Of a DNA stretch of 64,000 nucleotides, positions 1 to 64,000 are shown piece after piece. How positions within the stretch are numbered: the stretch's first letter is position 1; every line of letters begins with the position of its first letter. The stretch is from Candidatus Krumholzibacteriota bacterium. Its GTDB lineage: Bacteria > Krumholzibacteriota > Krumholzibacteriia > JAJRXK01. The notes below the pieces were generated by a model. The model was not told where the DNA came from and did no database searches. It worked only from the letters and a program-made list of their open reading frames with translations. The translations under genes and the position numbers were made by a program. Location: contig JAJDAC010000002.1 in assembly GCA_029262065.1 (NCBI GenBank), forward strand, positions 186,001 through 250,000, read 5' to 3'.

Positions 1-1445
1 GCCGACGTGGCGAAGTCCACCAGCTTCGGCGCCGGCGGCAGCGGATCGGCGGCGATCACAGTCAATGTATCCGCACGCGCGGCCAGATCCTCCACCTGCG
101 TGGAGTCGATCCCACCTACCGAGACCAACGCCGAGTCGGGCACCACCGGTGGCACCACCAACGAATCCACGACCGCGGAGTCGGACGCCGCGATCTGCTG
201 CTCGAGGATGCGACGCTCGACGAAGCTGTATGATCCATCAACGTTGCCATCGACCTGGACGATGTCGACCACGCCATCCTTGAAACGGATATCGATGGCG
301 TCGCCCTTCACCTCGTTCACCGAGATGGATTGCGACTGATCGTCGGGCAGGTAGGTGCTCGACGCGCGACCGCGCACCCAGGTGCGAACGATCTCACCGG
401 CGTCGACGTACACCGCCAGCGTGTCACCGGTCAGTACGTTGGCCAACGGAATCGACGAGAACTGTTGGGCGAGCGTGTCGGGCGATGCGTCGACCAGACG
501 ACTGTCGCCGAACACGTCGATCTGCCGCAGTTTCTGATTCTCGTAGGTGAACCGGATCTCGTCACCGGTAAGCACCGTGGCTTCCCGATCCACGCGCGGC
601 GAGCCCTTGAGTATCAGGAGGTCTTCACCCAGGAACGTCATGGTGTCGGCGGTGGCGTTCGTGGTGCCCTGCCGGAACTTCACGTTCCCAATGGCCTGGC
701 TCCATTGGCCGGCCTGATCGAAAGCCATGGTGACACTCTCCACGACCATCTCTTCGCGGCTGCGTCGACGCGACGTCAGCCGGGGCAACGAGTCCACCCT
801 GGCGATGCCGGTGGCCCGATTGAGTTGGCCGTGCTCGCCAACGATGACGGTCGACGCCGCCTGGTCGACCACGCGCACCGAACCGAACGCCTCGAGAAAC
901 TCAGCGGCGCGGTCGTAGACCAGCGAGTCACCGCTGACCACGAACTCTCCGTCGATCAACCGGGCGTTTCCGACCAACGCCAACCAGTCGTCGCGCTTGC
1001 GATAGTAGGCGCGGTCGGAGGTGCCGATGGTGCCGTCGTCCATTTCCAGTCGAACATTGCCGGTGGCCACGCCGCTCTCAGAGGTTTGGCGGACCCGAAG
1101 CCGGTCGCTCCACAGTTTGAGCGAGTCGGTGACCACGTACACGTCGCCGATGAGCAGGAATTCCCCGGTGGTTTCGTAGATGCGACCCTCGATCGAGGTG
1201 GCCTCGAGATCGTCGCCCCACACGCGCACGGGCCCCGCCAGATAGCCCACGTAGGTGCCGTCGGGTTCCTGCACGAATCGGTATCCACCGGGCGAGTCGT
1301 GGCGGTAGCCACCGGCGCCCGACCCGGGCGCGGTTTCCTGGGCCGTGACCGTCGAGCTCGACGACAGCGCGGCAACCACCACCAGCACGGCACCCAGCAC
1401 CGCGCACAGGCGCCGAACAAGACGATGAAATGGGTCAAAGGACAT
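1..1445 (-). CDS. OstA/LptA-like envelope protein (3' end beyond window)
   Basis: The frame opens at ATG 1445, six bases after an AGGA ribosome site, and stays open to the left edge, so about 481 residues are visible and the C-terminus is missing. The protein starts with a basic stretch and a hydrophobic signal segment (LCAVLGAVLVVVAALSSS) ending near an AQ cleavage site. What follows is beta-rich, with repeated short strands such as GPVRVWGDDLEA, GDVYVVTDSLKLWSDRLR and GNVKFRQGTTNATADTMTF. This is the pattern of OstA/LptA jellyroll repeats, which bridge lipopolysaccharide between inner and outer membrane. It lies 74 bases downstream of the ROK kinase gene. In many genomes lptA is followed by lptB and rpoN; here that region is outside the window. 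Family call is good, exact role (LptA versus an LptD-like fragment) is open. Confidence 0.72.
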   Translation of the reverse strand, partial: MSFDPFHRLVRRLCAVLGAVLVVVAALSSSSTVTAQETAPGSGAGGYRHDSPGGYRFVQEPDGTYVGYLAGPVRVWGDDLEATSIEGRIYETTGEFLLIGDVYVVTDSLKLWSDRLRVRQTSESGVATGNVRLEMDDGTIGTSDRAYYRKRDDWLALVGNARLIDGEFVVSGDSLVYDRAAEFLEAFGSVRVVDQAASTVIVGEHGQLNRATGIARVDSLPRLTSRRRSREEMVVESVTMAFDQAGQWSQAIGNVKFRQGTTNATADTMTFLGEDLLILKGSPRVDREATVLTGDEIRFTYENQKLRQIDVFGDSRLVDASPDTLAQQFSSIPLANVLTGDTLAVYVDAGEIVRTWVRGRASSTYLPDDQSQSISVNEVKGDAIDIRFKDGVVDIVQVDGNVDGSYSFVERRILEQQIAASDSAVVDSLVVPPVVPDSALVSVGGIDSTQVEDLAARADTLTVIAADPLPPAPKLVDFATS

Positions 1446-1519
1446 GCAGGTCCTAGCGGCCTCGGACCAGGGGCAACGCGGGAAGCTCCCCATATTGATG
1501 AAGGGAAAGCGTCCCGCCG

Positions 1520-2485
1520 TCAAGCGATCGGACGGATCCCCGCTCCGTTGAAGGAGTCGAGAGCCAGCACGGCGGCCCCCTTGGCCGCTCCCTCCGAGCC
1601 CAGTTCGGCCAGAACCAAGCGCATCGCGGCCACCGGTCCGGGCATGCCACGTTCGTGCAGGGTGGCCCGTGCGGCGTCGAGCAGCGGCTCGCCCAGCCCG
1701 GCGACACCACCGCCAAGGACCACTACCTCGGGATTGAACATGTGCACCACGTTGACGCAGGCCAACCCCAGCCAGTAGCCCGACTCGGCCACAACCTCGA
1801 GGGCCAGCGCGTCGCCGTCGTGCGCGGCGGCACTGATGACCCGCGGCGACATGGCGCCGGCTTGCTCCAGGTGGTGACTCAGCCGCGAGGGGCCCGTCAC
1901 CTGGGCCAACCGCTCCGACGCCCGGCGCGAGATGGCCTGCGCGCTCAGATAGGCCTCGACGTGACCACGATCGCCGCAGGGACACGGCGGTCCCTCGGGA
2001 TCCAGGATCGTGTGGCCAATTTCGGCCGCGGTGCCGCTGTGACCACGAACCAGGCGGCCGTCGATGAACAAGCCCCCTCCGACCCCCGTACCCAAGCTCA
2101 GCATGGCCGCGTGCCCGGCGCCACGCGCGGCCCCCAGTCGAACCTCGCCCAGCAGGGCGGCGTTCACGTCGTTCTCCACGGCCATGTGCTCGAATGCGAG
2201 CGCTCGCGCCAGCTCTCCCTGCAGATCGAACCCTTCGAACTTCTTCAGATTGGGCGCCTGTTGCAGCGAACCGTCGTGACGCACGAGAGCCGCAACCGCC
2301 AGACCCATGGCCGTGACCCCCGCGCAAATGGGCGAGACATGGTCGACCAACCGAGCCACGAAACTCTCGGGGCCCTCGTCACCTTTGGTCTTCAGACTCG
2401 AACGGTGCTCGATCGCGCCGGTGGCGTCCATACGGACGACCTTGGTGTTGGTTCCACCCACATCGACGCCCAGTACCCGTGTCAT
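1520..2485 (-). CDS. ROK-family sugar kinase (glucokinase-like)
   Basis: A 321-residue ROK kinase expected to phosphorylate glucose or a related hexose with ATP in the cytoplasm. The N-terminus MTRVLGVDVGGTNTK is the phosphate-binding loop. Mid-protein GTGVGGGLFIDG and EIGH are the ROK signature, with the catalytic Asp in ENDVNAALLGE. The zinc site reads CPCGDRGHVEAY: a His stands where the third Cys of the classic CxCGxxGCxE pattern usually sits, a substitution also seen in other ROK proteins. The start is ATG 2485, overlapping the folC stop in an ATGA, so translation is probably coupled to folC. Substrate cannot be read from sequence. Confidence 0.9.
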   Translation of the reverse strand: MTRVLGVDVGGTNTKVVRMDATGAIEHRSSLKTKGDEGPESFVARLVDHVSPICAGVTAMGLAVAALVRHDGSLQQAPNLKKFEGFDLQGELARALAFEHMAVENDVNAALLGEVRLGAARGAGHAAMLSLGTGVGGGLFIDGRLVRGHSGTAAEIGHTILDPEGPPCPCGDRGHVEAYLSAQAISRRASERLAQVTGPSRLSHHLEQAGAMSPRVISAAAHDGDALALEVVAESGYWLGLACVNVVHMFNPEVVVLGGGVAGLGEPLLDAARATLHERGMPGPVAAMRLVLAELGSEGAAKGAAVLALDSFNGAGIRPIA

Positions 2486-3861
2486 ACCGCTACCTCTCCA
2501 GATTGCGCGCGGGGAAAACGCTCGCGCAAGGGCAGTCCCTGGTCCCATAGCGTGGAACCCGGCGGCGCCCACAGATCGTCCACGCCCAGCCGATCGAGAG
2601 CCTCGGCCACCAGGAAATTGGAACCGGTCACCAATACCGAGCCGCCATCCACGGCGTAGCGCCGCGCGGCCTCCAGGGCCAATCGAACCGAATCGTAGGC
2701 TTCGATCCCACAATCCGAGCCAGCCCGCGACCGCATGCGATCCCGCAACACCGGGGCCGACAACGAGCGGTACCAGCGAGGCGCCGCGCACAAGACCCGA
2801 AGCGAGGACGCCATCGCCACGTCGAACACTTCCTCCGCGTCCTTGTCGGCCATCAGTCCCAATACGAGAGTGCGCTGAGTTCGTTGACCTTCACTACTCC
2901 ACTGATTCAATACCGCGGTCAAAGCCTGCGTGTTGTGGGCGGTGTCCAGCACCAGTCGCGGCGACACTCCGTATGCTTCGTAGCGACACGGCACGCGAAG
3001 GTCGGTGGCGCGCGCCGTGGTAGGCCAACCCTCGCGTACCGCCAGGTCCTGGAAACCCGCCATCACCAGCGGAGCCAGTCTGCGCTGAACCTGACCCGAT
3101 GAATCGTGTCCGATGGCACTCTGGTCGACCGGCGGCAACGTCTCGAGTTCGATCGGTTCGCCGCCGCGCTCCAAGACGCGCGCGTGCGCCAATCGCATGA
3201 GGTCGTCGGGCAGCGGCGCCAGATAGAACGGCCGGCCGGCTTGCGCCAGCCCCAGTTTCTCCTCGGCAATCGCGGTCAGGGTGTCGCCCAACAACTCGGT
3301 GTGGTCGAGGCCGATGGACGTCAGCATGACCGCCCGCTTGTCCACCGCGTTGGTCGCGTCCAGTCGACCTCCCAATCCCGCCTCCAGAATGGCCACTTCG
3401 ACGCTTTCATTGGCGAAATGAGCGAGACACAACCCGGTGAGCGATTCGAAGAACGTGGTTTGCAGCTCGTCAATCATGCCGCGGTGGCGTGCGACCAATC
3501 GTTGCAGCGCAAGCGACGCAATCGGAACGCCGTCCACGACGATTCGCTCGCTTACCGATAGAAGATGGGGACTGGTGTAGAGGCCCGTTCGCAACCCCGC
3601 CGCCTGACACGCGGCGGCCAACGTCGTCGCGGCGGTACCCTTGCCGTTGGTACCCGCCACCACCACGCATTTCATGTGGCGGTCGGGTCGATCCAGTCGC
3701 GTCAGCAGTTCCCGAATGCCCGTCAGTCCGGGGCGAATGCCCAGGCGCCGAAGTCGGAACAACCACTCGCTCGCCTCATCGTCCGGAGCGAACGGAGGCC
3801 GCAAGCCGTCGATGTCAATGGGATCAGGAGTCTGACGACGATGCGAGTTGCGGTACGTCAT
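2482..3861 (-). CDS. folC: Bifunctional dihydrofolate/folylpolyglutamate synthase
   Basis: Mur-ligase family enzyme that adds glutamate to dihydropteroate and to tetrahydrofolate. The ATP loop VVAGTNGKGTAATTLA, the folate-binding TSPHLLSVSERI region and the C-terminal-domain signature LVLDTAHNTQAL are all present, and length (about 459 residues) is normal. The start is uncertain: ATG 3861 (MTYRNSHRRQ) has GAGG about 13 bases upstream and is preferred; an ATG at 3891 has a badly spaced site. Either start overlaps the end of accD, so accD-folC-ROK look like one transcript. The accD-folC pairing is common in bacteria. Confidence 0.93.
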   Translation of the reverse strand: MTYRNSHRRQTPDPIDIDGLRPPFAPDDEASEWLFRLRRLGIRPGLTGIRELLTRLDRPDRHMKCVVVAGTNGKGTAATTLAAACQAAGLRTGLYTSPHLLSVSERIVVDGVPIASLALQRLVARHRGMIDELQTTFFESLTGLCLAHFANESVEVAILEAGLGGRLDATNAVDKRAVMLTSIGLDHTELLGDTLTAIAEEKLGLAQAGRPFYLAPLPDDLMRLAHARVLERGGEPIELETLPPVDQSAIGHDSSGQVQRRLAPLVMAGFQDLAVREGWPTTARATDLRVPCRYEAYGVSPRLVLDTAHNTQALTAVLNQWSSEGQRTQRTLVLGLMADKDAEEVFDVAMASSLRVLCAAPRWYRSLSAPVLRDRMRSRAGSDCGIEAYDSVRLALEAARRYAVDGGSVLVTGSNFLVAEALDRLGVDDLWAPPGSTLWDQGLPLRERFPRAQSGEVAV

Positions 3862-4753
3862 CGGTAGGCTCGCCTCGGTACGATTGGGCATCCTTCCACA
3901 AGAACAGTAGAAGGTCGCGGATCTCGTTGCGGAGATTCTTCCGCTCGAAGATGCGATCGATCATACCGTGCTCGAGAAGAAACTCACTCATCTGGAATCC
4001 GTCGGGCAACTCGGCGTTGATTGTCTGCTTGATCACCCTTGCACCCGCGAAACCGATCAAGGCCTTGGGTTCGGCGAGAATAACATCGCCCAGCATGGCA
4101 AAACTGGCCGTGACGCCACCGGTGGTGGGGTGCGTAAGCACCGATATGTAGGGCAGGCCCTCCTCGCTCAGGCGGGCCAACATGGCGCTCGTCTTCGCCA
4201 TTTGCATGAGGGACAAGATCGACTCCTGCATGCGCGCGCCGCCCGATCGACTGATGATGATCACCGGTACGCGACGGTCGATGCCATCTTTGATGGCGCG
4301 CGCGATTTTTTCGCCCACCACCGAACCCATGCTGCCACCCATGAACGAAAAGTCCATGACCGAGAGCGAGATGGGAATTCCGTCGATGGCGCCCGCGCCC
4401 GTGATCACCGCGTCTTCGCGGCCGGTCTTGCTACGATTCTCCTTGATGCGGTCCTTGTACTTCTTCGAGTCACGGAAATTGAGAGGATCCATGCTCACCA
4501 GACCAGTATGCGTCTCCTCGAAACTCCCGGGGTCGAGCAGCAACTCGATGTACTTCTGACTGGCAATGGGAAAATGGTAGCCGCACTGGTAGCAGACCCA
4601 CAGGTTCGTCGCGAGCTCCTTGTGGTACACCAGGTCACCGCACTCCGAACACTTGGTCCAGAGATTCTCGGGCAGTTCCTTCTTGGGAACGGCGGCCTCG
4701 TCGGCCGAATTCAGGAAGCGGATACCCTTCCGCGCCCGTTTCAACCATGACAT
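3824..4753 (-). CDS. accD: Acetyl-CoA carboxylase carboxyltransferase subunit beta
   Basis: Beta subunit of the carboxyltransferase that moves CO2 from biotin to acetyl-CoA, the first step of fatty-acid synthesis. The N-terminal zinc ribbon is intact (CSECGDLVYHKE, then CYQCGYH), followed by the crotonase-fold core with SRSGGARMQESILSLMQMAK and TTGGVTASFAMLGD. Of 309 residues, all family landmarks are present. ATG 4753 (MSWLKRARKG) is chosen because GGAG sits 6 bases upstream and the protein then begins as other AccD proteins do; a TTG four codons earlier is possible but has no site. The AccA partner is not in the window. Confidence 0.96.
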   Translation of the reverse strand: MSWLKRARKGIRFLNSADEAAVPKKELPENLWTKCSECGDLVYHKELATNLWVCYQCGYHFPIASQKYIELLLDPGSFEETHTGLVSMDPLNFRDSKKYKDRIKENRSKTGREDAVITGAGAIDGIPISLSVMDFSFMGGSMGSVVGEKIARAIKDGIDRRVPVIIISRSGGARMQESILSLMQMAKTSAMLARLSEEGLPYISVLTHPTTGGVTASFAMLGDVILAEPKALIGFAGARVIKQTINAELPDGFQMSEFLLEHGMIDRIFERKNLRNEIRDLLLFLWKDAQSYRGEPTDDVPQLASSSDS

Positions 4754-4855
4754 GCCAAACTCCAATGCAATGATGAACCCTGCGGATGCTCAAATGGCCT
4801 GCGGATGCTCAAAGGGTAAGTTCCGCCCCGGATCCCGACAACGGGTTTCGGTCGA

Positions 4856-5320
4856 TCACGGTCCGGGCAACTCCCGCAGCATGATGATCGCATCTTCGCC
4901 GGTATCGGAATAGTAGCCCTTCCGAATGGCCACCCCACGAAAACCATGCTTGTCGTAGAACGCCACCGCCGCCCGATTTCCGGCTCGTACCTCCAGGGTC
5001 ACCAGGCGAGCGTTGGAGGCAGCGGAGTGCTCAAGCATGGCCGTCAGCAAAGCCTCGGCAATGCCACGGCGCCGGAACCGCTCGTCCACGCCGATACTCA
5101 CCAGATGCAATTCATCCACCACCGTCCAACCCAGGGCGAAACCAACGGCCCGACTATCCCATAACGCAATTAATGGCAGTCGGTTATCCAAACCCTCCAG
5201 CTCCACGGCCAGCGACTCACGGCTCCAGGGGGTGGGAAAGATCGCCACTTCCAGAGACACCACTGCATCGAGATCAGCCGGCGTGGCGTCCCGGATCGAG
5301 AGGGCCGCGTCTATTCCCAT
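4856..5320 (-). CDS. rimI: Ribosomal-protein-alanine N-acetyltransferase RimI
   Basis: A 154-residue GNAT acetyltransferase. The acetyl-CoA binding segment is VDERFRRRGIAEALLTAM (the RxxGxG/A P-loop) and the C-terminal part, GNRAAVAFYDKHGF, is typical of RimI, which acetylates the N-terminal alanine of ribosomal protein S18. The start ATG 5320 overlaps the end of tsaB by 10 bases. tsaE-tsaB-rimI is a very common bacterial neighbourhood, which supports RimI over other GNAT enzymes. About 100 non-coding bases separate it from accD. Confidence 0.88.
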   Translation of the reverse strand: MGIDAALSIRDATPADLDAVVSLEVAIFPTPWSRESLAVELEGLDNRLPLIALWDSRAVGFALGWTVVDELHLVSIGVDERFRRRGIAEALLTAMLEHSAASNARLVTLEVRAGNRAAVAFYDKHGFRGVAIRKGYYSDTGEDAIIMLRELPGP

Positions 5321-6024
5321 GGTGTCGGAGGCACGGGGCGGTTGACCTCGTCCCCAAGATCCAGCCCGTGAACCCGCTCCGCCTGGCTCGGACTCAGATA
5401 CAGCGGCACGAGCAGTCTGGGGTCGGTCAACCGCGTGGGCCATTCTCCTTCGGCCACGCGCCGCGCCAACTGCTCTGAGAGCCGGGCCACCGGACACCTG
5501 GGTGCGTCGGCGGCAACAATGGATTCCCAACCCGAGGTGTCGGTGGGCGGCGGCCCACACCAGGCAAACGTGGAGTCCGAGGACGGCGCGAAACCACTCA
5601 ACTCGCCGGCCTCGATGCGCGCCGGGGCGACGCTCTCGGCTTCCCCGTCGTAGGCGGCCGCGTAGACGAAGCGCCCGCCGGCGGCGAACGCCGCCACCAC
5701 CGGTCCCGCCGAGGCGGCGCTGGCGATCAGTGGCAGGGTTTCGGCGCAGTGCAATGGAATGCCCGCCGCGAACGCGAGACCCTTCGCAGTCATGATTCCA
5801 ATACGAAGCCCCGTGAAACTACCGGGGCCCGCGATCACGGCCACACGATCGATGTCGGCGCGCGCGGCGCCCGCCGCCGCCAGCGCCCTATCGACCAAGC
5901 CCAACAGGGTCTCGGCGTACCCTTCGCTCGTGTCGTGCTCGATCCAGGCCACGGGCTGGCCATCGCGCACCAGACTCACTGACCCACCGCGACCGACGGT
6001 ATCGATTCCCAGAATCAGGCTCAC
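5311..6024 (-). CDS. tsaB: tRNA t6A synthesis protein TsaB
   Basis: ASKHA-fold partner of TsaD in the complex that makes threonylcarbamoyladenosine at tRNA position 37. The N-terminus SLILGIDTVGRGGSVSLV and the AGPGSFTGLRIGIMTAKGLA motif are diagnostic. The likely start is GTG 6024, whose GTGA overlaps the tsaE stop by four bases; a start 9 codons earlier would add MARRRCGSN and lacks family support. At 237 residues it is of usual length. It shares a transcript with tsaE and rimI. Confidence 0.93.
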   Translation of the reverse strand: MSLILGIDTVGRGGSVSLVRDGQPVAWIEHDTSEGYAETLLGLVDRALAAAGAARADIDRVAVIAGPGSFTGLRIGIMTAKGLAFAAGIPLHCAETLPLIASAASAGPVVAAFAAGGRFVYAAAYDGEAESVAPARIEAGELSGFAPSSDSTFAWCGPPPTDTSGWESIVAADAPRCPVARLSEQLARRVAEGEWPTRLTDPRLLVPLYLSPSQAERVHGLDLGDEVNRPVPPTPWE

Positions 6025-6536
6025 GTTGCTACCACACCTTCGGCGAGCCATGCGGCGCGCACGGCCTCATGGTGTTTCCAGCCAACCGGGTTGGCATTCA
6101 GCGCCATCAATCGGGATTGTGGTCGCGCCGGCACCATGTCGAAGACGACTTCGAGGTACGGAAGGAGCCGCTCCTGCACCGGCGTGGCCCACTCGATCGT
6201 AACGACCGCCCCGTCCGAACGCGCCTCGATCATCGACCCGACCAGATCTTCCACCGCGTCCGATTCGGCCCGGTACAGGTCCACATGTACCAACTCGCGA
6301 ACCGCACCAGCGACGGCGTAGCGATTCTCCAGCGTGAACGTGGGGCTGACAACCGGGCCTTGGCCGCCAAGAGCCTGGACCAGCCCGCCCACGAACAGCG
6401 TCTTGCCCGCTCCCAGATCGCCGCGCAGACAAACCACCGATCCGGGCCGGAGCCACCGGGCCAGACCGCGGGCCAGAGCCTGGGTCCGTGACGGAGAGTC
6501 ACTCTCCACCCGCACTATCGTGTCATCAGAACTCAT
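6021..6536 (-). CDS. tsaE: tRNA t6A synthesis ATPase TsaE
   Basis: Small P-loop ATPase (171 residues) that works with TsaB and TsaD in t6A37 formation. The Walker A loop GDLGAGKT and the downstream VSPTFTLENRY and HVDLYR segments are the TsaE signature. It follows the PorX-like gene by 7 bases and overlaps tsaB by four. No unusual features. Confidence 0.93.
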   Translation of the reverse strand: MSSDDTIVRVESDSPSRTQALARGLARWLRPGSVVCLRGDLGAGKTLFVGGLVQALGGQGPVVSPTFTLENRYAVAGAVRELVHVDLYRAESDAVEDLVGSMIEARSDGAVVTIEWATPVQERLLPYLEVVFDMVPARPQSRLMALNANPVGWKHHEAVRAAWLAEGVVAT

Positions 6537-6543
6537 GGGCTCG

Positions 6544-8097
6544 TCATCGAGGAGTAAGGGTCACGCACGGAACCACGAGTTCTTCGAGCGAGATTCCACC
6601 GTGTTGGAAGCTGTCTTTGTACTGGCGTTCGTACTCGTGGAAGTTGGTCGGATACACGAAGTAATTGTAGTCCTTGGCGCAGATGTAGTTCTCGATCGGT
6701 GAAGCCCGCGGCAGTCCGTACGGCACCGGGTCCTTCATGACGAGAGCCTCCTTGCTATCGACGTTCAGGTTGTCTCCGTACTTGTAGCGAACGTTGGTCG
6801 ACGCATCGCGATTGGCTTTGACGAGCGAAGCCTTCTTGACCTGGATGGATCCGTGGTCGGTGGTCACCACCACCACGGCGTTCTCTCGTGTCGCCAGGTC
6901 TCTCAGTATCTCGAGCAACGTCGAATGCTGGAACCAACTCTGCATGACGCTGCGAAACGCCGTCTCGTCGGGAGCCAGCTCCTGCAACAGCTCGTTGTGA
7001 CTGCGGCCGTGGGCCAGAATGTCGAGAAAATTCACCACGCCCGCCACGAGGTCAACGTCACCCAGACTGGGCAACTGCTTACGCATGTTCTCCATGTCCG
7101 AGATATTGAACGTCTTGAAGTACTTCAGCTTCTTCTTGCCCAGGCCCGCGGCCTTGAGCTGCTGATGCAGCAGGTCTTTCTCGTGGGCATTCTTGCTGCG
7201 TTCCTCGCGCGCCGAGCCTCGCCACCACTGTGGATATTTCTTGGCGATGTCGCGCGGTAAAAGACCCGAAAAGATGGCGTTGCGCGAGAATGGCGTGGCC
7301 GACGGAAGAATGCTGAGATACAGATTCTCTTCCACCGTGTACAGGGATTCGATCGACGGTACCAGCATTCGCCACTGATCCAGCCGCATGCAATCGATGA
7401 GAAAGAAGAACACCTTCTTCCCCTGCTCCAGGTGCGGCAGAACGTGGCGGGCCATGACGTCCTGACTCAGGACGGGCGGATCGTCACCGGCGATCCAGCC
7501 GACGTAGTTGCGTTCGACGAAGCGGGAGAACTCGCTGTTGGCGTCTCGCACCTGGTCGGCGTGCGCTTCGGTCAGGCCCGGATCCTCAAGACGATTGAGT
7601 TCCAGCTCCCACGAAACCATGCGGTCGTAGATGTCGATCCAGTCCTGCCAGTGGTTCGCCTCCATGCGTCGACGAGCCAGATCACTGAAGCTCTGGAGGT
7701 AATCCTGGGTAACCTGTTTTTGCAGAATTCGCCCCTCGTCGAGGGCTTTCTTCAGAGCCATCAGGATCTGCGTGGGGTTGACCGGCTTCACCAGATAGTC
7801 GGTGATGCGACGACCCAGGGCCTTGTCCATGACCTCTTCTTCTTCGTTCTTGGTGATCATGATCACCGGAACGAAGGAGTCGGTCTCCCGGATACCCTCG
7901 AGGGTCTCCAGGCCGCCGCGACCCGGCATGCTTTCGTCGAGCAGGATGGCGTCGAATCGGCGGTTCTGGATGCTGGTCAGCGCGTCATCGCCGTTGCTGA
8001 CGCCAACCACTTCGTAGCCCTTTTTTTCCAGGAAAAGAACGTGGCTGCGCAGTTCTTCGATTTGATCGTCGGCCCAGAGAATGGCCCGTGTGGTCAT
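6544..8097 (-). CDS. porX: PorX-like response regulator with PglZ phosphodiesterase/phosphatase domain
   Basis: A 517-residue fusion. Residues 1-120 are a receiver domain with phospho-acceptor D54 (ILLDESMPG) and the conserved lysine K104 (YLVKPVNP). Residues about 225-515 form a PglZ domain of the alkaline phosphatase superfamily: metal ligand D235 in FFLIDCMRLDQW, nucleophile T268 in LPSATPFSRNAIFSG, and D414/H415 in VVTTDHGS. This is the architecture of PorX, which in Bacteroidetes controls the type IX secretion genes. The start ATG 8097 follows a GGGAG site. A histidine kinase gene lies 79 bases upstream, its likely partner. The domain call is firm; a role in type IX-like secretion here is inference from the family and from PorV/FlgD-tail genes elsewhere in the window. 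Confidence 0.9.
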   Translation of the reverse strand: MTTRAILWADDQIEELRSHVLFLEKKGYEVVGVSNGDDALTSIQNRRFDAILLDESMPGRGGLETLEGIRETDSFVPVIMITKNEEEEVMDKALGRRITDYLVKPVNPTQILMALKKALDEGRILQKQVTQDYLQSFSDLARRRMEANHWQDWIDIYDRMVSWELELNRLEDPGLTEAHADQVRDANSEFSRFVERNYVGWIAGDDPPVLSQDVMARHVLPHLEQGKKVFFFLIDCMRLDQWRMLVPSIESLYTVEENLYLSILPSATPFSRNAIFSGLLPRDIAKKYPQWWRGSAREERSKNAHEKDLLHQQLKAAGLGKKKLKYFKTFNISDMENMRKQLPSLGDVDLVAGVVNFLDILAHGRSHNELLQELAPDETAFRSVMQSWFQHSTLLEILRDLATRENAVVVVTTDHGSIQVKKASLVKANRDASTNVRYKYGDNLNVDSKEALVMKDPVPYGLPRASPIENYICAKDYNYFVYPTNFHEYERQYKDSFQHGGISLEELVVPCVTLTPR

Positions 8098-8176
8098 ATG
8101 AGGTGGACTCCCAAAGTGTCGGGAAGCGTCGATCGGGGTCCCACCAATATACGACAGAACGTCTCGCGTGAGGAGA

Positions 8177-9424
8177 TCAGCGCGTAGGTAGCAGAACGCG
8201 CATGCAGGTGCCCTCGCCCGGCACGCTGCGCGACACCTGGATGTGGCCCTCGTGGTACTCCACGATGATACGGTGGACCAGGACCAGGCCCATGCCCCAA
8301 CCCCGCGGCTTGGTCGTGAAACCGGGCTCGAAAACACGCTTGGCCACGGTACTGGTCATGCCCTTTCCGTTGTCGTCCACCAGCAGCTCGATCCAGTCGT
8401 CGCTGGAGCGACGGCAGGACACCGTCACCACGCCATCTTCCTTGTCGATCGCATCCAGCGCATTTTTCACCAGGTTTTCCAGCGCCCAGTCCAGCAGTTC
8501 AAGGTTGATGGGCGCCAGGGGCACCTCTTCGATCTGCTCGACGATCTGCACGCGCTTGCCCAGATGGGGCAGACGACGTTGGAAGTAACGGCACACCTGG
8601 GTCACGAGTCCATCGACCCGTTCGAGACGTCGCTTGGGGCGGCTGCCAATCTGGCTGAAACGCGCCGACACCTTCGACAATCGATCGACGTCGCTCTGCA
8701 GTTCGCGCACCAGTTCCGATGGCGTCATCGCGACCTCGTCGAGCTCTTCTTCACGCAGCAACGCCAACCAGCCGTTGGCACTGGTAAGCGGCGTACCCAT
8801 CTGGTGCGCGGTTTCCTTGGCCATGCCCACCCAGATGCTGCGCTGTTCACTTCGCTTCATGTTGCGAAACGCCAGCAGCGCCACCCCCATGAAGGCCACG
8901 ATCAACATCATGCCCAGCCACGGCATCCACAACAGCTGACGCGACAGCGCGCTCTCGCCGAAATGCAGTTGGCCCAACGCGACGCCGCCGCCCGGCGCCG
9001 TAACCGGAATCGGTGCACGCCGACGATCGTAGGCCACCGTCAATTCGCGCACACGCGCGATGTCGGGATCTTCCGTTTCGCCTTGCACGTGTGAGAAGCT
9101 CTCGGGCAACGGCACACCAACCTGATCGACGTTCCAGATCACGGGGCGCCCCTGGCGGTCGGTCACGACGAAGGGGAAAGCCACGTTGTGGATGGCCTCG
9201 GACAGCGGCGCGAGTTTCAACGAGTCGGGCGTAGCCGAGAAAATGGTCTCGGCCACGATACTGGCCAGCAGCCCCGTGGTCAGTTGAGCCTGCTCATCGA
9301 CCTGCCGCGAGATACGCACCGTGAAAAACGCCACGATGGTTGCGATGATCACGAGGCCCGACAGGAGGTAGGCCCGCAGCAACGCGCGAAAAGTTGGGCC
9401 CCGGAGTTCGGAAAGCCGCGCCAT
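8177..9424 (-). CDS. Membrane sensor histidine kinase (likely partner of the PorX-like regulator)
   Basis: A 415-residue kinase. A first membrane helix at about residues 14-33 and a second at about 172-195 (WLGMMLIVAFMGVALLAF) enclose an extracytoplasmic sensor region. The phospho-acceptor helix contains AKETAHQMGTPLTSANGW, and the ATPase domain has the N box LENLVKNALDAI, DDNGKGM, and GWGMGLVLVHRIIVEYHEG. The start ATG 9424 is 4 bases after the serS stop. No HAMP domain is obvious. Pairing with the downstream receiver-PglZ gene is inferred from adjacency; the combination recalls PorY-PorX. Confidence 0.9.
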   Translation of the reverse strand: MARLSELRGPTFRALLRAYLLSGLVIIATIVAFFTVRISRQVDEQAQLTTGLLASIVAETIFSATPDSLKLAPLSEAIHNVAFPFVVTDRQGRPVIWNVDQVGVPLPESFSHVQGETEDPDIARVRELTVAYDRRRAPIPVTAPGGGVALGQLHFGESALSRQLLWMPWLGMMLIVAFMGVALLAFRNMKRSEQRSIWVGMAKETAHQMGTPLTSANGWLALLREEELDEVAMTPSELVRELQSDVDRLSKVSARFSQIGSRPKRRLERVDGLVTQVCRYFQRRLPHLGKRVQIVEQIEEVPLAPINLELLDWALENLVKNALDAIDKEDGVVTVSCRRSSDDWIELLVDDNGKGMTSTVAKRVFEPGFTTKPRGWGMGLVLVHRIIVEYHEGHIQVSRSVPGEGTCMRVLLPTR

Positions 9425-9428
9425 ATGC

Positions 9429-10694
9429 CTAGCCGATCTGGCGACGTCCGCCCATGTACGGCACCAAGGGTTCGGGGATTCGAACTGACCCATCATCTTG
9501 CTGATGATGCTCGAGAATCGAAATGACCATGCGAGGCAACGCCAACCCACTGCCGTTGAGCGTGTGCAACGGCTGCGGCTTGGCCTTGGGCTGGGACCTG
9601 AATCGGATATTGGCGCGTCGCGCCTGGAAGTCTCGGAAGTTGCTGCAGCTGCTTACCTCGAGCCACTGGCCCACTCCCGGGCTGTAGACTTCCAGGTCGA
9701 AACACTTGGCCGCGGCGAAACTCAGGTCGCCGCTGGCCAACTTCACGACGCGATACGGCAACTCCAGGCGCTCGAGCAGGGTCGTGGCGTTTCCCACCAA
9801 TTCCTCCAACTCGCGCTCGCTGTCTTCGGGCCGCGTGAACCGAACCATCTCCACCTTGTGGAACTGGTGAACGCGGAGGATGCCGCGGGTATCCTTGCCC
9901 GCGCTGCCCGCTTCCCGCCGAAAACAGGGGCTGAACGCCACGAAACGAGCCGGAAGATCGCTGGCCTCGACGATGGTGTCGGCCCAGAAGTTGGTGACCG
10001 AGACCTCCGCCGTGGGAATGAGCCAGAGATCGTCTTCGACCATGTGGTACATGTCGTCGGCCAACTTTGGCAACTGACCGGTGCCGTGCAGGGCGTGCGC
10101 GCGTACCAGATAGGGCGCATTCATCTCCACGTAGCCGTGCTCGGTGGTGTGCACGTCCAGAAACCAGTTGATGAGTGCGCGCTCCAACCGCGCGATTTCG
10201 CCGGTCAACAAGGCGAAACCACTGCCACTCATGGCCGACGCGCGCTCGGGGTGCATCTGACCCAGCTTCTCGCCCAGATCCCAATGAGGCAAGCAACCGT
10301 CGGGCGACCGCGGCGTGCCCCATTCGCGCATGGTTTCGTTGGCTTCCTCGCCGCCGCGGGGCACGTCGTCGTCGGGCAGGTTGGGAAATCGCGCTTCGAC
10401 CTCGGCCAGGGCGGTCTCGGCGTCGGCCAGCAGCTTGTCGCCCTGCTTGATGCGCGAGCTCACGTCTTTCATGCTGGCGATCGCCTCGGTCGCGTCCTCA
10501 CCCGCCTGCTTGCGCCGCCCGATTTCTTCGCTGGCCGTGTTGCGCTGCGCCTTCAGTTGCTCGAACTCGATCAGCAACGCCCGCCGCTTCTCGTCGAGCG
10601 CCAGCCATCCGTCCAGATCGGCCGATTCTCTTTTGGCCTCAACGGCCTGACGCACACGATCAGGGTTCTCGCGTACGAATTTTCGATCGAGCAT
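9429..10694 (-). CDS. serS: Serine--tRNA ligase
   Basis: Class II aminoacyl-tRNA synthetase of 421 residues that charges tRNA-Ser. The N-terminal coiled-coil arm (residues about 30-105) is rich in heptads and charged residues. Motif 2 (CFRREAGSAGKDTRGILR) and motif 3 (NGSGLALPRMVISILEHHQ) are intact. ATG 10694 has a GGAAGAG site. It heads the minus-strand run and diverges from pyrF across 134 bases. Confidence 0.97.
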   Translation of the reverse strand: MLDRKFVRENPDRVRQAVEAKRESADLDGWLALDEKRRALLIEFEQLKAQRNTASEEIGRRKQAGEDATEAIASMKDVSSRIKQGDKLLADAETALAEVEARFPNLPDDDVPRGGEEANETMREWGTPRSPDGCLPHWDLGEKLGQMHPERASAMSGSGFALLTGEIARLERALINWFLDVHTTEHGYVEMNAPYLVRAHALHGTGQLPKLADDMYHMVEDDLWLIPTAEVSVTNFWADTIVEASDLPARFVAFSPCFRREAGSAGKDTRGILRVHQFHKVEMVRFTRPEDSERELEELVGNATTLLERLELPYRVVKLASGDLSFAAAKCFDLEVYSPGVGQWLEVSSCSNFRDFQARRANIRFRSQPKAKPQPLHTLNGSGLALPRMVISILEHHQQDDGSVRIPEPLVPYMGGRRQIG

Positions 10695-10737
10695 GGCAGT
10701 CTCTTCCGGAGTCGAAGTCCAGGGTTGCGAGCCGGGG

Positions 10738-10766
10738 TTGCAGCCGCCCAGGCAGTGGCGTATACG
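10738..10766 (+). promoter_or_regulatory. Candidate sigma-70-type promoter for pyrF
   Basis: TTGCAG at 10738-10743 and TATACG at 10761-10766 are separated by 17 bases, about 60 bases upstream of pyrF in the divergent serS-pyrF gap. Moderate match to consensus. Confidence 0.4.
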
Positions 10767-10828
10767 AAGGAAGCTCAAACCTAAGCGAGTACGAAGGCCA
10801 GGAGCAAGGGTCAAGCCGGGAGACACCG

Positions 10829-11551
10829 ATGAATGCGAACGCCATCCGAGAACAAGACCCGCGCCGGCGGTTGATTCTGGCGCTGGACGTGGGCAACGAG
10901 ACCGAAGCCATCCAGTTGGCCGACCGGCTTCGCCCCGAATTGGCCTACGTGAAAGTAGGGCTCGAACTGTTCGCGGCCTGCGGCCCGAACGTGGTTTCGA
11001 AGCTGGTCAGCCTGGGGCTTCGCGTGTTTCTGGACCTGAAGCTCCACGACCTCCCCACCCCGATGGCCGGCGCCATTCGTAGCCTGGTTCCGCTGGGTGT
11101 GCGCATGACTACCGTTCACGCGACCGCGGCCAGCGGCGTCGAGGCGGCCGCGACCGCCGCGGCGAACGACCAGGTCGCCGTGCTCGCGGTGACCGTACTT
11201 ACCAGTCATGGGCCAGGAGAGCTGGAGGACTGGGTGGGCAGCAACCTCTCCACCGAGGCACTCGTACTCAGGCTAGGCCAGAAAGCGATAGAAGCCGGTG
11301 CCACCGGCCTGGTGGCCAGCCCACGTGAAGTGGCCGCGTTGCGCCGGAACCTGGGCCCCGAGCCTCTGCTGGTCATTCCCGGTATTCGGCCGGCCTGGGC
11401 CTCCGCCGACGACCAAAGCCGCACGGCCAGCCCGGCCCAGGCGCTGCGCGACGGCGCCGATTTCCTCGTGGTTGGGCGGCCCATCACCCGGGCTTCGGAC
11501 CCACGGGAAGCGCTGGGGCGGCTGCTGGACGAGATGGCGCAGGCCCTGTAG
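10829..11551 (+). CDS. pyrF: Orotidine 5'-phosphate decarboxylase
   Basis: Decarboxylates OMP to UMP, the last step of pyrimidine synthesis. The 240-residue TIM barrel carries the catalytic DLKLHDLP motif, the N-terminal LILALDVGNETEA strand and the phosphate loop GADFLVVGRPIT. ATG 10829 has a GGGAGA site 8 bases upstream. pyrE follows 35 bases later. Confidence 0.96.
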   Translation: MNANAIREQDPRRRLILALDVGNETEAIQLADRLRPELAYVKVGLELFAACGPNVVSKLVSLGLRVFLDLKLHDLPTPMAGAIRSLVPLGVRMTTVHATAASGVEAAATAAANDQVAVLAVTVLTSHGPGELEDWVGSNLSTEALVLRLGQKAIEAGATGLVASPREVAALRRNLGPEPLLVIPGIRPAWASADDQSRTASPAQALRDGADFLVVGRPITRASDPREALGRLLDEMAQAL

Positions 11552-11586
11552 CCTGGGCTTTCGGCTTGCACCGAGAGGAACCATTC

Positions 11587-12195
11587 GTGAACGAGATCAG
11601 TACAGGCGTGACCCAGCATCTTCACCCCGAGGAAGTCGCGGATCGACTGCGGGAAATGGACGCGCTGCTCCAGGGACACTTCCAACTCAGCAGCGGTCTG
11701 CATAGCGATCGGTATTTCCAATGCGCACGAGCGCTGCAATACCCCGGGTTGGCCAAAGAACTGGGTCGGCTGCTCGCCGAGCAGTTCGACGAACTCGAGA
11801 TCGACCTGGTCGTTTCGCCCGCCGTCGGCGGCGTCATCATTGGACACGAGGTGGCGCGAGCGCTGGGGCGACGGCACGTGTTTGCCGAACGCGCGGAATC
11901 GGGTTTCCGGCTGCGCCGCGGCTTCGAGATTCGCAAGGCCGAAACGGCGTTGCTGGTGGACGACGTGCTCACGCGTGGCACCTCCACCAAAGAGCTCATG
12001 CAGTTGGTCTCGGAACACGAGGCACGACCGTCCGGGCTGGGAGTCATCGTGGACCGGCGCGAGCCCGATGTAGAACTGGACGTCCCGGTCGCATCGCTGA
12101 TCCGCGTGGAAGTGAAGACCTACCGACCCGAGGAATGCCCGCTGTGCAAGGAAGGAATGGTCCTGGATTCCCCCGGCAGCCGACATGCCCGTTGA
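11587..12195 (+). CDS. pyrE: Orotate phosphoribosyltransferase
   Basis: Joins orotate to PRPP to give OMP, the substrate of the adjacent pyrF product. The PRPP-binding motif TALLVDDVLTRGTSTKEL is intact and length (202 residues) is normal. GTG 11587 is chosen because GAGAGGA lies 7 bases upstream and the next in-frame starts are poor. The C-terminus has a small Cys pair (CPLC). Confidence 0.95.
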   Translation: MNEISTGVTQHLHPEEVADRLREMDALLQGHFQLSSGLHSDRYFQCARALQYPGLAKELGRLLAEQFDELEIDLVVSPAVGGVIIGHEVARALGRRHVFAERAESGFRLRRGFEIRKAETALLVDDVLTRGTSTKELMQLVSEHEARPSGLGVIVDRREPDVELDVPVASLIRVEVKTYRPEECPLCKEGMVLDSPGSRHAR

Positions 12196-14242
12196 AGAAG
12201 GCTCACGCCGCTCGCTCCAGTTCTTGATTCTGGCTGGTCTGGTGCTCGCACTGAGTGTGATCTGGAGCGAACGTACACCTCCGCCGCCCAACTCCGACCG
12301 CTACGACTACGCCGGCCGCGCCTATCTTGCAACGCAGGGGCAGGGTCTGAACGCGCTCACCGTGTATCCGCTGCGCATGGCTCTCCCCCAATCGGGCTCG
12401 TGGCCGCCTTCCAACCTGACTCGACCGCCGTTGTGGCCGGCACTGCTCGTGCCCGGTCTTCGCGCCGGCCTATCCGATAGCGCCGGAGTCATTCTGGCCG
12501 GCGCCAGTGGTCTGGCCCTACTACTACTGACCGCATATGTGGGTCATCGCACCTTCGGTGGAGCCGTGGGCGGAATCGCGGCTCTGGTCTTTGCCTCGAG
12601 CTTCGCCACCGTGCGTGGGGTGTGGGGCGGTGGCCCCGAGCTCGCGCTGGCGTTGCTGACATTCCTTCTGTGGACCTGGAGTCCGGCCATGCACGGGCGC
12701 GCGGGATACATCGCCTGCGGCAGTCTCTACGGCTTGCTGCCCTTGCTCCATCCGTGGGGGTTCGTTCTGGCGGGCCTCGCTTTGTTCGCGCGCGGTCACC
12801 GCTACAGCGACACCGGACGACTCTACGTGTTGGGAGCGGCCTTGATCGTGGCGCTACCGTGGTATCTGTACTGGTCCAGTGTCAGTGGCCAACCGCTGGG
12901 CTTCCTGCAGAGCCAGGCGGAACTGGCGCGTGCCGTTCATGACCCCGGCGGCATGGGTCCCTACCGAACGCTCGAACCCATCAGTACCGCCAGCGTATTG
13001 AAGTCCGACTTCCCGTTGGTATTGCGCTCAATGCTTGGCCGACTCTGGCACCAGGGAATGCACCTGGACGGATGGATGGCGTGGCCGTGGGTGATCCTGG
13101 CCCTGGTGGGTGCGCGCACCGACCTGCACCTGGCCGCGCGCGACTTTGTCTTGCTGTCGATCGGGTTCGTGCTGGTCTCGGTGTGGAACGACACCTCGAG
13201 ACTCGCACTGCCATTGCTACCCATTCTTTGCGTATGGGCCGGAGTTGGCCTGGACGACCTGGGGCGCCGCTGGCCTCGCCTGCCGCTACTGCCGCTGGCC
13301 CTCGTACTGGCGGCGACACCGTGGCTCGTGCCCATGGGCGCCAGCGCCAGTCCGTTGCGTCAGGCGAAATCGTTGCTCGCCCTCCGGGCCAATCCACCGA
13401 CGGCGGTGGTCGAGGCCGTGCGCACGGCCGGCGTCCTGGGCACACCCATATTTACCGACAGCGCCGTGCTGGCGTGGCGAGCCAAGCGGCCCGCGATGTT
13501 CCTGCCCGACCAGCCCGCCACCCTGGCCCGCCTGCGCCAGATGCCCACCCTGCGCGCAAGTTCGGTGGTAGCCACCATGACCGACTTCGATCAACGATGG
13601 ATGGGCGCGCATGAGGCACAGTGGCGCGAACTCTGGGAACAATCCCAGCCCGCCATCCTGGAACAGGATGGGTACCGGGTGTACGCGTTGAACACTGCCA
13701 CGACAGATTCCGGCCGGGCCGATGCAGCGGAGCAAACGGCGCCCTCGACCAAACGGTTGAGCGCCGATTTCGTCCCGCAGGGACTCGAAGAACTACCCGC
13801 GCGGGTGTGCTCGCGCGAGGGCCTGAAAATGCGTGGCCCCGCGCGGCAGGCGCTGCTGGATCTCATAGATGCCGGTCGCACCGAGGGCGTTCACCTGGTG
13901 GTCGTGAGCGCATACCGGTCGTACGAATACCAGCAGCGGCTGTTTGACCGTGCGGTGGACAAGCATGGTCCCGACCAACAGTGGGTGGCCATGCCCGGAA
14001 CCAGCGAACATCAACTGGGCACTACCGCGGACCTGGCCGACGCCGCGATGGAACACGTTCTGGAACAGAGTTTCGGCGAGACTCCCGAAGGACAGTGGTT
14101 GAAACAGAACGTCACGCGTTTCGGATTCCGAATCTCATTTACGCCCGAGACCGAGGCCGCAACCGGCATTCGCCCCGAGCCATGGCACGTGCGCTACATG
14201 GAACCTGCAACTGAGACCGCGCCGGAAGAAGAGGCTCCGTGA
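12185..14242 (+). CDS. Fusion: multi-pass GT-C-like membrane glycosyltransferase plus VanY-type D,D-carboxypeptidase
   Basis: One uninterrupted 685-residue frame. Residues about 10-400 form ten or more hydrophobic helices with an early acidic loop (NSDRYDYAGRAYL), resembling GT39/ArnT-type lipid-linked sugar transferases. Residues about 400-505 are soluble. Residues about 520-670 are a peptidase M15B/VanY domain: SAYRSYEYQQRLFDRAV, the zinc motif SEHQLGTTADLAD, and EPWHVRY with the catalytic Glu and last His ligand. All expected VanY metal and catalytic residues are present, so the peptidase is probably active and placed on the outer face of the inner membrane. The start ATG 12185 overlaps pyrE by 11 bases; the stop overlaps the next gene in a GTGA. 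The sugar-transferase assignment is less certain than the peptidase. Confidence 0.8.
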   Translation: MPVEEGSRRSLQFLILAGLVLALSVIWSERTPPPPNSDRYDYAGRAYLATQGQGLNALTVYPLRMALPQSGSWPPSNLTRPPLWPALLVPGLRAGLSDSAGVILAGASGLALLLLTAYVGHRTFGGAVGGIAALVFASSFATVRGVWGGGPELALALLTFLLWTWSPAMHGRAGYIACGSLYGLLPLLHPWGFVLAGLALFARGHRYSDTGRLYVLGAALIVALPWYLYWSSVSGQPLGFLQSQAELARAVHDPGGMGPYRTLEPISTASVLKSDFPLVLRSMLGRLWHQGMHLDGWMAWPWVILALVGARTDLHLAARDFVLLSIGFVLVSVWNDTSRLALPLLPILCVWAGVGLDDLGRRWPRLPLLPLALVLAATPWLVPMGASASPLRQAKSLLALRANPPTAVVEAVRTAGVLGTPIFTDSAVLAWRAKRPAMFLPDQPATLARLRQMPTLRASSVVATMTDFDQRWMGAHEAQWRELWEQSQPAILEQDGYRVYALNTATTDSGRADAAEQTAPSTKRLSADFVPQGLEELPARVCSREGLKMRGPARQALLDLIDAGRTEGVHLVVVSAYRSYEYQQRLFDRAVDKHGPDQQWVAMPGTSEHQLGTTADLADAAMEHVLEQSFGETPEGQWLKQNVTRFGFRISFTPETEAATGIRPEPWHVRYMEPATETAPEEEAP

Positions 14243-15156
14243 AAGTTGCCGACGCGCTCGACTTGCTGCGTATTCCCGCTGCCTTCACTGCGTTGAGCGA
14301 CGTGGTACTGGGGGCAGCCCTGGTGAGCCTGGGACACGGTATACCGTCGACCCAATCGATGATCGGGGCCGCCGTGGCCAGCGTGGGGCTCTACGCCGGC
14401 GGTATGGCCCTCAACGACCTGGCCGATCGTCATACCGATCAACGCGAGCGACCCGAACGGCCGATTCCCTCCGGGCGCGTGACCGTAGCCCAAGCCGCCG
14501 TGATCACGGCCGTGCTGTTCATCGCCGCCGCGGTCTCCACGCTGATCGTTTCGCCCTCGGCCGCGCCCTGGGCGCTGGCCTTGCTGGCCGCCGTGGCGTT
14601 GTACGACCTCGGCCTGGCCGGGCGGGCGTGGATCGGTCCCTTGGGCATGGCCCTGTGCCGCGCGCTCAACGTCGCCCTGGCCGTGGCGATCATGCACAAG
14701 TCGATCGGTCCGATGTCGCCGGCGGTTGCTTGGGTCATGGCCACCCACTTCGTCTACGTGTTTGGCCTGACCCACTTGAGCCTGGGCGAGTCGGGCCAGG
14801 AACTCAGCCCCGCTTGCGCTCGCAGGACGATGGCCGTGACCTGGACAACTACTGGTCTTGCCGTTGCCGCGGGCGTGGGACTCGGCGTTGGGTTCGGACC
14901 CAACGATGCATTGACCTGGATAGCCGCCGCGGCCGCCGCGACTGCTTTCGCCTGGCGCGGACCACGCGCATTGGCCCGCGCATGGCGCGAGCCCGTGGCG
15001 CGTCGCATCGGTCCCGCGGTCGGTGCCCTGGTGGGCGGAATTCTCTGGCTGGGCGCCTTCGAGGCCGCGGCCGTGGCTGGTCCGTGGTGGATTCTTCCCT
15101 TCCTGGGCCTGGCGTTGGGCCACGAACTCACTCGACGCAGTTTTCGCGTAACCTGA
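14239..15156 (+). CDS. UbiA-family prenyltransferase (EboC/SCO3242-like)
   Basis: A 305-residue integral membrane protein with about eight helices. The first polyprenyl-diphosphate/Mg site is NDLADRHTDQRERPERPIPS, typical of UbiA proteins of the EboC/SCO3242 branch; a second acidic site is replaced by HLSLGESGQE, which is atypical. It starts at GTG 14239 in a GTGA overlap with the fusion gene, with GAGG five bases before. The next gene overlaps by one base (TGATG). Aromatic substrate and prenyl donor are unknown. No other quinone genes are nearby. Confidence 0.8.
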   Translation: MKVADALDLLRIPAAFTALSDVVLGAALVSLGHGIPSTQSMIGAAVASVGLYAGGMALNDLADRHTDQRERPERPIPSGRVTVAQAAVITAVLFIAAAVSTLIVSPSAAPWALALLAAVALYDLGLAGRAWIGPLGMALCRALNVALAVAIMHKSIGPMSPAVAWVMATHFVYVFGLTHLSLGESGQELSPACARRTMAVTWTTTGLAVAAGVGLGVGFGPNDALTWIAAAAAATAFAWRGPRALARAWREPVARRIGPAVGALVGGILWLGAFEAAAVAGPWWILPFLGLALGHELTRRSFRVT

Positions 15157-15983
15157 TGACCATGGAATCGCCTCGAGACGCCCGTATCATCTTCGTGCCC
15201 GGCCTCAGTCACCGGCTGCTCTTCGGCGGAGGCATGCCCCGCCTGGAGGCGGCCGCGCGCCGGTATCGGTGCAGCACCCTGAAACCATCATTTCCGGCCT
15301 TGCCATCGGTGGTGTCGGCATCGGCGCGCAGTGGTTCGTCCCCGGTTGAACACGGTGTCGTGTTTTCCACCGACCGCGCGCATGACGACCGGGGGTGGAT
15401 CGAGCACCTGGGAGCTACCTGCGCGACGTTCGAGTCCATCCACGCGATGTTGCTGGAACATGGACTCGGTTCCGCGGAAGCAAACGACGCGGCCCGCGAA
15501 CTCGATAACCGCTGCGAAGCCTGGTTCCAAGGCGACCCGCGGCAACAGATGGTGTTGATTTGCGGCGGGCCCGGATATCACGCGACCCAACGCCAGATCG
15601 ACGCCAACGTCACGGCCGGCCTGGAACTCGAACATCAGGTCGCTCGCGTTCGGGCGCCGCTTCAGAGCAGTTCTCTACGACGATCCTTGCTGATGACCGC
15701 TGGTATCGAACGCATTCTGTCGCAACGGGCGTGCGAACTCTGGGGCACAAGCGCGGACGGAGACTGGCTCGTGCTGGCTGAACCCCACGCGAGCTTCGGG
15801 GCTCATGCCGCCAGTTGCGGTCACCCCGACGTACCCTCGGTCGATCGCCCCGTTCTCATTGGTTGGGGCGCGCCCGAACGAGGTTGGCCCGCCGACGTGC
15901 ACGACTACCGCATCGCGCCCACCGTGGCGAGCTGGTTGGGGAGAAGTACCGACGCGTATCAGGATCGTCCCCTGCCCTGGTGA
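15156..15983 (+). CDS. Degenerate alkaline-phosphatase-superfamily protein
   Basis: A 275-residue protein whose layout recalls nucleotide pyrophosphatase/AP-superfamily enzymes: an N-terminal strand (IIFVPGLSHRLLFGG), a region matching the FPALPSVVSASARSG block followed by VEHGVVF, and a C-terminal RIAPTVASWLG segment. The usual first metal-binding Asp (normally in a DG motif) reads VPGL, and the nucleophile Thr/Ser context is altered, so catalysis is doubtful. It could be a pseudoenzyme or a divergent member. Start ATG 15156 overlaps the prenyltransferase stop; ATG 15162 is an alternative. A UbiA gene next to an AP-fold gene recalls the ebo operon (EboC and EboF), but other ebo genes are not seen here. 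Confidence 0.55.
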   Translation: MTMESPRDARIIFVPGLSHRLLFGGGMPRLEAAARRYRCSTLKPSFPALPSVVSASARSGSSPVEHGVVFSTDRAHDDRGWIEHLGATCATFESIHAMLLEHGLGSAEANDAARELDNRCEAWFQGDPRQQMVLICGGPGYHATQRQIDANVTAGLELEHQVARVRAPLQSSSLRRSLLMTAGIERILSQRACELWGTSADGDWLVLAEPHASFGAHAASCGHPDVPSVDRPVLIGWGAPERGWPADVHDYRIAPTVASWLGRSTDAYQDRPLPW

Positions 15984-16032
15984 ACGGGCGAGAACCTGAA
16001 CACGCCGAGTGATCCCGCGGGAGAATCCAAAA

Positions 16033-16068
16033 AAGAAAACGCCCCTTCAAAAGAAGGAGCGTTTTCTT
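16033..16068. terminator. Bidirectional rho-independent terminator
   Basis: A 16-base stem (one mismatch) with a four-base AAAA loop, A-rich on the left and TTCTT on the right. It lies between the convergent genes ending at 15983 and 16114 and can serve both. Confidence 0.85.
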
Positions 16069-16113
16069 CACCGGAAGGTTGGGTCGTTGTCAGGAACCGA
16101 CTACCAGTGCCTG

Positions 16114-16383
16114 CTACCAGCACCAGAATGTGAAAAGCGAGCCCAAGAGAACGACCGGAATCAAGAAGAACACCAGAGCCAGGGGTAGCAACGCCGCAAG
16201 CAACGGAGCTACCACGATGAGAAAAACAACAAGAAGCAATGCCCCGACCACCACTTGGGTGATCGCAAGACCCAGCTTGAATGGCAACACGATGAGTCCA
16301 AGGACCAATTTGAGTCCGGCAAGGGATACGGCAAACAGAGCCATCAATATCCCTAGTGCCAAAAGCGCGCCGAACAATTCCAT
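16114..16383 (-). CDS. Small very hydrophobic membrane protein, unknown function
   Basis: An 89-residue protein that is almost wholly hydrophobic, with two or three predicted membrane helices (ALLALGILMALFAVSLAGLK; VVVGALLLVVFLIVVAPLLA; LALVFFLIPVVLLG). ATG 16383 is preceded by AGGTGG at good spacing and the gene ends before a strong terminator, so it is probably real. No family is recognised. It follows ino1 on the same strand after a 127-base gap. Confidence 0.65.
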   Translation of the reverse strand: MELFGALLALGILMALFAVSLAGLKLVLGLIVLPFKLGLAITQVVVGALLLVVFLIVVAPLLAALLPLALVFFLIPVVLLGSLFTFWCW

Positions 16384-16510
16384 CGTGCCACCACCTTCTT
16401 CATCAATTCCCGTAAAGATAGTACGCGAAACAGCCTAAATGTGTTGCAGGAATGCCCGCGATGCAATCCGGGCAGCCGAGGGCAATCACAAATCGTTTTT
16501 TATCAACGTG

Positions 16511-17710
16511 TTAGCCGACAACCCAGTTGGTGAGCGCGCTCATCTGCTGAGCGAAATCAGCGGGGGGCCCCTCGTAGGGGCTCTTGAAGAACGCGGCGAG
16601 CGGAGCTACGGCCCCCACCATTTTCCGCCGGTGGGCAAGGTGCAGCAGGCGAACCAGGTCGAGCACCAGCGGGGCGGCCAGCGCGGAGTCGCACCCCTGC
16701 CAGGTGAACTGCAGCGTCATCCGGGTGCCCAGGAAACCTTCGAAGTGCACCAGGTTCCAGGCGGTCTTCCAGTCATCCAAGCTGGGAACGTAGTCAATGC
16801 GAACGCCCGAGTGCAGGTCGTAGTCGAACACGCCCCGAAGCAGGTCGGCCTTGCCGGCGATCTTGGCGTCGCGATTCGACGGCTGATCGAGCACGCGACC
16901 ATCGCGGTTGCCCAACATGTTGTAGCTCTGCCAACTGAGTACTCGCAGATCACGCTGCAAGAACATGGGTGCCAACACGCTCTTGAGCAACGTCTCGCCG
17001 GTCTTGCCGTCCTTGCCGGCGTACGGAAGCGCACGATCGATCGCCGCGTTGCGCAAGGCGGGCAGGTCCATGGCGGCACTCGGCGTGAAATTCACGAAGG
17101 GGCAACCGGCCTGGATTGCCGCCGCTGCGAACAACACGCCCGGTGGTAGTTCATCGCCTGCGCTCACCAGGAGTTGCTGCAGATCGGTTTCTTCGTACCA
17201 ACGTTGGTCTACCGGCGGTTCCGTGGAACCCAGGTGCAGGGCTACGACCGTGCGAAGTTCATGACGAGCTCGAAAGTCTTCGATGTCACCCCTCATGCGC
17301 TCGACTTCGGCGCGAGCGTCAGCCGAGGCCACGGGGGCCCCCTCCAGCGCGTCGCGCCAAGGACCGAGTCCCGCCGCGCACCCCGGACGAACGTCGGTGT
17401 CCATCGCTTGGAGGTCGTCGGCCACGGTCGCCACCAACGATGGCGACAGCCCGGTACCACCCTGGGCGAGTGCGTTGGCCTCGTCGAGCGCGCCGCCGGG
17501 TCGAATCTCGTGGCCGCCAAACACCAGATTCGGCAAGTCGACCAGATCGACCTGGGCGAGCCCACCCACGTTGGTGACCATGCCGCCCAGCTTGTCTTCG
17601 AACCCTTCGCGGCCGGCGAGTCGAGCTCCGACCATCGCATGCAATGCAACGGAGCCCCGGGCACCGAATATCCAGACGCCAACAGATTCCGAAGCAGCCA
17701 GATCGGCCAT
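16511..17710 (-). CDS. ino1: myo-Inositol-1-phosphate synthase
   Basis: Converts glucose 6-phosphate to inositol 1-phosphate using NAD. The 399-residue protein has the N-terminal nucleotide site VWIFGARGSVALHAMVGARL and the central GKDGKTGETLLKSVL, SYNMLGNRDGRVLDQP and SGVRIDYVPSL blocks of the Bacteroidetes-type enzyme. ATG 17710 (MADLAASESV) is the start nearest the domain. It diverges from the sigma-54 activator gene. The product would feed the phosphatidylinositol-phosphate synthase encoded at 31498-32094. Confidence 0.9.
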   Translation of the reverse strand: MADLAASESVGVWIFGARGSVALHAMVGARLAGREGFEDKLGGMVTNVGGLAQVDLVDLPNLVFGGHEIRPGGALDEANALAQGGTGLSPSLVATVADDLQAMDTDVRPGCAAGLGPWRDALEGAPVASADARAEVERMRGDIEDFRARHELRTVVALHLGSTEPPVDQRWYEETDLQQLLVSAGDELPPGVLFAAAAIQAGCPFVNFTPSAAMDLPALRNAAIDRALPYAGKDGKTGETLLKSVLAPMFLQRDLRVLSWQSYNMLGNRDGRVLDQPSNRDAKIAGKADLLRGVFDYDLHSGVRIDYVPSLDDWKTAWNLVHFEGFLGTRMTLQFTWQGCDSALAAPLVLDLVRLLHLAHRRKMVGAVAPLAAFFKSPYEGPPADFAQQMSALTNWVVG

Positions 17711-17828
17711 TGGTTTCTCTCGCCGAAGCAGTGTTTGAGGAGTCGCCCATTCAAGCCCAGGAACCTCCAACGAAGAGCAGGATCCACGCCGGAAGCAGGC
17801 AGGCTATACTGACGGAACCTCATTCGGG

Positions 17829-19127
17829 ATGGAACCCTTGTCCAAGATCCTGATCATCGATTCCCAGCCCACGGTACGCCTGGCTTTGCGCCGCTTCCTG
17901 GAGTCGGAGCAGCACGAATGCGTCGCCGCCGCGACCCTGGAGGAAGGGCTCCAGTTGGGCGAGTCGTGGGATCTGGCGATCATTGACGAGTCGACGCTGG
18001 GCCCCACACCGTTCGAGACGGCGCTGCTGGCCGCCGGCCGTGACCGCACCCTCGTAACCGGGCCGGCGCCCAAGGCCGCGGATTTCGAATCCAGCGCCGG
18101 GTACCTGAGCAAGCCGCTCGACTATACCCAGATGGGCAAGAAGGTGCGTGAAGTCCTGAGCCTTCGTGCCGCGGCGCCCGGACCCGAACCAGGATCCCGC
18201 GAACCGGTCACCCTGCCTCTTTCCTCGGGGTCGGTCCCGGCCGGGACCATGCTGTCGGCGAGCGCCGCCATGGCCGAAACGAAGAGGCAGATCGAGCGCC
18301 TGGCGCCGCACGAGATTCCGGTGCTCATCACGGGCGAGAGCGGCACGGGCAAGGAGCTGGTGGCGCAGGCGCTCCACGAGCAGAGCCCGCGGGCCAGCCA
18401 ACCGTTCGTGGCCATCCACTGCGGCGCCATCCCACCCGACCTGTTGGAAAGCGAACTGTTCGGCCACGAGAAAGGCAGCTTCACTGACGCCCATCGCAGC
18501 AAACCGGGAAAGTTCGAGCTGGCGGGCAAAGGCACGATCCTGCTCGACGAGATCGGTGAGATGCCGCTGGAACTGCAGGCCAAGCTGCTGCGGGTGCTGC
18601 AGGAGCGCGAAATGGAGCGCGTGGGTGGCGTGCGATCCATTCCGGTACACGCTCGCGTACTGGCGGCAACCAACCGCGATCTCCGCGAACAGGTCGCACA
18701 AGGACGGTTTCGCGAAGACCTCCGTCACCGCATCGACGTGGCCAGAGTGCACCTGCCGCCACTGCGCGATCGCGAAGACGACGTGGAGCTGTTGGCCGCC
18801 GCGCTGGCCTCGCGCTACGCGCGCGAATACAGCCGAACCATCCGGGGGTTCTCCGACCACGCCCGCCGACAGCTGAACGCCCATGCGTGGCCGGGGAACG
18901 TGCGCGAACTCGAAAACGTGCTTCGCCGGGCCATTGTTCTGAGCGACAGCGATGTACTGCGAGAGCTACCGATCGATACCGCGGTCGAGCCTTCCAGCGC
19001 CGTACTCGAAGACCACCTGGATGCCTTCGTGGCTCAGGCCATCGGTCGGGGTGAGAGCGCCGAGATGGTTCGCCGCAACCTCCTCGAACTGCTCGATGGC
19101 GTCTTGAACCGCCACCCACCGGACTAG
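17829..19127 (+). CDS. Sigma-54-dependent response regulator without a DNA-binding domain
   Basis: NtrC-type activator of 432 residues. Residues 1-110 are a receiver with D53 and K95. Residues about 140-370 are the AAA+ sigma-54 activation domain: Walker A GESGTGKE (169-176), the sigma-54 contact loop GSFTDA at 216-221 (a variant of GAFTGA), Walker B ILLDEIGE, and HAWPGNVRELENVLRRA. The last 50 residues keep one amphipathic helix (LEDHLDAFVAQAI) but no Fis-type helix-turn-helix. Such activators can work from solution. No kinase gene is adjacent. A TATACT -10-like box lies at 17805-17810. Sigma-54-like promoters are listed at 38894, 39585 and 48296; a link is inference. Confidence 0.9.
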   Translation: MEPLSKILIIDSQPTVRLALRRFLESEQHECVAAATLEEGLQLGESWDLAIIDESTLGPTPFETALLAAGRDRTLVTGPAPKAADFESSAGYLSKPLDYTQMGKKVREVLSLRAAAPGPEPGSREPVTLPLSSGSVPAGTMLSASAAMAETKRQIERLAPHEIPVLITGESGTGKELVAQALHEQSPRASQPFVAIHCGAIPPDLLESELFGHEKGSFTDAHRSKPGKFELAGKGTILLDEIGEMPLELQAKLLRVLQEREMERVGGVRSIPVHARVLAATNRDLREQVAQGRFREDLRHRIDVARVHLPPLRDREDDVELLAAALASRYAREYSRTIRGFSDHARRQLNAHAWPGNVRELENVLRRAIVLSDSDVLRELPIDTAVEPSSAVLEDHLDAFVAQAIGRGESAEMVRRNLLELLDGVLNRHPPD

Positions 19128-19328
19128 GTAATATCAAGGTGGCCCGGGCCACGACCGGCCCGGCACCGGAACCACCCACCCCGACCGGTCCGCCCGGGGA
19201 CTGCGGGAAAAGAAAAATCAGCGGTCAGCCAACCTCTCTACTGGCCAGAACCCTGGCACCCAGACCCACCCGGGGGCGAGAGAGAAGATTGCGTCCTTCA
19301 GCAAGTTACCGCTCCGGCGAATTGAATC
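19128..19328. other. Non-coding, nothing recognised
   Basis: GC-rich stretch after the sigma-54 activator gene. No convincing gene, promoter or terminator is visible. Confidence 0.5.
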
Positions 19329-19357
19329 TAGGCACGTTGATTTTCGCTTTTTATACG
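19329..19357 (+). promoter_or_regulatory. Candidate sigma-70-type promoter of the structured RNA
   Basis: TAGGCA at 19329-19334 and TATACG at 19352-19357 with a 17-base spacer, in a locally AT-rich stretch. The predicted transcription start near 19364 falls at the 5' edge of the closing stem described for the RNA. Confidence 0.4.
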
Positions 19358-19363
19358 CTTTTC

Positions 19364-19585
19364 TGTCGCCTTCGAAAAGAGACGAAGAAACCTAGAAATC
19401 GAGGCCGAAGATTTCCCCTTGGATTCCCCGGGCTCGATCGCCTATGCTTCCTCTCGTCGGCGGGCTGCTTCCCGTGGCCACTCGGTTCGGCTAACCACGT
19501 TCAAGAAATCCGGGACAGCCTTTGAGGCGGCTCGCCACACTCTTTTCGAAAGGCCCCGAGAGCAACTGCTTCGGGGCCTTTTGCT
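19364..19585 (+). ncRNA. Candidate structured non-coding RNA, possibly 6S RNA
   Basis: Bases 19368-19381 pair with 19540-19554 in a 14-bp closing stem with one bulged A, enclosing about 160 bases with an apical CGGG/CCCG hairpin near 19460 and GATTTC/GAAATC pairing. A promoter sits just upstream and a strong terminator follows. Length (about 187 bases) and the long-range closing stem around a large internal region recall 6S RNA, which binds RNA polymerase. No conserved 6S sequence could be confirmed by eye, so identity is tentative; the transcription unit itself is better supported. Confidence 0.45.
19549..19583 (+). terminator. Rho-independent terminator of the candidate RNA
   Basis: Eleven-base stem AAAGGCCCCGA / TCGGGGCCTTT followed by T-rich sequence. 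Its left arm overlaps the last bases of the RNA's closing stem. Confidence 0.8.
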
Positions 19586-19702
19586 TTGTCCCCGGAAGCC
19601 GTTACAGGACAACTTTCTAGCAGCATCGCCGAAAATCTGGCGGCGAACTTCCGTGCACCTTGCGTAGCGTTGAACTTCGTTCGCCGGCGGCTGCGTCGCA
19701 CG

Positions 19703-19731
19703 AAAAAGAGGGACCCCGTGGGGCCCCTCTT
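19703..19731 (-). terminator. Rho-independent terminator of the M16 protease operon
   Basis: Twelve-base stem with one mismatch (AAGAGGGGCCCC on the minus strand), followed on the minus strand by five T, 31 bases after the protease stop. Confidence 0.85.
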
Positions 19732-19761
19732 CTCGCTCATCCTTCGATCAATCCGTTTCGA

Positions 19762-21921
19762 TCAGCTGGCTGGCTTCTCGAAAAGCGACGCGTCCACGCG
19801 CGGGTTCAATTCGATCTTCGTGGTCTCTACCGTGAAGATCTTTTCACCTGCGTGAACAACTTCGGTCGCGTGCGGAATATTCACTCCGCCAATCTTCTTC
19901 ACGTTGGAAAAGAAGAATTCCTGCAAACCGGGGGTCTGATTCATGGGGTGTTTGCCCATTGCCTCGGCCTTCACGAGCACGTTGCTCGCGCTGTCGAAGA
20001 ACATCTTGTACCACTTCTCTTCTGACAGCCACACGAGCACTACCTTCGTCTCCACGTCGTTGACGGTTTCGTTGGCCAGTGCCTGAACCTGGAAGTTGTC
20101 GAAGTTGCCCAGCACGTAGATGGGATCTTCCATGATCTGCAGACGCTGATCCTGGGCATCGTCGCCGGTAATATCCTGGATTCCCTGCGGCGACTTGTTC
20201 CACACCGCATCCTTACCCACGACCTGCAGCATCTCGCCGAACGGAAGCATCAGCGCGGTGTGCATCTGGTCGGGATACAGAATCGTGGTGTTCGAGGTAG
20301 CGGCCAGTTCCATTCCACCCATGGTGATGCCGATCGAGTCACTGCGCTTCATGCTGGTGACACCGGACACCGCGTTACCGCCGTGGGCCTGACGTGCCGC
20401 CGCCAACGCGGCGCGGCCAAGTTCGATCGTCTCGGCCGTGGGCGCGGGGAATTGCTCGCCCTCGGGTTCGGGAATGCTGATGTCCAGCTCTTCCACGGGC
20501 CCGTAGGTGGACAGATCGCCATCCCACTCGTCGGTCTTGCCAACGGCCACGACCGCGAACTGATCGGGATCAAGGCGACGCTTCGCAACGTCCTGCACCT
20601 GCTGGGCAGATACGTTCTTTACCTTCTTCGGGTAGGTCTCGAGGTAGTCCTCGGGGTAACCCAGGTATTCGAAGTACGCCTTGCGCGAGACGATCTGCTC
20701 CTTGGACGCAAAGTTGAACACGTGACTGTTCAGAATTGCTTCCTTGGCGTCAGCCAGCTCACCCGGCGTGACTTCACCCTCGCGCATCTTGTCGATCTCG
20801 CCCAGAACGGCTCCCAGCGCCTGATCAACGGTCTCGTTCTTGGTACCCACGTAGGCCTGGAACGTGCCCACGCGCGACCAGCTGGCGCCGTCGGTGCTGC
20901 CCACATTGTAGGCAAGGCCCAGGTTGCTGCGAACCTCGTTGAACAGGCGATCGCCGAAGCCGCCACCCAGAATGCGGTTCATCACACTCATTGCGTAGTA
21001 GTCGGGATCGTTCCGCTTCATTCCAGTGTGACCCACGGCGACGCGTGACTGCGTCACGTCGTCCTTGTTGGCGACCATGACGCGACGGGTACCCGGCGTG
21101 GGCTTGTCGGGCAACGCGGGAATCTCGTTCTCCACCCGCGGCCAATCGCCGAACAGACGGTTCACCGTGGACAGAGCTTCCTTGGTGGAGATGTCGCCCG
21201 TGACGATCATGATCATGTTGTTCGGGTGGTAGAAATACTCGTAGAACTGCACCAGGTCATCACGACTGATGCTGTCGAGCGTCTCATACTCGGCGTGACG
21301 CGCGTAGGGGTGATCCTCGCCCCACACGGCCTTGTCGAGCTCGCGGGCCACGATTCCGAACAGCTCGTCGTTGCGACGCGCAATGCCGGCACGCTGCCCG
21401 GTCAGCGCCACATCGATCTTGTCTTCTTCGAAGGCCGGGTTGCGAATCACGTCGGCCACCAGCTCCATGCCTCGCGCGGCATCCTTGCTCAGGAAGCTGA
21501 AGCTCAGCTGACCCGAGGTCTCACCGATGCTGCTCTCGATCTGTCCACCCATGGCCTCGAGCATGGTGTCCAGATCATCGGCCACAATGCTGGTGGTACC
21601 ACCCGAGCGCAGCACGTCACCGGTCACCGAGGCCAGGCCAACCTTCGAGCCCGGCTCGTAGGCCGAGCCCGTACGGACGATGAACTCGCCCTCCACCAGC
21701 GGCCACTCGTGGTCTTCCATGATGAACAGGACCATGCCGTTCTCGAGCACATGGCGCTCGTAGTCAGGCAGGTTGATGTCGCGAAGTTCAGGATACTTGA
21801 ATTTTTCCCAGGGCTTGGTCGCCGCCCAGGCCGCCGGCGACGCGGCGGAAAGAAGAATCACGGTCGCGAGCGCGCAAATAAGTCCGCTCGCGAGTTTCGT
21901 TCGCAGCGAATCAGCTCGCAT
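19762..21921 (-). CDS. M16-family peptidase-like protein, non-catalytic partner
   Basis: A 719-residue exported protein (signal peptide ending AAWAA). Two M16 domain pairs follow, but the zinc motif HxxEH is absent: the matching site reads RSGGTTSIVADDLD. The C-terminal domain carries the RSNLGLAYNV block typical of non-catalytic M16 partners. Residues about 500-719 form an extra domain resembling outer-membrane lipoprotein sorting (LolA-like) folds. Start ATG 21921 has GGAGAG at 6 bases and overlaps the catalytic partner by 11 bases. The pair probably forms a periplasmic heterodimer. Confidence 0.88.
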   Translation of the reverse strand: MRADSLRTKLASGLICALATVILLSAASPAAWAATKPWEKFKYPELRDINLPDYERHVLENGMVLFIMEDHEWPLVEGEFIVRTGSAYEPGSKVGLASVTGDVLRSGGTTSIVADDLDTMLEAMGGQIESSIGETSGQLSFSFLSKDAARGMELVADVIRNPAFEEDKIDVALTGQRAGIARRNDELFGIVARELDKAVWGEDHPYARHAEYETLDSISRDDLVQFYEYFYHPNNMIMIVTGDISTKEALSTVNRLFGDWPRVENEIPALPDKPTPGTRRVMVANKDDVTQSRVAVGHTGMKRNDPDYYAMSVMNRILGGGFGDRLFNEVRSNLGLAYNVGSTDGASWSRVGTFQAYVGTKNETVDQALGAVLGEIDKMREGEVTPGELADAKEAILNSHVFNFASKEQIVSRKAYFEYLGYPEDYLETYPKKVKNVSAQQVQDVAKRRLDPDQFAVVAVGKTDEWDGDLSTYGPVEELDISIPEPEGEQFPAPTAETIELGRAALAAARQAHGGNAVSGVTSMKRSDSIGITMGGMELAATSNTTILYPDQMHTALMLPFGEMLQVVGKDAVWNKSPQGIQDITGDDAQDQRLQIMEDPIYVLGNFDNFQVQALANETVNDVETKVVLVWLSEEKWYKMFFDSASNVLVKAEAMGKHPMNQTPGLQEFFFSNVKKIGGVNIPHATEVVHAGEKIFTVETTKIELNPRVDASLFEKPAS

Positions 21922-23425
21922 CGTCACTCTCCTCTTCCTCGGTGATGATCATACCCACGGTGCGGTTGCTGGCCGTGAAGGCTTCCTGGGACACCCGCTG
22001 GATGTCGGCGGCGGTTACCGCGTCGAGCTCGAGGCCGTAAGCGAACGCCTTGCGCCAATCGCCCTGGATGATCTCGGCATTCAGCAAAGAACTCGCGATT
22101 CCCTGGTTCGAACGCATCTGTCGCACCCAGTCGGCCTTCATGCGAGTGACCACGCCCTCCAACTCCTCGGCCGACACGGGCTCGGTCTTCAACCGGTCGA
22201 GCTCTTCGAGTATGGCCACTTCACAGTCGGCGGCGGTAACACCCTTCGAGGGCACCGCGAAGGTCAGGAACAAGCCCGGGTAGAGCTCGCCGGGAATCTG
22301 GGTGATGGCACCAACGGCCACCGCCTTCTTCTCGTCCTTCACCAGGCGCTCGTGCAGGCGGCTGCTGCGTCCGTTGGCCACCAACGACGTGATGACATCG
22401 TAGACTGGCGCATCGGGATGGCTACGCGCGGGCTTGTGGAAGCCCATGGCCAGAATGGGCTGACCGGGGTCGACCATGGCCAGGCGACGCTCGCCGCGCT
22501 GCGGCGGCTCCACCGTACGCACGGGATCGGGAACCGGACCCGGCGCCCAGTCGGCGAAATACTTTTCGGCCAGCTTCTTGATTTCGTCGGGGTAGACATC
22601 GCCGGCCAGGCAGATGACCACGTTGCCCGGCACGTAGTGCTCGGCGTAGAGATCCATGCAGTCTTCGCGCGTGAAGCTCTTCAGATCGGAAATGTGACCC
22701 ACCAGGGGCTGACCGTAGGGGTGACCCAGGTAGCTCATGGCCAGGAACTCTTCGATCATGCGGCCCGTGGGGCTGCTCTCGGTGCGCATCCTTCGCTCTT
22801 CCATGACCACGTCGCGTTCCTTGTAGAACTCACGCATGACCGGGCGTTCGAACCGCTCGCTCTCGAGGTAGGCCCACAACTCCAGCTTGTTGCTGGGCAT
22901 GTTGTAGAAATAGCCCGTCACGTCGTACGACGTGAACGCGTTCAGGCCGGTTCCGCCGGCCTTCTCGACGATCGTGCCGAACTCGTTGGTCTCAACGAAC
23001 TCGCCCGCGGCCTCTTCTTGCGCCTTGAACTCCTCCCACAAGCCATCCAGCTTGGCCTCATCGGCGCCGGCGACCTTGGCATCCCACCAGATCTTGTAGG
23101 CAGCGTTCTCGGCTTCGAGAGCTTTGGTTTCCTTCTTGAAATCTTTGGTTCCGATCTTGTCGGTACCCTTGAAAGCCATGTGCTCAAACATGTGAGCCAG
23201 ACCGGTAATGCCGGGAACCTCGTTTACGCCGCCGGCGCGAACCATGGCAAAATAGGTGAAAATCGGGGCATCGTGGCGCTCGACGACCATGAACCGAAGT
23301 CCGTTGTCGAGCGTGAACGACGTAACACTCTTCTCCAGCTGCATGACATCCTGGGCGGCCACCGGAGTGGTGAACGCGAGGACCAACGAAAGCAGAGAGA
23401 GACTGGCCAGCACTTTACTGTGCAT
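21911..23425 (-). CDS. M16-family zinc protease, catalytic subunit
   Basis: A 504-residue exported metalloprotease. The signal peptide ends near TTPVAAQ. The inverted zinc motif HMFEH is at residues 78-82, with the distal Glu in the ERDVVMEERR segment. Between them is an insertion of about 60 charged residues, longer than usual. ATG 23425 is preceded by GGAGG at 6 bases. It is translated ahead of the non-catalytic partner. Confidence 0.92.
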   Translation of the reverse strand: MHSKVLASLSLLSLVLAFTTPVAAQDVMQLEKSVTSFTLDNGLRFMVVERHDAPIFTYFAMVRAGGVNEVPGITGLAHMFEHMAFKGTDKIGTKDFKKETKALEAENAAYKIWWDAKVAGADEAKLDGLWEEFKAQEEAAGEFVETNEFGTIVEKAGGTGLNAFTSYDVTGYFYNMPSNKLELWAYLESERFERPVMREFYKERDVVMEERRMRTESSPTGRMIEEFLAMSYLGHPYGQPLVGHISDLKSFTREDCMDLYAEHYVPGNVVICLAGDVYPDEIKKLAEKYFADWAPGPVPDPVRTVEPPQRGERRLAMVDPGQPILAMGFHKPARSHPDAPVYDVITSLVANGRSSRLHERLVKDEKKAVAVGAITQIPGELYPGLFLTFAVPSKGVTAADCEVAILEELDRLKTEPVSAEELEGVVTRMKADWVRQMRSNQGIASSLLNAEIIQGDWRKAFAYGLELDAVTAADIQRVSQEAFTASNRTVGMIITEEEESDDAS

Positions 23426-23486
23426 GGCACCTCCTCGGTATTCTAGCGGGTTTGATTGGGTTGACCGCTGCGCCAAGCGGCAGTTG

Positions 23487-23515
23487 ACGGTACCAGGCAC
23501 AATAGGCTTGGTCAA
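23487..23515 (-). promoter_or_regulatory. Candidate promoter for the M16 operon
   Basis: On the minus strand TTGACC (23515-23510) and TACCGT (23492-23487) with a 17-base spacer. Good -35, weak -10. Confidence 0.3.
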
Positions 23516-23526
23516 AACAACTCGCA

Positions 23527-24123
23527 TCACGACGACGGTTTTCCTTGGGAAACGTAGTGGCTGTCGGGGTCGAAGAAACGGTAACGAAACTCTGTCGCTT
23601 GTCGAATCCCGATGCGGCTCGAGCGTTCGACGCACGCGGCTGGGTCTCCGGGCCAAAGGCCCATCGGACCGGTCACCAGATCCAAGCCATTGGACCTCAG
23701 GTCCACCCCGAGGGCCGAAGATAGCTTGCCTGGACCATTGGTGAGCTCGGGACCTTCGCGAGGCCGACGCTGGCGCATGATCGAAAGTCCCTCGATTGGC
23801 TCCGCCGCCCGGAGCAGAACCGCCCCGGCTTCGCCTCGCCGCTCGCATACGACGTTCATGCAATAGTGCACGCCGTAGATTAAGTACACGTACAAGCGCC
23901 CGGGAGTTTCAAACATTTCACTGTTTCGTGGCGTGGGGCCCCGATGGGCGTGGCTGGCCGCGTCGGCGCCGACCCCAAGGTAGGCTTCCACCTCCACGAT
24001 CCGTGCTCTGATCCTGCTCTTACCCTGCTTTTTGACCAGAATCTGGCCAACGAGATCCTGGGCCACCTCCAGGGTCGGCCGGGCGAAGAAACGGCGAGAA
24101 AGACGGCCCGAGGAGTTGGTCAA
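23527..24123 (-). CDS. 3-Methyladenine DNA glycosylase (AAG/Mpg family)
   Basis: A 198-residue base-excision repair enzyme that removes alkylated purines. It shows VGQILVKK, the catalytic-region ARIVEVEAYLG, TPRNSEMFETPGRLYVYLIY and NGPGKLSSALGV, all typical of the AAG family. The start appears to be TTG 24123, forming a TTGA overlap with the stop of the upstream ABC permease; no ATG lies between this and the conserved core. The gene seems to ride on the ABC transporter transcript, with no clear functional link. Confidence 0.9.
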   Translation of the reverse strand: MTNSSGRLSRRFFARPTLEVAQDLVGQILVKKQGKSRIRARIVEVEAYLGVGADAASHAHRGPTPRNSEMFETPGRLYVYLIYGVHYCMNVVCERRGEAGAVLLRAAEPIEGLSIMRQRRPREGPELTNGPGKLSSALGVDLRSNGLDLVTGPMGLWPGDPAACVERSSRIGIRQATEFRYRFFDPDSHYVSQGKPSS

Positions 24124-24989
24124 CTGATGACGTATTCCTTGCGGGAGAACAGGAAGCCTCCCACCGCCACGGCGGCCACGAGCATGGCCGTCAGGGCAAA
24201 GGCCGAAGCCCACCCCGGCACCTCGGCCTCTTGCGTCAGCAGCACCCGGAACGCGTCGAGCAGCTTGCTCTCCACGTCGGCGTCGTCGAGCAGCAGATTC
24301 CGAATGTGGAAGTTGATGGTGTAGTTCTGGAGCTGGCTGGGAAACTTGGAAACGGCCAGCTCCCAACCAAAGGCATAGAGCATGCCCCAGACCACCGGCC
24401 GCGAGAACGCGACGCCGAAGACGGCGCATACCGCGGTAGCGCAAACGGTGGCCGCCAACACCAGGAAGACGTGGTTTACATAGGCTTTGACGAACTCGAA
24501 CGTCACTACCTCGAAGTTGCCCGCAACCATCAGCGCGAAGCACACCACCAGCGACGCCGCCAGCAGCCCACCCGCGGTCAGCTGCACCGCCAGCAATCGG
24601 CCGGTGAAGATGTCGATCTTCCGAATCGGACGCGTGAAAAGATAGGTGATCGTGCGTCCCTGGACTTCCGAGTGCACCGTGGGTATCCCAAACGCCAGTG
24701 CCACCACATAAACCAGAAGCTGCAGATAGAGCGTACTGACCAGATTGGTGAAATACACCTCGGCGCCGAACTGTTCGGGCGCCAACATGCGCCAAAGCAA
24801 GGTCAGTCCCAGCGGTATCGCGCACACCAGGGCCAGGAACACGAACGTACGCCGCCGCAACATCTCGGTGAGAGATGCTCTGAAAACCAACGATACGACC
24901 GACCACGATGGCAACACCGACGGCGGTCGTTGCGTCGAGGCTACGACCCGAGACGTCGATTCGCCAGATGCACGAACAGGGGTGGTCAC
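24120..24989 (-). CDS. ABC-2-type transporter permease
   Basis: A 289-residue permease with six membrane helices after an N-terminal polar region of about 35 residues. It contains the coupling-region signature GRTITYLFTRPIRKIDIFTGRLLA seen in ABC-2 permeases as short blocks (TRPIRKIDI). It starts at GTG 24989, overlapping the ATPase gene in a GTGA. With the next three genes it forms a duplicated ATPase-permease set. Confidence 0.88.
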   Translation of the reverse strand: MTTPVRASGESTSRVVASTQRPPSVLPSWSVVSLVFRASLTEMLRRRTFVFLALVCAIPLGLTLLWRMLAPEQFGAEVYFTNLVSTLYLQLLVYVVALAFGIPTVHSEVQGRTITYLFTRPIRKIDIFTGRLLAVQLTAGGLLAASLVVCFALMVAGNFEVVTFEFVKAYVNHVFLVLAATVCATAVCAVFGVAFSRPVVWGMLYAFGWELAVSKFPSQLQNYTINFHIRNLLLDDADVESKLLDAFRVLLTQEAEVPGWASAFALTAMLVAAVAVGGFLFSRKEYVIS

Positions 24990-25939
24990 TGGGTTCCCTC
25001 CACGAGGTACGCAAACAAGCTCTTCAAATCGTCATCCAGTGTCCGGTAGCCACGGATGTCCACTTCGGCTTCGAGCGCCACGTGTGGCAGATGCTTGAAG
25101 AACCGGCTCGACCGCGTGGACGAGACAATCAGTCGGTCGTCGGCCTCCACCTGTACCGCCTGGACGTCCTCGCTGGCAATCAGGTTCACGGCCAGTTCCC
25201 GAGCATTGCTGCAATCGACCTCGATCCGCAGCGGTTCGTTCTCCAGATTCTCCAGGTGATCCCGGATCTCGGTGAAATGTCCGTGTGCACGGATGCGACC
25301 GTTGGTGATGAGCATGATGGTGGACGTCATGGCCTCCACCTCGTGCAGAAGATGGCTGCTCAGCAGGATGGTCTTGCCCTCTTTGCCCAACTCACGAATC
25401 AGCTCCATCGATTCGTGACGGCTGACCGGATCCATTCCGTTGAACGGCTCGTCGAGGAACATCACGTCGGGATCGTGGGCCATGGCCTGCGCCAGTTTGA
25501 TCTTCTGGCGCATGCCTTTGCTGTAGCCGGCCACCCGACGGTGGGCCGCATCGGTCAGGTGACACCGCGACAGGGCCTTGTCGGCCCGGGCCGACGCCTC
25601 GCTCTTGGAGAACCCCTGCAACCGGAGCAGGTACATCAACATCTCGTGCCCGGTCATGAACTCGTACAGGGCGTCGGGTTCGGGGCAGAACCCGATTCGA
25701 TGGTAGAGTCCCCGACTCGAACCCAGGTCGTGGCCAAACACCAGCACGCGACCCTTGCTGGGGGCGATCTGACCCGCCAACACCTTGAACAGGGTACTCT
25801 TGCCCGCGCCGTTCAAGCCCAGTAAGCCCGTGATGCCCGGGCCCACTTCGCATTGCACGCCCTGGACGCCAATGACCTGCCCGTACCAGCGACTGACGTC
25901 ATCGGCCACCAGCACGGTTTCCATCGCGGTGGAACTCAT
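24986..25939 (-). CDS. ABC transporter ATP-binding protein
   Basis: A 317-residue ATPase. Walker A GLNGAGKST, signature YSKGMRQKIKLAQAM, Walker B DVMFLDEPFNGMDP and the switch His in LLSSHLLHEV are all present. The last 90 residues form the C-terminal extension typical of exporters that pair with ABC-2 permeases. ATG 25939 overlaps the upstream permease stop in an ATGA. Confidence 0.93.
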   Translation of the reverse strand: MSSTAMETVLVADDVSRWYGQVIGVQGVQCEVGPGITGLLGLNGAGKSTLFKVLAGQIAPSKGRVLVFGHDLGSSRGLYHRIGFCPEPDALYEFMTGHEMLMYLLRLQGFSKSEASARADKALSRCHLTDAAHRRVAGYSKGMRQKIKLAQAMAHDPDVMFLDEPFNGMDPVSRHESMELIRELGKEGKTILLSSHLLHEVEAMTSTIMLITNGRIRAHGHFTEIRDHLENLENEPLRIEVDCSNARELAVNLIASEDVQAVQVEADDRLIVSSTRSSRFFKHLPHVALEAEVDIRGYRTLDDDLKSLFAYLVEGTQ

Positions 25940-26808
25940 AGCACCACCTCGACCGGCTCGATCCGACGGCGTACGAGCCAGTAGCATCCGCCGACCACTA
26001 CGGCCAATACCAACGTGCTCAAGATGGGATGAAAATCGTTGGGAAGCCGCACGCCGAACATCCAGGCCCCGACCTGATCCAGGTTGCCCTTGATTCGAAT
26101 CAGCCCCCAGCGCTCGTGGCCCGTGAAGCCTTGAAGCAACTCCACCACGCCCGCCAACGGACCGTAGCCGTAGATAATGAGCCAGGACACGGCAATGAGG
26201 TTGGCACGCCGACCGATCGAACTCAGCGCCAGGATCAGCAGGCCGGTAACGGCGATCAGCAGCACGGTGTAGGCCGTGCCCGCGAACGGAGCAGCCCAGA
26301 CGGCCGCGAAGTAACTGGAGCCGTGCCGCAACGAAATTGCGAAGAGCCAGAGTATGATGTTGGGAACCCACACCACCATGACGATGAACGCAGCGACCAC
26401 GCCCAACTTGCCCATGATGTAGTCGTTGCGCGTGAGCGGTTTCGAGAAATACATCTGCAACGCGTTGTGACGCCGATCGCGGGCAATGAGATCACTGCCC
26501 ACCAACACCACGAACAACAGGACCGCCAACTCCGAGGCCACCGAAGTGAACACGTCGTAGAAGAAGGACATTCCGATGTCGGTGTTGACCGGTAGAATCT
26601 GACCTACGCCCACCTCGTTCGCGCGCGACTTGAAGTACAACTCGACGCCCTTGACCAGGGGGGCAATCCAGGCCCCTAACATGAGCATGAGGTACTTGCG
26701 CTGCTTGACGACTTCCAACACGCCGCGACGTAGAATGGGCCACCACCTTACGGGGTGCTTGGCCATCTCGCCGTTCCATCGCTGGTATCCCTGGTCGTAG
26801 ATCGGCAT
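25936..26808 (-). CDS. ABC-2-type transporter permease
   Basis: A 290-residue permease starting MPIYDQGYQRWNGE, a recognisable N-terminus in this permease family. Six helices follow; the SDLIARDRRHNALQMYFSKP block is the ABC-2 coupling segment. It begins with an ATG that shares one base (TGATG) with the stop of the upstream ATPase. Confidence 0.9.
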   Translation of the reverse strand: MPIYDQGYQRWNGEMAKHPVRWWPILRRGVLEVVKQRKYLMLMLGAWIAPLVKGVELYFKSRANEVGVGQILPVNTDIGMSFFYDVFTSVASELAVLLFVVLVGSDLIARDRRHNALQMYFSKPLTRNDYIMGKLGVVAAFIVMVVWVPNIILWLFAISLRHGSSYFAAVWAAPFAGTAYTVLLIAVTGLLILALSSIGRRANLIAVSWLIIYGYGPLAGVVELLQGFTGHERWGLIRIKGNLDQVGAWMFGVRLPNDFHPILSTLVLAVVVGGCYWLVRRRIEPVEVVL

Positions 26809-27731
26809 CAGCTGGTGGCCTCCACGAACGACTCCTGAATGCCACGCGTGGCTTCAACCATTTCCCGAATCTCGGCGCGGCCCTCCAGGGCAACCAAAGC
26901 GCGGAAGATGGGCTCGGTACCCTCAGCCGACGAGAGTACGACCCGCAACCCATCTTGGATGGGTTCGGCTTGATGTCCGGTTTGTACCAGATGGGCGGCC
27001 AGTTCCTCGATCGCACCGCGGCCGCGCAGGTCGTAGATCAAGCGGCGCTCGATGGTCTGTCGCGCGACGGGTCGGTAGTCGGCGACCCGTCCGTCCTTCA
27101 ACACCAGAACCTGGTCGCAGGTCTCCTCGACGTCGGCCAGCAGGTGCGTGCTCAGGATCACACTCACACCCTTGTTCCGCGATATGTCCCGCACGAGTCC
27201 CAACATGGCCTCGCGACCGGGCGGATCCATGCCCGCGGTGGGCTCGTCCAGCAAAAGCAGGTCGGGGTCGTGCACCAGCGCTTGCGCCAGCTTCAACCTC
27301 TGTTTCATGCCCTGCGAGTAGCCCCCAAGGTCGCGATACCGCGACTCGCCCAAGCCCACGTAGTACAACACCTGGTGGGCCCGTTCGATTGCGTCCCGAT
27401 GTTGCATCCCCACGAGTTCGCCGGCGTAGGCGGTCATTTCCAGCGCGTTCATGCCCGGAACCATACACTCGCTCTCGGGGACCAGCCCGATGCGCCGCCG
27501 GATGGCCAGGGCGTCGGTGGCCACATCGAAACCCAGGACCTGCGCCCGGCCGGCGGCCGAGGGCAGGAGCCCCAGGACCGTCCGGAGCAGCGTGCTCTTG
27601 CCCGCGCCGTTGGGGCCCAACAGACCCACCGCTCCGGGCGAGAGCTGGATATCCACGCCGTGCAGCACCTCTTTGGGGCCGTACCGCTGGACCAGACCTT
27701 GCGTCTCGAGAATGAATGAGAGGGAGTTCAC
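26808..27731 (-). CDS. ABC transporter ATP-binding protein
   Basis: First gene of the four-gene exporter operon. Walker A GPNGAGKST, signature YSQGMKQRLKLAQAL, Walker B LLLLDEPTAGMDP, and the switch His in LSTHLLADVE. GTG 27731 (MNSLSFILETQG) is preferred because AGGG lies five bases upstream; GTG 27755 would add eight residues. Substrate is unknown. Two ATPases and two permeases in tandem suggest either two transporters or one heteromeric complex. Confidence 0.92.
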   Translation of the reverse strand: MNSLSFILETQGLVQRYGPKEVLHGVDIQLSPGAVGLLGPNGAGKSTLLRTVLGLLPSAAGRAQVLGFDVATDALAIRRRIGLVPESECMVPGMNALEMTAYAGELVGMQHRDAIERAHQVLYYVGLGESRYRDLGGYSQGMKQRLKLAQALVHDPDLLLLDEPTAGMDPPGREAMLGLVRDISRNKGVSVILSTHLLADVEETCDQVLVLKDGRVADYRPVARQTIERRLIYDLRGRGAIEELAAHLVQTGHQAEPIQDGLRVVLSSAEGTEPIFRALVALEGRAEIREMVEATRGIQESFVEATS

Positions 27732-27905
27732 CAGTACCCTACGTTCCTGATACACCGAGAAGTTTCCAGATCCTTCCCGTGGCTACCTGGACGCACGGGC
27801 GGACCTACGGGTTCCATGCCGCAAAAGTGGGCGAAGTGTAGCGCTCCAGCGGCCCGGGGCCTAGGGGACGATCCGAGAATCTGAGGGGGGCTCTTGGTAA
27901 CAAAG

Positions 27906-27935
27906 TTGCCACCTCTACACGACTTGGCTTATCAT
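27906..27935 (+). promoter_or_regulatory. Sigma-70-type promoter of the DUF4114-like gene
   Basis: TTGCCA (27906-27911) and TATCAT (27930-27935), each five of six to consensus, with an 18-base spacer. The predicted start near 27942 gives a leader of about 125 bases. Confidence 0.6.
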
Positions 27936-27987
27936 TAACTGTGTTTGCGTATCTGTCCATCGGCCTCCTTCCGGCCCTTCACCTGAG

Positions 27988-28032
27988 CACGTGCCAGCTT
28001 CGGGCAAAGCTACGACATCTTTGGCGCACGTG
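27988..28032 (+). promoter_or_regulatory. Structured 5' leader element, possible cis-regulatory RNA
   Basis: An outer stem pairs CACGTGCC (27988-27995) with GGCGCACGTG (28023-28032, two-base bulge). Inside it is a hairpin AGCTT-CGGGCA-AAGCT (27996-28011). The GCAAAGCTACG string loosely resembles part of a cyclic di-GMP-I riboswitch, but the other half of that motif is missing. The ribosome site (AGGAGG) lies 20 bases further on. Confidence 0.35.
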
Positions 28033-28068
28033 ACTGCAAGACAATGCTCCTCTAGGAGGACAGACATC

Positions 28069-28833
28069 ATGGTTCGATCGATTGGGCGCGCGATCCTGAC
28101 CGTCGCTGCCCTGGCCAGCTTGGCCTCACCCGCCGCGGCGTTTGACGTCGTCTTCGGCGACTCGTGGGACAACTGGACTCTTCAAGACGTACTGAATCAG
28201 GAGTACGGGTTTGGCGTCATCGACGCCGCCACTGACTACGAAGGATTCCTGCCGGGCGACGCCGACCCTCCCTACTGGGTCGACGAAATGCTCCAGGGGG
28301 TTCTGGTACGTGAGATCGCCGGCTACTCGCCCACGAACATCATGGGTTGGTATACCGAAGACCTCACGTCACCCCCGATCATCGATGGCATCGGCGACGG
28401 TGTGATCTTCGAGGGTGCTCAGGGTGCCAACACAGTGAGTTCGCTCACGTTTCCCGGTGGTGTCACGCAGTTCGGATTCTATCTGAATCCCAACGGGACC
28501 CAGGGATCGACCAACGCTCCCGAGCCTGAACTGTTCTACACGAATCGCTTCTACAACGATCTGGGAACCGACGGCACTGGTGCTGTTCGTGCTCCCCAGG
28601 ATGGCGACGTTCAGTGCCTGGTGTACAACATCACGCACCTCAAGAACGGCGTCCCCACGTACGTGCTGGCTTGGGAAGACCTGGACTACAGCAGCCCGCT
28701 GGGCCCGGAGGGAACGTTCGAAGGTGGATACACCGACAACGATTTCCAGGACCTCGTGGTAGAGATCTCGGCCGACTCGCCGGTGAAGACCAGCGTCGAC
28801 AGCTTCGGTCAGATCAAGGCGATGTACCAGTAG
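28069..28833 (+). CDS. Secreted DUF4114-like protein
   Basis: A 254-residue exported protein. The signal peptide (VAALASLASPAAAF) is clear. The C-terminal part has the DUF4114 hallmark VLAWEDLDYSSP followed by YTDNDFQDLVVEI, an acidic calcium-site-like block found in surface and matrix proteins. ATG 28069 is preceded by AGGAGG. It is a single-gene unit with its own promoter, a structured leader and a terminator. Function is unknown beyond likely extracellular location. Confidence 0.72.
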   Translation: MVRSIGRAILTVAALASLASPAAAFDVVFGDSWDNWTLQDVLNQEYGFGVIDAATDYEGFLPGDADPPYWVDEMLQGVLVREIAGYSPTNIMGWYTEDLTSPPIIDGIGDGVIFEGAQGANTVSSLTFPGGVTQFGFYLNPNGTQGSTNAPEPELFYTNRFYNDLGTDGTGAVRAPQDGDVQCLVYNITHLKNGVPTYVLAWEDLDYSSPLGPEGTFEGGYTDNDFQDLVVEISADSPVKTSVDSFGQIKAMYQ

Positions 28834-28886
28834 TTGGCCCACGCGACCGGTCGCTGGCCCTTTGTCCGGCGACAGCAGTGGCAATG

Positions 28887-28924
28887 AAAAGGCCCCTCCG
28901 CGTAGCACGCGGAGGGGCCTTTTT
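28887..28924. terminator. Strong bidirectional rho-independent terminator
   Basis: Perfect 16-base stem (AAAAGGCCCCTCCGCG / complement) with a five-base loop and flanking A and T runs, between the convergent genes ending at 28833 and 28951. Confidence 0.93.
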
Positions 28925-28950
28925 CGTTGGGTCTGCTCTGACGCGCGGCG

Positions 28951-30639
28951 TCAGTTGGCGGCCGACTTGTCCTCTGCCTTGGTAGCTTTGGCCTCGGCCA
29001 GCTTCTGCATACGACGCTCTTCGGCGAGGCGGAACAGCTCTGCCTGCGACTTTGCTCGGCGCAGTAGATCGACGGCTTCCCAAACCTGTCCGTCGCGCTC
29101 CAACGAAACACGGTAGCTCGCGCTCGATCCCCAAAAGCGCCGGGAAATCTCGCGGCGAATGCCTTCTTCCACGTAGTCGCGATTCTCGTCGAACAATTCG
29201 CGCGTAAACTCCACTTCCATGTCCTCGAAGAACCCAGGCAGATCCTCACGCCCCTGGGCCAAGGTCCAGAACTCGTCGACCATGGCGTCGGTTATTGCGA
29301 AGTCCGGCTCGGGCTGTGGGTTGTGGGTAGCAAATTCGTTCGTGTAGTGGAAGAACGTGGCATCGCGCTCCAGAGCCACGGCGAAATTGCTGAGCAGCGA
29401 AGGTTCAATATCCAGATCGGGGTTGATACCACCGCCGCCGAACACCTCGCGCTGAGCGTCGGTGTAGAAGATCTCGCGATTGTCGATCTCTTCGTCGACC
29501 GCCTCTTCCAGATCGTCGCCGTTCTCGGCCAGGATCTCGCCTTCGTGACTACGATCGCGGTGAATGGATCGTCCGCTGGGCGTGTAGTATTTGGCCGTGG
29601 TGAGCTTGAGAGCTTCGGTGTCGTTCAGCTCGAACACGGTCTGCACCGAACCCTTGCCGAACGACGTCTGGCCCAGTACCAGGCCCACGTCGTGGTCCTG
29701 GATGGCCCCGGCCAGGATTTCCGAGGCGCTGGCCGAGCTACCATTGATCATGACGATCAACGGACGCGAGGTCCATTTCGACCCACCCCGGTTGGTGGCG
29801 TAGTAGCTCATGTTCTGCTGGGCCAGGCGACCCTTGGTGTAGACGATCAGGTCGTCCTTCTCCAGGAAGATCTCGCTCGTTTCCTTGGCCGCCTGCAACA
29901 ACCCACCCGGGTTGAAACGCAGGTCCAGGATGAGTGAGCGCATACCCTGCGACTCCAACTCCACGATTCTGTCCTGAAGCTCGCGGGCGGTGGTGCGGGC
30001 AAAGTTGCTGATGCGGATGTATCCCACGCCCGCCTCTTCGTCGATCAGGAACGCGTGCGGCACGCTCTCGATCTTGATGATGTCGCGCACGATGGTAAAA
30101 GGCAGGATCTGGGCCTGGCCGGGGCGCCGAATGCCAATGGACACCGCGGTGCCCTTGGTACCCCGCAGCTTTGACACGGCGTCGGTCTGTTTCCAACCCT
30201 GGGTACTTTCGCCCTCGATCTCGACGATCTGGTCGCCACCGCGGATGCCCAGACGAAATGCCGGCGTGTCGTCGATGGGCGACACTACCGTGGGGTAGTC
30301 GTCGCGCACGGTGATTTGAATGCCCAACCCGCCGAACTCGCCCTGGGTGCTGACCATCAGCTCGTCGTAGATCTCGGCCGTGAGCAACGCCGTGTGGGGA
30401 TCGAGCTCCGCGAGCATTCCCTCGATTGCGGTCTCGATGAGATCGCGCGGGTCGACCTCGTCGACGTAGCTGCGAGCTACGCGCTCGTAGACCTTCCCGA
30501 ACAGCTCCAGGCTCTCGATCACCTCGCGGCTACGCGCGCGACGGTCGCGGCGGGTCTGTGCCCCCGCCTCGATCACGGCGCTCGCTACCATGACCAGGGA
30601 CAAGGTGATGACAATGAAGCTACGAATGGGTCTGCGCAT
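28951..30639 (-). CDS. S41-family C-terminal processing protease
   Basis: A 562-residue periplasmic serine protease. A signal peptide ends near IEAGAQ; a PDZ domain spans about residues 95-185 (GGLGIQITVRDDYPTV, GIRGGDQIVEIEG). The catalytic Ser is in INGSSASASEILAGAI and the general-base Lys in SFGKGSVQT, as in CtpA/Prc enzymes. The C-terminal 180 residues are a charged helical extension. ATG 30639 is the first start before the signal peptide. It follows tmk after about 146 bases. Confidence 0.93.
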   Translation of the reverse strand: MRRPIRSFIVITLSLVMVASAVIEAGAQTRRDRRARSREVIESLELFGKVYERVARSYVDEVDPRDLIETAIEGMLAELDPHTALLTAEIYDELMVSTQGEFGGLGIQITVRDDYPTVVSPIDDTPAFRLGIRGGDQIVEIEGESTQGWKQTDAVSKLRGTKGTAVSIGIRRPGQAQILPFTIVRDIIKIESVPHAFLIDEEAGVGYIRISNFARTTARELQDRIVELESQGMRSLILDLRFNPGGLLQAAKETSEIFLEKDDLIVYTKGRLAQQNMSYYATNRGGSKWTSRPLIVMINGSSASASEILAGAIQDHDVGLVLGQTSFGKGSVQTVFELNDTEALKLTTAKYYTPSGRSIHRDRSHEGEILAENGDDLEEAVDEEIDNREIFYTDAQREVFGGGGINPDLDIEPSLLSNFAVALERDATFFHYTNEFATHNPQPEPDFAITDAMVDEFWTLAQGREDLPGFFEDMEVEFTRELFDENRDYVEEGIRREISRRFWGSSASYRVSLERDGQVWEAVDLLRRAKSQAELFRLAEERRMQKLAEAKATKAEDKSAAN

Positions 30640-30785
30640 GTCCGACTCGATCCGCTGAGAGTGTCGTTGTTGAATGAAGCGGGGAGGGCAAAAAGGCCAG
30701 TCTCTCGTTCCCATAAAATACACAAGCCAACCCCTCGGGGCAGCAATAAGTGTTCCACGCCCCCTGAGCCAGATTGTTCCCCATT

Positions 30786-31448
30786 CTACGATGTTTGAGC
30801 GTCAGGAAGTTGCAAAGGCAGGCCATCCACCGAATCCCGGATTCGGGCCCAGGCGCACTCGGCGAGTTCCTGGGGCGGTAACGTACCATCCATTACGAAG
30901 AATCGATGCGGTTCGTCCCGCGCCAATTCCAGGTAGGTCTGGCGGACCATTTCGTGGAAATCGGAGTGCTCGCGCTCCATTCGATCCTGCGGCCCGGCCC
31001 GTCGCGCCCGGCCCACCGCGGGGTCGAGGTCGACCAGCAGGGTCAGATCGGGCGGCCTATCTTGGGTGGCCAGCTTGTTCAACCCCTGGACCGTCTCCAA
31101 ACCAAGGCCGCGTCCGCCTCCCTGGTAGGCCACCGAGGCGTCCATGTACCTGTCGCACAACACGATAGCGTCTTGAGCGGTGGGCGCGAGTATGACTTCC
31201 CGGACAAGCTGCGCGCGGGACGCGAGCATCAGGAACAATTCGGCCCAGGGCTCAACCGGCTGATCCTGCTCCAACACCACCCGCCGGACCGACTCGCCCA
31301 GCTCGGTCGTCCCGGGCTCCCGCACCATGATCACGCGGCGGCCGCAGGCCTCCAAGGCGGCTCCCAACCGCCGCATCAACGTACTCTTGCCGCTGCCCTC
31401 CACGCCCTCAAAGGTAATCAGGGCCATCGGTCGACCATTGCTGTTCAA
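30786..31448 (-). CDS. tmk: Thymidylate kinase
   Basis: Phosphorylates dTMP to dTDP. The 220-residue protein has the P-loop FEGVEGSGKSTLMRRL, the DR motif region VLCDRYMDASVAYQG and the lid region. TTG 31448 is the likely start because GGAGG lies six bases upstream; ATG 31427 lacks a site. It lies downstream of the CDP-alcohol transferase gene with a 49-base gap. Confidence 0.94.
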   Translation of the reverse strand: MNSNGRPMALITFEGVEGSGKSTLMRRLGAALEACGRRVIMVREPGTTELGESVRRVVLEQDQPVEPWAELFLMLASRAQLVREVILAPTAQDAIVLCDRYMDASVAYQGGGRGLGLETVQGLNKLATQDRPPDLTLLVDLDPAVGRARRAGPQDRMEREHSDFHEMVRQTYLELARDEPHRFFVMDGTLPPQELAECAWARIRDSVDGLPLQLPDAQTS

Positions 31449-31497
31449 GTCACGCCTCCGTGGGTCCGCCGCAACGGCCCAATTGCAGCTCGGGTTC

Positions 31498-32094
31498 TCA
31501 GGCGTCCCTCTGGCGCCAGACGTGGACGATGCGCTGGAATACGGTCACCCAGCTCAAGACCGCCAAGGCAAACAACACGAAACCCAGAACCTGACGCCCC
31601 GCCAGCAGGCCGGCCACCAGTAGCACCACCCGTTCCGGTCGTTCCAGCCAGCCAACCTTGCACTCGTAGCCCGCCGCCTCGGCCCGGGCCCGCACGTAGC
31701 TGACGGTCAAGGAGCCGGCGAGCGCCGCGGCCGTCGCCACCGGCAGCCAGGCCGGGCCGTATCCGCTGCGGATCACGTCGGCCAAGATGGCCAGGAGCAC
31801 GGCCGACTCGCTCAACCGGTCGAAGGTCGAGTCCAGGAACGCGCCAATGGTCGTGGTCTGATTCCGTCGTCGCGCGAGCGCACCGTCGAGCATGTCGAAT
31901 CCGCTGGCCACGAGAAACGCGATCGCCCCCCAAAACAGCTCGCCGGTGAACAAGACGCCGGCCGCGGCAAGATTCAGTAGGAGCCCCAGCAGAGTGAGTC
32001 CGTTGGGCGACACGCCCATCTTGTCGAGCAACACCACCAACGGATGAACGGCCGTCCTTACGACGCGCTCGAGCGGATTGGTTGGCGAGGTCAT
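31498..32094 (-). CDS. Phosphatidylinositol-phosphate synthase (CDP-alcohol phosphatidyltransferase)
   Basis: A 198-residue membrane enzyme with the CDP-alcohol transferase motif DMLDGALARRR, then GAFLDSTFDRLSE (DxxDGxxAR...GxxxDxxxD). The downstream segment SYVRARAEAAGYECKVGW followed by LERPER matches phosphatidylinositol-phosphate synthases such as mycobacterial PgsA1 rather than phosphatidylglycerophosphate synthases. It would join CDP-diacylglycerol and inositol 1-phosphate, the product of the Ino1 encoded at 16511-17710. The start ATG 32094 overlaps rsmI in an ATGA. Alternative: another head group. Confidence 0.8.
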   Translation of the reverse strand: MTSPTNPLERVVRTAVHPLVVLLDKMGVSPNGLTLLGLLLNLAAAGVLFTGELFWGAIAFLVASGFDMLDGALARRRNQTTTIGAFLDSTFDRLSESAVLLAILADVIRSGYGPAWLPVATAAALAGSLTVSYVRARAEAAGYECKVGWLERPERVVLLVAGLLAGRQVLGFVLFALAVLSWVTVFQRIVHVWRQRDA

Positions 32095-32765
32095 TTGGGC
32101 GCGCCCTCGATGACCAGTACCAGTTCACCCTTCGGCAATCGCTGCGTGTAGTGCGCACGCAACTCGGCCGGCGATCCACGCCTTACATCTTCGAAACGCT
32201 TCGTCAATTCCCGACACACGGCGAAACGCCGGTCGGGAAGTACCTCTTCGGCCGCGGCCAGCGATTTCAACAGACGATGGGGTGAATCCAGCACCACCAC
32301 CGTGCGTCCTTCGCTCAGGTAACCCTCAAGCTGCCTTCGCAGGCCCCCGCTTCGCCGTGGCAACCAGCCGTCGAACACGAACCGGTCGGTGGCGAATCCG
32401 CTGAGCACCAGCGCCATGACCACGCTGGTGGGCCCGGGTACCATGCTGACAATCTGCCCCGCCTCGATCGCGGCTCGCACCACGCGAAACGCGGGGTCCG
32501 CGACGCCCGGCGTACCGGCGTCGGAAACCAACGCAACCGTGCGTCCGGCTTTCAGATGTTCGACGATCTCAACCGCGCGCGCCGCCTCGTTGTGATCGTG
32601 GCAACTTCGCAGCGGTCGCGAGGACCCCAACTGTTGCAACATTCGGCCGGTGTGGCGCGTGTCCTCGGCGTAGACCAGGTCGGCCTCGGCCAACGTCTCA
32701 CGAGCTCGCGTGGACAAATCGCCCAGATTGCCGATGGGCGTGGCGACGAGGATCAACAAGGTCAA
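32091..32765 (-). CDS. rsmI: 16S rRNA 2'-O-methyltransferase RsmI
   Basis: Methylates the ribose of C1402 in 16S rRNA. The 224-residue tetrapyrrole-methylase fold has LVATPIGNLGD, VYAEDTRHTGRML, LVSDAGTPGVADPAF and MVPGPTSVVMAL, all diagnostic. It begins at TTG 32765 in a TTGA overlap with the nadE stop; no better start precedes the conserved core. Confidence 0.95.
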   Translation of the reverse strand: MTLLILVATPIGNLGDLSTRARETLAEADLVYAEDTRHTGRMLQQLGSSRPLRSCHDHNEAARAVEIVEHLKAGRTVALVSDAGTPGVADPAFRVVRAAIEAGQIVSMVPGPTSVVMALVLSGFATDRFVFDGWLPRRSGGLRRQLEGYLSEGRTVVVLDSPHRLLKSLAAAEEVLPDRRFAVCRELTKRFEDVRRGSPAELRAHYTQRLPKGELVLVIEGAPK

Positions 32766-33619
32766 CCCGTCCAGTCGCGCGGGTACAGAAAGTCTTTGTC
32801 GATGGTTCGAGCGCTCAGTTTCAGGATAACTGGCATCTTGCGCTTGAACTGGTTGTTGCGCACACGGCGTTGCACTTCATCCACAAACTCCGCGTCGAAT
32901 CCCATGTCCACCAGCGTCGCGCGCCCCTTGCGCCGGTCCACCATTTCGTAGAGCAATGCGTCGGCCTGTGCGTAGGTGTAGCCCAATTCCTCTTCGTCGG
33001 TCTGGCCCTCCCACAAATCCGCGCTCGGGGCTTTTTCCACGATGACGTCGGGAACTCCCAGGAAACGGGAAACACTCCTGGCCTGCGTCTTGTAGAGGTC
33101 TCCGATGGGCATGATGGCGCAAGCCGAGTCGCCAAACACCGTGCTGTAGCCCAGCAGGAGTTCGGTCTTGTTGCTGGTGCCCAACACCAGGGCCCGGTGC
33201 TCCACACTGTAGTCGTAGAGGATCGTCATACGCTCGCGCGCCATCTTGTTGCCCCGGCGCATCTCGGAGGCGTCGCCATGTCGTTCGAAGTACGCATCGA
33301 TCTGAGGACCGATGGCTTCCACATGCGCGGGCGCGCCCAGTTCACGGGCCACCAACTGTCCGTGGGCCAAGCTATCGGGATTGCTGGTGGTGTAGGGCAT
33401 GCAAACCATGATGACGTTCTCGGCGCCAAACACCTTGGCGGCCAGGTAGGCCACGAGCGCGGAATCGAGACCTCCCGAGACCCCCAGTACCACTTTTTCG
33501 AACCCCACGCGTCGAACCTCGCGCCCCAGTCCACGACACAACACGTCCACGGCCGCGCGGGTGTCCAGCGCCTGGACCTGGGCTAGACTTGCTTCGGGGT
33601 ATCGATTCGAGGCGTTCAA
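32762..33619 (-). CDS. nadE: NAD synthetase, synthetase subunit
   Basis: Amidates deamido-NAD to NAD. The 285-residue protein is the ATP-pyrophosphatase domain alone, with the PP-loop VLGVSGGLDSALVAYLA, LVLGTSNKTELLLGYSTVFG and KAPSADLWEGQTDEEELG. It lacks the N-terminal glutaminase domain of one-piece glutamine-dependent enzymes; that domain is encoded by the preceding gene, whose stop it overlaps as TTGA (start TTG 33619). The two probably form one enzyme. Confidence 0.94.
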   Translation of the reverse strand: MNASNRYPEASLAQVQALDTRAAVDVLCRGLGREVRRVGFEKVVLGVSGGLDSALVAYLAAKVFGAENVIMVCMPYTTSNPDSLAHGQLVARELGAPAHVEAIGPQIDAYFERHGDASEMRRGNKMARERMTILYDYSVEHRALVLGTSNKTELLLGYSTVFGDSACAIMPIGDLYKTQARSVSRFLGVPDVIVEKAPSADLWEGQTDEEELGYTYAQADALLYEMVDRRKGRATLVDMGFDAEFVDEVQRRVRNNQFKRKMPVILKLSARTIDKDFLYPRDWTG

Positions 33620-34476
33620 GATTCACCGTGTCGTCGGCCGGCGGCGATTCGACGTAGTTCGCGCGCGGTCAGGTCGAGCTTCTCATCGCGCAAGACGGGG
33701 TTGGTCAGACGCGCCTGACGAACACGCCCGCGGTCGAATTCCCCCACGACCAGGGCCTCGTCGTAGAGCGCGCCCTCGGCCACCATTTCTCCCTCGGGTC
33801 CCAGCAAAACGCTGTTACCCCAAAAAACCAAGCCGTCCTCGGTGCCCACCCGGTTGGCGAACGCGATGTAGCATCCGTAGAGGCGGGCGTAGGTGCGTAG
33901 CGTGTCGAGCCAGGTAACCGCGTTGTAGGGAAGCTCGCCCTGGTGCAGATCCCGCACGGGACTCGCGGTCTGGACCACGACCAGTTCGGCCCCGTCCAAC
34001 AACAGCAACGAGACGAGCGAGGGATGCCAGGCATCTTCACAGATGCTCAAGCCCAACCGACCCCACTTGGTGTCAATGGCCCCCACCCGGTTTCCCGATC
34101 CCACGAAGCGCGCTTCGTCAAAGACTCCGTAGCTGGCCAGGTACACCTTGCGATGGACGTGCGCCACGACACCATCCTCGATGTAGAACGTGGCAATGTA
34201 CTGGGCGTGCTCGGACGATTCCTCGATGCCGCCCACGCAAACCGACATGGGACCGGCCGCCTCGGCCAATCGCGCCAACTCAGGCGCATCTGGCCGCAAC
34301 GACACCTCGTGAACCAGATCCTGCAGAACGTACCCAGTCAGCGACAGCTCCGGGAAAACCAGCAGATCCACACCCTCTTTGCGGGCTCGCGCCACCGTAT
34401 CCAGGTGCGAGGCCAGGTTACTGGCCACGTTACCAAGCGTGGCGTCGCACTGGGCCAGGCCAATCTTGAAGGACAT
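33616..34476 (-). CDS. Nitrilase-family glutaminase subunit for NAD synthetase
   Basis: A 286-residue carbon-nitrogen hydrolase. The catalytic triad is visible: Glu in LVFPELSLTGY, Lys in HRKVYLASYG and Cys in LSICEDAWHPSL. The segments around them match the glutaminase domain of glutamine-dependent NadE, which supplies ammonia to the synthetase. ATG 34476 has GGGAG eight bases upstream. The direct overlap with nadE supports a shared function rather than a general amidase role. Confidence 0.88.
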   Translation of the reverse strand: MSFKIGLAQCDATLGNVASNLASHLDTVARARKEGVDLLVFPELSLTGYVLQDLVHEVSLRPDAPELARLAEAAGPMSVCVGGIEESSEHAQYIATFYIEDGVVAHVHRKVYLASYGVFDEARFVGSGNRVGAIDTKWGRLGLSICEDAWHPSLVSLLLLDGAELVVVQTASPVRDLHQGELPYNAVTWLDTLRTYARLYGCYIAFANRVGTEDGLVFWGNSVLLGPEGEMVAEGALYDEALVVGEFDRGRVRQARLTNPVLRDEKLDLTARELRRIAAGRRHGES

Positions 34477-34514
34477 TGAGCGATCTCCCTGGGCAGGCGG
34501 CGGGCCGAAGAGGG

Positions 34515-35960
34515 TCAGAAACGTCGCCAGAAGTCGGGCGTGAGCAACACCAGCACGGTGTAGAGTTCCAGCCGCCCCAGCAGCATACAGAAGATCAGGA
34601 CCCACTTCCCCATCAAAGGAACGGCGGCGAAGTTGTCGGTGGGGCCCACCGAGCCCAGGCCCGGGCCAATGTTGTTGATGGTGGCCGCCACCGCGCCAAT
34701 GGCCGAGATCAGATCCAGCCCCACCATCGTCATGGCGAAGGTTGCCGTGACGGTGCAAATGATAAGCAGCAGGAAAAAGCCCAGGATGTTCGTCATGATT
34801 TCAGGCGGCACGGCCCGCTCGTTGTACCGCATGACGTAGACGCCGCGCGGATGCAGCAACTTTCGCACTTCATTGAAACCATGCTGAGCCAACAGAAGCA
34901 GGCGAATGTTCTTCATGCCGCCGCCCGTACTACCCGCGCATCCGCCCACGAACATGATGAACAACAAGACAAACTGGGAAAGGCTGGTCCAACCCTCGTA
35001 GTCAGCGGTACCGAAGCCCGTGGTCGTAACGATCGATACCACCTGGAACAGGCTGTGCCTGACGTTGTCGCCCGCCGACATCTCGGTAGCCTGGATATTC
35101 GAAACCGCGATGATGGATGTGGCCAACAGGATCACGGTCACGTACACGCGAAACTCACCGTCGCGCCAGTAGCTCTTGATGCGACCATTCACCGCCGCGT
35201 AATGAAGCGAGAAGTTCACGCCGGCAATGAACATGAACACGGTGATCACCACATCGATGGCCACACTGTCATAGGCGCCCACCGACGCCGCGCGCGTGGA
35301 AAATCCACCGGTGGCCATGGTGGCAAATGAATGACAAAGAGCCTCGAACAAGCTCATGCCGCAGAACATGAGGGCGATGACCTGCACCAACGAAATAATG
35401 CCGTAGACGACCCACAACAGGCGCGCGGTCTCCTTGATGCGCGGTGTGAGCCTGTCCGGCGACGGTCCCGGCGCTTCGGCCTTGAACAGCTGCATGCCAC
35501 CCACACCCAGGATAGGCAGGATAGCCAGGCCCAACACCACGATGCCCATGCCACCCAGCCACTGGATCTGGCAGCGCCACAGCGCCAGGCCATGCGGCAG
35601 TGCCTCGATGTCGTTGAGAATCGAGGCACCGGTGGTGGTGAAGCCGCTGATCGACTCGAACATGGCGTCGGTGAAGGCAGGGATTGCACCGGAAAGATAG
35701 AAGGGCATCGCCCCCAGAATGCCCACCGCAATCCAGCCGAACGTCACGATGACGAAACCATCTTTGGTGCGGAGTTCGCGCGAGTCACGCAGAAACCCGG
35801 CCAGGGATCCACCCACCAGCAGGGCCGCGGCCTGGGATATCATGAACACCTGCCAGTCGGTTTCGCCGTACAGCAGACTCACGATAATAGGCAGGGTCAT
35901 GGCGGCGGCCGTGGCCAGCAGCAACACACCAAGCAAGCGACCAACGACGCGAACGTTCAT
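34515..35960 (-). CDS. trkH: Trk/Ktr-type potassium transporter membrane subunit
   Basis: A 481-residue channel-like protein built of four helix-pore-helix units. The filter-like loops are SGFTTTGASIL, ATMATGGFST, VSIVTTTGFGTADY and NNIGPGLGSVGP. The GGCAGSTGGGMKNIR segment is typical of TrkH/KtrB. The start ATG overlaps trkA in an ATGA, so the gating subunit and channel are made together. Confidence 0.94.
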   Translation of the reverse strand: MNVRVVGRLLGVLLLATAAAMTLPIIVSLLYGETDWQVFMISQAAALLVGGSLAGFLRDSRELRTKDGFVIVTFGWIAVGILGAMPFYLSGAIPAFTDAMFESISGFTTTGASILNDIEALPHGLALWRCQIQWLGGMGIVVLGLAILPILGVGGMQLFKAEAPGPSPDRLTPRIKETARLLWVVYGIISLVQVIALMFCGMSLFEALCHSFATMATGGFSTRAASVGAYDSVAIDVVITVFMFIAGVNFSLHYAAVNGRIKSYWRDGEFRVYVTVILLATSIIAVSNIQATEMSAGDNVRHSLFQVVSIVTTTGFGTADYEGWTSLSQFVLLFIMFVGGCAGSTGGGMKNIRLLLLAQHGFNEVRKLLHPRGVYVMRYNERAVPPEIMTNILGFFLLLIICTVTATFAMTMVGLDLISAIGAVAATINNIGPGLGSVGPTDNFAAVPLMGKWVLIFCMLLGRLELYTVLVLLTPDFWRRF

Positions 35961-37291
35961 CCGAACAGTTTCTGTACCGCGCGCGCCGCGCGTGGTAACG
36001 CGAACACCAGGACCTTGTCGCCGGCCTCAATGGTGTCTCCGCCCCGGGGAATCACCACCTGGTATGGCTTGATGATCGCACCGACGATTGCGTGACGCGG
36101 GAATTCAAGAGTGTGCAGCGGTTTGTTCAGAATGGAGCTCCCCGCGCGCGCCTCCAGCTCCATGATTTCCGCCTCGTTCTCACGCAGATGGGTAGTGCTC
36201 AGCACGCTGCCCTGGGCAAAGTACCGCATGATGGCGTCGGCGGTGGAAAGACGGGGGCTCACGGCGGCATCCACACCGATGATCGTGGCCAACGGTACGT
36301 AGTTGGGTCGTTTGATGAGGCAAACGGTTTTCTTGGCACCGTGGTAGCGTGCGAGGAGACTGGCCGTGAGGTTCATTTCCTCGTCGTTGCTCACGGCCAC
36401 GAAGCCATCCATGTCGCCAATGCCTTCGCTACGCAGAAGCTCGAGATCGGTAGCGTCGCCGTGTAGGACCAGTGCCTTTTCGAGTCGATTGCTGGCGCGC
36501 AGAGCCCGATCCGAGTCGGCGTCGATGAGCTTCACGGCGATTCCCTCGTTGCCGAGTCTCCGGGCCAGATTGATCCCCGCTCGTGTGGCCCCCAGGATCA
36601 TCACGCTCTCGACCGGTTGCGACGGCACCGTGAAGTATTGGAGGGCATCGGCAATCTTGCCGGTACGGCCCACCACGAACACCTGATCGTTCTCCTGCAA
36701 CACGTCCTCGCCGCAAGGGATGATCGTGTGGTGATCACGCGTGATGGCCGCCACCAAAGCCCAGCGTGACCCAACTTCGAGTTCGATCTCGCGCAGGCTC
36801 TTGTCGACCACCTGGGCTCCAGGACCCACCCTTGCGCCGATGACCTGTACGCGATCATCGGCAAACTCGTAGATGTCCGTCGCCGCTTTCTTGAGCAACA
36901 ACTCGTGGATTTCCTCCACGGCGACGCGATCGGGATTGATCATGGCGTCGATTCCCTCGATGTCACCGCGACCTTTTTCGTAGTAGTCGGAGTTTCGCAC
37001 CCGCGCCAACTTCGTGGGCACGCCGAAGCGCTGTGCCTGCAGGCACGCAAGAATGTTGATTTCGTCGACGTTGGTTACGGCGATAAGGATGTCGGCTTTC
37101 TCCACGCCAACTTCTTGCAGCAAGGCCGCCGAGGCACCGTTGCCTTGCACCACCAGGGCATCGAGATGTTCCTGGGCCTCGGCCACGATCGCCTCGTTGG
37201 CTTCGAGCAGGGTTACGTCGTGCCTGCCCTCGGCCAAGCGTTCGGCCACGATGGAGCCCACCGCACCGGCCCCCACGATGATGATCTTCAC
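35957..37291 (-). CDS. trkA: Trk potassium uptake regulatory subunit
   Basis: A 444-residue cytoplasmic NAD-binding gating protein with two RCK_N and two RCK_C domains. The first Rossmann loop is [19 protein letters not shown]; the second, weaker, is [20 protein letters not shown] 37291 with an AGGGGGA site is chosen because it places the first residue at the Rossmann strand; it forms GTGA with the stop of the aldolase gene. Confidence 0.94.
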
Positions 37292-38331
37292 CCTGTCCCC
37301 CTTGGTGGCGATATCGCATTGATGGTCGCGACGGCTTGCTCGCACTGGCGCGCGCTCACGTCGCGATGCGTTACCGCCCGCACAAGATCCACGCCCATGG
37401 TCGACATGTGCACGCCCTGCGCGGCCACTGCATCCACCCAACCCGTCGCGGCCCCCAACACCCGGAACAGCACGATGTTGGTTTCTGGTTCACATACCAG
37501 GGACCATTCGCCTCGCTGCACGCCGTGCGCCAGGATGCGAGCGTTGGCGTGGTCGTGCCGAAGGTCCTGGAAATGATGATCAAGCGCGTGGAGGCAAGCG
37601 GCCGTCAGCAATCCGGCCTGACGCATTCCTCCGCCCCATTGTTTGCGACGCCGGTGAGCTTGGGCAATCGTGGCCGCGTCACCCACCAGAGCCGAACCGA
37701 TCGGAGCACCCATGCCCTTGCTGAAGCACACCGAAACGGTATCGGCGCACGACGCCCACTCGGCCATGGATATTCCGCTGGCGACGGCGGCGTTCCACAA
37801 CCGGGCGCCGTCCATGTGAACCCGCATTCCGCGCTCGTTGGCGTGGGTCCGCAGTTCCCGCATTGAATTGAAGTCCGCGACGCGGCCACCCTTGCGGTTG
37901 TGGGTGTTCTCTACGCAAACCAACGAAGGCGGCGCGCAGTGAGGATCATCGGCATTGAGCGCTGGCTCTACCTGGGACCAATCAAGCTCCCCGTCGACGG
38001 TGTCCAGCAAGGTGAGTTGGACACCGCTGAGCGCCGCCGGTGCGCCGGCCTCGTATCTATAGATGTGTGACTCGCTCTCGACCACGACCTGGTCTCCGCG
38101 ATGGGTTTGAACCGCGATGGCGAGCTGGTTGGCCATCGTGCCACTGGGCACGAACAGCGCAGACTCCTTGCCCAGCTCGGACGCTACCCGACGCTGAAAT
38201 TCATTCACGGTGGGATCGTCGCCGAAGACGTCGTCGCCCACGACGGCCTCGGCGATAGCGGTACGCATGGCCGGGGTGGGCCGGGTTACCGTGTCACTAC
38301 GAAGATCGATGGTCGGGTCGGTGGAATCCAT
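37288..38331 (-). CDS. ltaE: Low-specificity L-threonine aldolase
   Basis: PLP enzyme that splits L-threonine or allo-threonine to glycine and acetaldehyde. The 347-residue protein shows [22 protein letters not shown], the PLP-contact [12 protein letters not shown] and the PLP lysine in [13 protein letters not shown]. It is followed by trkA without a gap; no metabolic link is evident. Confidence 0.94.
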
Positions 38332-38360
38332 GGCCCCGATGGCTCCCCGGGGGGGTGCAT

Positions 38361-38639
38361 TCAGCTGAGGGCCACCCGGTCCTTGAGCATCTTGCTGACC
38401 TTGAATACGGGCACGCGCCGCGCCGGCACCGGAACCGCTTCACCCGTACGGGGGTTCCGCGCCATCCGGGCCTTGCGTTGCTTCACCTTGAACGTACCGA
38501 ACCCGCGAATTTCCAAGTGCTTGCCCTCGGCGAGCGCGGTGCCGATGCGTTTGAGGAAGAGCTCGACCGCCTCGCTGACTTCCTTCTTGGTGAGGCCCGT
38601 CCGCAGAGCGATGTCCTCGACGATATCCTGCTTGGTCAT
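38361..38639 (-). CDS. HU/IHF-family DNA-binding protein
   Basis: A 92-residue histone-like protein that bends DNA. It has the N-terminal [20 protein letters not shown] helices, [16 protein letters not shown] and the arm tip [20 protein letters not shown], including the Pro that intercalates. ATG 38639 is the standard start. It has its own strong promoter and may lead the threonine aldolase-trk run, which starts 29 bases later. Confidence 0.95.
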
Positions 38640-38678
38640 GGATCCAACCTCTTGACGAAGGGGTGGGCGGTTGCTCAA

Positions 38679-38708
38679 CGAATACGCTGTTCACTAACCT
38701 GTTGTCAA
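38679..38708 (-). promoter_or_regulatory. Sigma-70-type promoter of the HU gene
   Basis: On the minus strand a perfect TTGACA (38708-38703) and TATTCG (38684-38679) with an 18-base spacer, 40 bases upstream of the HU start codon. Confidence 0.6.
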
Positions 38709-38893
38709 CATCGACTTTAGGGCGCAACCCGGACCCAACTCGAGGTTTCTCGCAAACCGCGCGCCAGCTCGGCCACGTCGAGCCAGATTGCATGATCCCA
38801 GCGACCGCCGATGCCCCCGGTGGATGCCAGGAGGGGTAATCCAACCTCATACGCTCCAATAGCTTAGGAGAATCCCCGGGCGCTTTGGGGTCG

Positions 38894-38909
38894 TGGTACG
38901 CCGCTTGCG
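38894..38909 (+). promoter_or_regulatory. Sigma-54-type promoter (-24/-12) before the FnIII lipoprotein gene
   Basis: TGGTACG-CCGC-TTGCG: GG and GC are exactly ten bases apart and both boxes match the TGGYACG / TTGC consensus except for the last base. Predicted start near 38920 leaves a leader of about 130 bases. Confidence 0.55.
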
Positions 38910-38956
38910 AAAAGGCGGGGAGTCGCGGGGAAGGGCTCTCCTTTCTCAGAAGGCCA

Positions 38957-39019
38957 CCACGACTGGATCGTGGATTCTTCCGCAACGAACACCATGCATC
39001 GGTCCCGGCTCGCCGGGAC
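38957..39019 (+). repeat. Two perfect hairpins in the lipoprotein 5' leader
   Basis: CCACGA-CTGGA-TCGTGG (38957-38973) and GTCCCGG-CTCG-CCGGGAC (39002-39019). The second ends 30 bases before the start codon and leaves the ribosome site free. Role unknown; they may stabilise the message. Confidence 0.5.
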
Positions 39020-39048
39020 ACTGAATTGACACCGGAGGTACCCTGACC

Positions 39049-39495
39049 ATGGCGAATTTTCGAAGCGCCCTGATTCTGATAGCGATCGCCAGCCTACTCG
39101 CAGCATTCGCAGTGGGTTGCAGCAGCGATGAGAGCAATCTCAACAGCCCGATCAACGTCGATACGGTCCCGCCGGCCATTCCTGGCGGCATCAGCGCGGC
39201 CGTGGCCACGATGGATGCCAGCCAAGCCGGCGTTCGTCTCACCTGGGACGCCAACGTGACCGACCCCGACCTGGCGGGATACACGGTGTACCGCAGCGAT
39301 AGCTCGGGCTCCGGGTTCCGGGCCGCCCACACGTCGCCGATCACGAGCAACGAGTGGACGGACATGCATGTGCAGCCGTCGCGCACCTACTACTATCGCG
39401 TGACCTCGATCGACTCGAGCAACAATGAGAGCGCCACCTCGCTTTCGTTCCAGGTGAGTGTGCCCAGCACGCTGCCCGACCTCGAACGTAACTAA
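39049..39495 (+). CDS. Lipoprotein with fibronectin type III domain
   Basis: A 148-residue lipoprotein. The hydrophobic signal ends in the lipobox FAVGC with Cys24 as the lipidated residue. Residues about 40-135 form one FnIII domain (GVRLTWDANVTDPDLAGYTV, YYYRVTSID). ATG 39049 follows GGAGG. The gene stands alone between a sigma-54-like promoter and a terminator. Probably a surface or periplasmic binding protein; partner unknown. Confidence 0.85.
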   Translation: MANFRSALILIAIASLLAAFAVGCSSDESNLNSPINVDTVPPAIPGGISAAVATMDASQAGVRLTWDANVTDPDLAGYTVYRSDSSGSGFRAAHTSPITSNEWTDMHVQPSRTYYYRVTSIDSSNNESATSLSFQVSVPSTLPDLERN

Positions 39496-39528
39496 CCAAA
39501 CGGCGCGTAACATCGCCCGTGGCGGAAT

Positions 39529-39556
39529 AGCCCCGGCCTCATCGGCCGGGGCTTTC
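39529..39556 (+). terminator. Rho-independent terminator after the lipoprotein gene
   Basis: Ten-base perfect stem AGCCCCGGCC / GGCCGGGGCT with a five-base loop, then a T-rich stretch. Confidence 0.88.
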
Positions 39557-39584
39557 TCTTTGCCGCCGAGTTGAAGTGGCGCAT

Positions 39585-39600
39585 TGGTACGACTTTCGCT
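39585..39600 (+). promoter_or_regulatory. Sigma-54-type promoter before the TPR operon
   Basis: TGGTACG-ACTT-TCGCT with the required ten bases between GG and GC. The -24 box is identical to the one at 38894; the -12 box has one mismatch. Predicted start near 39611. Confidence 0.45.
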
Positions 39601-39692
39601 GCATGAGCCTCGGACGGGTTTACGGGGGGACATTTTTTCCTGCCCGTCCAACCCCATCGACTTGAAGTAGACGTCCTGGATTCGGGGGAAAC

Positions 39693-42600
39693 ATGGGTCA
39701 CAATCTGGAGAAGAATCTCAAGAAGATTCAGGGCATGAGGGCCAAAGGGCAGCTCGAGAAGGCCCTCAAGCAGCTCCAGGACTGGGCGCGCAAGCACCCC
39801 GATACGCCTCACTATCTGTACGAAGCGTCCATGGTGGCGTTCGACATGGGCGACTACGGCGTTGGTCTCACGTCCCTGAAAAATCTGCTGCGTGCGATTC
39901 CCGATACGCGGGAACGCGTGCTCAAGGCGTGTTCCCAACGCTTCGAGGAACGCCCCGCCCTGGCCCTTGGCGAATTTCTGGTAGAAAACTTCCTGGCTGA
40001 GGAACGACTCGACGACGCGCTCGAGACGATCGTTCGACTGGACCCGGAACAACTGCAGGTCTTCGCCCGCAAGATCTCGCTGAAACACCGGTCCATGGTG
40101 GCAACCCCCCAGGCAAATACGACCCTGCTTCGGCAGAGTCACCTCATGATGTACTGCGCCGCACACGCCATGCGCGACACGCCCAACGCGGCGGCCGCCA
40201 TCGACGGGCTTATCGACCTGCAGCCCGAGCGCATCGACGAGTGGATCCAACTGTGCCAGCGCGAGCTGCAACAAACGCCACAGTCCGATCACCTGAAGGC
40301 TACGATGGGCAAGGCGTTGTGCGCCGCCAATCGCATTGGCGAGGGATCGAGGATGCTGGCCAGCTACGCGGCTCGAAATGCCGATCAGGCCCCGGAACTG
40401 TTGGAGCGGGTGCGACGCCTGGAACCGTCGAAGAAGGAGCGAGGGCGTTGGCTGAAGAGCGTCGGCGACCTGGCCCTACTGGCCGGAAACGGTGAACTGG
40501 CCGCCCAGTCCTACCTGGACACGGCCGACGCCGACCCCAGCCTGCGCGATGAGCTGCTCGAACGGCTCGAGACCATGGAAGAGCCCACGAATCCCGAGGC
40601 TCTGAGCGCTCTCATGAAGCTGCGCCTACGACTGGTGGTGGTGAAAGGCGACTACAACGCATTGCCGCCCTTGCTCGAACGCATTCGCGCGGAAAACATG
40701 GCCAACGAGGCCGAGATTCGCAGCCTGCTGGGGGAGAACCAGTCCGCGTCCGCCGAAAAGCCCACCGCCCTGCTACTCATCCAGATCGAAGCCGCGCTTC
40801 ACGCCGGCGACCTACGCGCCGCGACCAACCACATCTCCCAGGTGCCCGACCACGAAGAACACTCCTTGCACAAGATCCTGCGCGTCATCGAGAAGCTGGT
40901 GCCGCAGGAAGAGAGCCCCCGACAGTTGGAGTGGTTCGCACTGCTGGCGGTTCTTCAGGGACGTATCGGTGACGCTACCGGAACCAGCTACACACTGACC
41001 CGGCTGTGGACGCAACGCGGTGAGAGCGCCGAGCTGTTCGCCATCACCGACAGTTGCCTGCAGAAAGTCGCGCCGACCGCCGACCTTCTGGCGGTGTACT
41101 TGCCGGCGGCTCTGCGTGCTTCGCGCCAGGGCTCCGCGCTCCAGCATCTGGAGAACGCGCTGCGGGAAGGTGGCGAAGACGAGGAACTGGTCGACGCGCT
41201 GTCGACCGCGGTGGGCGACGCGCCGGAAGTGTCCGCCGACATGCTCAAGCTGCTCGATCACCTGGACCCAGCATTGGGCGCGAAAAGCAAGCTGCGCTAT
41301 CCCACGGCCCTGGCCGCATTGGCGTGCGGCGAATACGCGCGCGCCATGCCCGAAATCTCCGTGCTGCTGATGACCCAGCCGCAACTGGCCCCCGAAGTCA
41401 CCGAGCACGTGAACCGTGCTCTTCTGGAGTCGCCCGCCAACGCCGACCTAAATCTGGGCGCCTACGAAATCCTGGCCGAAGCGGGCGAGATAGAACAGGC
41501 CGCCAGTTGTCTGGGACGCGCCATCGCCGCCGACCCTGGCCGGATCGAACAACTGAGCCGCAACTTCGACGACCTCCTGGAGAAGAGTCCCGACAACGTC
41601 GAACTGTGGCGCAGCTACGCTGACGCCCTGTACTCCACCGGACGTTTCGATCAACTGGGCGCGGTATGCCAACGCGCCGCGCGGGTTCTTCCCGCCGCCA
41701 GCCAGACCCACTTCCGCTTGCTGCAGGCTCGCGTTCTGGTCGAAGACGGTCGCCTCACCCCCGCGCTGTCCATCGTCAGTGAACTGATGAGTCGCGAGCA
41801 GGCCGATCTGGACCGCGTGCGAGATATCCTGCTCGACGTGATTGCGGCCAACCCCATGAGCGCGCAGGCCCACCTACTGTTGGGCGATGCATGTTTCAGG
41901 GCCAAGGACGTGGACGAGGCCATCGTTGCGTACCAACAAGCGGTGAAGTCCGACGACGAACTTCAGGCCTCGATCAACGAGCGCCTGCAGAAACTGGCTG
42001 CCCTACCTTCGACGCAAGCCAAGCATCTGGTGCTCATTGCCAACTACCATTGCCGCAACAACACGTACGAGCCGGCGGCCGAGGCCTTCGCGCGTGCGCT
42101 GCAGATGGACGAAGCCCACGCCGACCGGATCCTCGGTGATACGTCGCGTCAGCTGGCACAGCCTGACTGTCCGGTGTCGCTACTGTTGGTCGGCGCCCGC
42201 GCCGCACGATTGGCCAGCAATGTAGAGCTGGCGTGTGATCTACTCGCGCGCGTCGACGAAAAAGACAACCGTCGCTTCGAGAACCTGCTGAGCGAGTACC
42301 GCAAATTGGGCGAAGCATTCCCCGGTGAACTGCTTCCCATTCGATACGCCGCCCGCGTCTTGTTGGCGCACGATGCGCCCGACGCGGCCGCCCAGATCGT
42401 ACTGGACGTGAGTCAGAACTCGGCCTACGACCTGGAACAACGCATCGAATCGCTGCGTGAATTCCAGCGCAAGTCAGAAGACCCTCGCCTACCGCTGAGC
42501 CTGGCCCGGCTGCTGAGCCAGAAGGGATCGCACGATCAAGCCGTGCAGTGCGTGCGCGACGCGCTCGAAAACCTGATGCTCGACCCCGAAGAAGCCTCGT

Positions 42601-43550
42601 TGGTGAGCGAAGAACTGATGGTTCGTGCACCGCACGTGCCCCAGATCGGTCTGTTGCGGCACGATGTACTCATGCGCGCGGGCAGTGTGAACGAAGCCCT
42701 GCACGCGTTGCCCGAGCCCGCCAGCATGGAAGACAATGAACAAACGGAGATCAGCGAGCGACTGGCGGCCCAGTTTCGCCGCACGCTGGCCGACCCGATT
42801 CTGGCGCACCGCTTTGCCGATTCACTTCGTCGTCAGGGACGCATCGAGGACGCCATCCGCGCGCTGCGCACCGCCGCCGAAACGGTTCCGCTGGAAGACG
42901 CGCACCCGCTGTGGACCGAGCTGGCCCGCACCCTCCACGACGCGGGTCGCCCGCAAGAGTGCCGCGAAGTCCTTGAAGACCTTTCGGCCTCCGTCGAAGA
43001 TCGACGCCACTTCTATCAAATGTTTGCCGACTGGACCAGCCGTCGCCTTCACGTCGAGAGCGACGCGTTGGCCAAGCGCCTGGAACGCGATCCCGACTCG
43101 GCCGAGGTGTCCTTCCAGTTGGCCGAAACGCTTTTGCAGCAAGACCGCGCGCGAGAAGTGCCCGCCGTCTTGTTCAAGATCTTCTCGACGCCCGAACAGC
43201 GCGCCCACCGGGCCTGCCTACTCGCGCGTGCATACCTCGATCAGGACCAGGTCGAGCTCGCCCAGGCGGTGCTCGATCCGATGGCCAACGAATCCCAGGC
43301 CACATCCCAGGACCTCGCACAGATCCAGTTCTATCTGGCCGAGTGCGCCGGTCGCATGGGGCGCTGGGGCGAATCCCACGCGCGATTCCTGGACCTTGTC
43401 GAGAGCCCAGAGCTGGGTTCGAAGGCTCAACAAAGGGCCACCGAGGCCTATTCCCACTATCTGGCCGATACGGCGGGTGAATACTGCGCCGTGATCTCGA
43501 AAGTCAGCACCCTGGCTCCCCACGGCGAGTCCCTCAAGGAGACGACATGA
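39693..43550 (+). CDS. Giant tetratricopeptide-repeat protein
   Basis: A 1285-residue, mostly helical protein without a signal peptide or membrane helix. TPR-like pairs with the A/L/G/Y/A/P pattern recur along its length, for example KGQLEKALKQLQDWARKHPD near the N-terminus, GEIEQAASCLGRAIAADPGR mid-protein and AKDVDEAIVAYQQAVKSD at about 745-765. It is therefore probably a cytoplasmic superhelical scaffold. ATG 39693 follows GGGGG. It overlaps the next gene in an ATGA, and that gene also encodes TPRs, so the two proteins probably act together. No catalytic domain is seen and no specific function is assigned. Confidence 0.88.
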   Translation: MGHNLEKNLKKIQGMRAKGQLEKALKQLQDWARKHPDTPHYLYEASMVAFDMGDYGVGLTSLKNLLRAIPDTRERVLKACSQRFEERPALALGEFLVENFLAEERLDDALETIVRLDPEQLQVFARKISLKHRSMVATPQANTTLLRQSHLMMYCAAHAMRDTPNAAAAIDGLIDLQPERIDEWIQLCQRELQQTPQSDHLKATMGKALCAANRIGEGSRMLASYAARNADQAPELLERVRRLEPSKKERGRWLKSVGDLALLAGNGELAAQSYLDTADADPSLRDELLERLETMEEPTNPEALSALMKLRLRLVVVKGDYNALPPLLERIRAENMANEAEIRSLLGENQSASAEKPTALLLIQIEAALHAGDLRAATNHISQVPDHEEHSLHKILRVIEKLVPQEESPRQLEWFALLAVLQGRIGDATGTSYTLTRLWTQRGESAELFAITDSCLQKVAPTADLLAVYLPAALRASRQGSALQHLENALREGGEDEELVDALSTAVGDAPEVSADMLKLLDHLDPALGAKSKLRYPTALAALACGEYARAMPEISVLLMTQPQLAPEVTEHVNRALLESPANADLNLGAYEILAEAGEIEQAASCLGRAIAADPGRIEQLSRNFDDLLEKSPDNVELWRSYADALYSTGRFDQLGAVCQRAARVLPAASQTHFRLLQARVLVEDGRLTPALSIVSELMSREQADLDRVRDILLDVIAANPMSAQAHLLLGDACFRAKDVDEAIVAYQQAVKSDDELQASINERLQKLAALPSTQAKHLVLIANYHCRNNTYEPAAEAFARALQMDEAHADRILGDTSRQLAQPDCPVSLLLVGARAARLASNVELACDLLARVDEKDNRRFENLLSEYRKLGEAFPGELLPIRYAARVLLAHDAPDAAAQIVLDVSQNSAYDLEQRIESLREFQRKSEDPRLPLSLARLLSQKGSHDQAVQCVRDALENLMLDPEEASLVSEELMVRAPHVPQIGLLRHDVLMRAGSVNEALHALPEPASMEDNEQTEISERLAAQFRRTLADPILAHRFADSLRRQGRIEDAIRALRTAAETVPLEDAHPLWTELARTLHDAGRPQECREVLEDLSASVEDRRHFYQMFADWTSRRLHVESDALAKRLERDPDSAEVSFQLAETLLQQDRAREVPAVLFKIFSTPEQRAHRACLLARAYLDQDQVELAQAVLDPMANESQATSQDLAQIQFYLAECAGRMGRWGESHARFLDLVESPELGSKAQQRATEAYSHYLADTAGEYCAVISKVSTLAPHGESLKETT

Positions 43551-45082
43551 ACGACGAAATCCGAGACCGCGACGAGAATCGTACCGAGGTGTTGAGCCAC
43601 CCCGGGCCCGAAGTTGATCGGGACGAGGGCTCGAGCAACGACGCCATTCCGCTGGTCATGGGTGCCATGGAGAGACTTGCTTCAGCCACTGACCAGGCCA
43701 ACGATCAGGTGCGTCAGCAGCTGACCGATCTGCGCAAGGAGATGCGTCGCGAACTCGAAGATAGCCAACGCCGGATGCAGCGCATCCAGGAAGATGGCCT
43801 GAACGAGATCCGCGACGCCGCGGGCGGAGCGACCCAACTGCTTGAGCAGACTTCCGAGGAGTTCTCGCAGGCGGGCAAGGGGCGTGACCAGGCCATCCGT
43901 ACGGCCATGGCCGAGGGCCTGGACAACGTCATCGAGCAACTCGACAAGACGCTGCAATCGCACACCAACAAGCTGCAGTCGCAATTCGATGATCGCCTGC
44001 AGGACGGACTGAAGGATCTGCGCGACCAGATGGAACAGTTGGGCAAGGACGTCACAAAAGCGACTCGCGAATCGCAGTCCACCTTGGACAAGGTCGACTC
44101 GACGCTGGCCGACATCCGCCAGGATCTTGATAAGAAGACCTCGGCCCTGGAAAAGAAGCTCGGTGACCTGAGCAGCGACAACCAGAGCGCCAGTGAAGCC
44201 ATCAAGCAGGAACTGGCCGAGACACGCAGCGACGTAAAACGCGAACTCGAGTCCGCCAAGGACGCCAGCCACAAGGCCAACGATTCGCAACAGACCCAAC
44301 TACGCGAAAACCTCGAGTCGGCCCGTTCACAATGGGACGAACAATGGAACTCGTTGCGTAGCCACGTGGACGAACAACAGAGTCAGCTCGAGGGAAGCTT
44401 GTCGCAGTGGCGCGACGAGCAGGGCCGTCGGGTCGATGCGCTGGAAGAAGAGGGTCGCCGTCTGGGCGAGCTGAGCCAGCGCCTGGAAACGAACCACACC
44501 GAGATGATGGGCTTCTTCGACGAAGAACGAAGTCGCGCCAAGGAACGCGAGATCGAAGCGAACCGAGAAGAGGCGCGTCGCCTGAACAACGCCGGCGTGA
44601 GCCGTTACCACTCGGGTGATTTCGAGCAAGCCGTGAACATGTTCGAGAAAGCCGTCGGGAAAGACCCTCGTTTCGCCGAAGCCTTCAACAACATGGGGCT
44701 GGCGCTGACCGAGATGGACCGCCACGAGGATGCCACGGTGGCGTTCGAAACCGCCATCGAGATCAAGCCCGAACTGGGTCCTGGCTACAACAACCTGGGC
44801 TACGTTCTGTTCAAGCAACAGAACTACGAAGCCGCCATCGAGATGTACAAGGAAGCCATCGGTCACAGCCACGACACCAGCGCCGCGTACACGAACCTGG
44901 GCAATGCCTACCAGCAATTGGCGAAGACCGACCAGGCCGTGGAATCGTGGAAGAAAGCGCTGCAAGCTGACCCCACGAACGAACGCGCGGCGCGCTATCT
45001 GGAACGCCACACCGCCGGCGTGGCCAGCGACGACATGGTGGTTCAGTCGGCCGACGATCGTCCCGACGAGGTACTGGACTGA
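43547..45082 (+). CDS. Coiled-coil and TPR protein, partner of the giant TPR protein
   Basis: A 511-residue protein. Residues about 35-335 are a long, highly charged coiled coil with many Q, E, K and D (for example LRKEMRRELEDSQRRMQRIQ), resembling apolipoprotein-like or SMC-like rods. Residues about 345-480 hold four canonical TPRs (NNAGVSRYHSGDFEQAVNMF, FNNMGLALTEMDRHEDATVA, YNNLGYVLFKQQNYEAAIEM, YTNLGNAYQQLAKTDQAVES). No signal peptide. The start has AAGGAG upstream. Its last 40 bases overlap the end of the convergent glycosyltransferase gene. Confidence 0.88.
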   Translation: MNDEIRDRDENRTEVLSHPGPEVDRDEGSSNDAIPLVMGAMERLASATDQANDQVRQQLTDLRKEMRRELEDSQRRMQRIQEDGLNEIRDAAGGATQLLEQTSEEFSQAGKGRDQAIRTAMAEGLDNVIEQLDKTLQSHTNKLQSQFDDRLQDGLKDLRDQMEQLGKDVTKATRESQSTLDKVDSTLADIRQDLDKKTSALEKKLGDLSSDNQSASEAIKQELAETRSDVKRELESAKDASHKANDSQQTQLRENLESARSQWDEQWNSLRSHVDEQQSQLEGSLSQWRDEQGRRVDALEEEGRRLGELSQRLETNHTEMMGFFDEERSRAKEREIEANREEARRLNNAGVSRYHSGDFEQAVNMFEKAVGKDPRFAEAFNNMGLALTEMDRHEDATVAFETAIEIKPELGPGYNNLGYVLFKQQNYEAAIEMYKEAIGHSHDTSAAYTNLGNAYQQLAKTDQAVESWKKALQADPTNERAARYLERHTAGVASDDMVVQSADDRPDEVLD

Positions 45083-46185
45083 CGCCGACGCTGGTCGAGG
45101 GCCGACAGAACATCGTGAACGGTGAGACCGGCCATGGTTCCATCGGGACTCTGCAGGCTCACGAGTTGGTTGCTCGGCGGTGACCACTCGCTGGCCGGCG
45201 TAGGACCGAACAAAGCTACCGTGGGTGTACCCATGGCGCCGGCCACGTGCATGACGCCAGTGTCGTTTACCAGCGCCAGATCGGCTCGCGCCAGAACGGC
45301 CGCCACGACGGCCAGGGATACATCGCGGAGCACCGGGATCGGTCCGTCGGCACCCTCGTCTACATGGCGAAGCGTGGCCGCGGTGGCCGGACCATCGACC
45401 GGTCCTTCGATCAAGAACACCGTGAATCCCTTCGACCGCGCCCAGGTCACCGCCGCCGCGAAACGTTCTCCTGGCCACTGATTGCCCACCTTACCCGCAC
45501 CGGGATGAGCCGCGAACAACGGCCCCGACCCCAAGCCCGCAAGGAACGACGCGGCTCGCCGTTCGGCTTCCGCCGGCGGCACGAACGTCGTGTCACGCCC
45601 GGCCGAAGCGATGCCCACGGCCGCTAGGGGAACCAGTCCGTGGTCAACCGCGTGTATTCCGGTTTCGTACACGGCGGGCATCTCGAGGTTGTACAGCCAA
45701 CGCGAGAAGCTCCAGCCAAATGGCGTGCTATCACCACCAATGAGAATCCGCGCGCCGCTGAGCATCGCCAGCCAGGCCGACGTACCGCTGAAGCTCACGG
45801 TGTTCAACACCACGGCCAGGTCGGCCGAAAACCCTCTGAGTTCGCGCCAGAACATTCGAATGCGAGACAGACTGGTGCGCAACGAGACCTTGTCGAAAAC
45901 GAGCACACGATCGATGTCCGGGTTCCCCGCCACTACCTGGTGATTGATAGGCGCGGTGATGAGCATCGTCTCGCACCCGGGGAACGCGCGTCGAATGGCC
46001 CGTAGCGCCGGCGTGGCGCACAGCATGTCGCCCATCTGGTTGTGCTGGCGCACGATCAGGATTCGACGCGGTTGGCTGGCACGAATGGCGTCCATGTCCA
46101 TTTTGGGACGCCGGAAGAACGGCCTCAGGAGTACTTCGACGACCCGTTTGAGGTATCGATCGCGGCGGCGGTTGATGCGGCCCAT
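45043..46185 (-). CDS. Glycosyltransferase family 9 (heptosyltransferase-like)
   Basis: A 380-residue GT-B enzyme like those that add heptose to the lipopolysaccharide core. The N-terminal RILIVRQHNQMGDMLCATPA is the acceptor-side signature; the donor-side motif is NDTGVMHVAGAMGTP followed by VALFGPTPASEW. ATG 46185 is preceded by a GGGCGGG stretch and lies 13 bases after rsgA. The 3' end overlaps the convergent TPR gene by 40 bases, with no room for a terminator. Sugar specificity is not known. Confidence 0.9.
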   Translation of the reverse strand: MGRINRRRDRYLKRVVEVLLRPFFRRPKMDMDAIRASQPRRILIVRQHNQMGDMLCATPALRAIRRAFPGCETMLITAPINHQVVAGNPDIDRVLVFDKVSLRTSLSRIRMFWRELRGFSADLAVVLNTVSFSGTSAWLAMLSGARILIGGDSTPFGWSFSRWLYNLEMPAVYETGIHAVDHGLVPLAAVGIASAGRDTTFVPPAEAERRAASFLAGLGSGPLFAAHPGAGKVGNQWPGERFAAAVTWARSKGFTVFLIEGPVDGPATAATLRHVDEGADGPIPVLRDVSLAVVAAVLARADLALVNDTGVMHVAGAMGTPTVALFGPTPASEWSPPSNQLVSLQSPDGTMAGLTVHDVLSALDQRRRQSSTSSGRSSAD

Positions 46186-46198
46186 CGTCCCGCCCTTG

Positions 46199-47197
46199 TC
46201 AGTGCTTTGGCGCCCGGATGATTCCGTCGCGCTCGAGATCGTCCTGGGGTAGCTCATCGAGCAGGGCCAGGTAGCTCTCGTAGCGTCCCTCGGCTACGAT
46301 CGTCCCCACCGCTTCGCGCACCACGCACTTAGGCTCGGTCCGGTGCAGACAATCGCGGAACCGACAGTCAACGGCCAGTTTCTGCATTTCGACGAATCCG
46401 TCCGACAGATCGGACTGGAACATGCCCCAGAGTCCAAACTCGCGCATGCCCGGCGTGTCGGCCACGTAGCCGCCCGCGTCCAGAAGGTACAGATGGCTGG
46501 AGCTGGTCGTGTGCCGCCCGTGACCACTGCGTTCACCAACGCTGGCCACCCGGATCCCCAACCCGGGTTGGATGGCGGTAAGCAAACTGCTTTTGCCGAC
46601 GCCAGAAAGACCCACGAACGCCATGGTGCCCTCGCTAAGATCTTCACGCAGATCGTCCAGACCCACGCCGCTGATGACCGATGTGATTCGCATGGGATAC
46701 TCCAGATCTCCGTAGACCTGCTGCAATGCTTCGAGTCCACCCGGATACTCGAGCTCGTCCACCAGATCCACCTTGTTCCAGATGATTCCCGCGGGCACGC
46801 CCTGAAAGCGCGACGCGGCCAGAATGCGATCCACGAACCTCAGGTTCAATGGCGGCTGGGAAACCGAAACGGTCACCCACAGACGATCGAGGTTCGCCAC
46901 CACCACCTGCTCTCGCGGGCGACGATTGTGACCCGACGGCGCCGGCCGACTTACGCGATTGTCACGCGGCAGGACTTCTTCGATCGCGGCCTTGCGCTCG
47001 GCTGCCGCGGTTACCTCGCAGCGAACGCGATCACCAATGACGGCCAGCGCTCCCTTCGCCTGTTTACCCCGTCGCAACCGACCCCGCACCGTACAGATCC
47101 ACGGCTCAGCATCCCGCGGCTCGGCTTGGGATTGCACGTGGTACTGGTTCGCGCCGTGTTGGATCACGAGCCCCTCGAAGTGGGTTGGATGGTCCAT
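46199..47197 (-). CDS. rsgA: Ribosome small-subunit biogenesis GTPase RsgA
   Basis: A 332-residue circularly permuted GTPase that helps mature the 30S subunit. After an OB domain the motifs come in the permuted order: NKVD (G4), GLSGVGKSSLL (G1), then DTPGMREFG (G3). The C-terminal zinc site is CRFRDCLHRTEPKC. It diverges from the PTS IIA gene across 94 bases. Confidence 0.96.
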   Translation of the reverse strand: MDHPTHFEGLVIQHGANQYHVQSQAEPRDAEPWICTVRGRLRRGKQAKGALAVIGDRVRCEVTAAAERKAAIEEVLPRDNRVSRPAPSGHNRRPREQVVVANLDRLWVTVSVSQPPLNLRFVDRILAASRFQGVPAGIIWNKVDLVDELEYPGGLEALQQVYGDLEYPMRITSVISGVGLDDLREDLSEGTMAFVGLSGVGKSSLLTAIQPGLGIRVASVGERSGHGRHTTSSSHLYLLDAGGYVADTPGMREFGLWGMFQSDLSDGFVEMQKLAVDCRFRDCLHRTEPKCVVREAVGTIVAEGRYESYLALLDELPQDDLERDGIIRAPKH

Positions 47198-47291
47198 TCG
47201 CCCCAGCTGCCCTGGTTGTTCCGGTGTCGACCTTCTGCTAATCTCCGTCCAGAGTACGCGGTCGATCCCTTTCCCTCACCCTCTGGTTTCC

Positions 47292-47756
47292 ATGACCTTC
47301 GACGAACTGGTTCAGTACATGAGCCCTGAGCTCTTCGTGCCCAATCTGGAGGCGCGGGAGAAATCGGCCGTCCTTGAAGAGCTGACGACCGCGGTCGTGG
47401 AGGGTTCGAAGGTAAAGGACCACGCCCTCATCCTGGAAATGCTACGCAATCGCGAGCAATTGGGTAGCACGGCCCTGGAAACGGGAGTCGCGTTCCCCCA
47501 CGGACGCTCGTTGGCGGTCACCCGGCTGACCATTCTGGTGGCCCGTAGCTCCGATGGCGTCGATTTCGACAGCGAAGACGGCAAGCCCACCCATCTGTTC
47601 TTCCTGCTACTGGCACCACCCCACGACACGGGGAACTTCTACCTTCAGGCCCTGGGCAAGATCGCCGAGGCCATTCGCCGCAAGGATGTCCGGACCAGCC
47701 TCATGAAGGCCGTTGAATTCGACGAGGTCGTCCAGATCCTCCAGGAGGCATCGTGA
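47292..47756 (+). CDS. PTS IIA domain protein (fructose/PtsN type)
   Basis: A 154-residue stand-alone EIIA domain. The phosphorylated His lies in GVAFPHGRS, and FFLLLAPPHDTGNFYLQALG is the usual second block. With no transporter nearby it is more likely regulatory, like PtsN, than part of sugar uptake. A second, divergent copy is encoded at 63133-63603. ATG 47292 starts the domain directly. It overlaps the zinc-ribbon gene in a GTGA. Confidence 0.88.
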   Translation: MTFDELVQYMSPELFVPNLEAREKSAVLEELTTAVVEGSKVKDHALILEMLRNREQLGSTALETGVAFPHGRSLAVTRLTILVARSSDGVDFDSEDGKPTHLFFLLLAPPHDTGNFYLQALGKIAEAIRRKDVRTSLMKAVEFDEVVQILQEAS

Positions 47757-48106
47757 CCAAAGCCACTGACCAGGGTCGCGCCCTGGTGGCCCTACAGGAC
47801 CTGGACGAGCAGATCCGCGACGCCGAAAGCGCTGCCACGCGAGCCAAGTACGAGGAAATGGGCTTTCAACTGCCCGGCCTGGACCAGCTGCACGAGGCAC
47901 AGGAGAAGCTCGAAGACGCCATCGACACCAAGCTGCTGACGCGGTACCGGCTGCTGGCCGATCGCGCCGGCCGAGCCGTGGTACCGGTGGTCGAAGGAAC
48001 CTGCACCGGTTGCTTCACCAACGTCCCCACCAGCTTCACCAGCTCCGTCTACGAAGGTCAGATCATGAACTGTGAGAGCTGCGGGCGAATCCTGTTCTGG
48101 CCGTAG
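47753..48106 (+). CDS. Short C4 zinc-ribbon protein
   Basis: A 117-residue protein with an N-terminal helical part (residues 1-75) and a C-terminal ribbon CTGCFTNVPTSFTSSVYEGQ followed by CESCGRILF. It matches the C4-type zinc-ribbon (zf-RING_7) family, whose usual members have a coiled coil of about 180 residues; here that part is less than half as long. GTG 47753 has AGGAGG five bases upstream and overlaps the PTS gene. Function unknown. Confidence 0.82.
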   Translation: MTKATDQGRALVALQDLDEQIRDAESAATRAKYEEMGFQLPGLDQLHEAQEKLEDAIDTKLLTRYRLLADRAGRAVVPVVEGTCTGCFTNVPTSFTSSVYEGQIMNCESCGRILFWP

Positions 48107-48272
48107 GTCAGAACGGGAGGCGACCGGAGGTCTACATCCCGGCGCAGCCGGGACGAGTCCAACAACCACCCCACCGACCGCCCCCCGACCACCTGACGAC
48201 TTTCTTGCCTACCCCGGAAGAAACGAACTTGCTCCGAAGACCGTTAGTTTCAAGTCATTTCACAAGTTAGAC

Positions 48273-48295
48273 AGTTGGGTCAACCGTACCCAACT
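48273..48295. repeat. Perfect inverted repeat upstream of bactofilin
   Basis: AGTTGGGT-N7-ACCCAACT, abutting a sigma-54-like -24 element. Possible operator or hairpin. Confidence 0.5.
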
Positions 48296-48311
48296 CGGCA
48301 TCGGCATTGCT
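48296..48311 (+). promoter_or_regulatory. Possible sigma-54-type promoter before bactofilin
   Basis: CGGCATC-GGCA-TTGCT: correct ten-base spacing between GG and GC and a perfect TTGCT -12 box, but three mismatches in the -24 box. Confidence 0.3.
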
Positions 48312-48386
48312 CTAGGATCGGCCAGATATCCCAGCGAACCGCAATACGGCGGCGCTGCACCCTAGAGATGTCCTCCGGGAGGATCA

Positions 48387-48914
48387 ATGTTCGGCAACAA
48401 TCGGGAGAAGGAACCCATGTCCCCGACTTCAATCAATACACCGCAGGGCCATCAGGGTCAGAAGTCTTCATCTTCGCGCGGTCAGGACACCATTACCGCT
48501 TACCTGGGTCCTGACACGTCGGTCGAGGGCACGCTCCGATTCGAGCACTCGGTTCTGATCGAGGGCAAGTTCAAGGGCGAGATAGAGAGCGATGGCAGCC
48601 TGGTAATCGGCGAGGGCGCCGAGGTCGATGCGGAAATCAAGAGCCGCATCATCAACATCAAGGGCACGGTGCGCGGCAAGATCGTCGCCAGCGAGCGCGT
48701 GCAGATCCAGGGCAACGGCGTTGTGCTGGGCGACATCACCACTCCGTCGATCTCGATGGACGAGTCGGTGGTGTTCGAGGGTAGCTGTTCCATGGGCCGT
48801 GCCGCCAACCGTCGCACCAGCGATGGCAAGCAGCAGCAGAACCAGGGACAACACGACAAGAACAAGAAGAAGGACACCGACAAGATCGTCGACGCGGTCG
48901 AGTCCGTCCGTTAG
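48387..48914 (+). CDS. Bactofilin
   Basis: A 175-residue cytoskeletal protein that polymerises into filaments at the membrane. The central beta-helix (residues about 38-140) shows the repeating pattern SVEGTLRFEHSVLIEGKFKG, GSLVIGEGAEVDAEI, GTVRGKIVASERVQIQGNG. The tail is polar and rich in Lys, Gln and Asp. ATG 48387 has GGGAGG close by; ATG 48417, after AAGGAA, is an alternative. It is a single-gene unit with a terminator. Confidence 0.93.
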   Translation: MFGNNREKEPMSPTSINTPQGHQGQKSSSSRGQDTITAYLGPDTSVEGTLRFEHSVLIEGKFKGEIESDGSLVIGEGAEVDAEIKSRIINIKGTVRGKIVASERVQIQGNGVVLGDITTPSISMDESVVFEGSCSMGRAANRRTSDGKQQQNQGQHDKNKKKDTDKIVDAVESVR

Positions 48915-48955
48915 ATCCAACTTCGGTCAGAACGTGGCCTAGCCGAACAAGAAGA

Positions 48956-48990
48956 AAGGCGCCCCGAGATATCGGGGCGCCTTCTCTTGT
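48956..48990. terminator. Bidirectional rho-independent terminator
   Basis: Twelve-base perfect stem AAGGCGCCCCGA / TCGGGGCGCCTT with a GATA loop, then CTCTTGTTT; lies between genes ending at 48914 and 49036. Confidence 0.9.
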
Positions 48991-49035
48991 TTGTCGTGTG
49001 AACGCGGTGAGGTCTTCGTTGTCGCCGGTGACGTA

Positions 49036-50316
49036 TCAGCGGCCCACGGGTACCGACCCCGTGTCGGCCAACGATCGCGACTGGGCCGTCAGATCTTCCA
49101 TCTCTTCCACAATACGGTTGGCCTCGCCCCCATCGTCCATCCCGTCCAGATCGCGCACCCGGTCGCGCTCCTCGCGCATGGCGTCAAATTCGGCGATCTC
49201 CGCGGGCGTCATGGCTCCCGGCTCCTTCTCGAAGTGGAACTTGCCATCTTCGACGGTCACCGTGACCAGGTCCCCCCGCACAATCTGACCACTGCAGATC
49301 AGATTGCCAATGGGCGTGATCAGCTCGGTCTCGACCGCGCGACGCAGCGGGCGGGCGCCAAATTGAGGGTCGGTGCCAATGCGCACCAGTTCGACCTTGG
49401 CCTCTTCTTCCACCTTCAGCAGGAAGGGCTCGGTGCAGTCGATACTGCGGATGTGGATGTTGGCAATGAGGTTGTCGAGAATCTCGTACAGGTGCTCCTG
49501 CTTGAGGGTCTCGTAGGTCACCAACTCGTCGAAGCGGTTGATGAACTCGAACGGAAACACCTTCTTGGCCTCGCGCATGGCGGCGGCGCTCAGATCGGCG
49601 TCCAGGCGACCGTGTTCGTGACCACCCCGGAAACCGATGTTCTCTTCGGCCAGGTGCACGCCCATCGCCTTGCTACCCACGTTGGTGGTCAACACGATGA
49701 TCGACTTGGTGAAATCCACTTCTTCGTTGTTGCCCAGCACCAGATTTCCGTCGTCCAGGATGCCCAGCAACATGTTCCAGAGCTTGGGGTGAGCCTTCTC
49801 GACCTCGTCGAAAAGCACCACGGACAGATTGGATCCCTCTTCTTCGGCGAACTGGGGACCCAGGCCGTCGCTGAACAGCCCCAGGCCCTCTTCCATGGCC
49901 TTCTTGTGGTGACGGTCCAGGTTCTCCTGGCACAGCAGAGGCTTGATCTCGCCGCCCACGTAGCCTGGAGGGCTGCCCAGCAGCTTGCTCAGGTTGTAGT
50001 GCGCCGAATACTCCTGGCAGTTGACCCGGGTGAAAGCGCGCCTCGAGCCGAAGAGCGACTCGGCCAGGCAGCGCACCGTCTCAGTCTTCCCAACCCCGGT
50101 GGGGCCCAGAAGCATCATGGTCAGAATCGGCCGCTCGGGATCGCTGATCCCAGCGAGCACGCGGCTGAAAGCGTTGGTCACCGTGGAGATCGCACCGGGC
50201 TGGCCAATTACCATGCGGTGCATCTGGTCCCGAAACCGATCCAACTGGGGGTTACGCTCGGCGGGATCTAGCCTGACACGCGAATCCGGAAGAGCGCACG
50301 GGGCCGGTTTGGACAT
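49036..50316 (-). CDS. Single-module Clp/Hsp100-type AAA+ ATPase
   Basis: A 426-residue protein equal to the second ATPase module of ClpA/ClpB. It has Walker A LLGPTGVGKTETVRCLAES, the pore-loop region GSPPGYVG, Walker B VVLFDEVEKAHPKLW, sensor 1 IIVLTTNVGSKAMG, and the small C-terminal domain with sensor 2 FGARPLRRAVE. The N-domain and first AAA module are missing. No ClpP-binding loop is apparent. A charged tail of about 70 residues follows. ATG 50316 has GGAGGA upstream. Role (unfoldase, disaggregase or regulator) is unknown. Confidence 0.88.
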   Translation of the reverse strand: MSKPAPCALPDSRVRLDPAERNPQLDRFRDQMHRMVIGQPGAISTVTNAFSRVLAGISDPERPILTMMLLGPTGVGKTETVRCLAESLFGSRRAFTRVNCQEYSAHYNLSKLLGSPPGYVGGEIKPLLCQENLDRHHKKAMEEGLGLFSDGLGPQFAEEEGSNLSVVLFDEVEKAHPKLWNMLLGILDDGNLVLGNNEEVDFTKSIIVLTTNVGSKAMGVHLAEENIGFRGGHEHGRLDADLSAAAMREAKKVFPFEFINRFDELVTYETLKQEHLYEILDNLIANIHIRSIDCTEPFLLKVEEEAKVELVRIGTDPQFGARPLRRAVETELITPIGNLICSGQIVRGDLVTVTVEDGKFHFEKEPGAMTPAEIAEFDAMREERDRVRDLDGMDDGGEANRIVEEMEDLTAQSRSLADTGSVPVGR

Positions 50317-50563
50317 TGGGGATCTTCCTCCGGTGTGGAGTTCCTGGGGATGTTCTGCCCTTGGAGAAGCAGCCATCGCCGACGAACCAGCATGCGACCG
50401 TCGACGGACCAATTGGGTAAGCAAGGTATCGGCCCGATGCGGCAGGTGCTTGAAGGACAGTTGCCACCGCGCGCTACCGCGCGTGCACCGCGGCGCGCAC
50501 GGCCGCACGGTCTGCTCCATCACGGGGAATCAGAAGGAAGGAAGGGGCAGAACTGGAGACGTT

Positions 50564-52228
50564 CTATTGCACGACCCAGGTCTGCAAGTAGGGGGCAACC
50601 TGACCATCGCGTTCTTCACGAAAACGATCGTCGACGCGTGGCGACACGGGAGAGTTGCGTTGCAAATAGCGCGACAGCGCATCGCGGGTCAGCAGTTGGG
50701 TATATTGCGCCCGATCAGGCGGAATCTGGGCAAGAAAATCCAACCCCGAATTTCCCTCCATCAGGTAGTCCACCGTGACCACTTTGTACAGACGATCGGG
50801 GTCGATCGGACCGCCTGCGATCTCCACCTCGAGCAATCGCCGGTACTCGGGAGCGTCAGGATCGACCACGACCTTCGCTCCGCTCTGGAACAACCCACTG
50901 CTCCGGCGACTGGCCTTGCGGTCGAGAATCTGGCAGATCATGCGACCTTCCATTTCGACCACGACCAGGCTGTTGCCAAACGGCAGCAAGCGCAGGAGGT
51001 CACCAGCCGTGATGTTGCCCCGGGACAGGTCGGTCCGCAGACCGCCGGTGTTCGAAAATGCCCAGTCGGCCTTGAACGCGTCGCGCATGGCATCGGTCAC
51101 GAAGTTGCCCATCACGCTGTTCGATTTGCCACGGCGTGCCAGCTCCACCGTGGTCCGGCCTACGACCTCGGACAGTCCCTCGTTGGCCTCCTCGATGTGC
51201 GGCGCCAGGCGCTCGGCCATCTTGGCTTCGGGCCACCATTCGTCCTCGAACAGAGTCACCAGCACGCCGTCGCGACGAGGGGTGTCGTAGCCCAGGATCA
51301 GGCCCGTCTCGCGGTCGACCCGCAGGATCGCGTGGCCCACCGACGAGCCATTGCCGAAGGTCTCGAATACCATGTTATGCGTATAGGGGTCGATCCAGGG
51401 TTCCCGATAGCCGCGATGGGTATGGCCACCCACGATCACCGGCACGTTCTCGACAAGATGGGCCAGATCCATGGCTCCGTGCACCTTGGCCTTCATCTGG
51501 GCCACGTCGCTGCGCCGCGCCAGTAGTTCCTTCCATTCCTCTTCGGCATCGAAGGGCAATCCCTCGTGCACCACCAGCATCACGAAGTCGCAGAGCTCTT
51601 CATTCAGCAGGATGTCCCGCTGCTTTTCGACGGCAGGAATGATGTCACCGAAGTGCAGACCTTCCACGTTCTCTTCGAAGGCCATGTCCACGGTGCCCGG
51701 GGTGGCCGCGCCGATGATGCCAATGCGAAGGCCGGCCTTCTCCACGATGCGGTAGGGCTGGATCCAATCGACCAGCTTGTCGTTCTCGTCGTAGATATTG
51801 GCGCAAATGAACTGCGGCTCGATTCCCTCCGACAACGAGATGGCCACGTCCTTGCCCTTGTCGAACTCGTGGTTACCCACGGTCACGGCGTCGTAGCCCA
51901 GTTCGTTGAAGTAGTCGGCCATGACCCGACCCTCGGTAATGGTACCCACCGGCGAACCCTGCCAGGTATCGCCCGCGTCGACCAACAGCACGGCTTGGTT
52001 GGGGTCGCCCTCGATGGACGCTCGCAGTTCTTTCAAGTAACGAGCGGCCGAGGCACCGCCGCCCAATGGCGGAGGGAAGTTGGGATTCATGAAAGTCGCA
52101 CCACGCGGATCGACGTAGCCGTGGATGTCGTTGGTGAACACCAGGTGGATGATGGCCACGTCTTCGGCCAGGGCCGGCTTGACGGCCAACAGCAAAAGGG
52201 CCAGTCCGAGTGAAACTCTCGCGCGCAT
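50564..52228 (-). CDS. Periplasmic 5'-nucleotidase/UDP-sugar hydrolase (UshA-like)
   Basis: A 554-residue exported metallophosphoesterase, last gene of the six-gene operon. A signal peptide ends at KPALA. The calcineurin-type metal motifs are complete: FTNDIHGYVD, DAGDTWQGSP, VGNHEFDKG and GGHTHRGY. The C-terminal 5'-nucleotidase domain has RRGKSNSVMGNFVTDAMRD, SNTGGLRTDL and LLPFGNSLVVVEM. Such enzymes dephosphorylate nucleotides outside the inner membrane. ATG 52228 has an AGGAG site and starts 4 bases after the preceding gene. Confidence 0.93.
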   Translation of the reverse strand: MRARVSLGLALLLLAVKPALAEDVAIIHLVFTNDIHGYVDPRGATFMNPNFPPPLGGGASAARYLKELRASIEGDPNQAVLLVDAGDTWQGSPVGTITEGRVMADYFNELGYDAVTVGNHEFDKGKDVAISLSEGIEPQFICANIYDENDKLVDWIQPYRIVEKAGLRIGIIGAATPGTVDMAFEENVEGLHFGDIIPAVEKQRDILLNEELCDFVMLVVHEGLPFDAEEEWKELLARRSDVAQMKAKVHGAMDLAHLVENVPVIVGGHTHRGYREPWIDPYTHNMVFETFGNGSSVGHAILRVDRETGLILGYDTPRRDGVLVTLFEDEWWPEAKMAERLAPHIEEANEGLSEVVGRTTVELARRGKSNSVMGNFVTDAMRDAFKADWAFSNTGGLRTDLSRGNITAGDLLRLLPFGNSLVVVEMEGRMICQILDRKASRRSSGLFQSGAKVVVDPDAPEYRRLLEVEIAGGPIDPDRLYKVVTVDYLMEGNSGLDFLAQIPPDRAQYTQLLTRDALSRYLQRNSPVSPRVDDRFREERDGQVAPYLQTWVVQ

Positions 52229-52232
52229 GGTC

Positions 52233-53657
52233 CTACTCCTCGAAATCGTGTTGGTCACCTTCGCGGTGACCTTCGTGGTCGCGGTGTTTGTCGTAGCCGG
52301 AATCGCAATCGTGCGCACCGTGGGCCACCTTGGTGGATTGTAAAGCTCGTTCGACATGGACTTCGTAGCTCAGGCCGTCGGTGACGAACGTCATGTTGTG
52401 GTTCCAACCGCTGGTGTACGGAATATCGAGGGCCGGAATGTCGTTCACCACGAAGATATCGGCGCCCACGCTGGCAATGCGGTTCAGGGCCCCAGACGAA
52501 TCGGAGATGTAGCCTTCGTACCCGTCGTTGTACTCGAGGGTGGATACCGGCAACATGGCAATTCGTGGCTTCACGGCGTTCAGGAAAGCCAGGCTGCTGC
52601 CGTCGTTGCGACCGTGGTGATGCGCCTTGAAGTACTCCGCGTTCAGGTCGGCCGCGTCGAACGCCGCCAACATGCTTTGCTCGGCCTCGAACTCGGCGTC
52701 GCCGCCGATGATGAAATCGACGTCACCGTAGGTGATCTTGAAGACGATGGACTCGTTGTTGATGTTATCGCTCTCGAAGTCCTTCACCGGCACATCGGAT
52801 GCCAGACCACTGTTGAGAATGGTCACACTGACGGCAGGATCCCAGGCCAAAGCAGGCTGCGTCTGGTCGGTATCGAACCGGTTGACGATGACGCGCTCGA
52901 CGTTCTCGGCCGCAATGATGGTCAGAGCGTCACCATAGGCGTTCCGGAAATGAGTCTTGGACGGTGAGTCGAGAAAGATCTCGGGATCGAACGCCTCGAT
53001 GATGGGCGGGAACTGAGAGTCGCCGTCTACCAGGCCGCCAATGTGATCGTAGTGAACGTGGGTAGCGGCCACGACGTCCAGGTCCGTCACGCCCACGCTC
53101 TGGAAGTACTCAGCCACCGAGCGCGAGGCATTGCCGTCACCGGAGTCTATGAGCACACGCTTGCCCGACGTGGGCATGGTCATGATGTGGGCGTCGCCCC
53201 AACCAATATGCATGAGAGTCGACGTCAGGAGCGGCGCACTCATCTTGGCGCTGGTTGCGATCGTAGCCTGTACTTCGCTGCTGGCCGTGACCGCACCACC
53301 ACTGGTGGTGGAGAGCACTTGCAGGAAGACATCCTGCCCGTCCTGTACCGACAACAACGGAACGCGGTGGTTCTTGCGTAGGGCGCGATCCTCGCGATTG
53401 GCAGCCGCGGGGTAGGCCACCATGGAGTAGTCACCCGAGGTAAACCCGTAGCGGACCGACGCCCGCGTCGACACGTCGGTGGTCCAGGTAACCACGTTGC
53501 CATTCACGGCGACGCCGGCGGTCACCGGATCGGGGTCGGTGACTCGCTCTTTGCTGCTACACGAGCCCAAGACGAGGGTCGCGGCCATGAGCGCCGCCAC
53601 CAATCCCGCGCCGGGGATTGATCTGGGTCCCGGGATGGGCCTGGATGAACTGCGCAC
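52233..53657 (-). CDS. Lipoprotein with ComEC-type metallo-beta-lactamase domain
   Basis: A 474-residue lipoprotein (lipobox VLGSC, Cys33). Residues about 45-135 form a fibronectin-like domain. Residues about 145-440 are a metallo-beta-lactamase fold: HVHYDH at 200-205, then NNESIVFKITYG, IIGGDAEFEAEQ and KAHHHGRNDGSS. The layout, including the NxSxV strand before the GDAE ligand, matches the MBL domain of ComEC, a proposed nuclease in DNA uptake. The C-terminus is His/Asp-rich (HDCDSGYDKHRDHEGHREGD), a likely metal-binding tail. Start GTG 53657 has GGAGG six bases upstream. Substrate is not proven by sequence. Confidence 0.85.
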   Translation of the reverse strand: MRSSSRPIPGPRSIPGAGLVAALMAATLVLGSCSSKERVTDPDPVTAGVAVNGNVVTWTTDVSTRASVRYGFTSGDYSMVAYPAAANREDRALRKNHRVPLLSVQDGQDVFLQVLSTTSGGAVTASSEVQATIATSAKMSAPLLTSTLMHIGWGDAHIMTMPTSGKRVLIDSGDGNASRSVAEYFQSVGVTDLDVVAATHVHYDHIGGLVDGDSQFPPIIEAFDPEIFLDSPSKTHFRNAYGDALTIIAAENVERVIVNRFDTDQTQPALAWDPAVSVTILNSGLASDVPVKDFESDNINNESIVFKITYGDVDFIIGGDAEFEAEQSMLAAFDAADLNAEYFKAHHHGRNDGSSLAFLNAVKPRIAMLPVSTLEYNDGYEGYISDSSGALNRIASVGADIFVVNDIPALDIPYTSGWNHNMTFVTDGLSYEVHVERALQSTKVAHGAHDCDSGYDKHRDHEGHREGDQHDFEE

Positions 53658-53677
53658 GAATCCTCCGAAAACCGAGG

Positions 53678-55018
53678 CTAGAACTGTCGCGATACGCCAA
53701 CCAGCACGCGGAAAACGCTGTCTTCCACCTTGTGCAGCGTCTGCTCCACAGAGAACCCGGCGGTACTGGCATCGAACACGTAGTCCTGGAAACTGGTCTG
53801 GCGGTGAAACTGAACGGTCAGGTCCAACACCACGTCTTCCACAACGTGCCCAACACCGGCCGAGAAGATGGAACGATCCGACTCCCGATCGGCGTAGCTC
53901 TCAAGGTAACGAAAGCCAAATCGGATGGGAGTGCCATTATAGAACGTATGCTCCACGCCCATACGGAGGTCCCACGTGTTCTGTAGATCCAGCAGAATTT
54001 CTTCTTCACCGGCCGCGTCCAGCGCCAGATTCGTCGCGTCGACGAAGTCATCGGTCAGCGAATCCCAGAAGCGCCGGGTCGCCTGCACCGTCAGACTTGT
54101 TCGTAACTCGTTGCGCGGACGATATGTAGCCCCAACGTTCAGTACCGACGGGTATTCGAGGTCGTAGTCGCCATTTTCGGCCAGGACCACCGTGGGGTCT
54201 TCGGCTCCGGCCAGGGTGGCTCGGGAGTCGTGGGCTCCATTCAATTTGACCGGCGCCTCGAAACTCACTCCCACCGAGACCCGTTCGCGCACGTTCACGT
54301 GGGTTCCGACCGACCAGCCCCAGCCGGTGAGATCCCGGGAAACCCTGAGATCGGCATCGCTGCCGGCCAGGGGAGCCTCGGATGTGAACGACTCCAGGGT
54401 GCCGTAGTAGCGATGGGCGCTGAAGCCCAGGTCGGCCTGCACGTCGTCATTGGCCAGAAGCTCGGTGGCGTAGCCCGCCGAAACGCTGCGCAGCTTGCCC
54501 TCGTCCTTGATCTGGTTGAACGACAGGATACGGTCTCGCGGCGTGGAGTCCGGATCGGGATCACGAATCTCCTCGATGTAGTCGTACTCCGAATCGTACC
54601 GCTCGAAGATTCCCACGCTCAGCGCCATTCGGCGGTCGTTGGACAGCCCGAACACCACACCACCCTCGCCCAGTCCCGATGTCGTCCGGTTGGTAGCAAA
54701 CACGGTGTCGTTCACGAAGCTGTCGAAACTATCGAACAACGGCACCGACCGGTCTTCGCTGGCCTGCGATATTCCCAACTGAAATTGCAGCGCGAAACCC
54801 GAGGGGGCCTGCGCCAGCATAGCTGGGTTGTGAATCAGACTGGCGCTGCCCAGGTAACGGGACACTCCCGCCGAGCCCATCGCCGCCGCGGCGCCGTTGC
54901 CCTGGTCAACCGGTGTACCGTACTGCCGATCGAGCCGGGTGGTAGCGTCGGCTCCGCTCGGAGCGAGCAGCAAAGCCACGCACACAACGAGGATCCAGGC
55001 GTTCAATGCATGTCGCAT
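53678..55018 (-). CDS. FadL-like outer-membrane beta-barrel
   Basis: A 446-residue exported protein. After the signal peptide (ending GADA) it shows the FadL/PorV-type start QGNGAAAAMGSAGVSRYLGS followed by ASLIHNPAMLAQ, then alternating amphipathic strands, and ends in Phe, the usual terminal residue of outer-membrane barrels. FadL-type channels import hydrophobic or small aromatic compounds. ATG 55018 follows AAGGGG. It is 13 bases from the HhH-barrel gene. Confidence 0.82.
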   Translation of the reverse strand: MRHALNAWILVVCVALLLAPSGADATTRLDRQYGTPVDQGNGAAAAMGSAGVSRYLGSASLIHNPAMLAQAPSGFALQFQLGISQASEDRSVPLFDSFDSFVNDTVFATNRTTSGLGEGGVVFGLSNDRRMALSVGIFERYDSEYDYIEEIRDPDPDSTPRDRILSFNQIKDEGKLRSVSAGYATELLANDDVQADLGFSAHRYYGTLESFTSEAPLAGSDADLRVSRDLTGWGWSVGTHVNVRERVSVGVSFEAPVKLNGAHDSRATLAGAEDPTVVLAENGDYDLEYPSVLNVGATYRPRNELRTSLTVQATRRFWDSLTDDFVDATNLALDAAGEEEILLDLQNTWDLRMGVEHTFYNGTPIRFGFRYLESYADRESDRSIFSAGVGHVVEDVVLDLTVQFHRQTSFQDYVFDASTAGFSVEQTLHKVEDSVFRVLVGVSRQF

Positions 55019-55031
55019 GGGTCAAGTCCCC

Positions 55032-57560
55032 TTAGAAGGTGTAGTCCATCTGGACGCGGAAAGCGGTAAGGTTGTCGCGCACGTTGTCGCCCTCGCCACG
55101 CGCGGGATCAACGGGCTGGTTGTCCAGGTCACGAGCCTGGATGAATCCGGTTTTCAACTGGTCGTTGGTAAGCTTGAAGCGCAGCGACAGGTTGTCGCTG
55201 AGGCGCGAGCGCACACTGATCCAGTTGCGAAAGCCCGTGCCGTCCAACAGCACGAACTCGGTGTCTTCGAAGTTCCAGTAGAATCCCTGGTACATGAGCG
55301 TAACCAGCTGAACCTGGAATCGGTCGTTCACGTTGTGCGTCAGGGCGCCACTGATGGCTCGCCCGGGGCTACCGACCTGGGCCAGGGAATTCGTCGAGTT
55401 GGGCTCGGCGCCGCGCGACAGTCGCGGACGGGGCGCAAATTCGGTGTTCGTGGTGCTGTACCCCAACCGGAGTTCATCGAAACCACTGAGCCGTACGCGA
55501 GCTTCGATACGAGTGTCCCAGCCCTTGAACCCGCGCACATCCTCGATGCCCTGCTCGCTACGGCTACTGAAGCGATGCCGCACGCGAAACCGCAACGGAA
55601 ACAGCGGGGCGTATTCGGCGCGAAACGTGAAGCGACGCAGATCCTGCCCGTCGGCCACACGCGTCCACTGATCAAATTCAAAGCCAGTGATAGTGAGCTT
55701 GCGGTTCACGCGGTAGCGCGTGGAGAACGCGAACCCCTTTTCGGGCTTGTGCTGAGGCGTGTCGAACTCCAGGTAGCTCAGAAATGGGTTGTTCATCCGG
55801 AACGGATCGCCGGCCAGCGTCTGTTCGTAGCGCGAGTCCTCGCTGTAGGGACGCGCGTAGGGATTGTCAAACCCAAGATCGTAGTTGCGATACAGGCCCA
55901 GGATAGTCAGATCGCTGTACTGGGCGTACGCGTTGACGACCCAGGCCTCGGGCGCCTTGCTGAACAAACCCGAAAGACCACTCTCATCAGGATTGGAGTC
56001 AAGCTTGGCGTACTCTCCCTGCACAGCAAAGTTCTCGACCACGGTCTGGAACTCAGCTCCCACCACGCGACGAAACTTGCCCAACTCGGTCGAGTCGTAG
56101 TCGCTGAATATTTCGCTGTCACGCGCTTGCAGCAGGCCCGGATCCTCGAACAATAGATCGGTTTCAGGCCGGATGAGTTCGTTGTACCGGGCTTCGTACC
56201 CAGTCACCCCCACGAAAGTACCGGGGATAATCTCGAACTTGAGGTTGCCACCGATGATGGTCTCTTCGATTCCGTCGGGGCGGATGGTGCCGGTAAAATT
56301 GGGCCCAGCGTTTTCCACCAGCGACTGCTCGAACCGAGGAATTGAAATGTAGCGGTTGATGGTGCCGTCGGCGTTGAAGATGCCATCCTTCTTGTCATCA
56401 CTAAGAAACGCCAGGCCGTGGAACCGACCGGCCGTACCCTCCACGGCCACGCCGCGCAGCGCGTACTGACGCGTGCGCGACAGATCGCCCTGCACGCCCG
56501 AAGGCCGTTTGTTGAAACCAAAGCCGCTTTTCCGGGGCAGGTAGAAATCGGTGTTGTCCATGATGAGACCCTGACCCAGGGCTATCCGGAAATTACCCAC
56601 AACCACCCTGTCCAAGCCGTACCGCTTCCGTTCCCCCCGCCAGGCCGCGAACCCCTTGACCGTTTCATCGAAATCCTGCTCGCCTACATCCCGGTAGCTC
56701 ATGATCCCACCCTTCCATTGCGGCCCGAACCGGAGACGCAACTTGGACAGGAAGGCGGGGTTGGGGTCCTCGATGAAGTTTCGAACTGAGCGAAGATCCG
56801 TGAAGTCGCCCAGAACGGCAGCTGCATTGCCAGTAAGTGCGAGGTCTCCACCAGAATCCGAATCGTCCCCGCCGCGATTCTTGGTATTGAATGACAGGAT
56901 CTGCAAGTCGCCGTGCAGCTCCTCTTCCGTATCAGCGTCGTCCTCACCGTAATTCACGTAATCACGCAGATTCCGGTAGCCCCAGTAGCTCAGGCCATCG
57001 CTACCACGTAGCTGTCGGGTGCCTTCAATACCACCGGATTGGTCACGCGCGTTGATGATGGCCACCGCGTCGACCGGCGAAACATTCTGGTAGCCCTGCA
57101 GGTCGTACAAACTCAGTTGGTTCACGTCCTGCGGGTCACGCAGAAGGTCCAGGTACTCATCGGCCAGGCCTTCGCTGGCCCCTTCACGACTCAGGAACTG
57201 CTGCACCTGACGGAAGCTGGCGTCATAGCGTTGCATGGCCTGGCTGGCGGCCGGCGGCGGCAAGGTCGACACCAGCGGGCGCAACGTCTTCAGTACCTGC
57301 GGCGTCATTCCGTCGACCTCTGAAAGGTCGAAGAAAGAATCGAAGTACTTCACGAAAGTCCGGTGGCGATGGATCGCGCGGCCGAGCTCCTCGGTCACCG
57401 GCAGCTCGAGAATCTCCTCGAGCGTCGCCCGGTTGAGATCCACGCGACCGGTCATTGGGTCGACGGTGGGCGGATCGGCCCAAGCCAACGACGCGGCCGT
57501 CAGGAACGTGATCGCCAAAGCGATCGCCAACGATTGGGAGAGACGAGCGAGTTTGCTCAT
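55032..57560 (-). CDS. Outer-membrane beta-barrel with N-terminal ComEA-like helix-hairpin-helix region
   Basis: An 842-residue exported protein. The signal peptide ends near SLAWA. Residues about 38-98 resemble the ComEA DNA-binding fold (VDLNRATLEEILELPVTEEL, then FFDLSEVDGMTPQVLKTLRP); a weaker second copy spans about 140-205 (DVNQLSLYDLQGYQNVSPVD). The usual GIG hairpins are degenerate (PVTEELG, DGMT). Residues about 215-842 are beta-rich with many aromatic girdle residues and a terminal Phe, as in outer-membrane barrels. The DNA-binding role is inferred. ATG 57560 overlaps the PorV-like gene in an ATGA. Confidence 0.8.
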   Translation of the reverse strand: MSKLARLSQSLAIALAITFLTAASLAWADPPTVDPMTGRVDLNRATLEEILELPVTEELGRAIHRHRTFVKYFDSFFDLSEVDGMTPQVLKTLRPLVSTLPPPAASQAMQRYDASFRQVQQFLSREGASEGLADEYLDLLRDPQDVNQLSLYDLQGYQNVSPVDAVAIINARDQSGGIEGTRQLRGSDGLSYWGYRNLRDYVNYGEDDADTEEELHGDLQILSFNTKNRGGDDSDSGGDLALTGNAAAVLGDFTDLRSVRNFIEDPNPAFLSKLRLRFGPQWKGGIMSYRDVGEQDFDETVKGFAAWRGERKRYGLDRVVVGNFRIALGQGLIMDNTDFYLPRKSGFGFNKRPSGVQGDLSRTRQYALRGVAVEGTAGRFHGLAFLSDDKKDGIFNADGTINRYISIPRFEQSLVENAGPNFTGTIRPDGIEETIIGGNLKFEIIPGTFVGVTGYEARYNELIRPETDLLFEDPGLLQARDSEIFSDYDSTELGKFRRVVGAEFQTVVENFAVQGEYAKLDSNPDESGLSGLFSKAPEAWVVNAYAQYSDLTILGLYRNYDLGFDNPYARPYSEDSRYEQTLAGDPFRMNNPFLSYLEFDTPQHKPEKGFAFSTRYRVNRKLTITGFEFDQWTRVADGQDLRRFTFRAEYAPLFPLRFRVRHRFSSRSEQGIEDVRGFKGWDTRIEARVRLSGFDELRLGYSTTNTEFAPRPRLSRGAEPNSTNSLAQVGSPGRAISGALTHNVNDRFQVQLVTLMYQGFYWNFEDTEFVLLDGTGFRNWISVRSRLSDNLSLRFKLTNDQLKTGFIQARDLDNQPVDPARGEGDNVRDNLTAFRVQMDYTF

Positions 57561-58468
57561 TCGTCGTCTCCGTCGTTGAAGAGCACGCTCACACCGAACT
57601 GATGCGACGCATCCAGGGTGCCACCACCCGATGAGAACGCGTAGTGGAGCGACGCCACCTTCGGCACATTCACGCCGAATCCAAAACTATACTTGTTGGG
57701 GTCGGTCTCAATGCCCACCCGCAGGTCCAGGTACTCCGTCACCGCAAACTCGGTGCCGCCGTGGAAGCGCATTTCCTCGCCCAACTGGTTGCGAATGTCG
57801 AACGTGGTGGTCACGCCTTCGTACGGTTCGTAGGCGATACCTACCCCCACCAGCTGGGTCAGCTCTTCCTGGTCGATGCCAATGGTGGGGTTGTTCATAT
57901 TGCGAATGTAGAAACCGGCGGTGGTGCGTTCATACAGCGTAGCCATTACGCCCACGTTCAAGCCGACCGCCCAGGCCGAGCCGGGGTCCAGTCCACCAAC
58001 GGTCTCGGCCAGCTCCAGGTTGTGGAAGTCGGCCGCCCAACCAAAGTGCAGGCTGCTGCTCGCGTCCTGGAACAACGTGATGCCGTGCGCAAACGTGAGG
58101 GACTGCTCTTTGGAGAGCGATTGATCCTTGAAATCCACGCTGAAGTAACGATAGCCGAACGCCACGCCGCCGCGGTCGCCGGGTAGCTTCGCCGAAGCGC
58201 CCAACGCCGACAATCGCGTGAAGTCCAGGTTGAACGGTTCGGCCGTCGACGTGGACACGTGCGTGTGGTTCAGGAACGCCAGTGCGGCCGGATTGTGATA
58301 GAAGGCCCAGGCATCGCCCCGTGCGGCAATTGAGGCTTCACCCATGGCACGGGCGCGAGGGCTGATCGACAGGTCCTCGAACAGAGTCGCACGAGCCGAC
58401 CCGGCCACCATGATGGTGACCGCAACGGCGGACAGGAAGCAGATGCGGAGTTTCTTCGAGTTCGTCAT
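57557..58468 (-). CDS. PorV/PorQ-family outer-membrane protein
   Basis: A 303-residue exported protein (signal peptide ending ARA). The mature start ISPRARAMGEASIAARGDAW then AFYHNPAALAF is the PorV/PorQ signature. PorV carries type IX secretion cargo from translocon to attachment complex. The gene directly follows one for a secreted protein with a FlgD-like C-terminal domain, which would fit a shuttle or receptor role. ATG 58468 has GAGGAAA and lies 8 bases after that gene. Confidence 0.82.
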   Translation of the reverse strand: MTNSKKLRICFLSAVAVTIMVAGSARATLFEDLSISPRARAMGEASIAARGDAWAFYHNPAALAFLNHTHVSTSTAEPFNLDFTRLSALGASAKLPGDRGGVAFGYRYFSVDFKDQSLSKEQSLTFAHGITLFQDASSSLHFGWAADFHNLELAETVGGLDPGSAWAVGLNVGVMATLYERTTAGFYIRNMNNPTIGIDQEELTQLVGVGIAYEPYEGVTTTFDIRNQLGEEMRFHGGTEFAVTEYLDLRVGIETDPNKYSFGFGVNVPKVASLHYAFSSGGGTLDASHQFGVSVLFNDGDDE

Positions 58469-58476
58469 GTCTTTCC

Positions 58477-61400
58477 TCACCGGTCCAGACGGGTCGCGAC
58501 GACCACGGGCATTTGGGCGTTCGTACGGGCGCCGGTTATCCGATCGACCACCGCGAGGTGGGCGACGTAGGCACCTGCCGACACGCGCTCGGAGAATTCG
58601 TCGTACCCGTCCCACTCGACGGTTACCTCGAGGTCTTGGGCGAGGCGCAGATTGAGACTCAAATCGAAGCGGCTGTCGTAGAGCGTTAGCTTGCGACGGC
58701 CCTGCAAATCAAAGATGCGCAGCTGAACCTCACCCTGTAGCGACTCCCCGTCGAACAACGAGGCCGGCACCACCACGGTGATGGGATACACCTCGCCTTC
58801 GCGCGGCAAGAAGGTATTGGCCGGCCCATCGAGCGATGCTTGCGTGGGCGGTGGAGCCCGCAGCTCGATGGATTGGCTCAGGGTTCGGTTGCCGTCCTCG
58901 TCTTCGGCATTCAGTATCGTGAGGGTCCAGTCGTCATCCAGGCTCACGGCCGAGCTGAGCGTAACGGTAACCACCGCGCTACCCGCGCTGTGGCTGGCCG
59001 ACGACGCGGTAACCGTATCGGTACCGTTGCTCACGGAAAAATTGGCCGGCTCGGTGCCAAAGCTGTTGGCCACCGGCTCGTTGAAACGCGCGACAACCCG
59101 TGTCTCCGTCTCGAGAAACGCCTGAAGCACGATGGGACCCGAGAGATCGGGCGGCTCTACATTCGTGAGATCGGAGACGTTACCGACGGTGACCTGGAAG
59201 GTGGTCTGGAACTGGCTGCCAGCACCACTGGCCCAGACCGTCTCACCCACGTCGTAGTCCGTCGCGCCCAGGTCGTCGTCAACGCGCGCGGTGATGGATC
59301 CCGCATCGTCCACGATCGTGTAGTTGGTTGCCCCGCCCACATTGGTGGCCTTCGCCGTGATCGTACCGTTGACCCGGATGTATGTACCCTCGTAGGCCGA
59401 GCTACTCGCATCCGTCGTCAGCAGCGGCGTGGGCTGCAAGGGCGGGTTGCCCGTTGAGACCACCGTGACGTTGCTGATGTTCTCGATCTCCACGGTCGTG
59501 AAGAACAAGGTGATGGTACCCGTCATTCGCACCACGGTGCCAAGGTCCTGAAACGCAGATCCCTCAGCCCCCGAGCCGAACACGTTGATGCCCCGCCCCG
59601 AAGAATCTTGAATGTAGCCCGACGGCAGCGTGCCGCGGGAAAGGGTCGGGATGTACACCTGACCCTCGATCGTAACTTCCTGATCGACGAATGCCTGCGG
59701 ATTCGCCTGGATCACGGCGATCGGCGTGACTCCCGAAGACGAAAACGTAAACGTGGCCGAGTTGCCGCCGGCAATCGCGTTGCCCGCCAGGTCCTCTACG
59801 TTGGAGACCTGCACGGTGTAGCCGACGCCGTCGGTCATGTCGGCCGCCAGGGACAACGTGACCGAAGAGCCCGCCGCCGCGGCCGCGCTGACACCGATGG
59901 TGTTGGCCGGAGTGGAAGTCTGGAAGACCGAGTAGTTGGTCGCGTTCTGAGCCCCGGCCGCCGCGAGGGCTTCGCTGAAATTGACGCGAATCTGCCGCAC
60001 GGCCGTGCCGGTCGCACTCGCGACCGTGGGCGGCGTGGTATCCGGCCCACCCCCATCCACGAAGATGTCGGTCGGACTCCCCACCAGAATCTGGAAATCA
60101 CTCTGGAACTGACTACCCGCGCCACGCGCGGTAATGGTCTGACCCTGGCTGAAGCTGCTGGCACCCGTGGTGTTGTGCACGCGGACCAGGACGGCTCCGC
60201 TACCATCATTGACTGTGTAGTTGGTAGCCCCGCCCACGTTGGTGGCCACCGACGTGATGTCGCCGTTCACCTCGATGAACGTACCTTCGAAGGCAGCGTT
60301 GCTCGCACCCGACGTCGTCACCACTTGCGGAGCCAACGGCGTGTTGCCCGACGATATGACCGTGACCGATGTGATGTCTTCGATTTCCACCGTGGTGAAG
60401 AACAGCGCCACGGTACCGGTGACTTCCACGATGTTTCCGATGTCCTGCAACGCGGGAACGCCACTGCCGTTGCCGAACAAGTTGATGCCACGTCCCGAGC
60501 CATCCTGGATGTAGCCGCTGTCCACATCGGTACGGTAGTTCGTGGGGATGTACACCTGGCCACGCACGGTTACTACCTGGCCCTCAAAACCCGCGGTGTT
60601 GGCGTGGATGTCGGCGATGGGCGTGGCCGATGAGGCGGAGTAGGTGAAGGTGGCCGAGTTGCTACCGGCAATCGCATTGCCGGCCAGATCTTCCACGCTT
60701 GTGACCTGGACCGTGTAGCCCACGCCTTCCGACAGGGCCGAGCCCAGATTCAGAGTGGCTGAGCTGCCCGACGCGCTCGCGGACGACACCGAGAACGTGT
60801 TGGCGGGGGTGGCCGTTTCAAACACCGAGTAGTTGCCCGCGTTGCCACCCGTCACGGTGTCGACTGCTTCGCTGAAATTCACGCTTACCTGCGTGTCGCT
60901 GGGAGCACCGGCGCCGGTGACCGTGGGTGGCGTGGTATCGGGACCGCCGCCACCCAGGAAAATGTCAGAGGTCAGGCCGACCAGAATCTGGAAATCGGTC
61001 TGGAACGCGCTGCCCGCGCCGCGCGCGGTGATGGTCTGGCCCACGTTGAAGCTGCTGGCGCCCAGCGTGTTGTGCACCCGCACGATGATGGGACCGCTGC
61101 CGTCGTTCACCGTGTAGTTGGTAGCGCCACCAACATTGGTGGCCACCGACGATACGTTGCCGGAAACCCCGATGTACGTGCCCTCGAAGGCCGAGTTGCT
61201 CGCCCCCGACGTCGTCACCGTCTGCGCGGTGAGCGGCGTGTTTCCCGACGAGATCACCGTGACCGAGGTGATATCGGCGATCTCCACCGTGGTGAAGAAC
61301 AGCGTCACCGTACCGGTGACCTCCACGATGTTGCCCAGGTCCTGCAACGCGGGAACGCCACTGCCCGTGCCGAAGATATTGATGCCGCGTCCGGAACTGT

Positions 61401-62832
61401 CCTGGATGTAGCCGCTGTCCAGATCGCTGCGGTAGTCGGTGGGGATGTACACCTGACCACGCACCGTGACCACCTGGCCCTCAAAGGCCGCGGTGTTGGC
61501 GTGGATGTCGGCGATGGGAGTAGCCGTGGACACGGTATAGGTGAACGTGGCCGAGTTCGATCCGGCGATCGCGTTGCCCGCGATGTCCTCTACGCCGGTG
61601 ACCTGCACCGTGTAACCAGTACCGTCGCTCAGTGCCGATGCAAGCGTCAAGGTTGCGGACGAGCCCGAAACAGAGGCCGAGGCCACGCTTACCGTGTTGC
61701 CCGGTGCCGCGGTTTCGAACACCGAGTAGTTGCCTGCCACACCACCGGTGGTGGCATCGATGGCTTCGCTGAACGTCACGTTCACTGAAGTGTCAGTGCC
61801 CGCCGCGGCCGCTGAAACCGTGGGAGGCGTGGTGTCGGGTCCGCCTCCACCCAAGAAGATGTCGCTGGTCAGGCCCACCAGAATCTGGAATGTGGACTGG
61901 AACGCGCTGCCCGCGCCCCGCGCAGTGATGGTCTGGCCAACGTTGAAGCTGCTGGCCCCCACCGTATCGTGCACGCGCACGACGATCGGCCCGCTACCGT
62001 CGTTGACCGTGTAGTTGGTAGCTCCGCCCACATTCGTAGCCACGGCGGTTACGTCACCCGCGATTTCTACGTACGTACCCTCGAAGGCGGCGCTGTTCGC
62101 GCCGGCGGTTGTCGTCGTCTGCGCGGTCAGCGGCGCGTTGCCCGACGAGACCACGGTCACCGCCGTGATGTCTTCGAGTTCCACGGTCGTGAAGAACAGC
62201 GTTACGGTACCCGTGACCTCTACGATGTTGCCCAGGTCCTGGAGGGCAGGAACGCCGCTACCGGTTCCGAACACGTTGATGCCTCGGCCCGAATCGTCTT
62301 GGATATAACCGCTCTCCAGATCGCTACGATAGTTGGTAGGCAGGTACACCTGGGCGCGCACGGTTACAACTTGGCCGTCGAACGCCCCAATGTTTGCATG
62401 AATGTCCGCGATCGGCGTGATCACCGTGCCGCTGCCACCATCGCCTTCAAACACGGTATCCACCAGTGCGCTACCAGTACCGCCGCCGAGTGGCTCCACG
62501 TTGGCACTACGCAGTGTGTACTGCAGTGAAGTATTGAGTTCGGCCCCCAACTCCAGGACCGCACGGTCGCCAATGACGCTCACCGCCGCAACGGGAACCG
62601 TGTTCGCCGGAAGCGCCGTCTCCCAGATTTGGTAGTTGCCGACGTCGGCCCCGGTCGTGGGATCGATGTCGACGTCGAATGTCACTTCGACTTCTTCGAC
62701 ATCGGTGGCAACCACTCCCGTCACCGACGGCTGCGCAAGCGCGGACCCGGCCATGAGCATCAAGGCAAGAACACATGCCACGGGCAAAGCCAGGAGCGGC
62801 GATGTGCATTGGTAGAATCGCTTGGGATTCAA
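58477..62832 (-). CDS. Giant secreted repeat protein: Ig, four OB-OB-Ig units, FlgD-like tail
   Basis: A 1451-residue exported protein, first gene of the operon. TTG 62832 is the likely start: GAGGAG lies 8 bases upstream and it gives a clean signal peptide ending GSALA. Order: one Ig-like (SbsA/Big_5) domain; four 299-residue units, each with two OB-like segments (SGYIQDSSGRGINIFGTGSG and NYTVNDGSGPIIVRVHN are examples) and one Ig-like domain (TPPTV, VNVTFSEAID, GNYSVFET); then a C-terminal domain (LRIFDLQGRRKLTLYDS, VEWDGYDEFSERVSAGAYVA) of the FlgD-Ig/type IX sorting kind. Such OB segments accompany extracellular nucleases in other proteins, but no nuclease domain is seen here. Probably surface-bound; possible ligand nucleic acid. 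Confidence 0.85.
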   Translation of the reverse strand: MNPKRFYQCTSPLLALPVACVLALMLMAGSALAQPSVTGVVATDVEEVEVTFDVDIDPTTGADVGNYQIWETALPANTVPVAAVSVIGDRAVLELGAELNTSLQYTLRSANVEPLGGGTGSALVDTVFEGDGGSGTVITPIADIHANIGAFDGQVVTVRAQVYLPTNYRSDLESGYIQDDSGRGINVFGTGSGVPALQDLGNIVEVTGTVTLFFTTVELEDITAVTVVSSGNAPLTAQTTTTAGANSAAFEGTYVEIAGDVTAVATNVGGATNYTVNDGSGPIVVRVHDTVGASSFNVGQTITARGAGSAFQSTFQILVGLTSDIFLGGGGPDTTPPTVSAAAAGTDTSVNVTFSEAIDATTGGVAGNYSVFETAAPGNTVSVASASVSGSSATLTLASALSDGTGYTVQVTGVEDIAGNAIAGSNSATFTYTVSTATPIADIHANTAAFEGQVVTVRGQVYIPTDYRSDLDSGYIQDSSGRGINIFGTGSGVPALQDLGNIVEVTGTVTLFFTTVEIADITSVTVISSGNTPLTAQTVTTSGASNSAFEGTYIGVSGNVSSVATNVGGATNYTVNDGSGPIIVRVHNTLGASSFNVGQTITARGAGSAFQTDFQILVGLTSDIFLGGGGPDTTPPTVTGAGAPSDTQVSVNFSEAVDTVTGGNAGNYSVFETATPANTFSVSSASASGSSATLNLGSALSEGVGYTVQVTSVEDLAGNAIAGSNSATFTYSASSATPIADIHANTAGFEGQVVTVRGQVYIPTNYRTDVDSGYIQDGSGRGINLFGNGSGVPALQDIGNIVEVTGTVALFFTTVEIEDITSVTVISSGNTPLAPQVVTTSGASNAAFEGTFIEVNGDITSVATNVGGATNYTVNDGSGAVLVRVHNTTGASSFSQGQTITARGAGSQFQSDFQILVGSPTDIFVDGGGPDTTPPTVASATGTAVRQIRVNFSEALAAAGAQNATNYSVFQTSTPANTIGVSAAAAAGSSVTLSLAADMTDGVGYTVQVSNVEDLAGNAIAGGNSATFTFSSSGVTPIAVIQANPQAFVDQEVTIEGQVYIPTLSRGTLPSGYIQDSSGRGINVFGSGAEGSAFQDLGTVVRMTGTITLFFTTVEIENISNVTVVSTGNPPLQPTPLLTTDASSSAYEGTYIRVNGTITAKATNVGGATNYTIVDDAGSITARVDDDLGATDYDVGETVWASGAGSQFQTTFQVTVGNVSDLTNVEPPDLSGPIVLQAFLETETRVVARFNEPVANSFGTEPANFSVSNGTDTVTASSASHSAGSAVVTVTLSSAVSLDDDWTLTILNAEDEDGNRTLSQSIELRAPPPTQASLDGPANTFLPREGEVYPITVVVPASLFDGESLQGEVQLRIFDLQGRRKLTLYDSRFDLSLNLRLAQDLEVTVEWDGYDEFSERVSAGAYVAHLAVVDRITGARTNAQMPVVVATRLDR
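58831..62418 (-). repeat. Four tandem 897-bp coding repeats
   Basis: Units at 62418-61522, 61521-60625, 60624-59728 and 59727-58831. Matching sites (for example the codons at 62402, 61505, 60608 and 59711, and at 62015, 61118, 60221 and 59324) are exactly 897 bases apart. The first three units are close; the fourth is more diverged but of the same length. Confidence 0.92.
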
Positions 62833-63132
62833 GAGTCGAACTCCTCGTTGCAGACCAGCGTCTTCGTCGTCCTCTTGGACGACAATTGGTCGTGGGTACC
62901 GGTCGATACGGTGAATCGGCCAGGGGAGGGCCATCTTCACGCCATCGGCGCGAAGTCGTGGGGCCTACGGATCTGGGAATAACCGATCCCGATTCCTTCA
63001 CCCTGATCAGGGTAAATCGGACGGGCAGGATATCATCGAGGCGGGCCAGGCAAAAGACCCAAAAACGTAGGATCGCACACGATCACGGGATCGGACGACT
63101 GCGTCATCTGTTTGGAGAAACAAAAGCGAAAA
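62833..63132. other. Upstream region of the six-gene operon
   Basis: No gene seen. It contains a perfect 14-base palindrome at 63000-63013 and must hold the operon promoter, but no convincing -35/-10 pair was found. Confidence 0.4.
63000..63013. promoter_or_regulatory. Perfect 14-bp palindrome, possible operator
   Basis: ACCCTGATCAGGGT, about 170 bases upstream of the start of the giant secreted protein gene. Confidence 0.4.
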
Positions 63133-63603
63133 CTAGAAGTGGCTTGCTTCGGCTTCGCGAATGGCGGCGATCACGTCCGCCGGTGTCTCCGCGCTGCGCA
63201 GGCCCCGAAGGAAGCTATCTATGCGTACCAGCTTGGAGATACGCGCCAGGACCCGTAGCTGCTGCCCGGGCAGGTCGCGGGAGCCCGCGAGAAGGAACAC
63301 CAGATCCACCGGCTCGTCGTCGACGGCGTTGAAGGCGATGGGGCGATCCAGGGTAGCCACCATGACCAGGCTCCCCACCACGATCTGGCTGCGCGCGTGC
63401 GGAATGGCGATGCCACCGCCGATACCGGTGGTTTCCACCTCTTCGCGCGATACCAGCTCACGGTAGAGGGGCTCGCCCTCGGTGATCTTCCCCAATTCGG
63501 CCAACCGATCCACCATCACGCGAAGGCACTCCTCGCGGCTTTCAACCGCCAGGCGCGTAAGCACCAGGTCAGGCCCGGTGAAGTTCAGCAGCTTCATGGA
63601 CAC
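63133..63603 (-). CDS. PTS IIA domain protein (PtsN-like)
   Basis: A 156-residue EIIA domain of the fructose/nitrogen type. The phosphorylated His is in GGGIAIPHARS and the second block is DLVFLLAGSRDLPGQQL. GTG 63603 has GAGG seven bases upstream; ATG 63597 is an alternative. It is 41 bases downstream of mrp and no sugar permease is nearby, so a regulatory role is likely. It is only distantly similar to the EIIA at 47292-47756. Confidence 0.9.
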   Translation of the reverse strand: MSMKLLNFTGPDLVLTRLAVESREECLRVMVDRLAELGKITEGEPLYRELVSREEVETTGIGGGIAIPHARSQIVVGSLVMVATLDRPIAFNAVDDEPVDLVFLLAGSRDLPGQQLRVLARISKLVRIDSFLRGLRSAETPADVIAAIREAEASHF

Positions 63604-63644
63604 GAGGCGTCCTCGGGGAATTGAGCAAGGGGTGTGAGGGTCGG

Positions 63645-64000
63645 TCAGGCCGACCCCTGGCTGGCTTTTGCTTGCAGGAAACGCACCACGCTGTCGGCGG
63701 CATCCACGAAGGCGCGAGCGGCGGGGCTATCTGGATTATGCGAAACAACTGGCGTACCTATGTCGCCGGCTTCACGAACGGTCGGATCGATGGGCACCGC
63801 CCCCAGAAACGGAACGCCATAGCGGTCGCTGGTACGCTGCCCGCCGCCCTTGCCGAAGATCTCGGTCTCGTGATTGCAGTTGGGGCACACGAACCCGCTC
63901 ATGTTCTCGATCACGCCGATAATGGGCACGTTGGTCGATTCGAACATCTGAATGCCACGCACAACGTCGATCAGCGCCACGTCCTGGGGAGTGGTAACCA
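63645..64000 (-). CDS. Mrp/NBP35-family iron-sulfur carrier ATPase (5' part beyond window)
   Basis: The C-terminal 118 or so residues of Mrp, open at the right edge. TTPQDVALIDVVRGI, the FVCPNC cysteine pair, IFGKGGGQRTSDRYGVPFLG and IPIDP-like VPIDPTVREAGD identify the family, which binds and transfers iron-sulfur clusters. The P-loop lies outside the window. Confidence 0.9.
   Translation of the reverse strand, partial: VTTPQDVALIDVVRGIQMFESTNVPIIGVIENMSGFVCPNCNHETEIFGKGGGQRTSDRYGVPFLGAVPIDPTVREAGDIGTPVVSHNPDSPAARAFVDAADSVVRFLQAKASQGSA

Follow-up and report, generated by a model that had tools for sequence, protein, structure and literature searches.

The operon described here lies on the minus strand of a 64,000-nucleotide stretch of DNA (the window) from the 5.8 Mb draft genome of a Candidatus Krumholzibacteriota bacterium. 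It comprises six genes, designated A to F, between positions 62832 and 50564, and a seventh gene linked to them:

62832 to 58477, minus strand: gene A, TTG start behind GAGGAG
about 58480 to 57557, minus strand: gene B, GTG start, with an alternative ATG about 12 bases downstream
57560 to 55032, minus strand: gene C, helix-hairpin-helix (HhH) domain and large outer-membrane beta-barrel
55018 to 53678, minus strand: gene D, FadL/TodX-type barrel, BamG paralogue
53657 to 52233, minus strand: gene E, lipoprotein with ComEC-type MBL domain, accessory
52228 to 50564, minus strand: gene F, UshA-like 5'-nucleotidase, ATG start (the listed open reading frame is longer)
50316 to 49036, minus strand: Clp-type AAA ATPase, the seventh gene, 3' of A to F and linked to the block
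48984 to 48955, minus strand: terminator-like hairpin of 13 pairs, 3' of the Clp gene

Genes A and B overlap by 4 bases, as do B and C, the former overlap depending on the GTG start of B (the next ATG would leave a short gap), and gaps of 13, 20 and 4 bases separate C from D, D from E and E from F. The original prediction of a six-gene minus-strand operon with 4-base overlaps and gaps of 4 to 20 bases was borne out, its positions agreeing with ours. It had also suggested that no described system contains the same set; the open-access literature yielded no matching paper, and the block is apparently an undescribed outer-membrane module whose parts mostly belong to known families.

Among 80 Krumholzibacteriota genomes, gene C was present in 41 (42–56% identity), namely in three of the four genomes of the window's own family (f1) and in all 38 of a second family (f6), and in none of the remaining families, whose D homologues were also read for a diverged C with none found. 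The order A-B-C-D-F is the same in 27 Krumholzibacteriota loci, F being present in 26 of them while one contig ends before it, and the Clp-type ATPase lies 3' of the block wherever the contig is long enough. Gene E was found in only 2 of 28 loci, those of the window and of genome G009. The expectation that the same families would stand side by side in relatives therefore holds for A, B, C, D and F and fails for E, which is an add-on outside the core of the operon.

Genome G008, which is 99% complete and belongs to the same genus as G007, lacks gene C. There EIIA is followed immediately by the Clp orthologue (71% identity); the two matches end about 360 bases apart, and A to F are all missing from the interval. 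Such an absence between the same flanks means that the block has been gained or lost as one unit and is not essential. The Clp-type ATPase tracks the block at family level: in eight genomes checked from families lacking the block, we found generic relatives and no close orthologue.

Scanning genome contigs with a single-protein query gave no matches, and the same scan with an alignment as the query recovered relatives from the WOR-3 group at about 25% identity. A search of 147 WOR-3-group genomes then returned about 50 full-length C proteins. B precedes C in 38 of 40 loci of this group, many of them with the order A-B-C-D-F; B-C-D, with or without F, was seen in 21 loci, and deep WOR-3 lineages retain just A-B-C or B-C. 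From these patterns of retention we infer that B and C form the core and that A, D and F are frequent partners. The conservation of this gene order between two phyla far exceeds what chance would give. The series lpxL-lptC-lptA-lptB-rpoN precedes the block in four WOR-3 loci; as a common lpt/rpoN neighbourhood it was rejected, being confined to one WOR-3 subclade and not found in Krumholzibacteriota.

Protein A is a predicted secreted repeat protein in which four tandem-OB units alternate with Big_5 immunoglobulin-like domains and are followed by a type IX secretion system (T9SS)-type C-terminal domain:

61864 to 62418, minus strand: tandem-OB unit 1 of A, residues 139-323, repeat register TPIADIHAN
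60967 to 61521, minus strand: tandem-OB unit 2 of A, residues 438-622
60070 to 60624, minus strand: tandem-OB unit 3 of A, residues 737-921
59173 to 59727, minus strand: tandem-OB unit 4 of A, residues 1036-1220, modelled
58480 to 58821, minus strand: C-terminal domain of A, residues 1338-1451, FlgD/T9SS type A-like, conserved

Pfam recognized Big_5 (PF13205) and OB (PF01336, 33.8 bits with a cut-off of 27) and gave a weak FlgD/T9SS-type match to the tail; the N-terminus is hydrophobic by eye. In an AF2 model of residues 1036-1451, which cover OB unit 4 and the tail (pLDDT 84.5), the top Foldseek match was PorU, followed by several HIN-200 tandem-OB structures (target TM 0.4–0.5). Given the model and these matches, the OB segments originally proposed for A stand, with a predicted tandem fold like that of the DNA-sensing HIN domains. 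The tail of about 115 residues resembles that of PorU and is the sole part of A common to all Krumholzibacteriota loci, although Por_Secre_tail or FlgD_ig matches it in just part of the A family. The N-terminal part has been swapped, with tandem OB domains in f1, lamin-tail domains (LTD) in f6 and OB domains in WOR-3, where by eye LTD also stands beside OB at loci L211 and L220. Of the 20 A proteins examined, 15 matched the OB region of ExeM/NucH (NF033681), 11 matched DUF5689 and 8 matched LTD, and CBM_56-like stretches lie between the LTDs of some. The match to ExeM/NucH covers the OB part alone: no EEP nuclease domain was found in A, nor any secreted EEP nuclease in the block. Net charges per 100 residues are -6 for the OB and -11 for the LTD domains, not more basic than the genome's other T9SS-type proteins.

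The best informative match of protein B is the PorV/PorQ family NF033709 (59.7 bits, E 3.5e-16), so that the proposed likeness holds at the level of the family match, with a score that does not reach the membership cut-off of 90. In nearly every locus B is the gene immediately upstream of C. The T9SS setting is real: SprA was found in each of the 80 Krumholzibacteriota genomes and in 145 of the 147 WOR-3-group genomes, and the window's genome has 11 PorV-family matches along with at least 150 tails of the FlgD type. The same presence of SprA led us to reject C as a substitute T9SS translocon. In Flavobacterium, a cargo gene is immediately followed by its cognate shuttle gene, which determines the destination of the cargo (PMC12618676), and PorV receives the cargo tail at the opening of SprA (PMC10994853). 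By analogy with these cargo/shuttle pairs and with PorV, B may be a dedicated carrier or anchor of A.

Protein C begins with an HHH_3 domain (Pfam, 44.7 bits, above cut-off) and continues into the barrel, and the HhH part is degenerate:

56943 to 57449, minus strand: degenerate HhH region of C, residues 38-206, four hairpins, no GhG

The AF2 model (pLDDT 71) has a helical N-terminus and, by our own count, about 24 long strands; Foldseek returned generic outer-membrane barrels and no specific structural relative. The GhG motif for DNA contact has been lost in practically all of 70 C sequences, a single hairpin keeping it in one of them (L202). The net charge of the HhH region is -8 in the window and averages -6.9 in Krumholzibacteriota and +1.1 in WOR-3, while the genome's own ComEA has two intact motifs, GVG and GIG, and a net charge of +4. 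With GhG lost and the region acidic or near neutral, canonical HhH DNA binding by C is unlikely. The original prediction of a ComEA-like HhH domain fused to a barrel was thus right about the fusion; the GhG motifs and basic surface of the ComEA type are lacking, and DNA binding by this region, which it also proposed, is not supported. A plasmid search unexpectedly brought up Bacteroides and Phocaeicola relatives of C, whose HhH part and barrel are both covered by the match to the C profile (E 1.8e-25, small search set); one is annotated as 'helix-hairpin-helix domain-containing protein' and has no B, D or F alongside, and the record of the other is unannotated.

Protein D belongs to the FadL/TodX family as had been proposed (PF03349, 41 bits, above cut-off), and its structure relatives include TodX. 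Against the BamG model NF053685 it scores 39.5 bits, with a cut-off of 250. We rejected D as the BamG of this genome, which has a stronger match elsewhere.

Protein E has an MBL domain (47.8 bits, above cut-off) and a ComEC-like match, and its PDB matches are exclusively ComEC MBL domains; judged by these closest structures, it may work like the ComEC MBL domain. The ComEC-type domain of the proposed MBL lipoprotein is therefore supported, and its place in the core is not. The ComEC transmembrane domain PF03772 was not found in E, which has the MBL part alone; ComEC proper is at G000:C16. Co-occurrence of ComEC with the operon gave no signal, ComEC being near-universal with or without the block.

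Protein F of the window combines PF02872 and PF00149 and has all catalytic motifs intact (NDIH, GNHE, GGHTH and GGLR), and its PDB relatives are nucleotidases. The metallophosphatase motifs and the 5_nucleotid_C domain agree with the predicted UshA-like 5'-nucleotidase, and the score below the UshA equivalog cut-off leaves its substrate unfixed. The catalytic motifs are kept in complete Krumholzibacteriota copies and, except for L202, in the WOR-3 copies from loci without a phospholipase D-type (PLD) gene. By motif, F is catalytically dead in L202 and in seven further WOR-3 loci; these seven have Nuc-type PLD genes, and their F, a truncated protein, no longer has the catalytic residues but keeps the family-specific motif F(M/I)NPxFPPxLGG. 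It looks as though the active enzyme was exchanged in the PLD loci and F retained as a structural part, in a comparison that leaves genome kinship uncontrolled. In one clade a PHP hydrolase bearing a T9SS tail is added, together with a PorQ-like protein. The nearest solved relatives of PLD are Nuc and NucT, and cardiolipin enzymes match it too. Consistent with the original view of the hydrolases, E, PLD and F match nucleic-acid or nucleotide enzymes best; these relatives speak for a nucleic-acid theme, although the PLD match to cardiolipin enzymes qualifies it.

The closest experimental precedent comes from Riemerella anatipestifer, where genes shown by a transposon screen to be essential for transformation include those for a DUF5689 surface protein (RA0C_RS04920), an adjacent outer-membrane barrel (RA0C_RS04915) and an HhH protein (RA0C_RS02645) (PMC8459023). 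Both organisms belong to the FCB group, and in both a surface protein of the DUF5689/OB type is encoded next to a barrel, with an HhH protein in addition; the likeness is one of the DUF5689 and HhH family labels rather than of compared sequences. As in the block, no type IV pilus parts are named among the novel Riemerella transformation genes; unlike in the block, HhH and barrel are separate genes there, and no PorV, BamG-like or nucleotidase gene is joined to them in an operon. The ExeM/NucH extracellular nucleases share with A the LTD and tandem OB accessory domains, whereas A has a T9SS-type tail and no EEP nuclease domain; in ExeM, removal of the region with two OB folds nearly abolishes nuclease activity (PMC6085458). 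Genes A and B are arranged like a T9SS cargo gene followed by its barrel-shuttle gene (PorV/PorQ or PorP/SprF), with SprA present, but the block adds two more barrels and hydrolases, and B stays below the family cut-off. By profile, Bacteroides finegoldii WP_237924592.1 is a member of the C family, with HhH, a barrel carrying GNYR...GQGL and likewise no GhG; unlike C, this uncharacterised protein has 682 aa and one HhH pair and stands alone without A, B, D or F. D is, like BamG of the Bacteroidota BAM complex (PMC12611786), a FadL-type barrel, and its BamG match is weak.

We tentatively favor, at somewhat less than even confidence, a T9SS-displayed outer-membrane module for the capture and processing of a polymer, probably nucleic acid or its fragments. 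Judging by its tail, the family of B and the gene order, A would be exported by the type IX system and passed to its own PorV-type carrier B, so that its tandem OB and/or lamin-tail domains would be displayed on the cell's exterior. C would be a wide barrel with its degenerate HhH domain at the periplasmic mouth, and B and C would form the core of a complex, probably a channel or docking hub that may serve transport, with D as a FadL-type companion barrel. F, joined in some lineages by E, PLD or PHP enzymes, would act as an envelope phosphoesterase trimming the captured polymer, for which extracellular nucleic acid or its fragments is the most likely candidate. The gene order shared by two phyla, the absence of the whole block from G008, the ExeM/NucH-type, DUF5689 and LTD domains of A, the solved relatives of the hydrolases, the T9SS setting, the Riemerella precedent, the role of the OB folds in ExeM and the cargo/shuttle pairs count for such a module. 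The HhH domain without GhG, the acidic OB and LTD domains, the presence of ComEC irrespective of the block, the lack of a secreted EEP nuclease, the loci with a dead F and the WOR-3 lineages with B-C or A-B-C alone count against nucleic acid; the pLDDT of 71 for C and its want of a specific structural relative also weigh against this explanation. Of the nucleic-acid capture system originally proposed, the conserved envelope operon, the OB folds and the hydrolase relatives remain, and HhH DNA binding and E as a core component do not.

We consider it rather unlikely that the block is instead an envelope-assembly or surface-anchoring complex, comparable to BAM or the T9SS attachment complex, whose phosphoesterases act on envelope lipids or glycans. 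The PorV-like B, the BamG-like D and the PorU-like tail of A would suit this explanation, as would the deep WOR-3 lineages that keep B-C without hydrolases, the lpt genes ahead of the block in four loci and the retention of F after loss of catalysis. It is difficult to reconcile with a dispensable block that is absent from G008 and from all other Krumholzibacteriota families, with the better BamG candidate elsewhere and with the absence of lpt neighbours from Krumholzibacteriota loci. SUS-like capture and uptake of another polymer (a polysaccharide, phospholipid or teichoic-type phosphate polymer), with OB and LTD as generic adhesion domains, also seems unlikely to us. Here the acidity of these domains, the CBM_56-like stretches and the action of PLD and FadL families on lipids have to be set against all three enzyme types placed by structure, whose nearest relatives are enzymes of nucleic acids or nucleotides, and against the six proteins themselves, in which Pfam found neither a glycosidase nor SUS-type parts (a SusC TonB-dependent barrel with plug, or SusD). 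That an ordinary T9SS cargo gene simply adjoins unrelated housekeeping genes is extremely improbable: a genome so rich in FlgD-type tails and PorV-family matches makes such a meeting conceivable, but the genes overlap or nearly touch and are jointly missing in G008, and the same order in two phyla refutes it.

A more specific and quite doubtful version of the capture module is a pilus-independent outer-membrane DNA-uptake channel that would feed ComEC in FCB-group bacteria, with a wide barrel that carries a ComEA-derived periplasmic domain, a T9SS-displayed tandem-OB/LTD receptor above it and interchangeable nucleases.

How DNA and other large polymers cross the outer membrane in FCB-group bacteria is largely an open question. 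The present analysis contributes a defined gene set in two candidate phyla, in which a PorV-type protein and an HhH-barrel form the core pair, joined by a proposed receptor displayed through the T9SS and by phosphoesterases that can be exchanged. An uncharacterised Bacteroides HhH protein family is also assigned to an outer-membrane barrel family, which can be tested in culturable strains.

In the loci of the second candidate phylum, WOR-3, the state of gene F (the UshA-like 5'-nucleotidase) followed the presence of Nuc-type PLD hydrolase genes. F was dead, being truncated and having lost its catalytic residues, in all seven loci that carry such genes:

L192, L195, L197, L199, L210, L099 and L100, PLD gene with dead F

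In contrast, F was intact in the PLD-free loci, with the exception of L202.

A comparison of WOR-3 genomes G080-G084 with G175-G191 showed long ComEC frames (~760-800 aa) where F is intact, and mostly short ones (~450-630 aa), perhaps missing the MBL domain, where F is dead or absent. Common ancestry alone may account for this correlation.

Additional genes were found downstream of F. One WOR-3 clade has a second cargo-shuttle pair there (L204 14135-16274, L198 3765-5941), which in L204 consists of a CehA/McbA-type PHP hydrolase with a T9SS tail and a PorQ-like protein. Two non-cassette frames follow B-C-D-F in the WOR-3 loci L201, L205, L206, L208, and L209; in the two loci scanned, L201 and L208, one frame encodes a DHH protein of the RecJ type and the other a methyltransferase of the RlmI type.

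Relatives of C, the HhH protein with an outer-membrane barrel, are 682-693 aa long in Bacteroides:

L256 5578-7626, C relative, Bacteroides finegoldii
L257, C relative, Phocaeicola massiliensis

Both source records are labelled plasmids, yet appear chromosomal (nadA, housekeeping genes). Locus L001 (contig C33 of the window's genome, G000) holds a 731-residue frame having an HHH_3 domain with one GhG, unrelated to the block.

A further gene follows the block:

49036-50316, minus strand, Clp-type ATPase

Eight block-lacking genomes of other families, checked for the block-type Clp, contained generic Clp relatives only. Every block-bearing genome has the ATPase downstream of the block where the contig is long enough.
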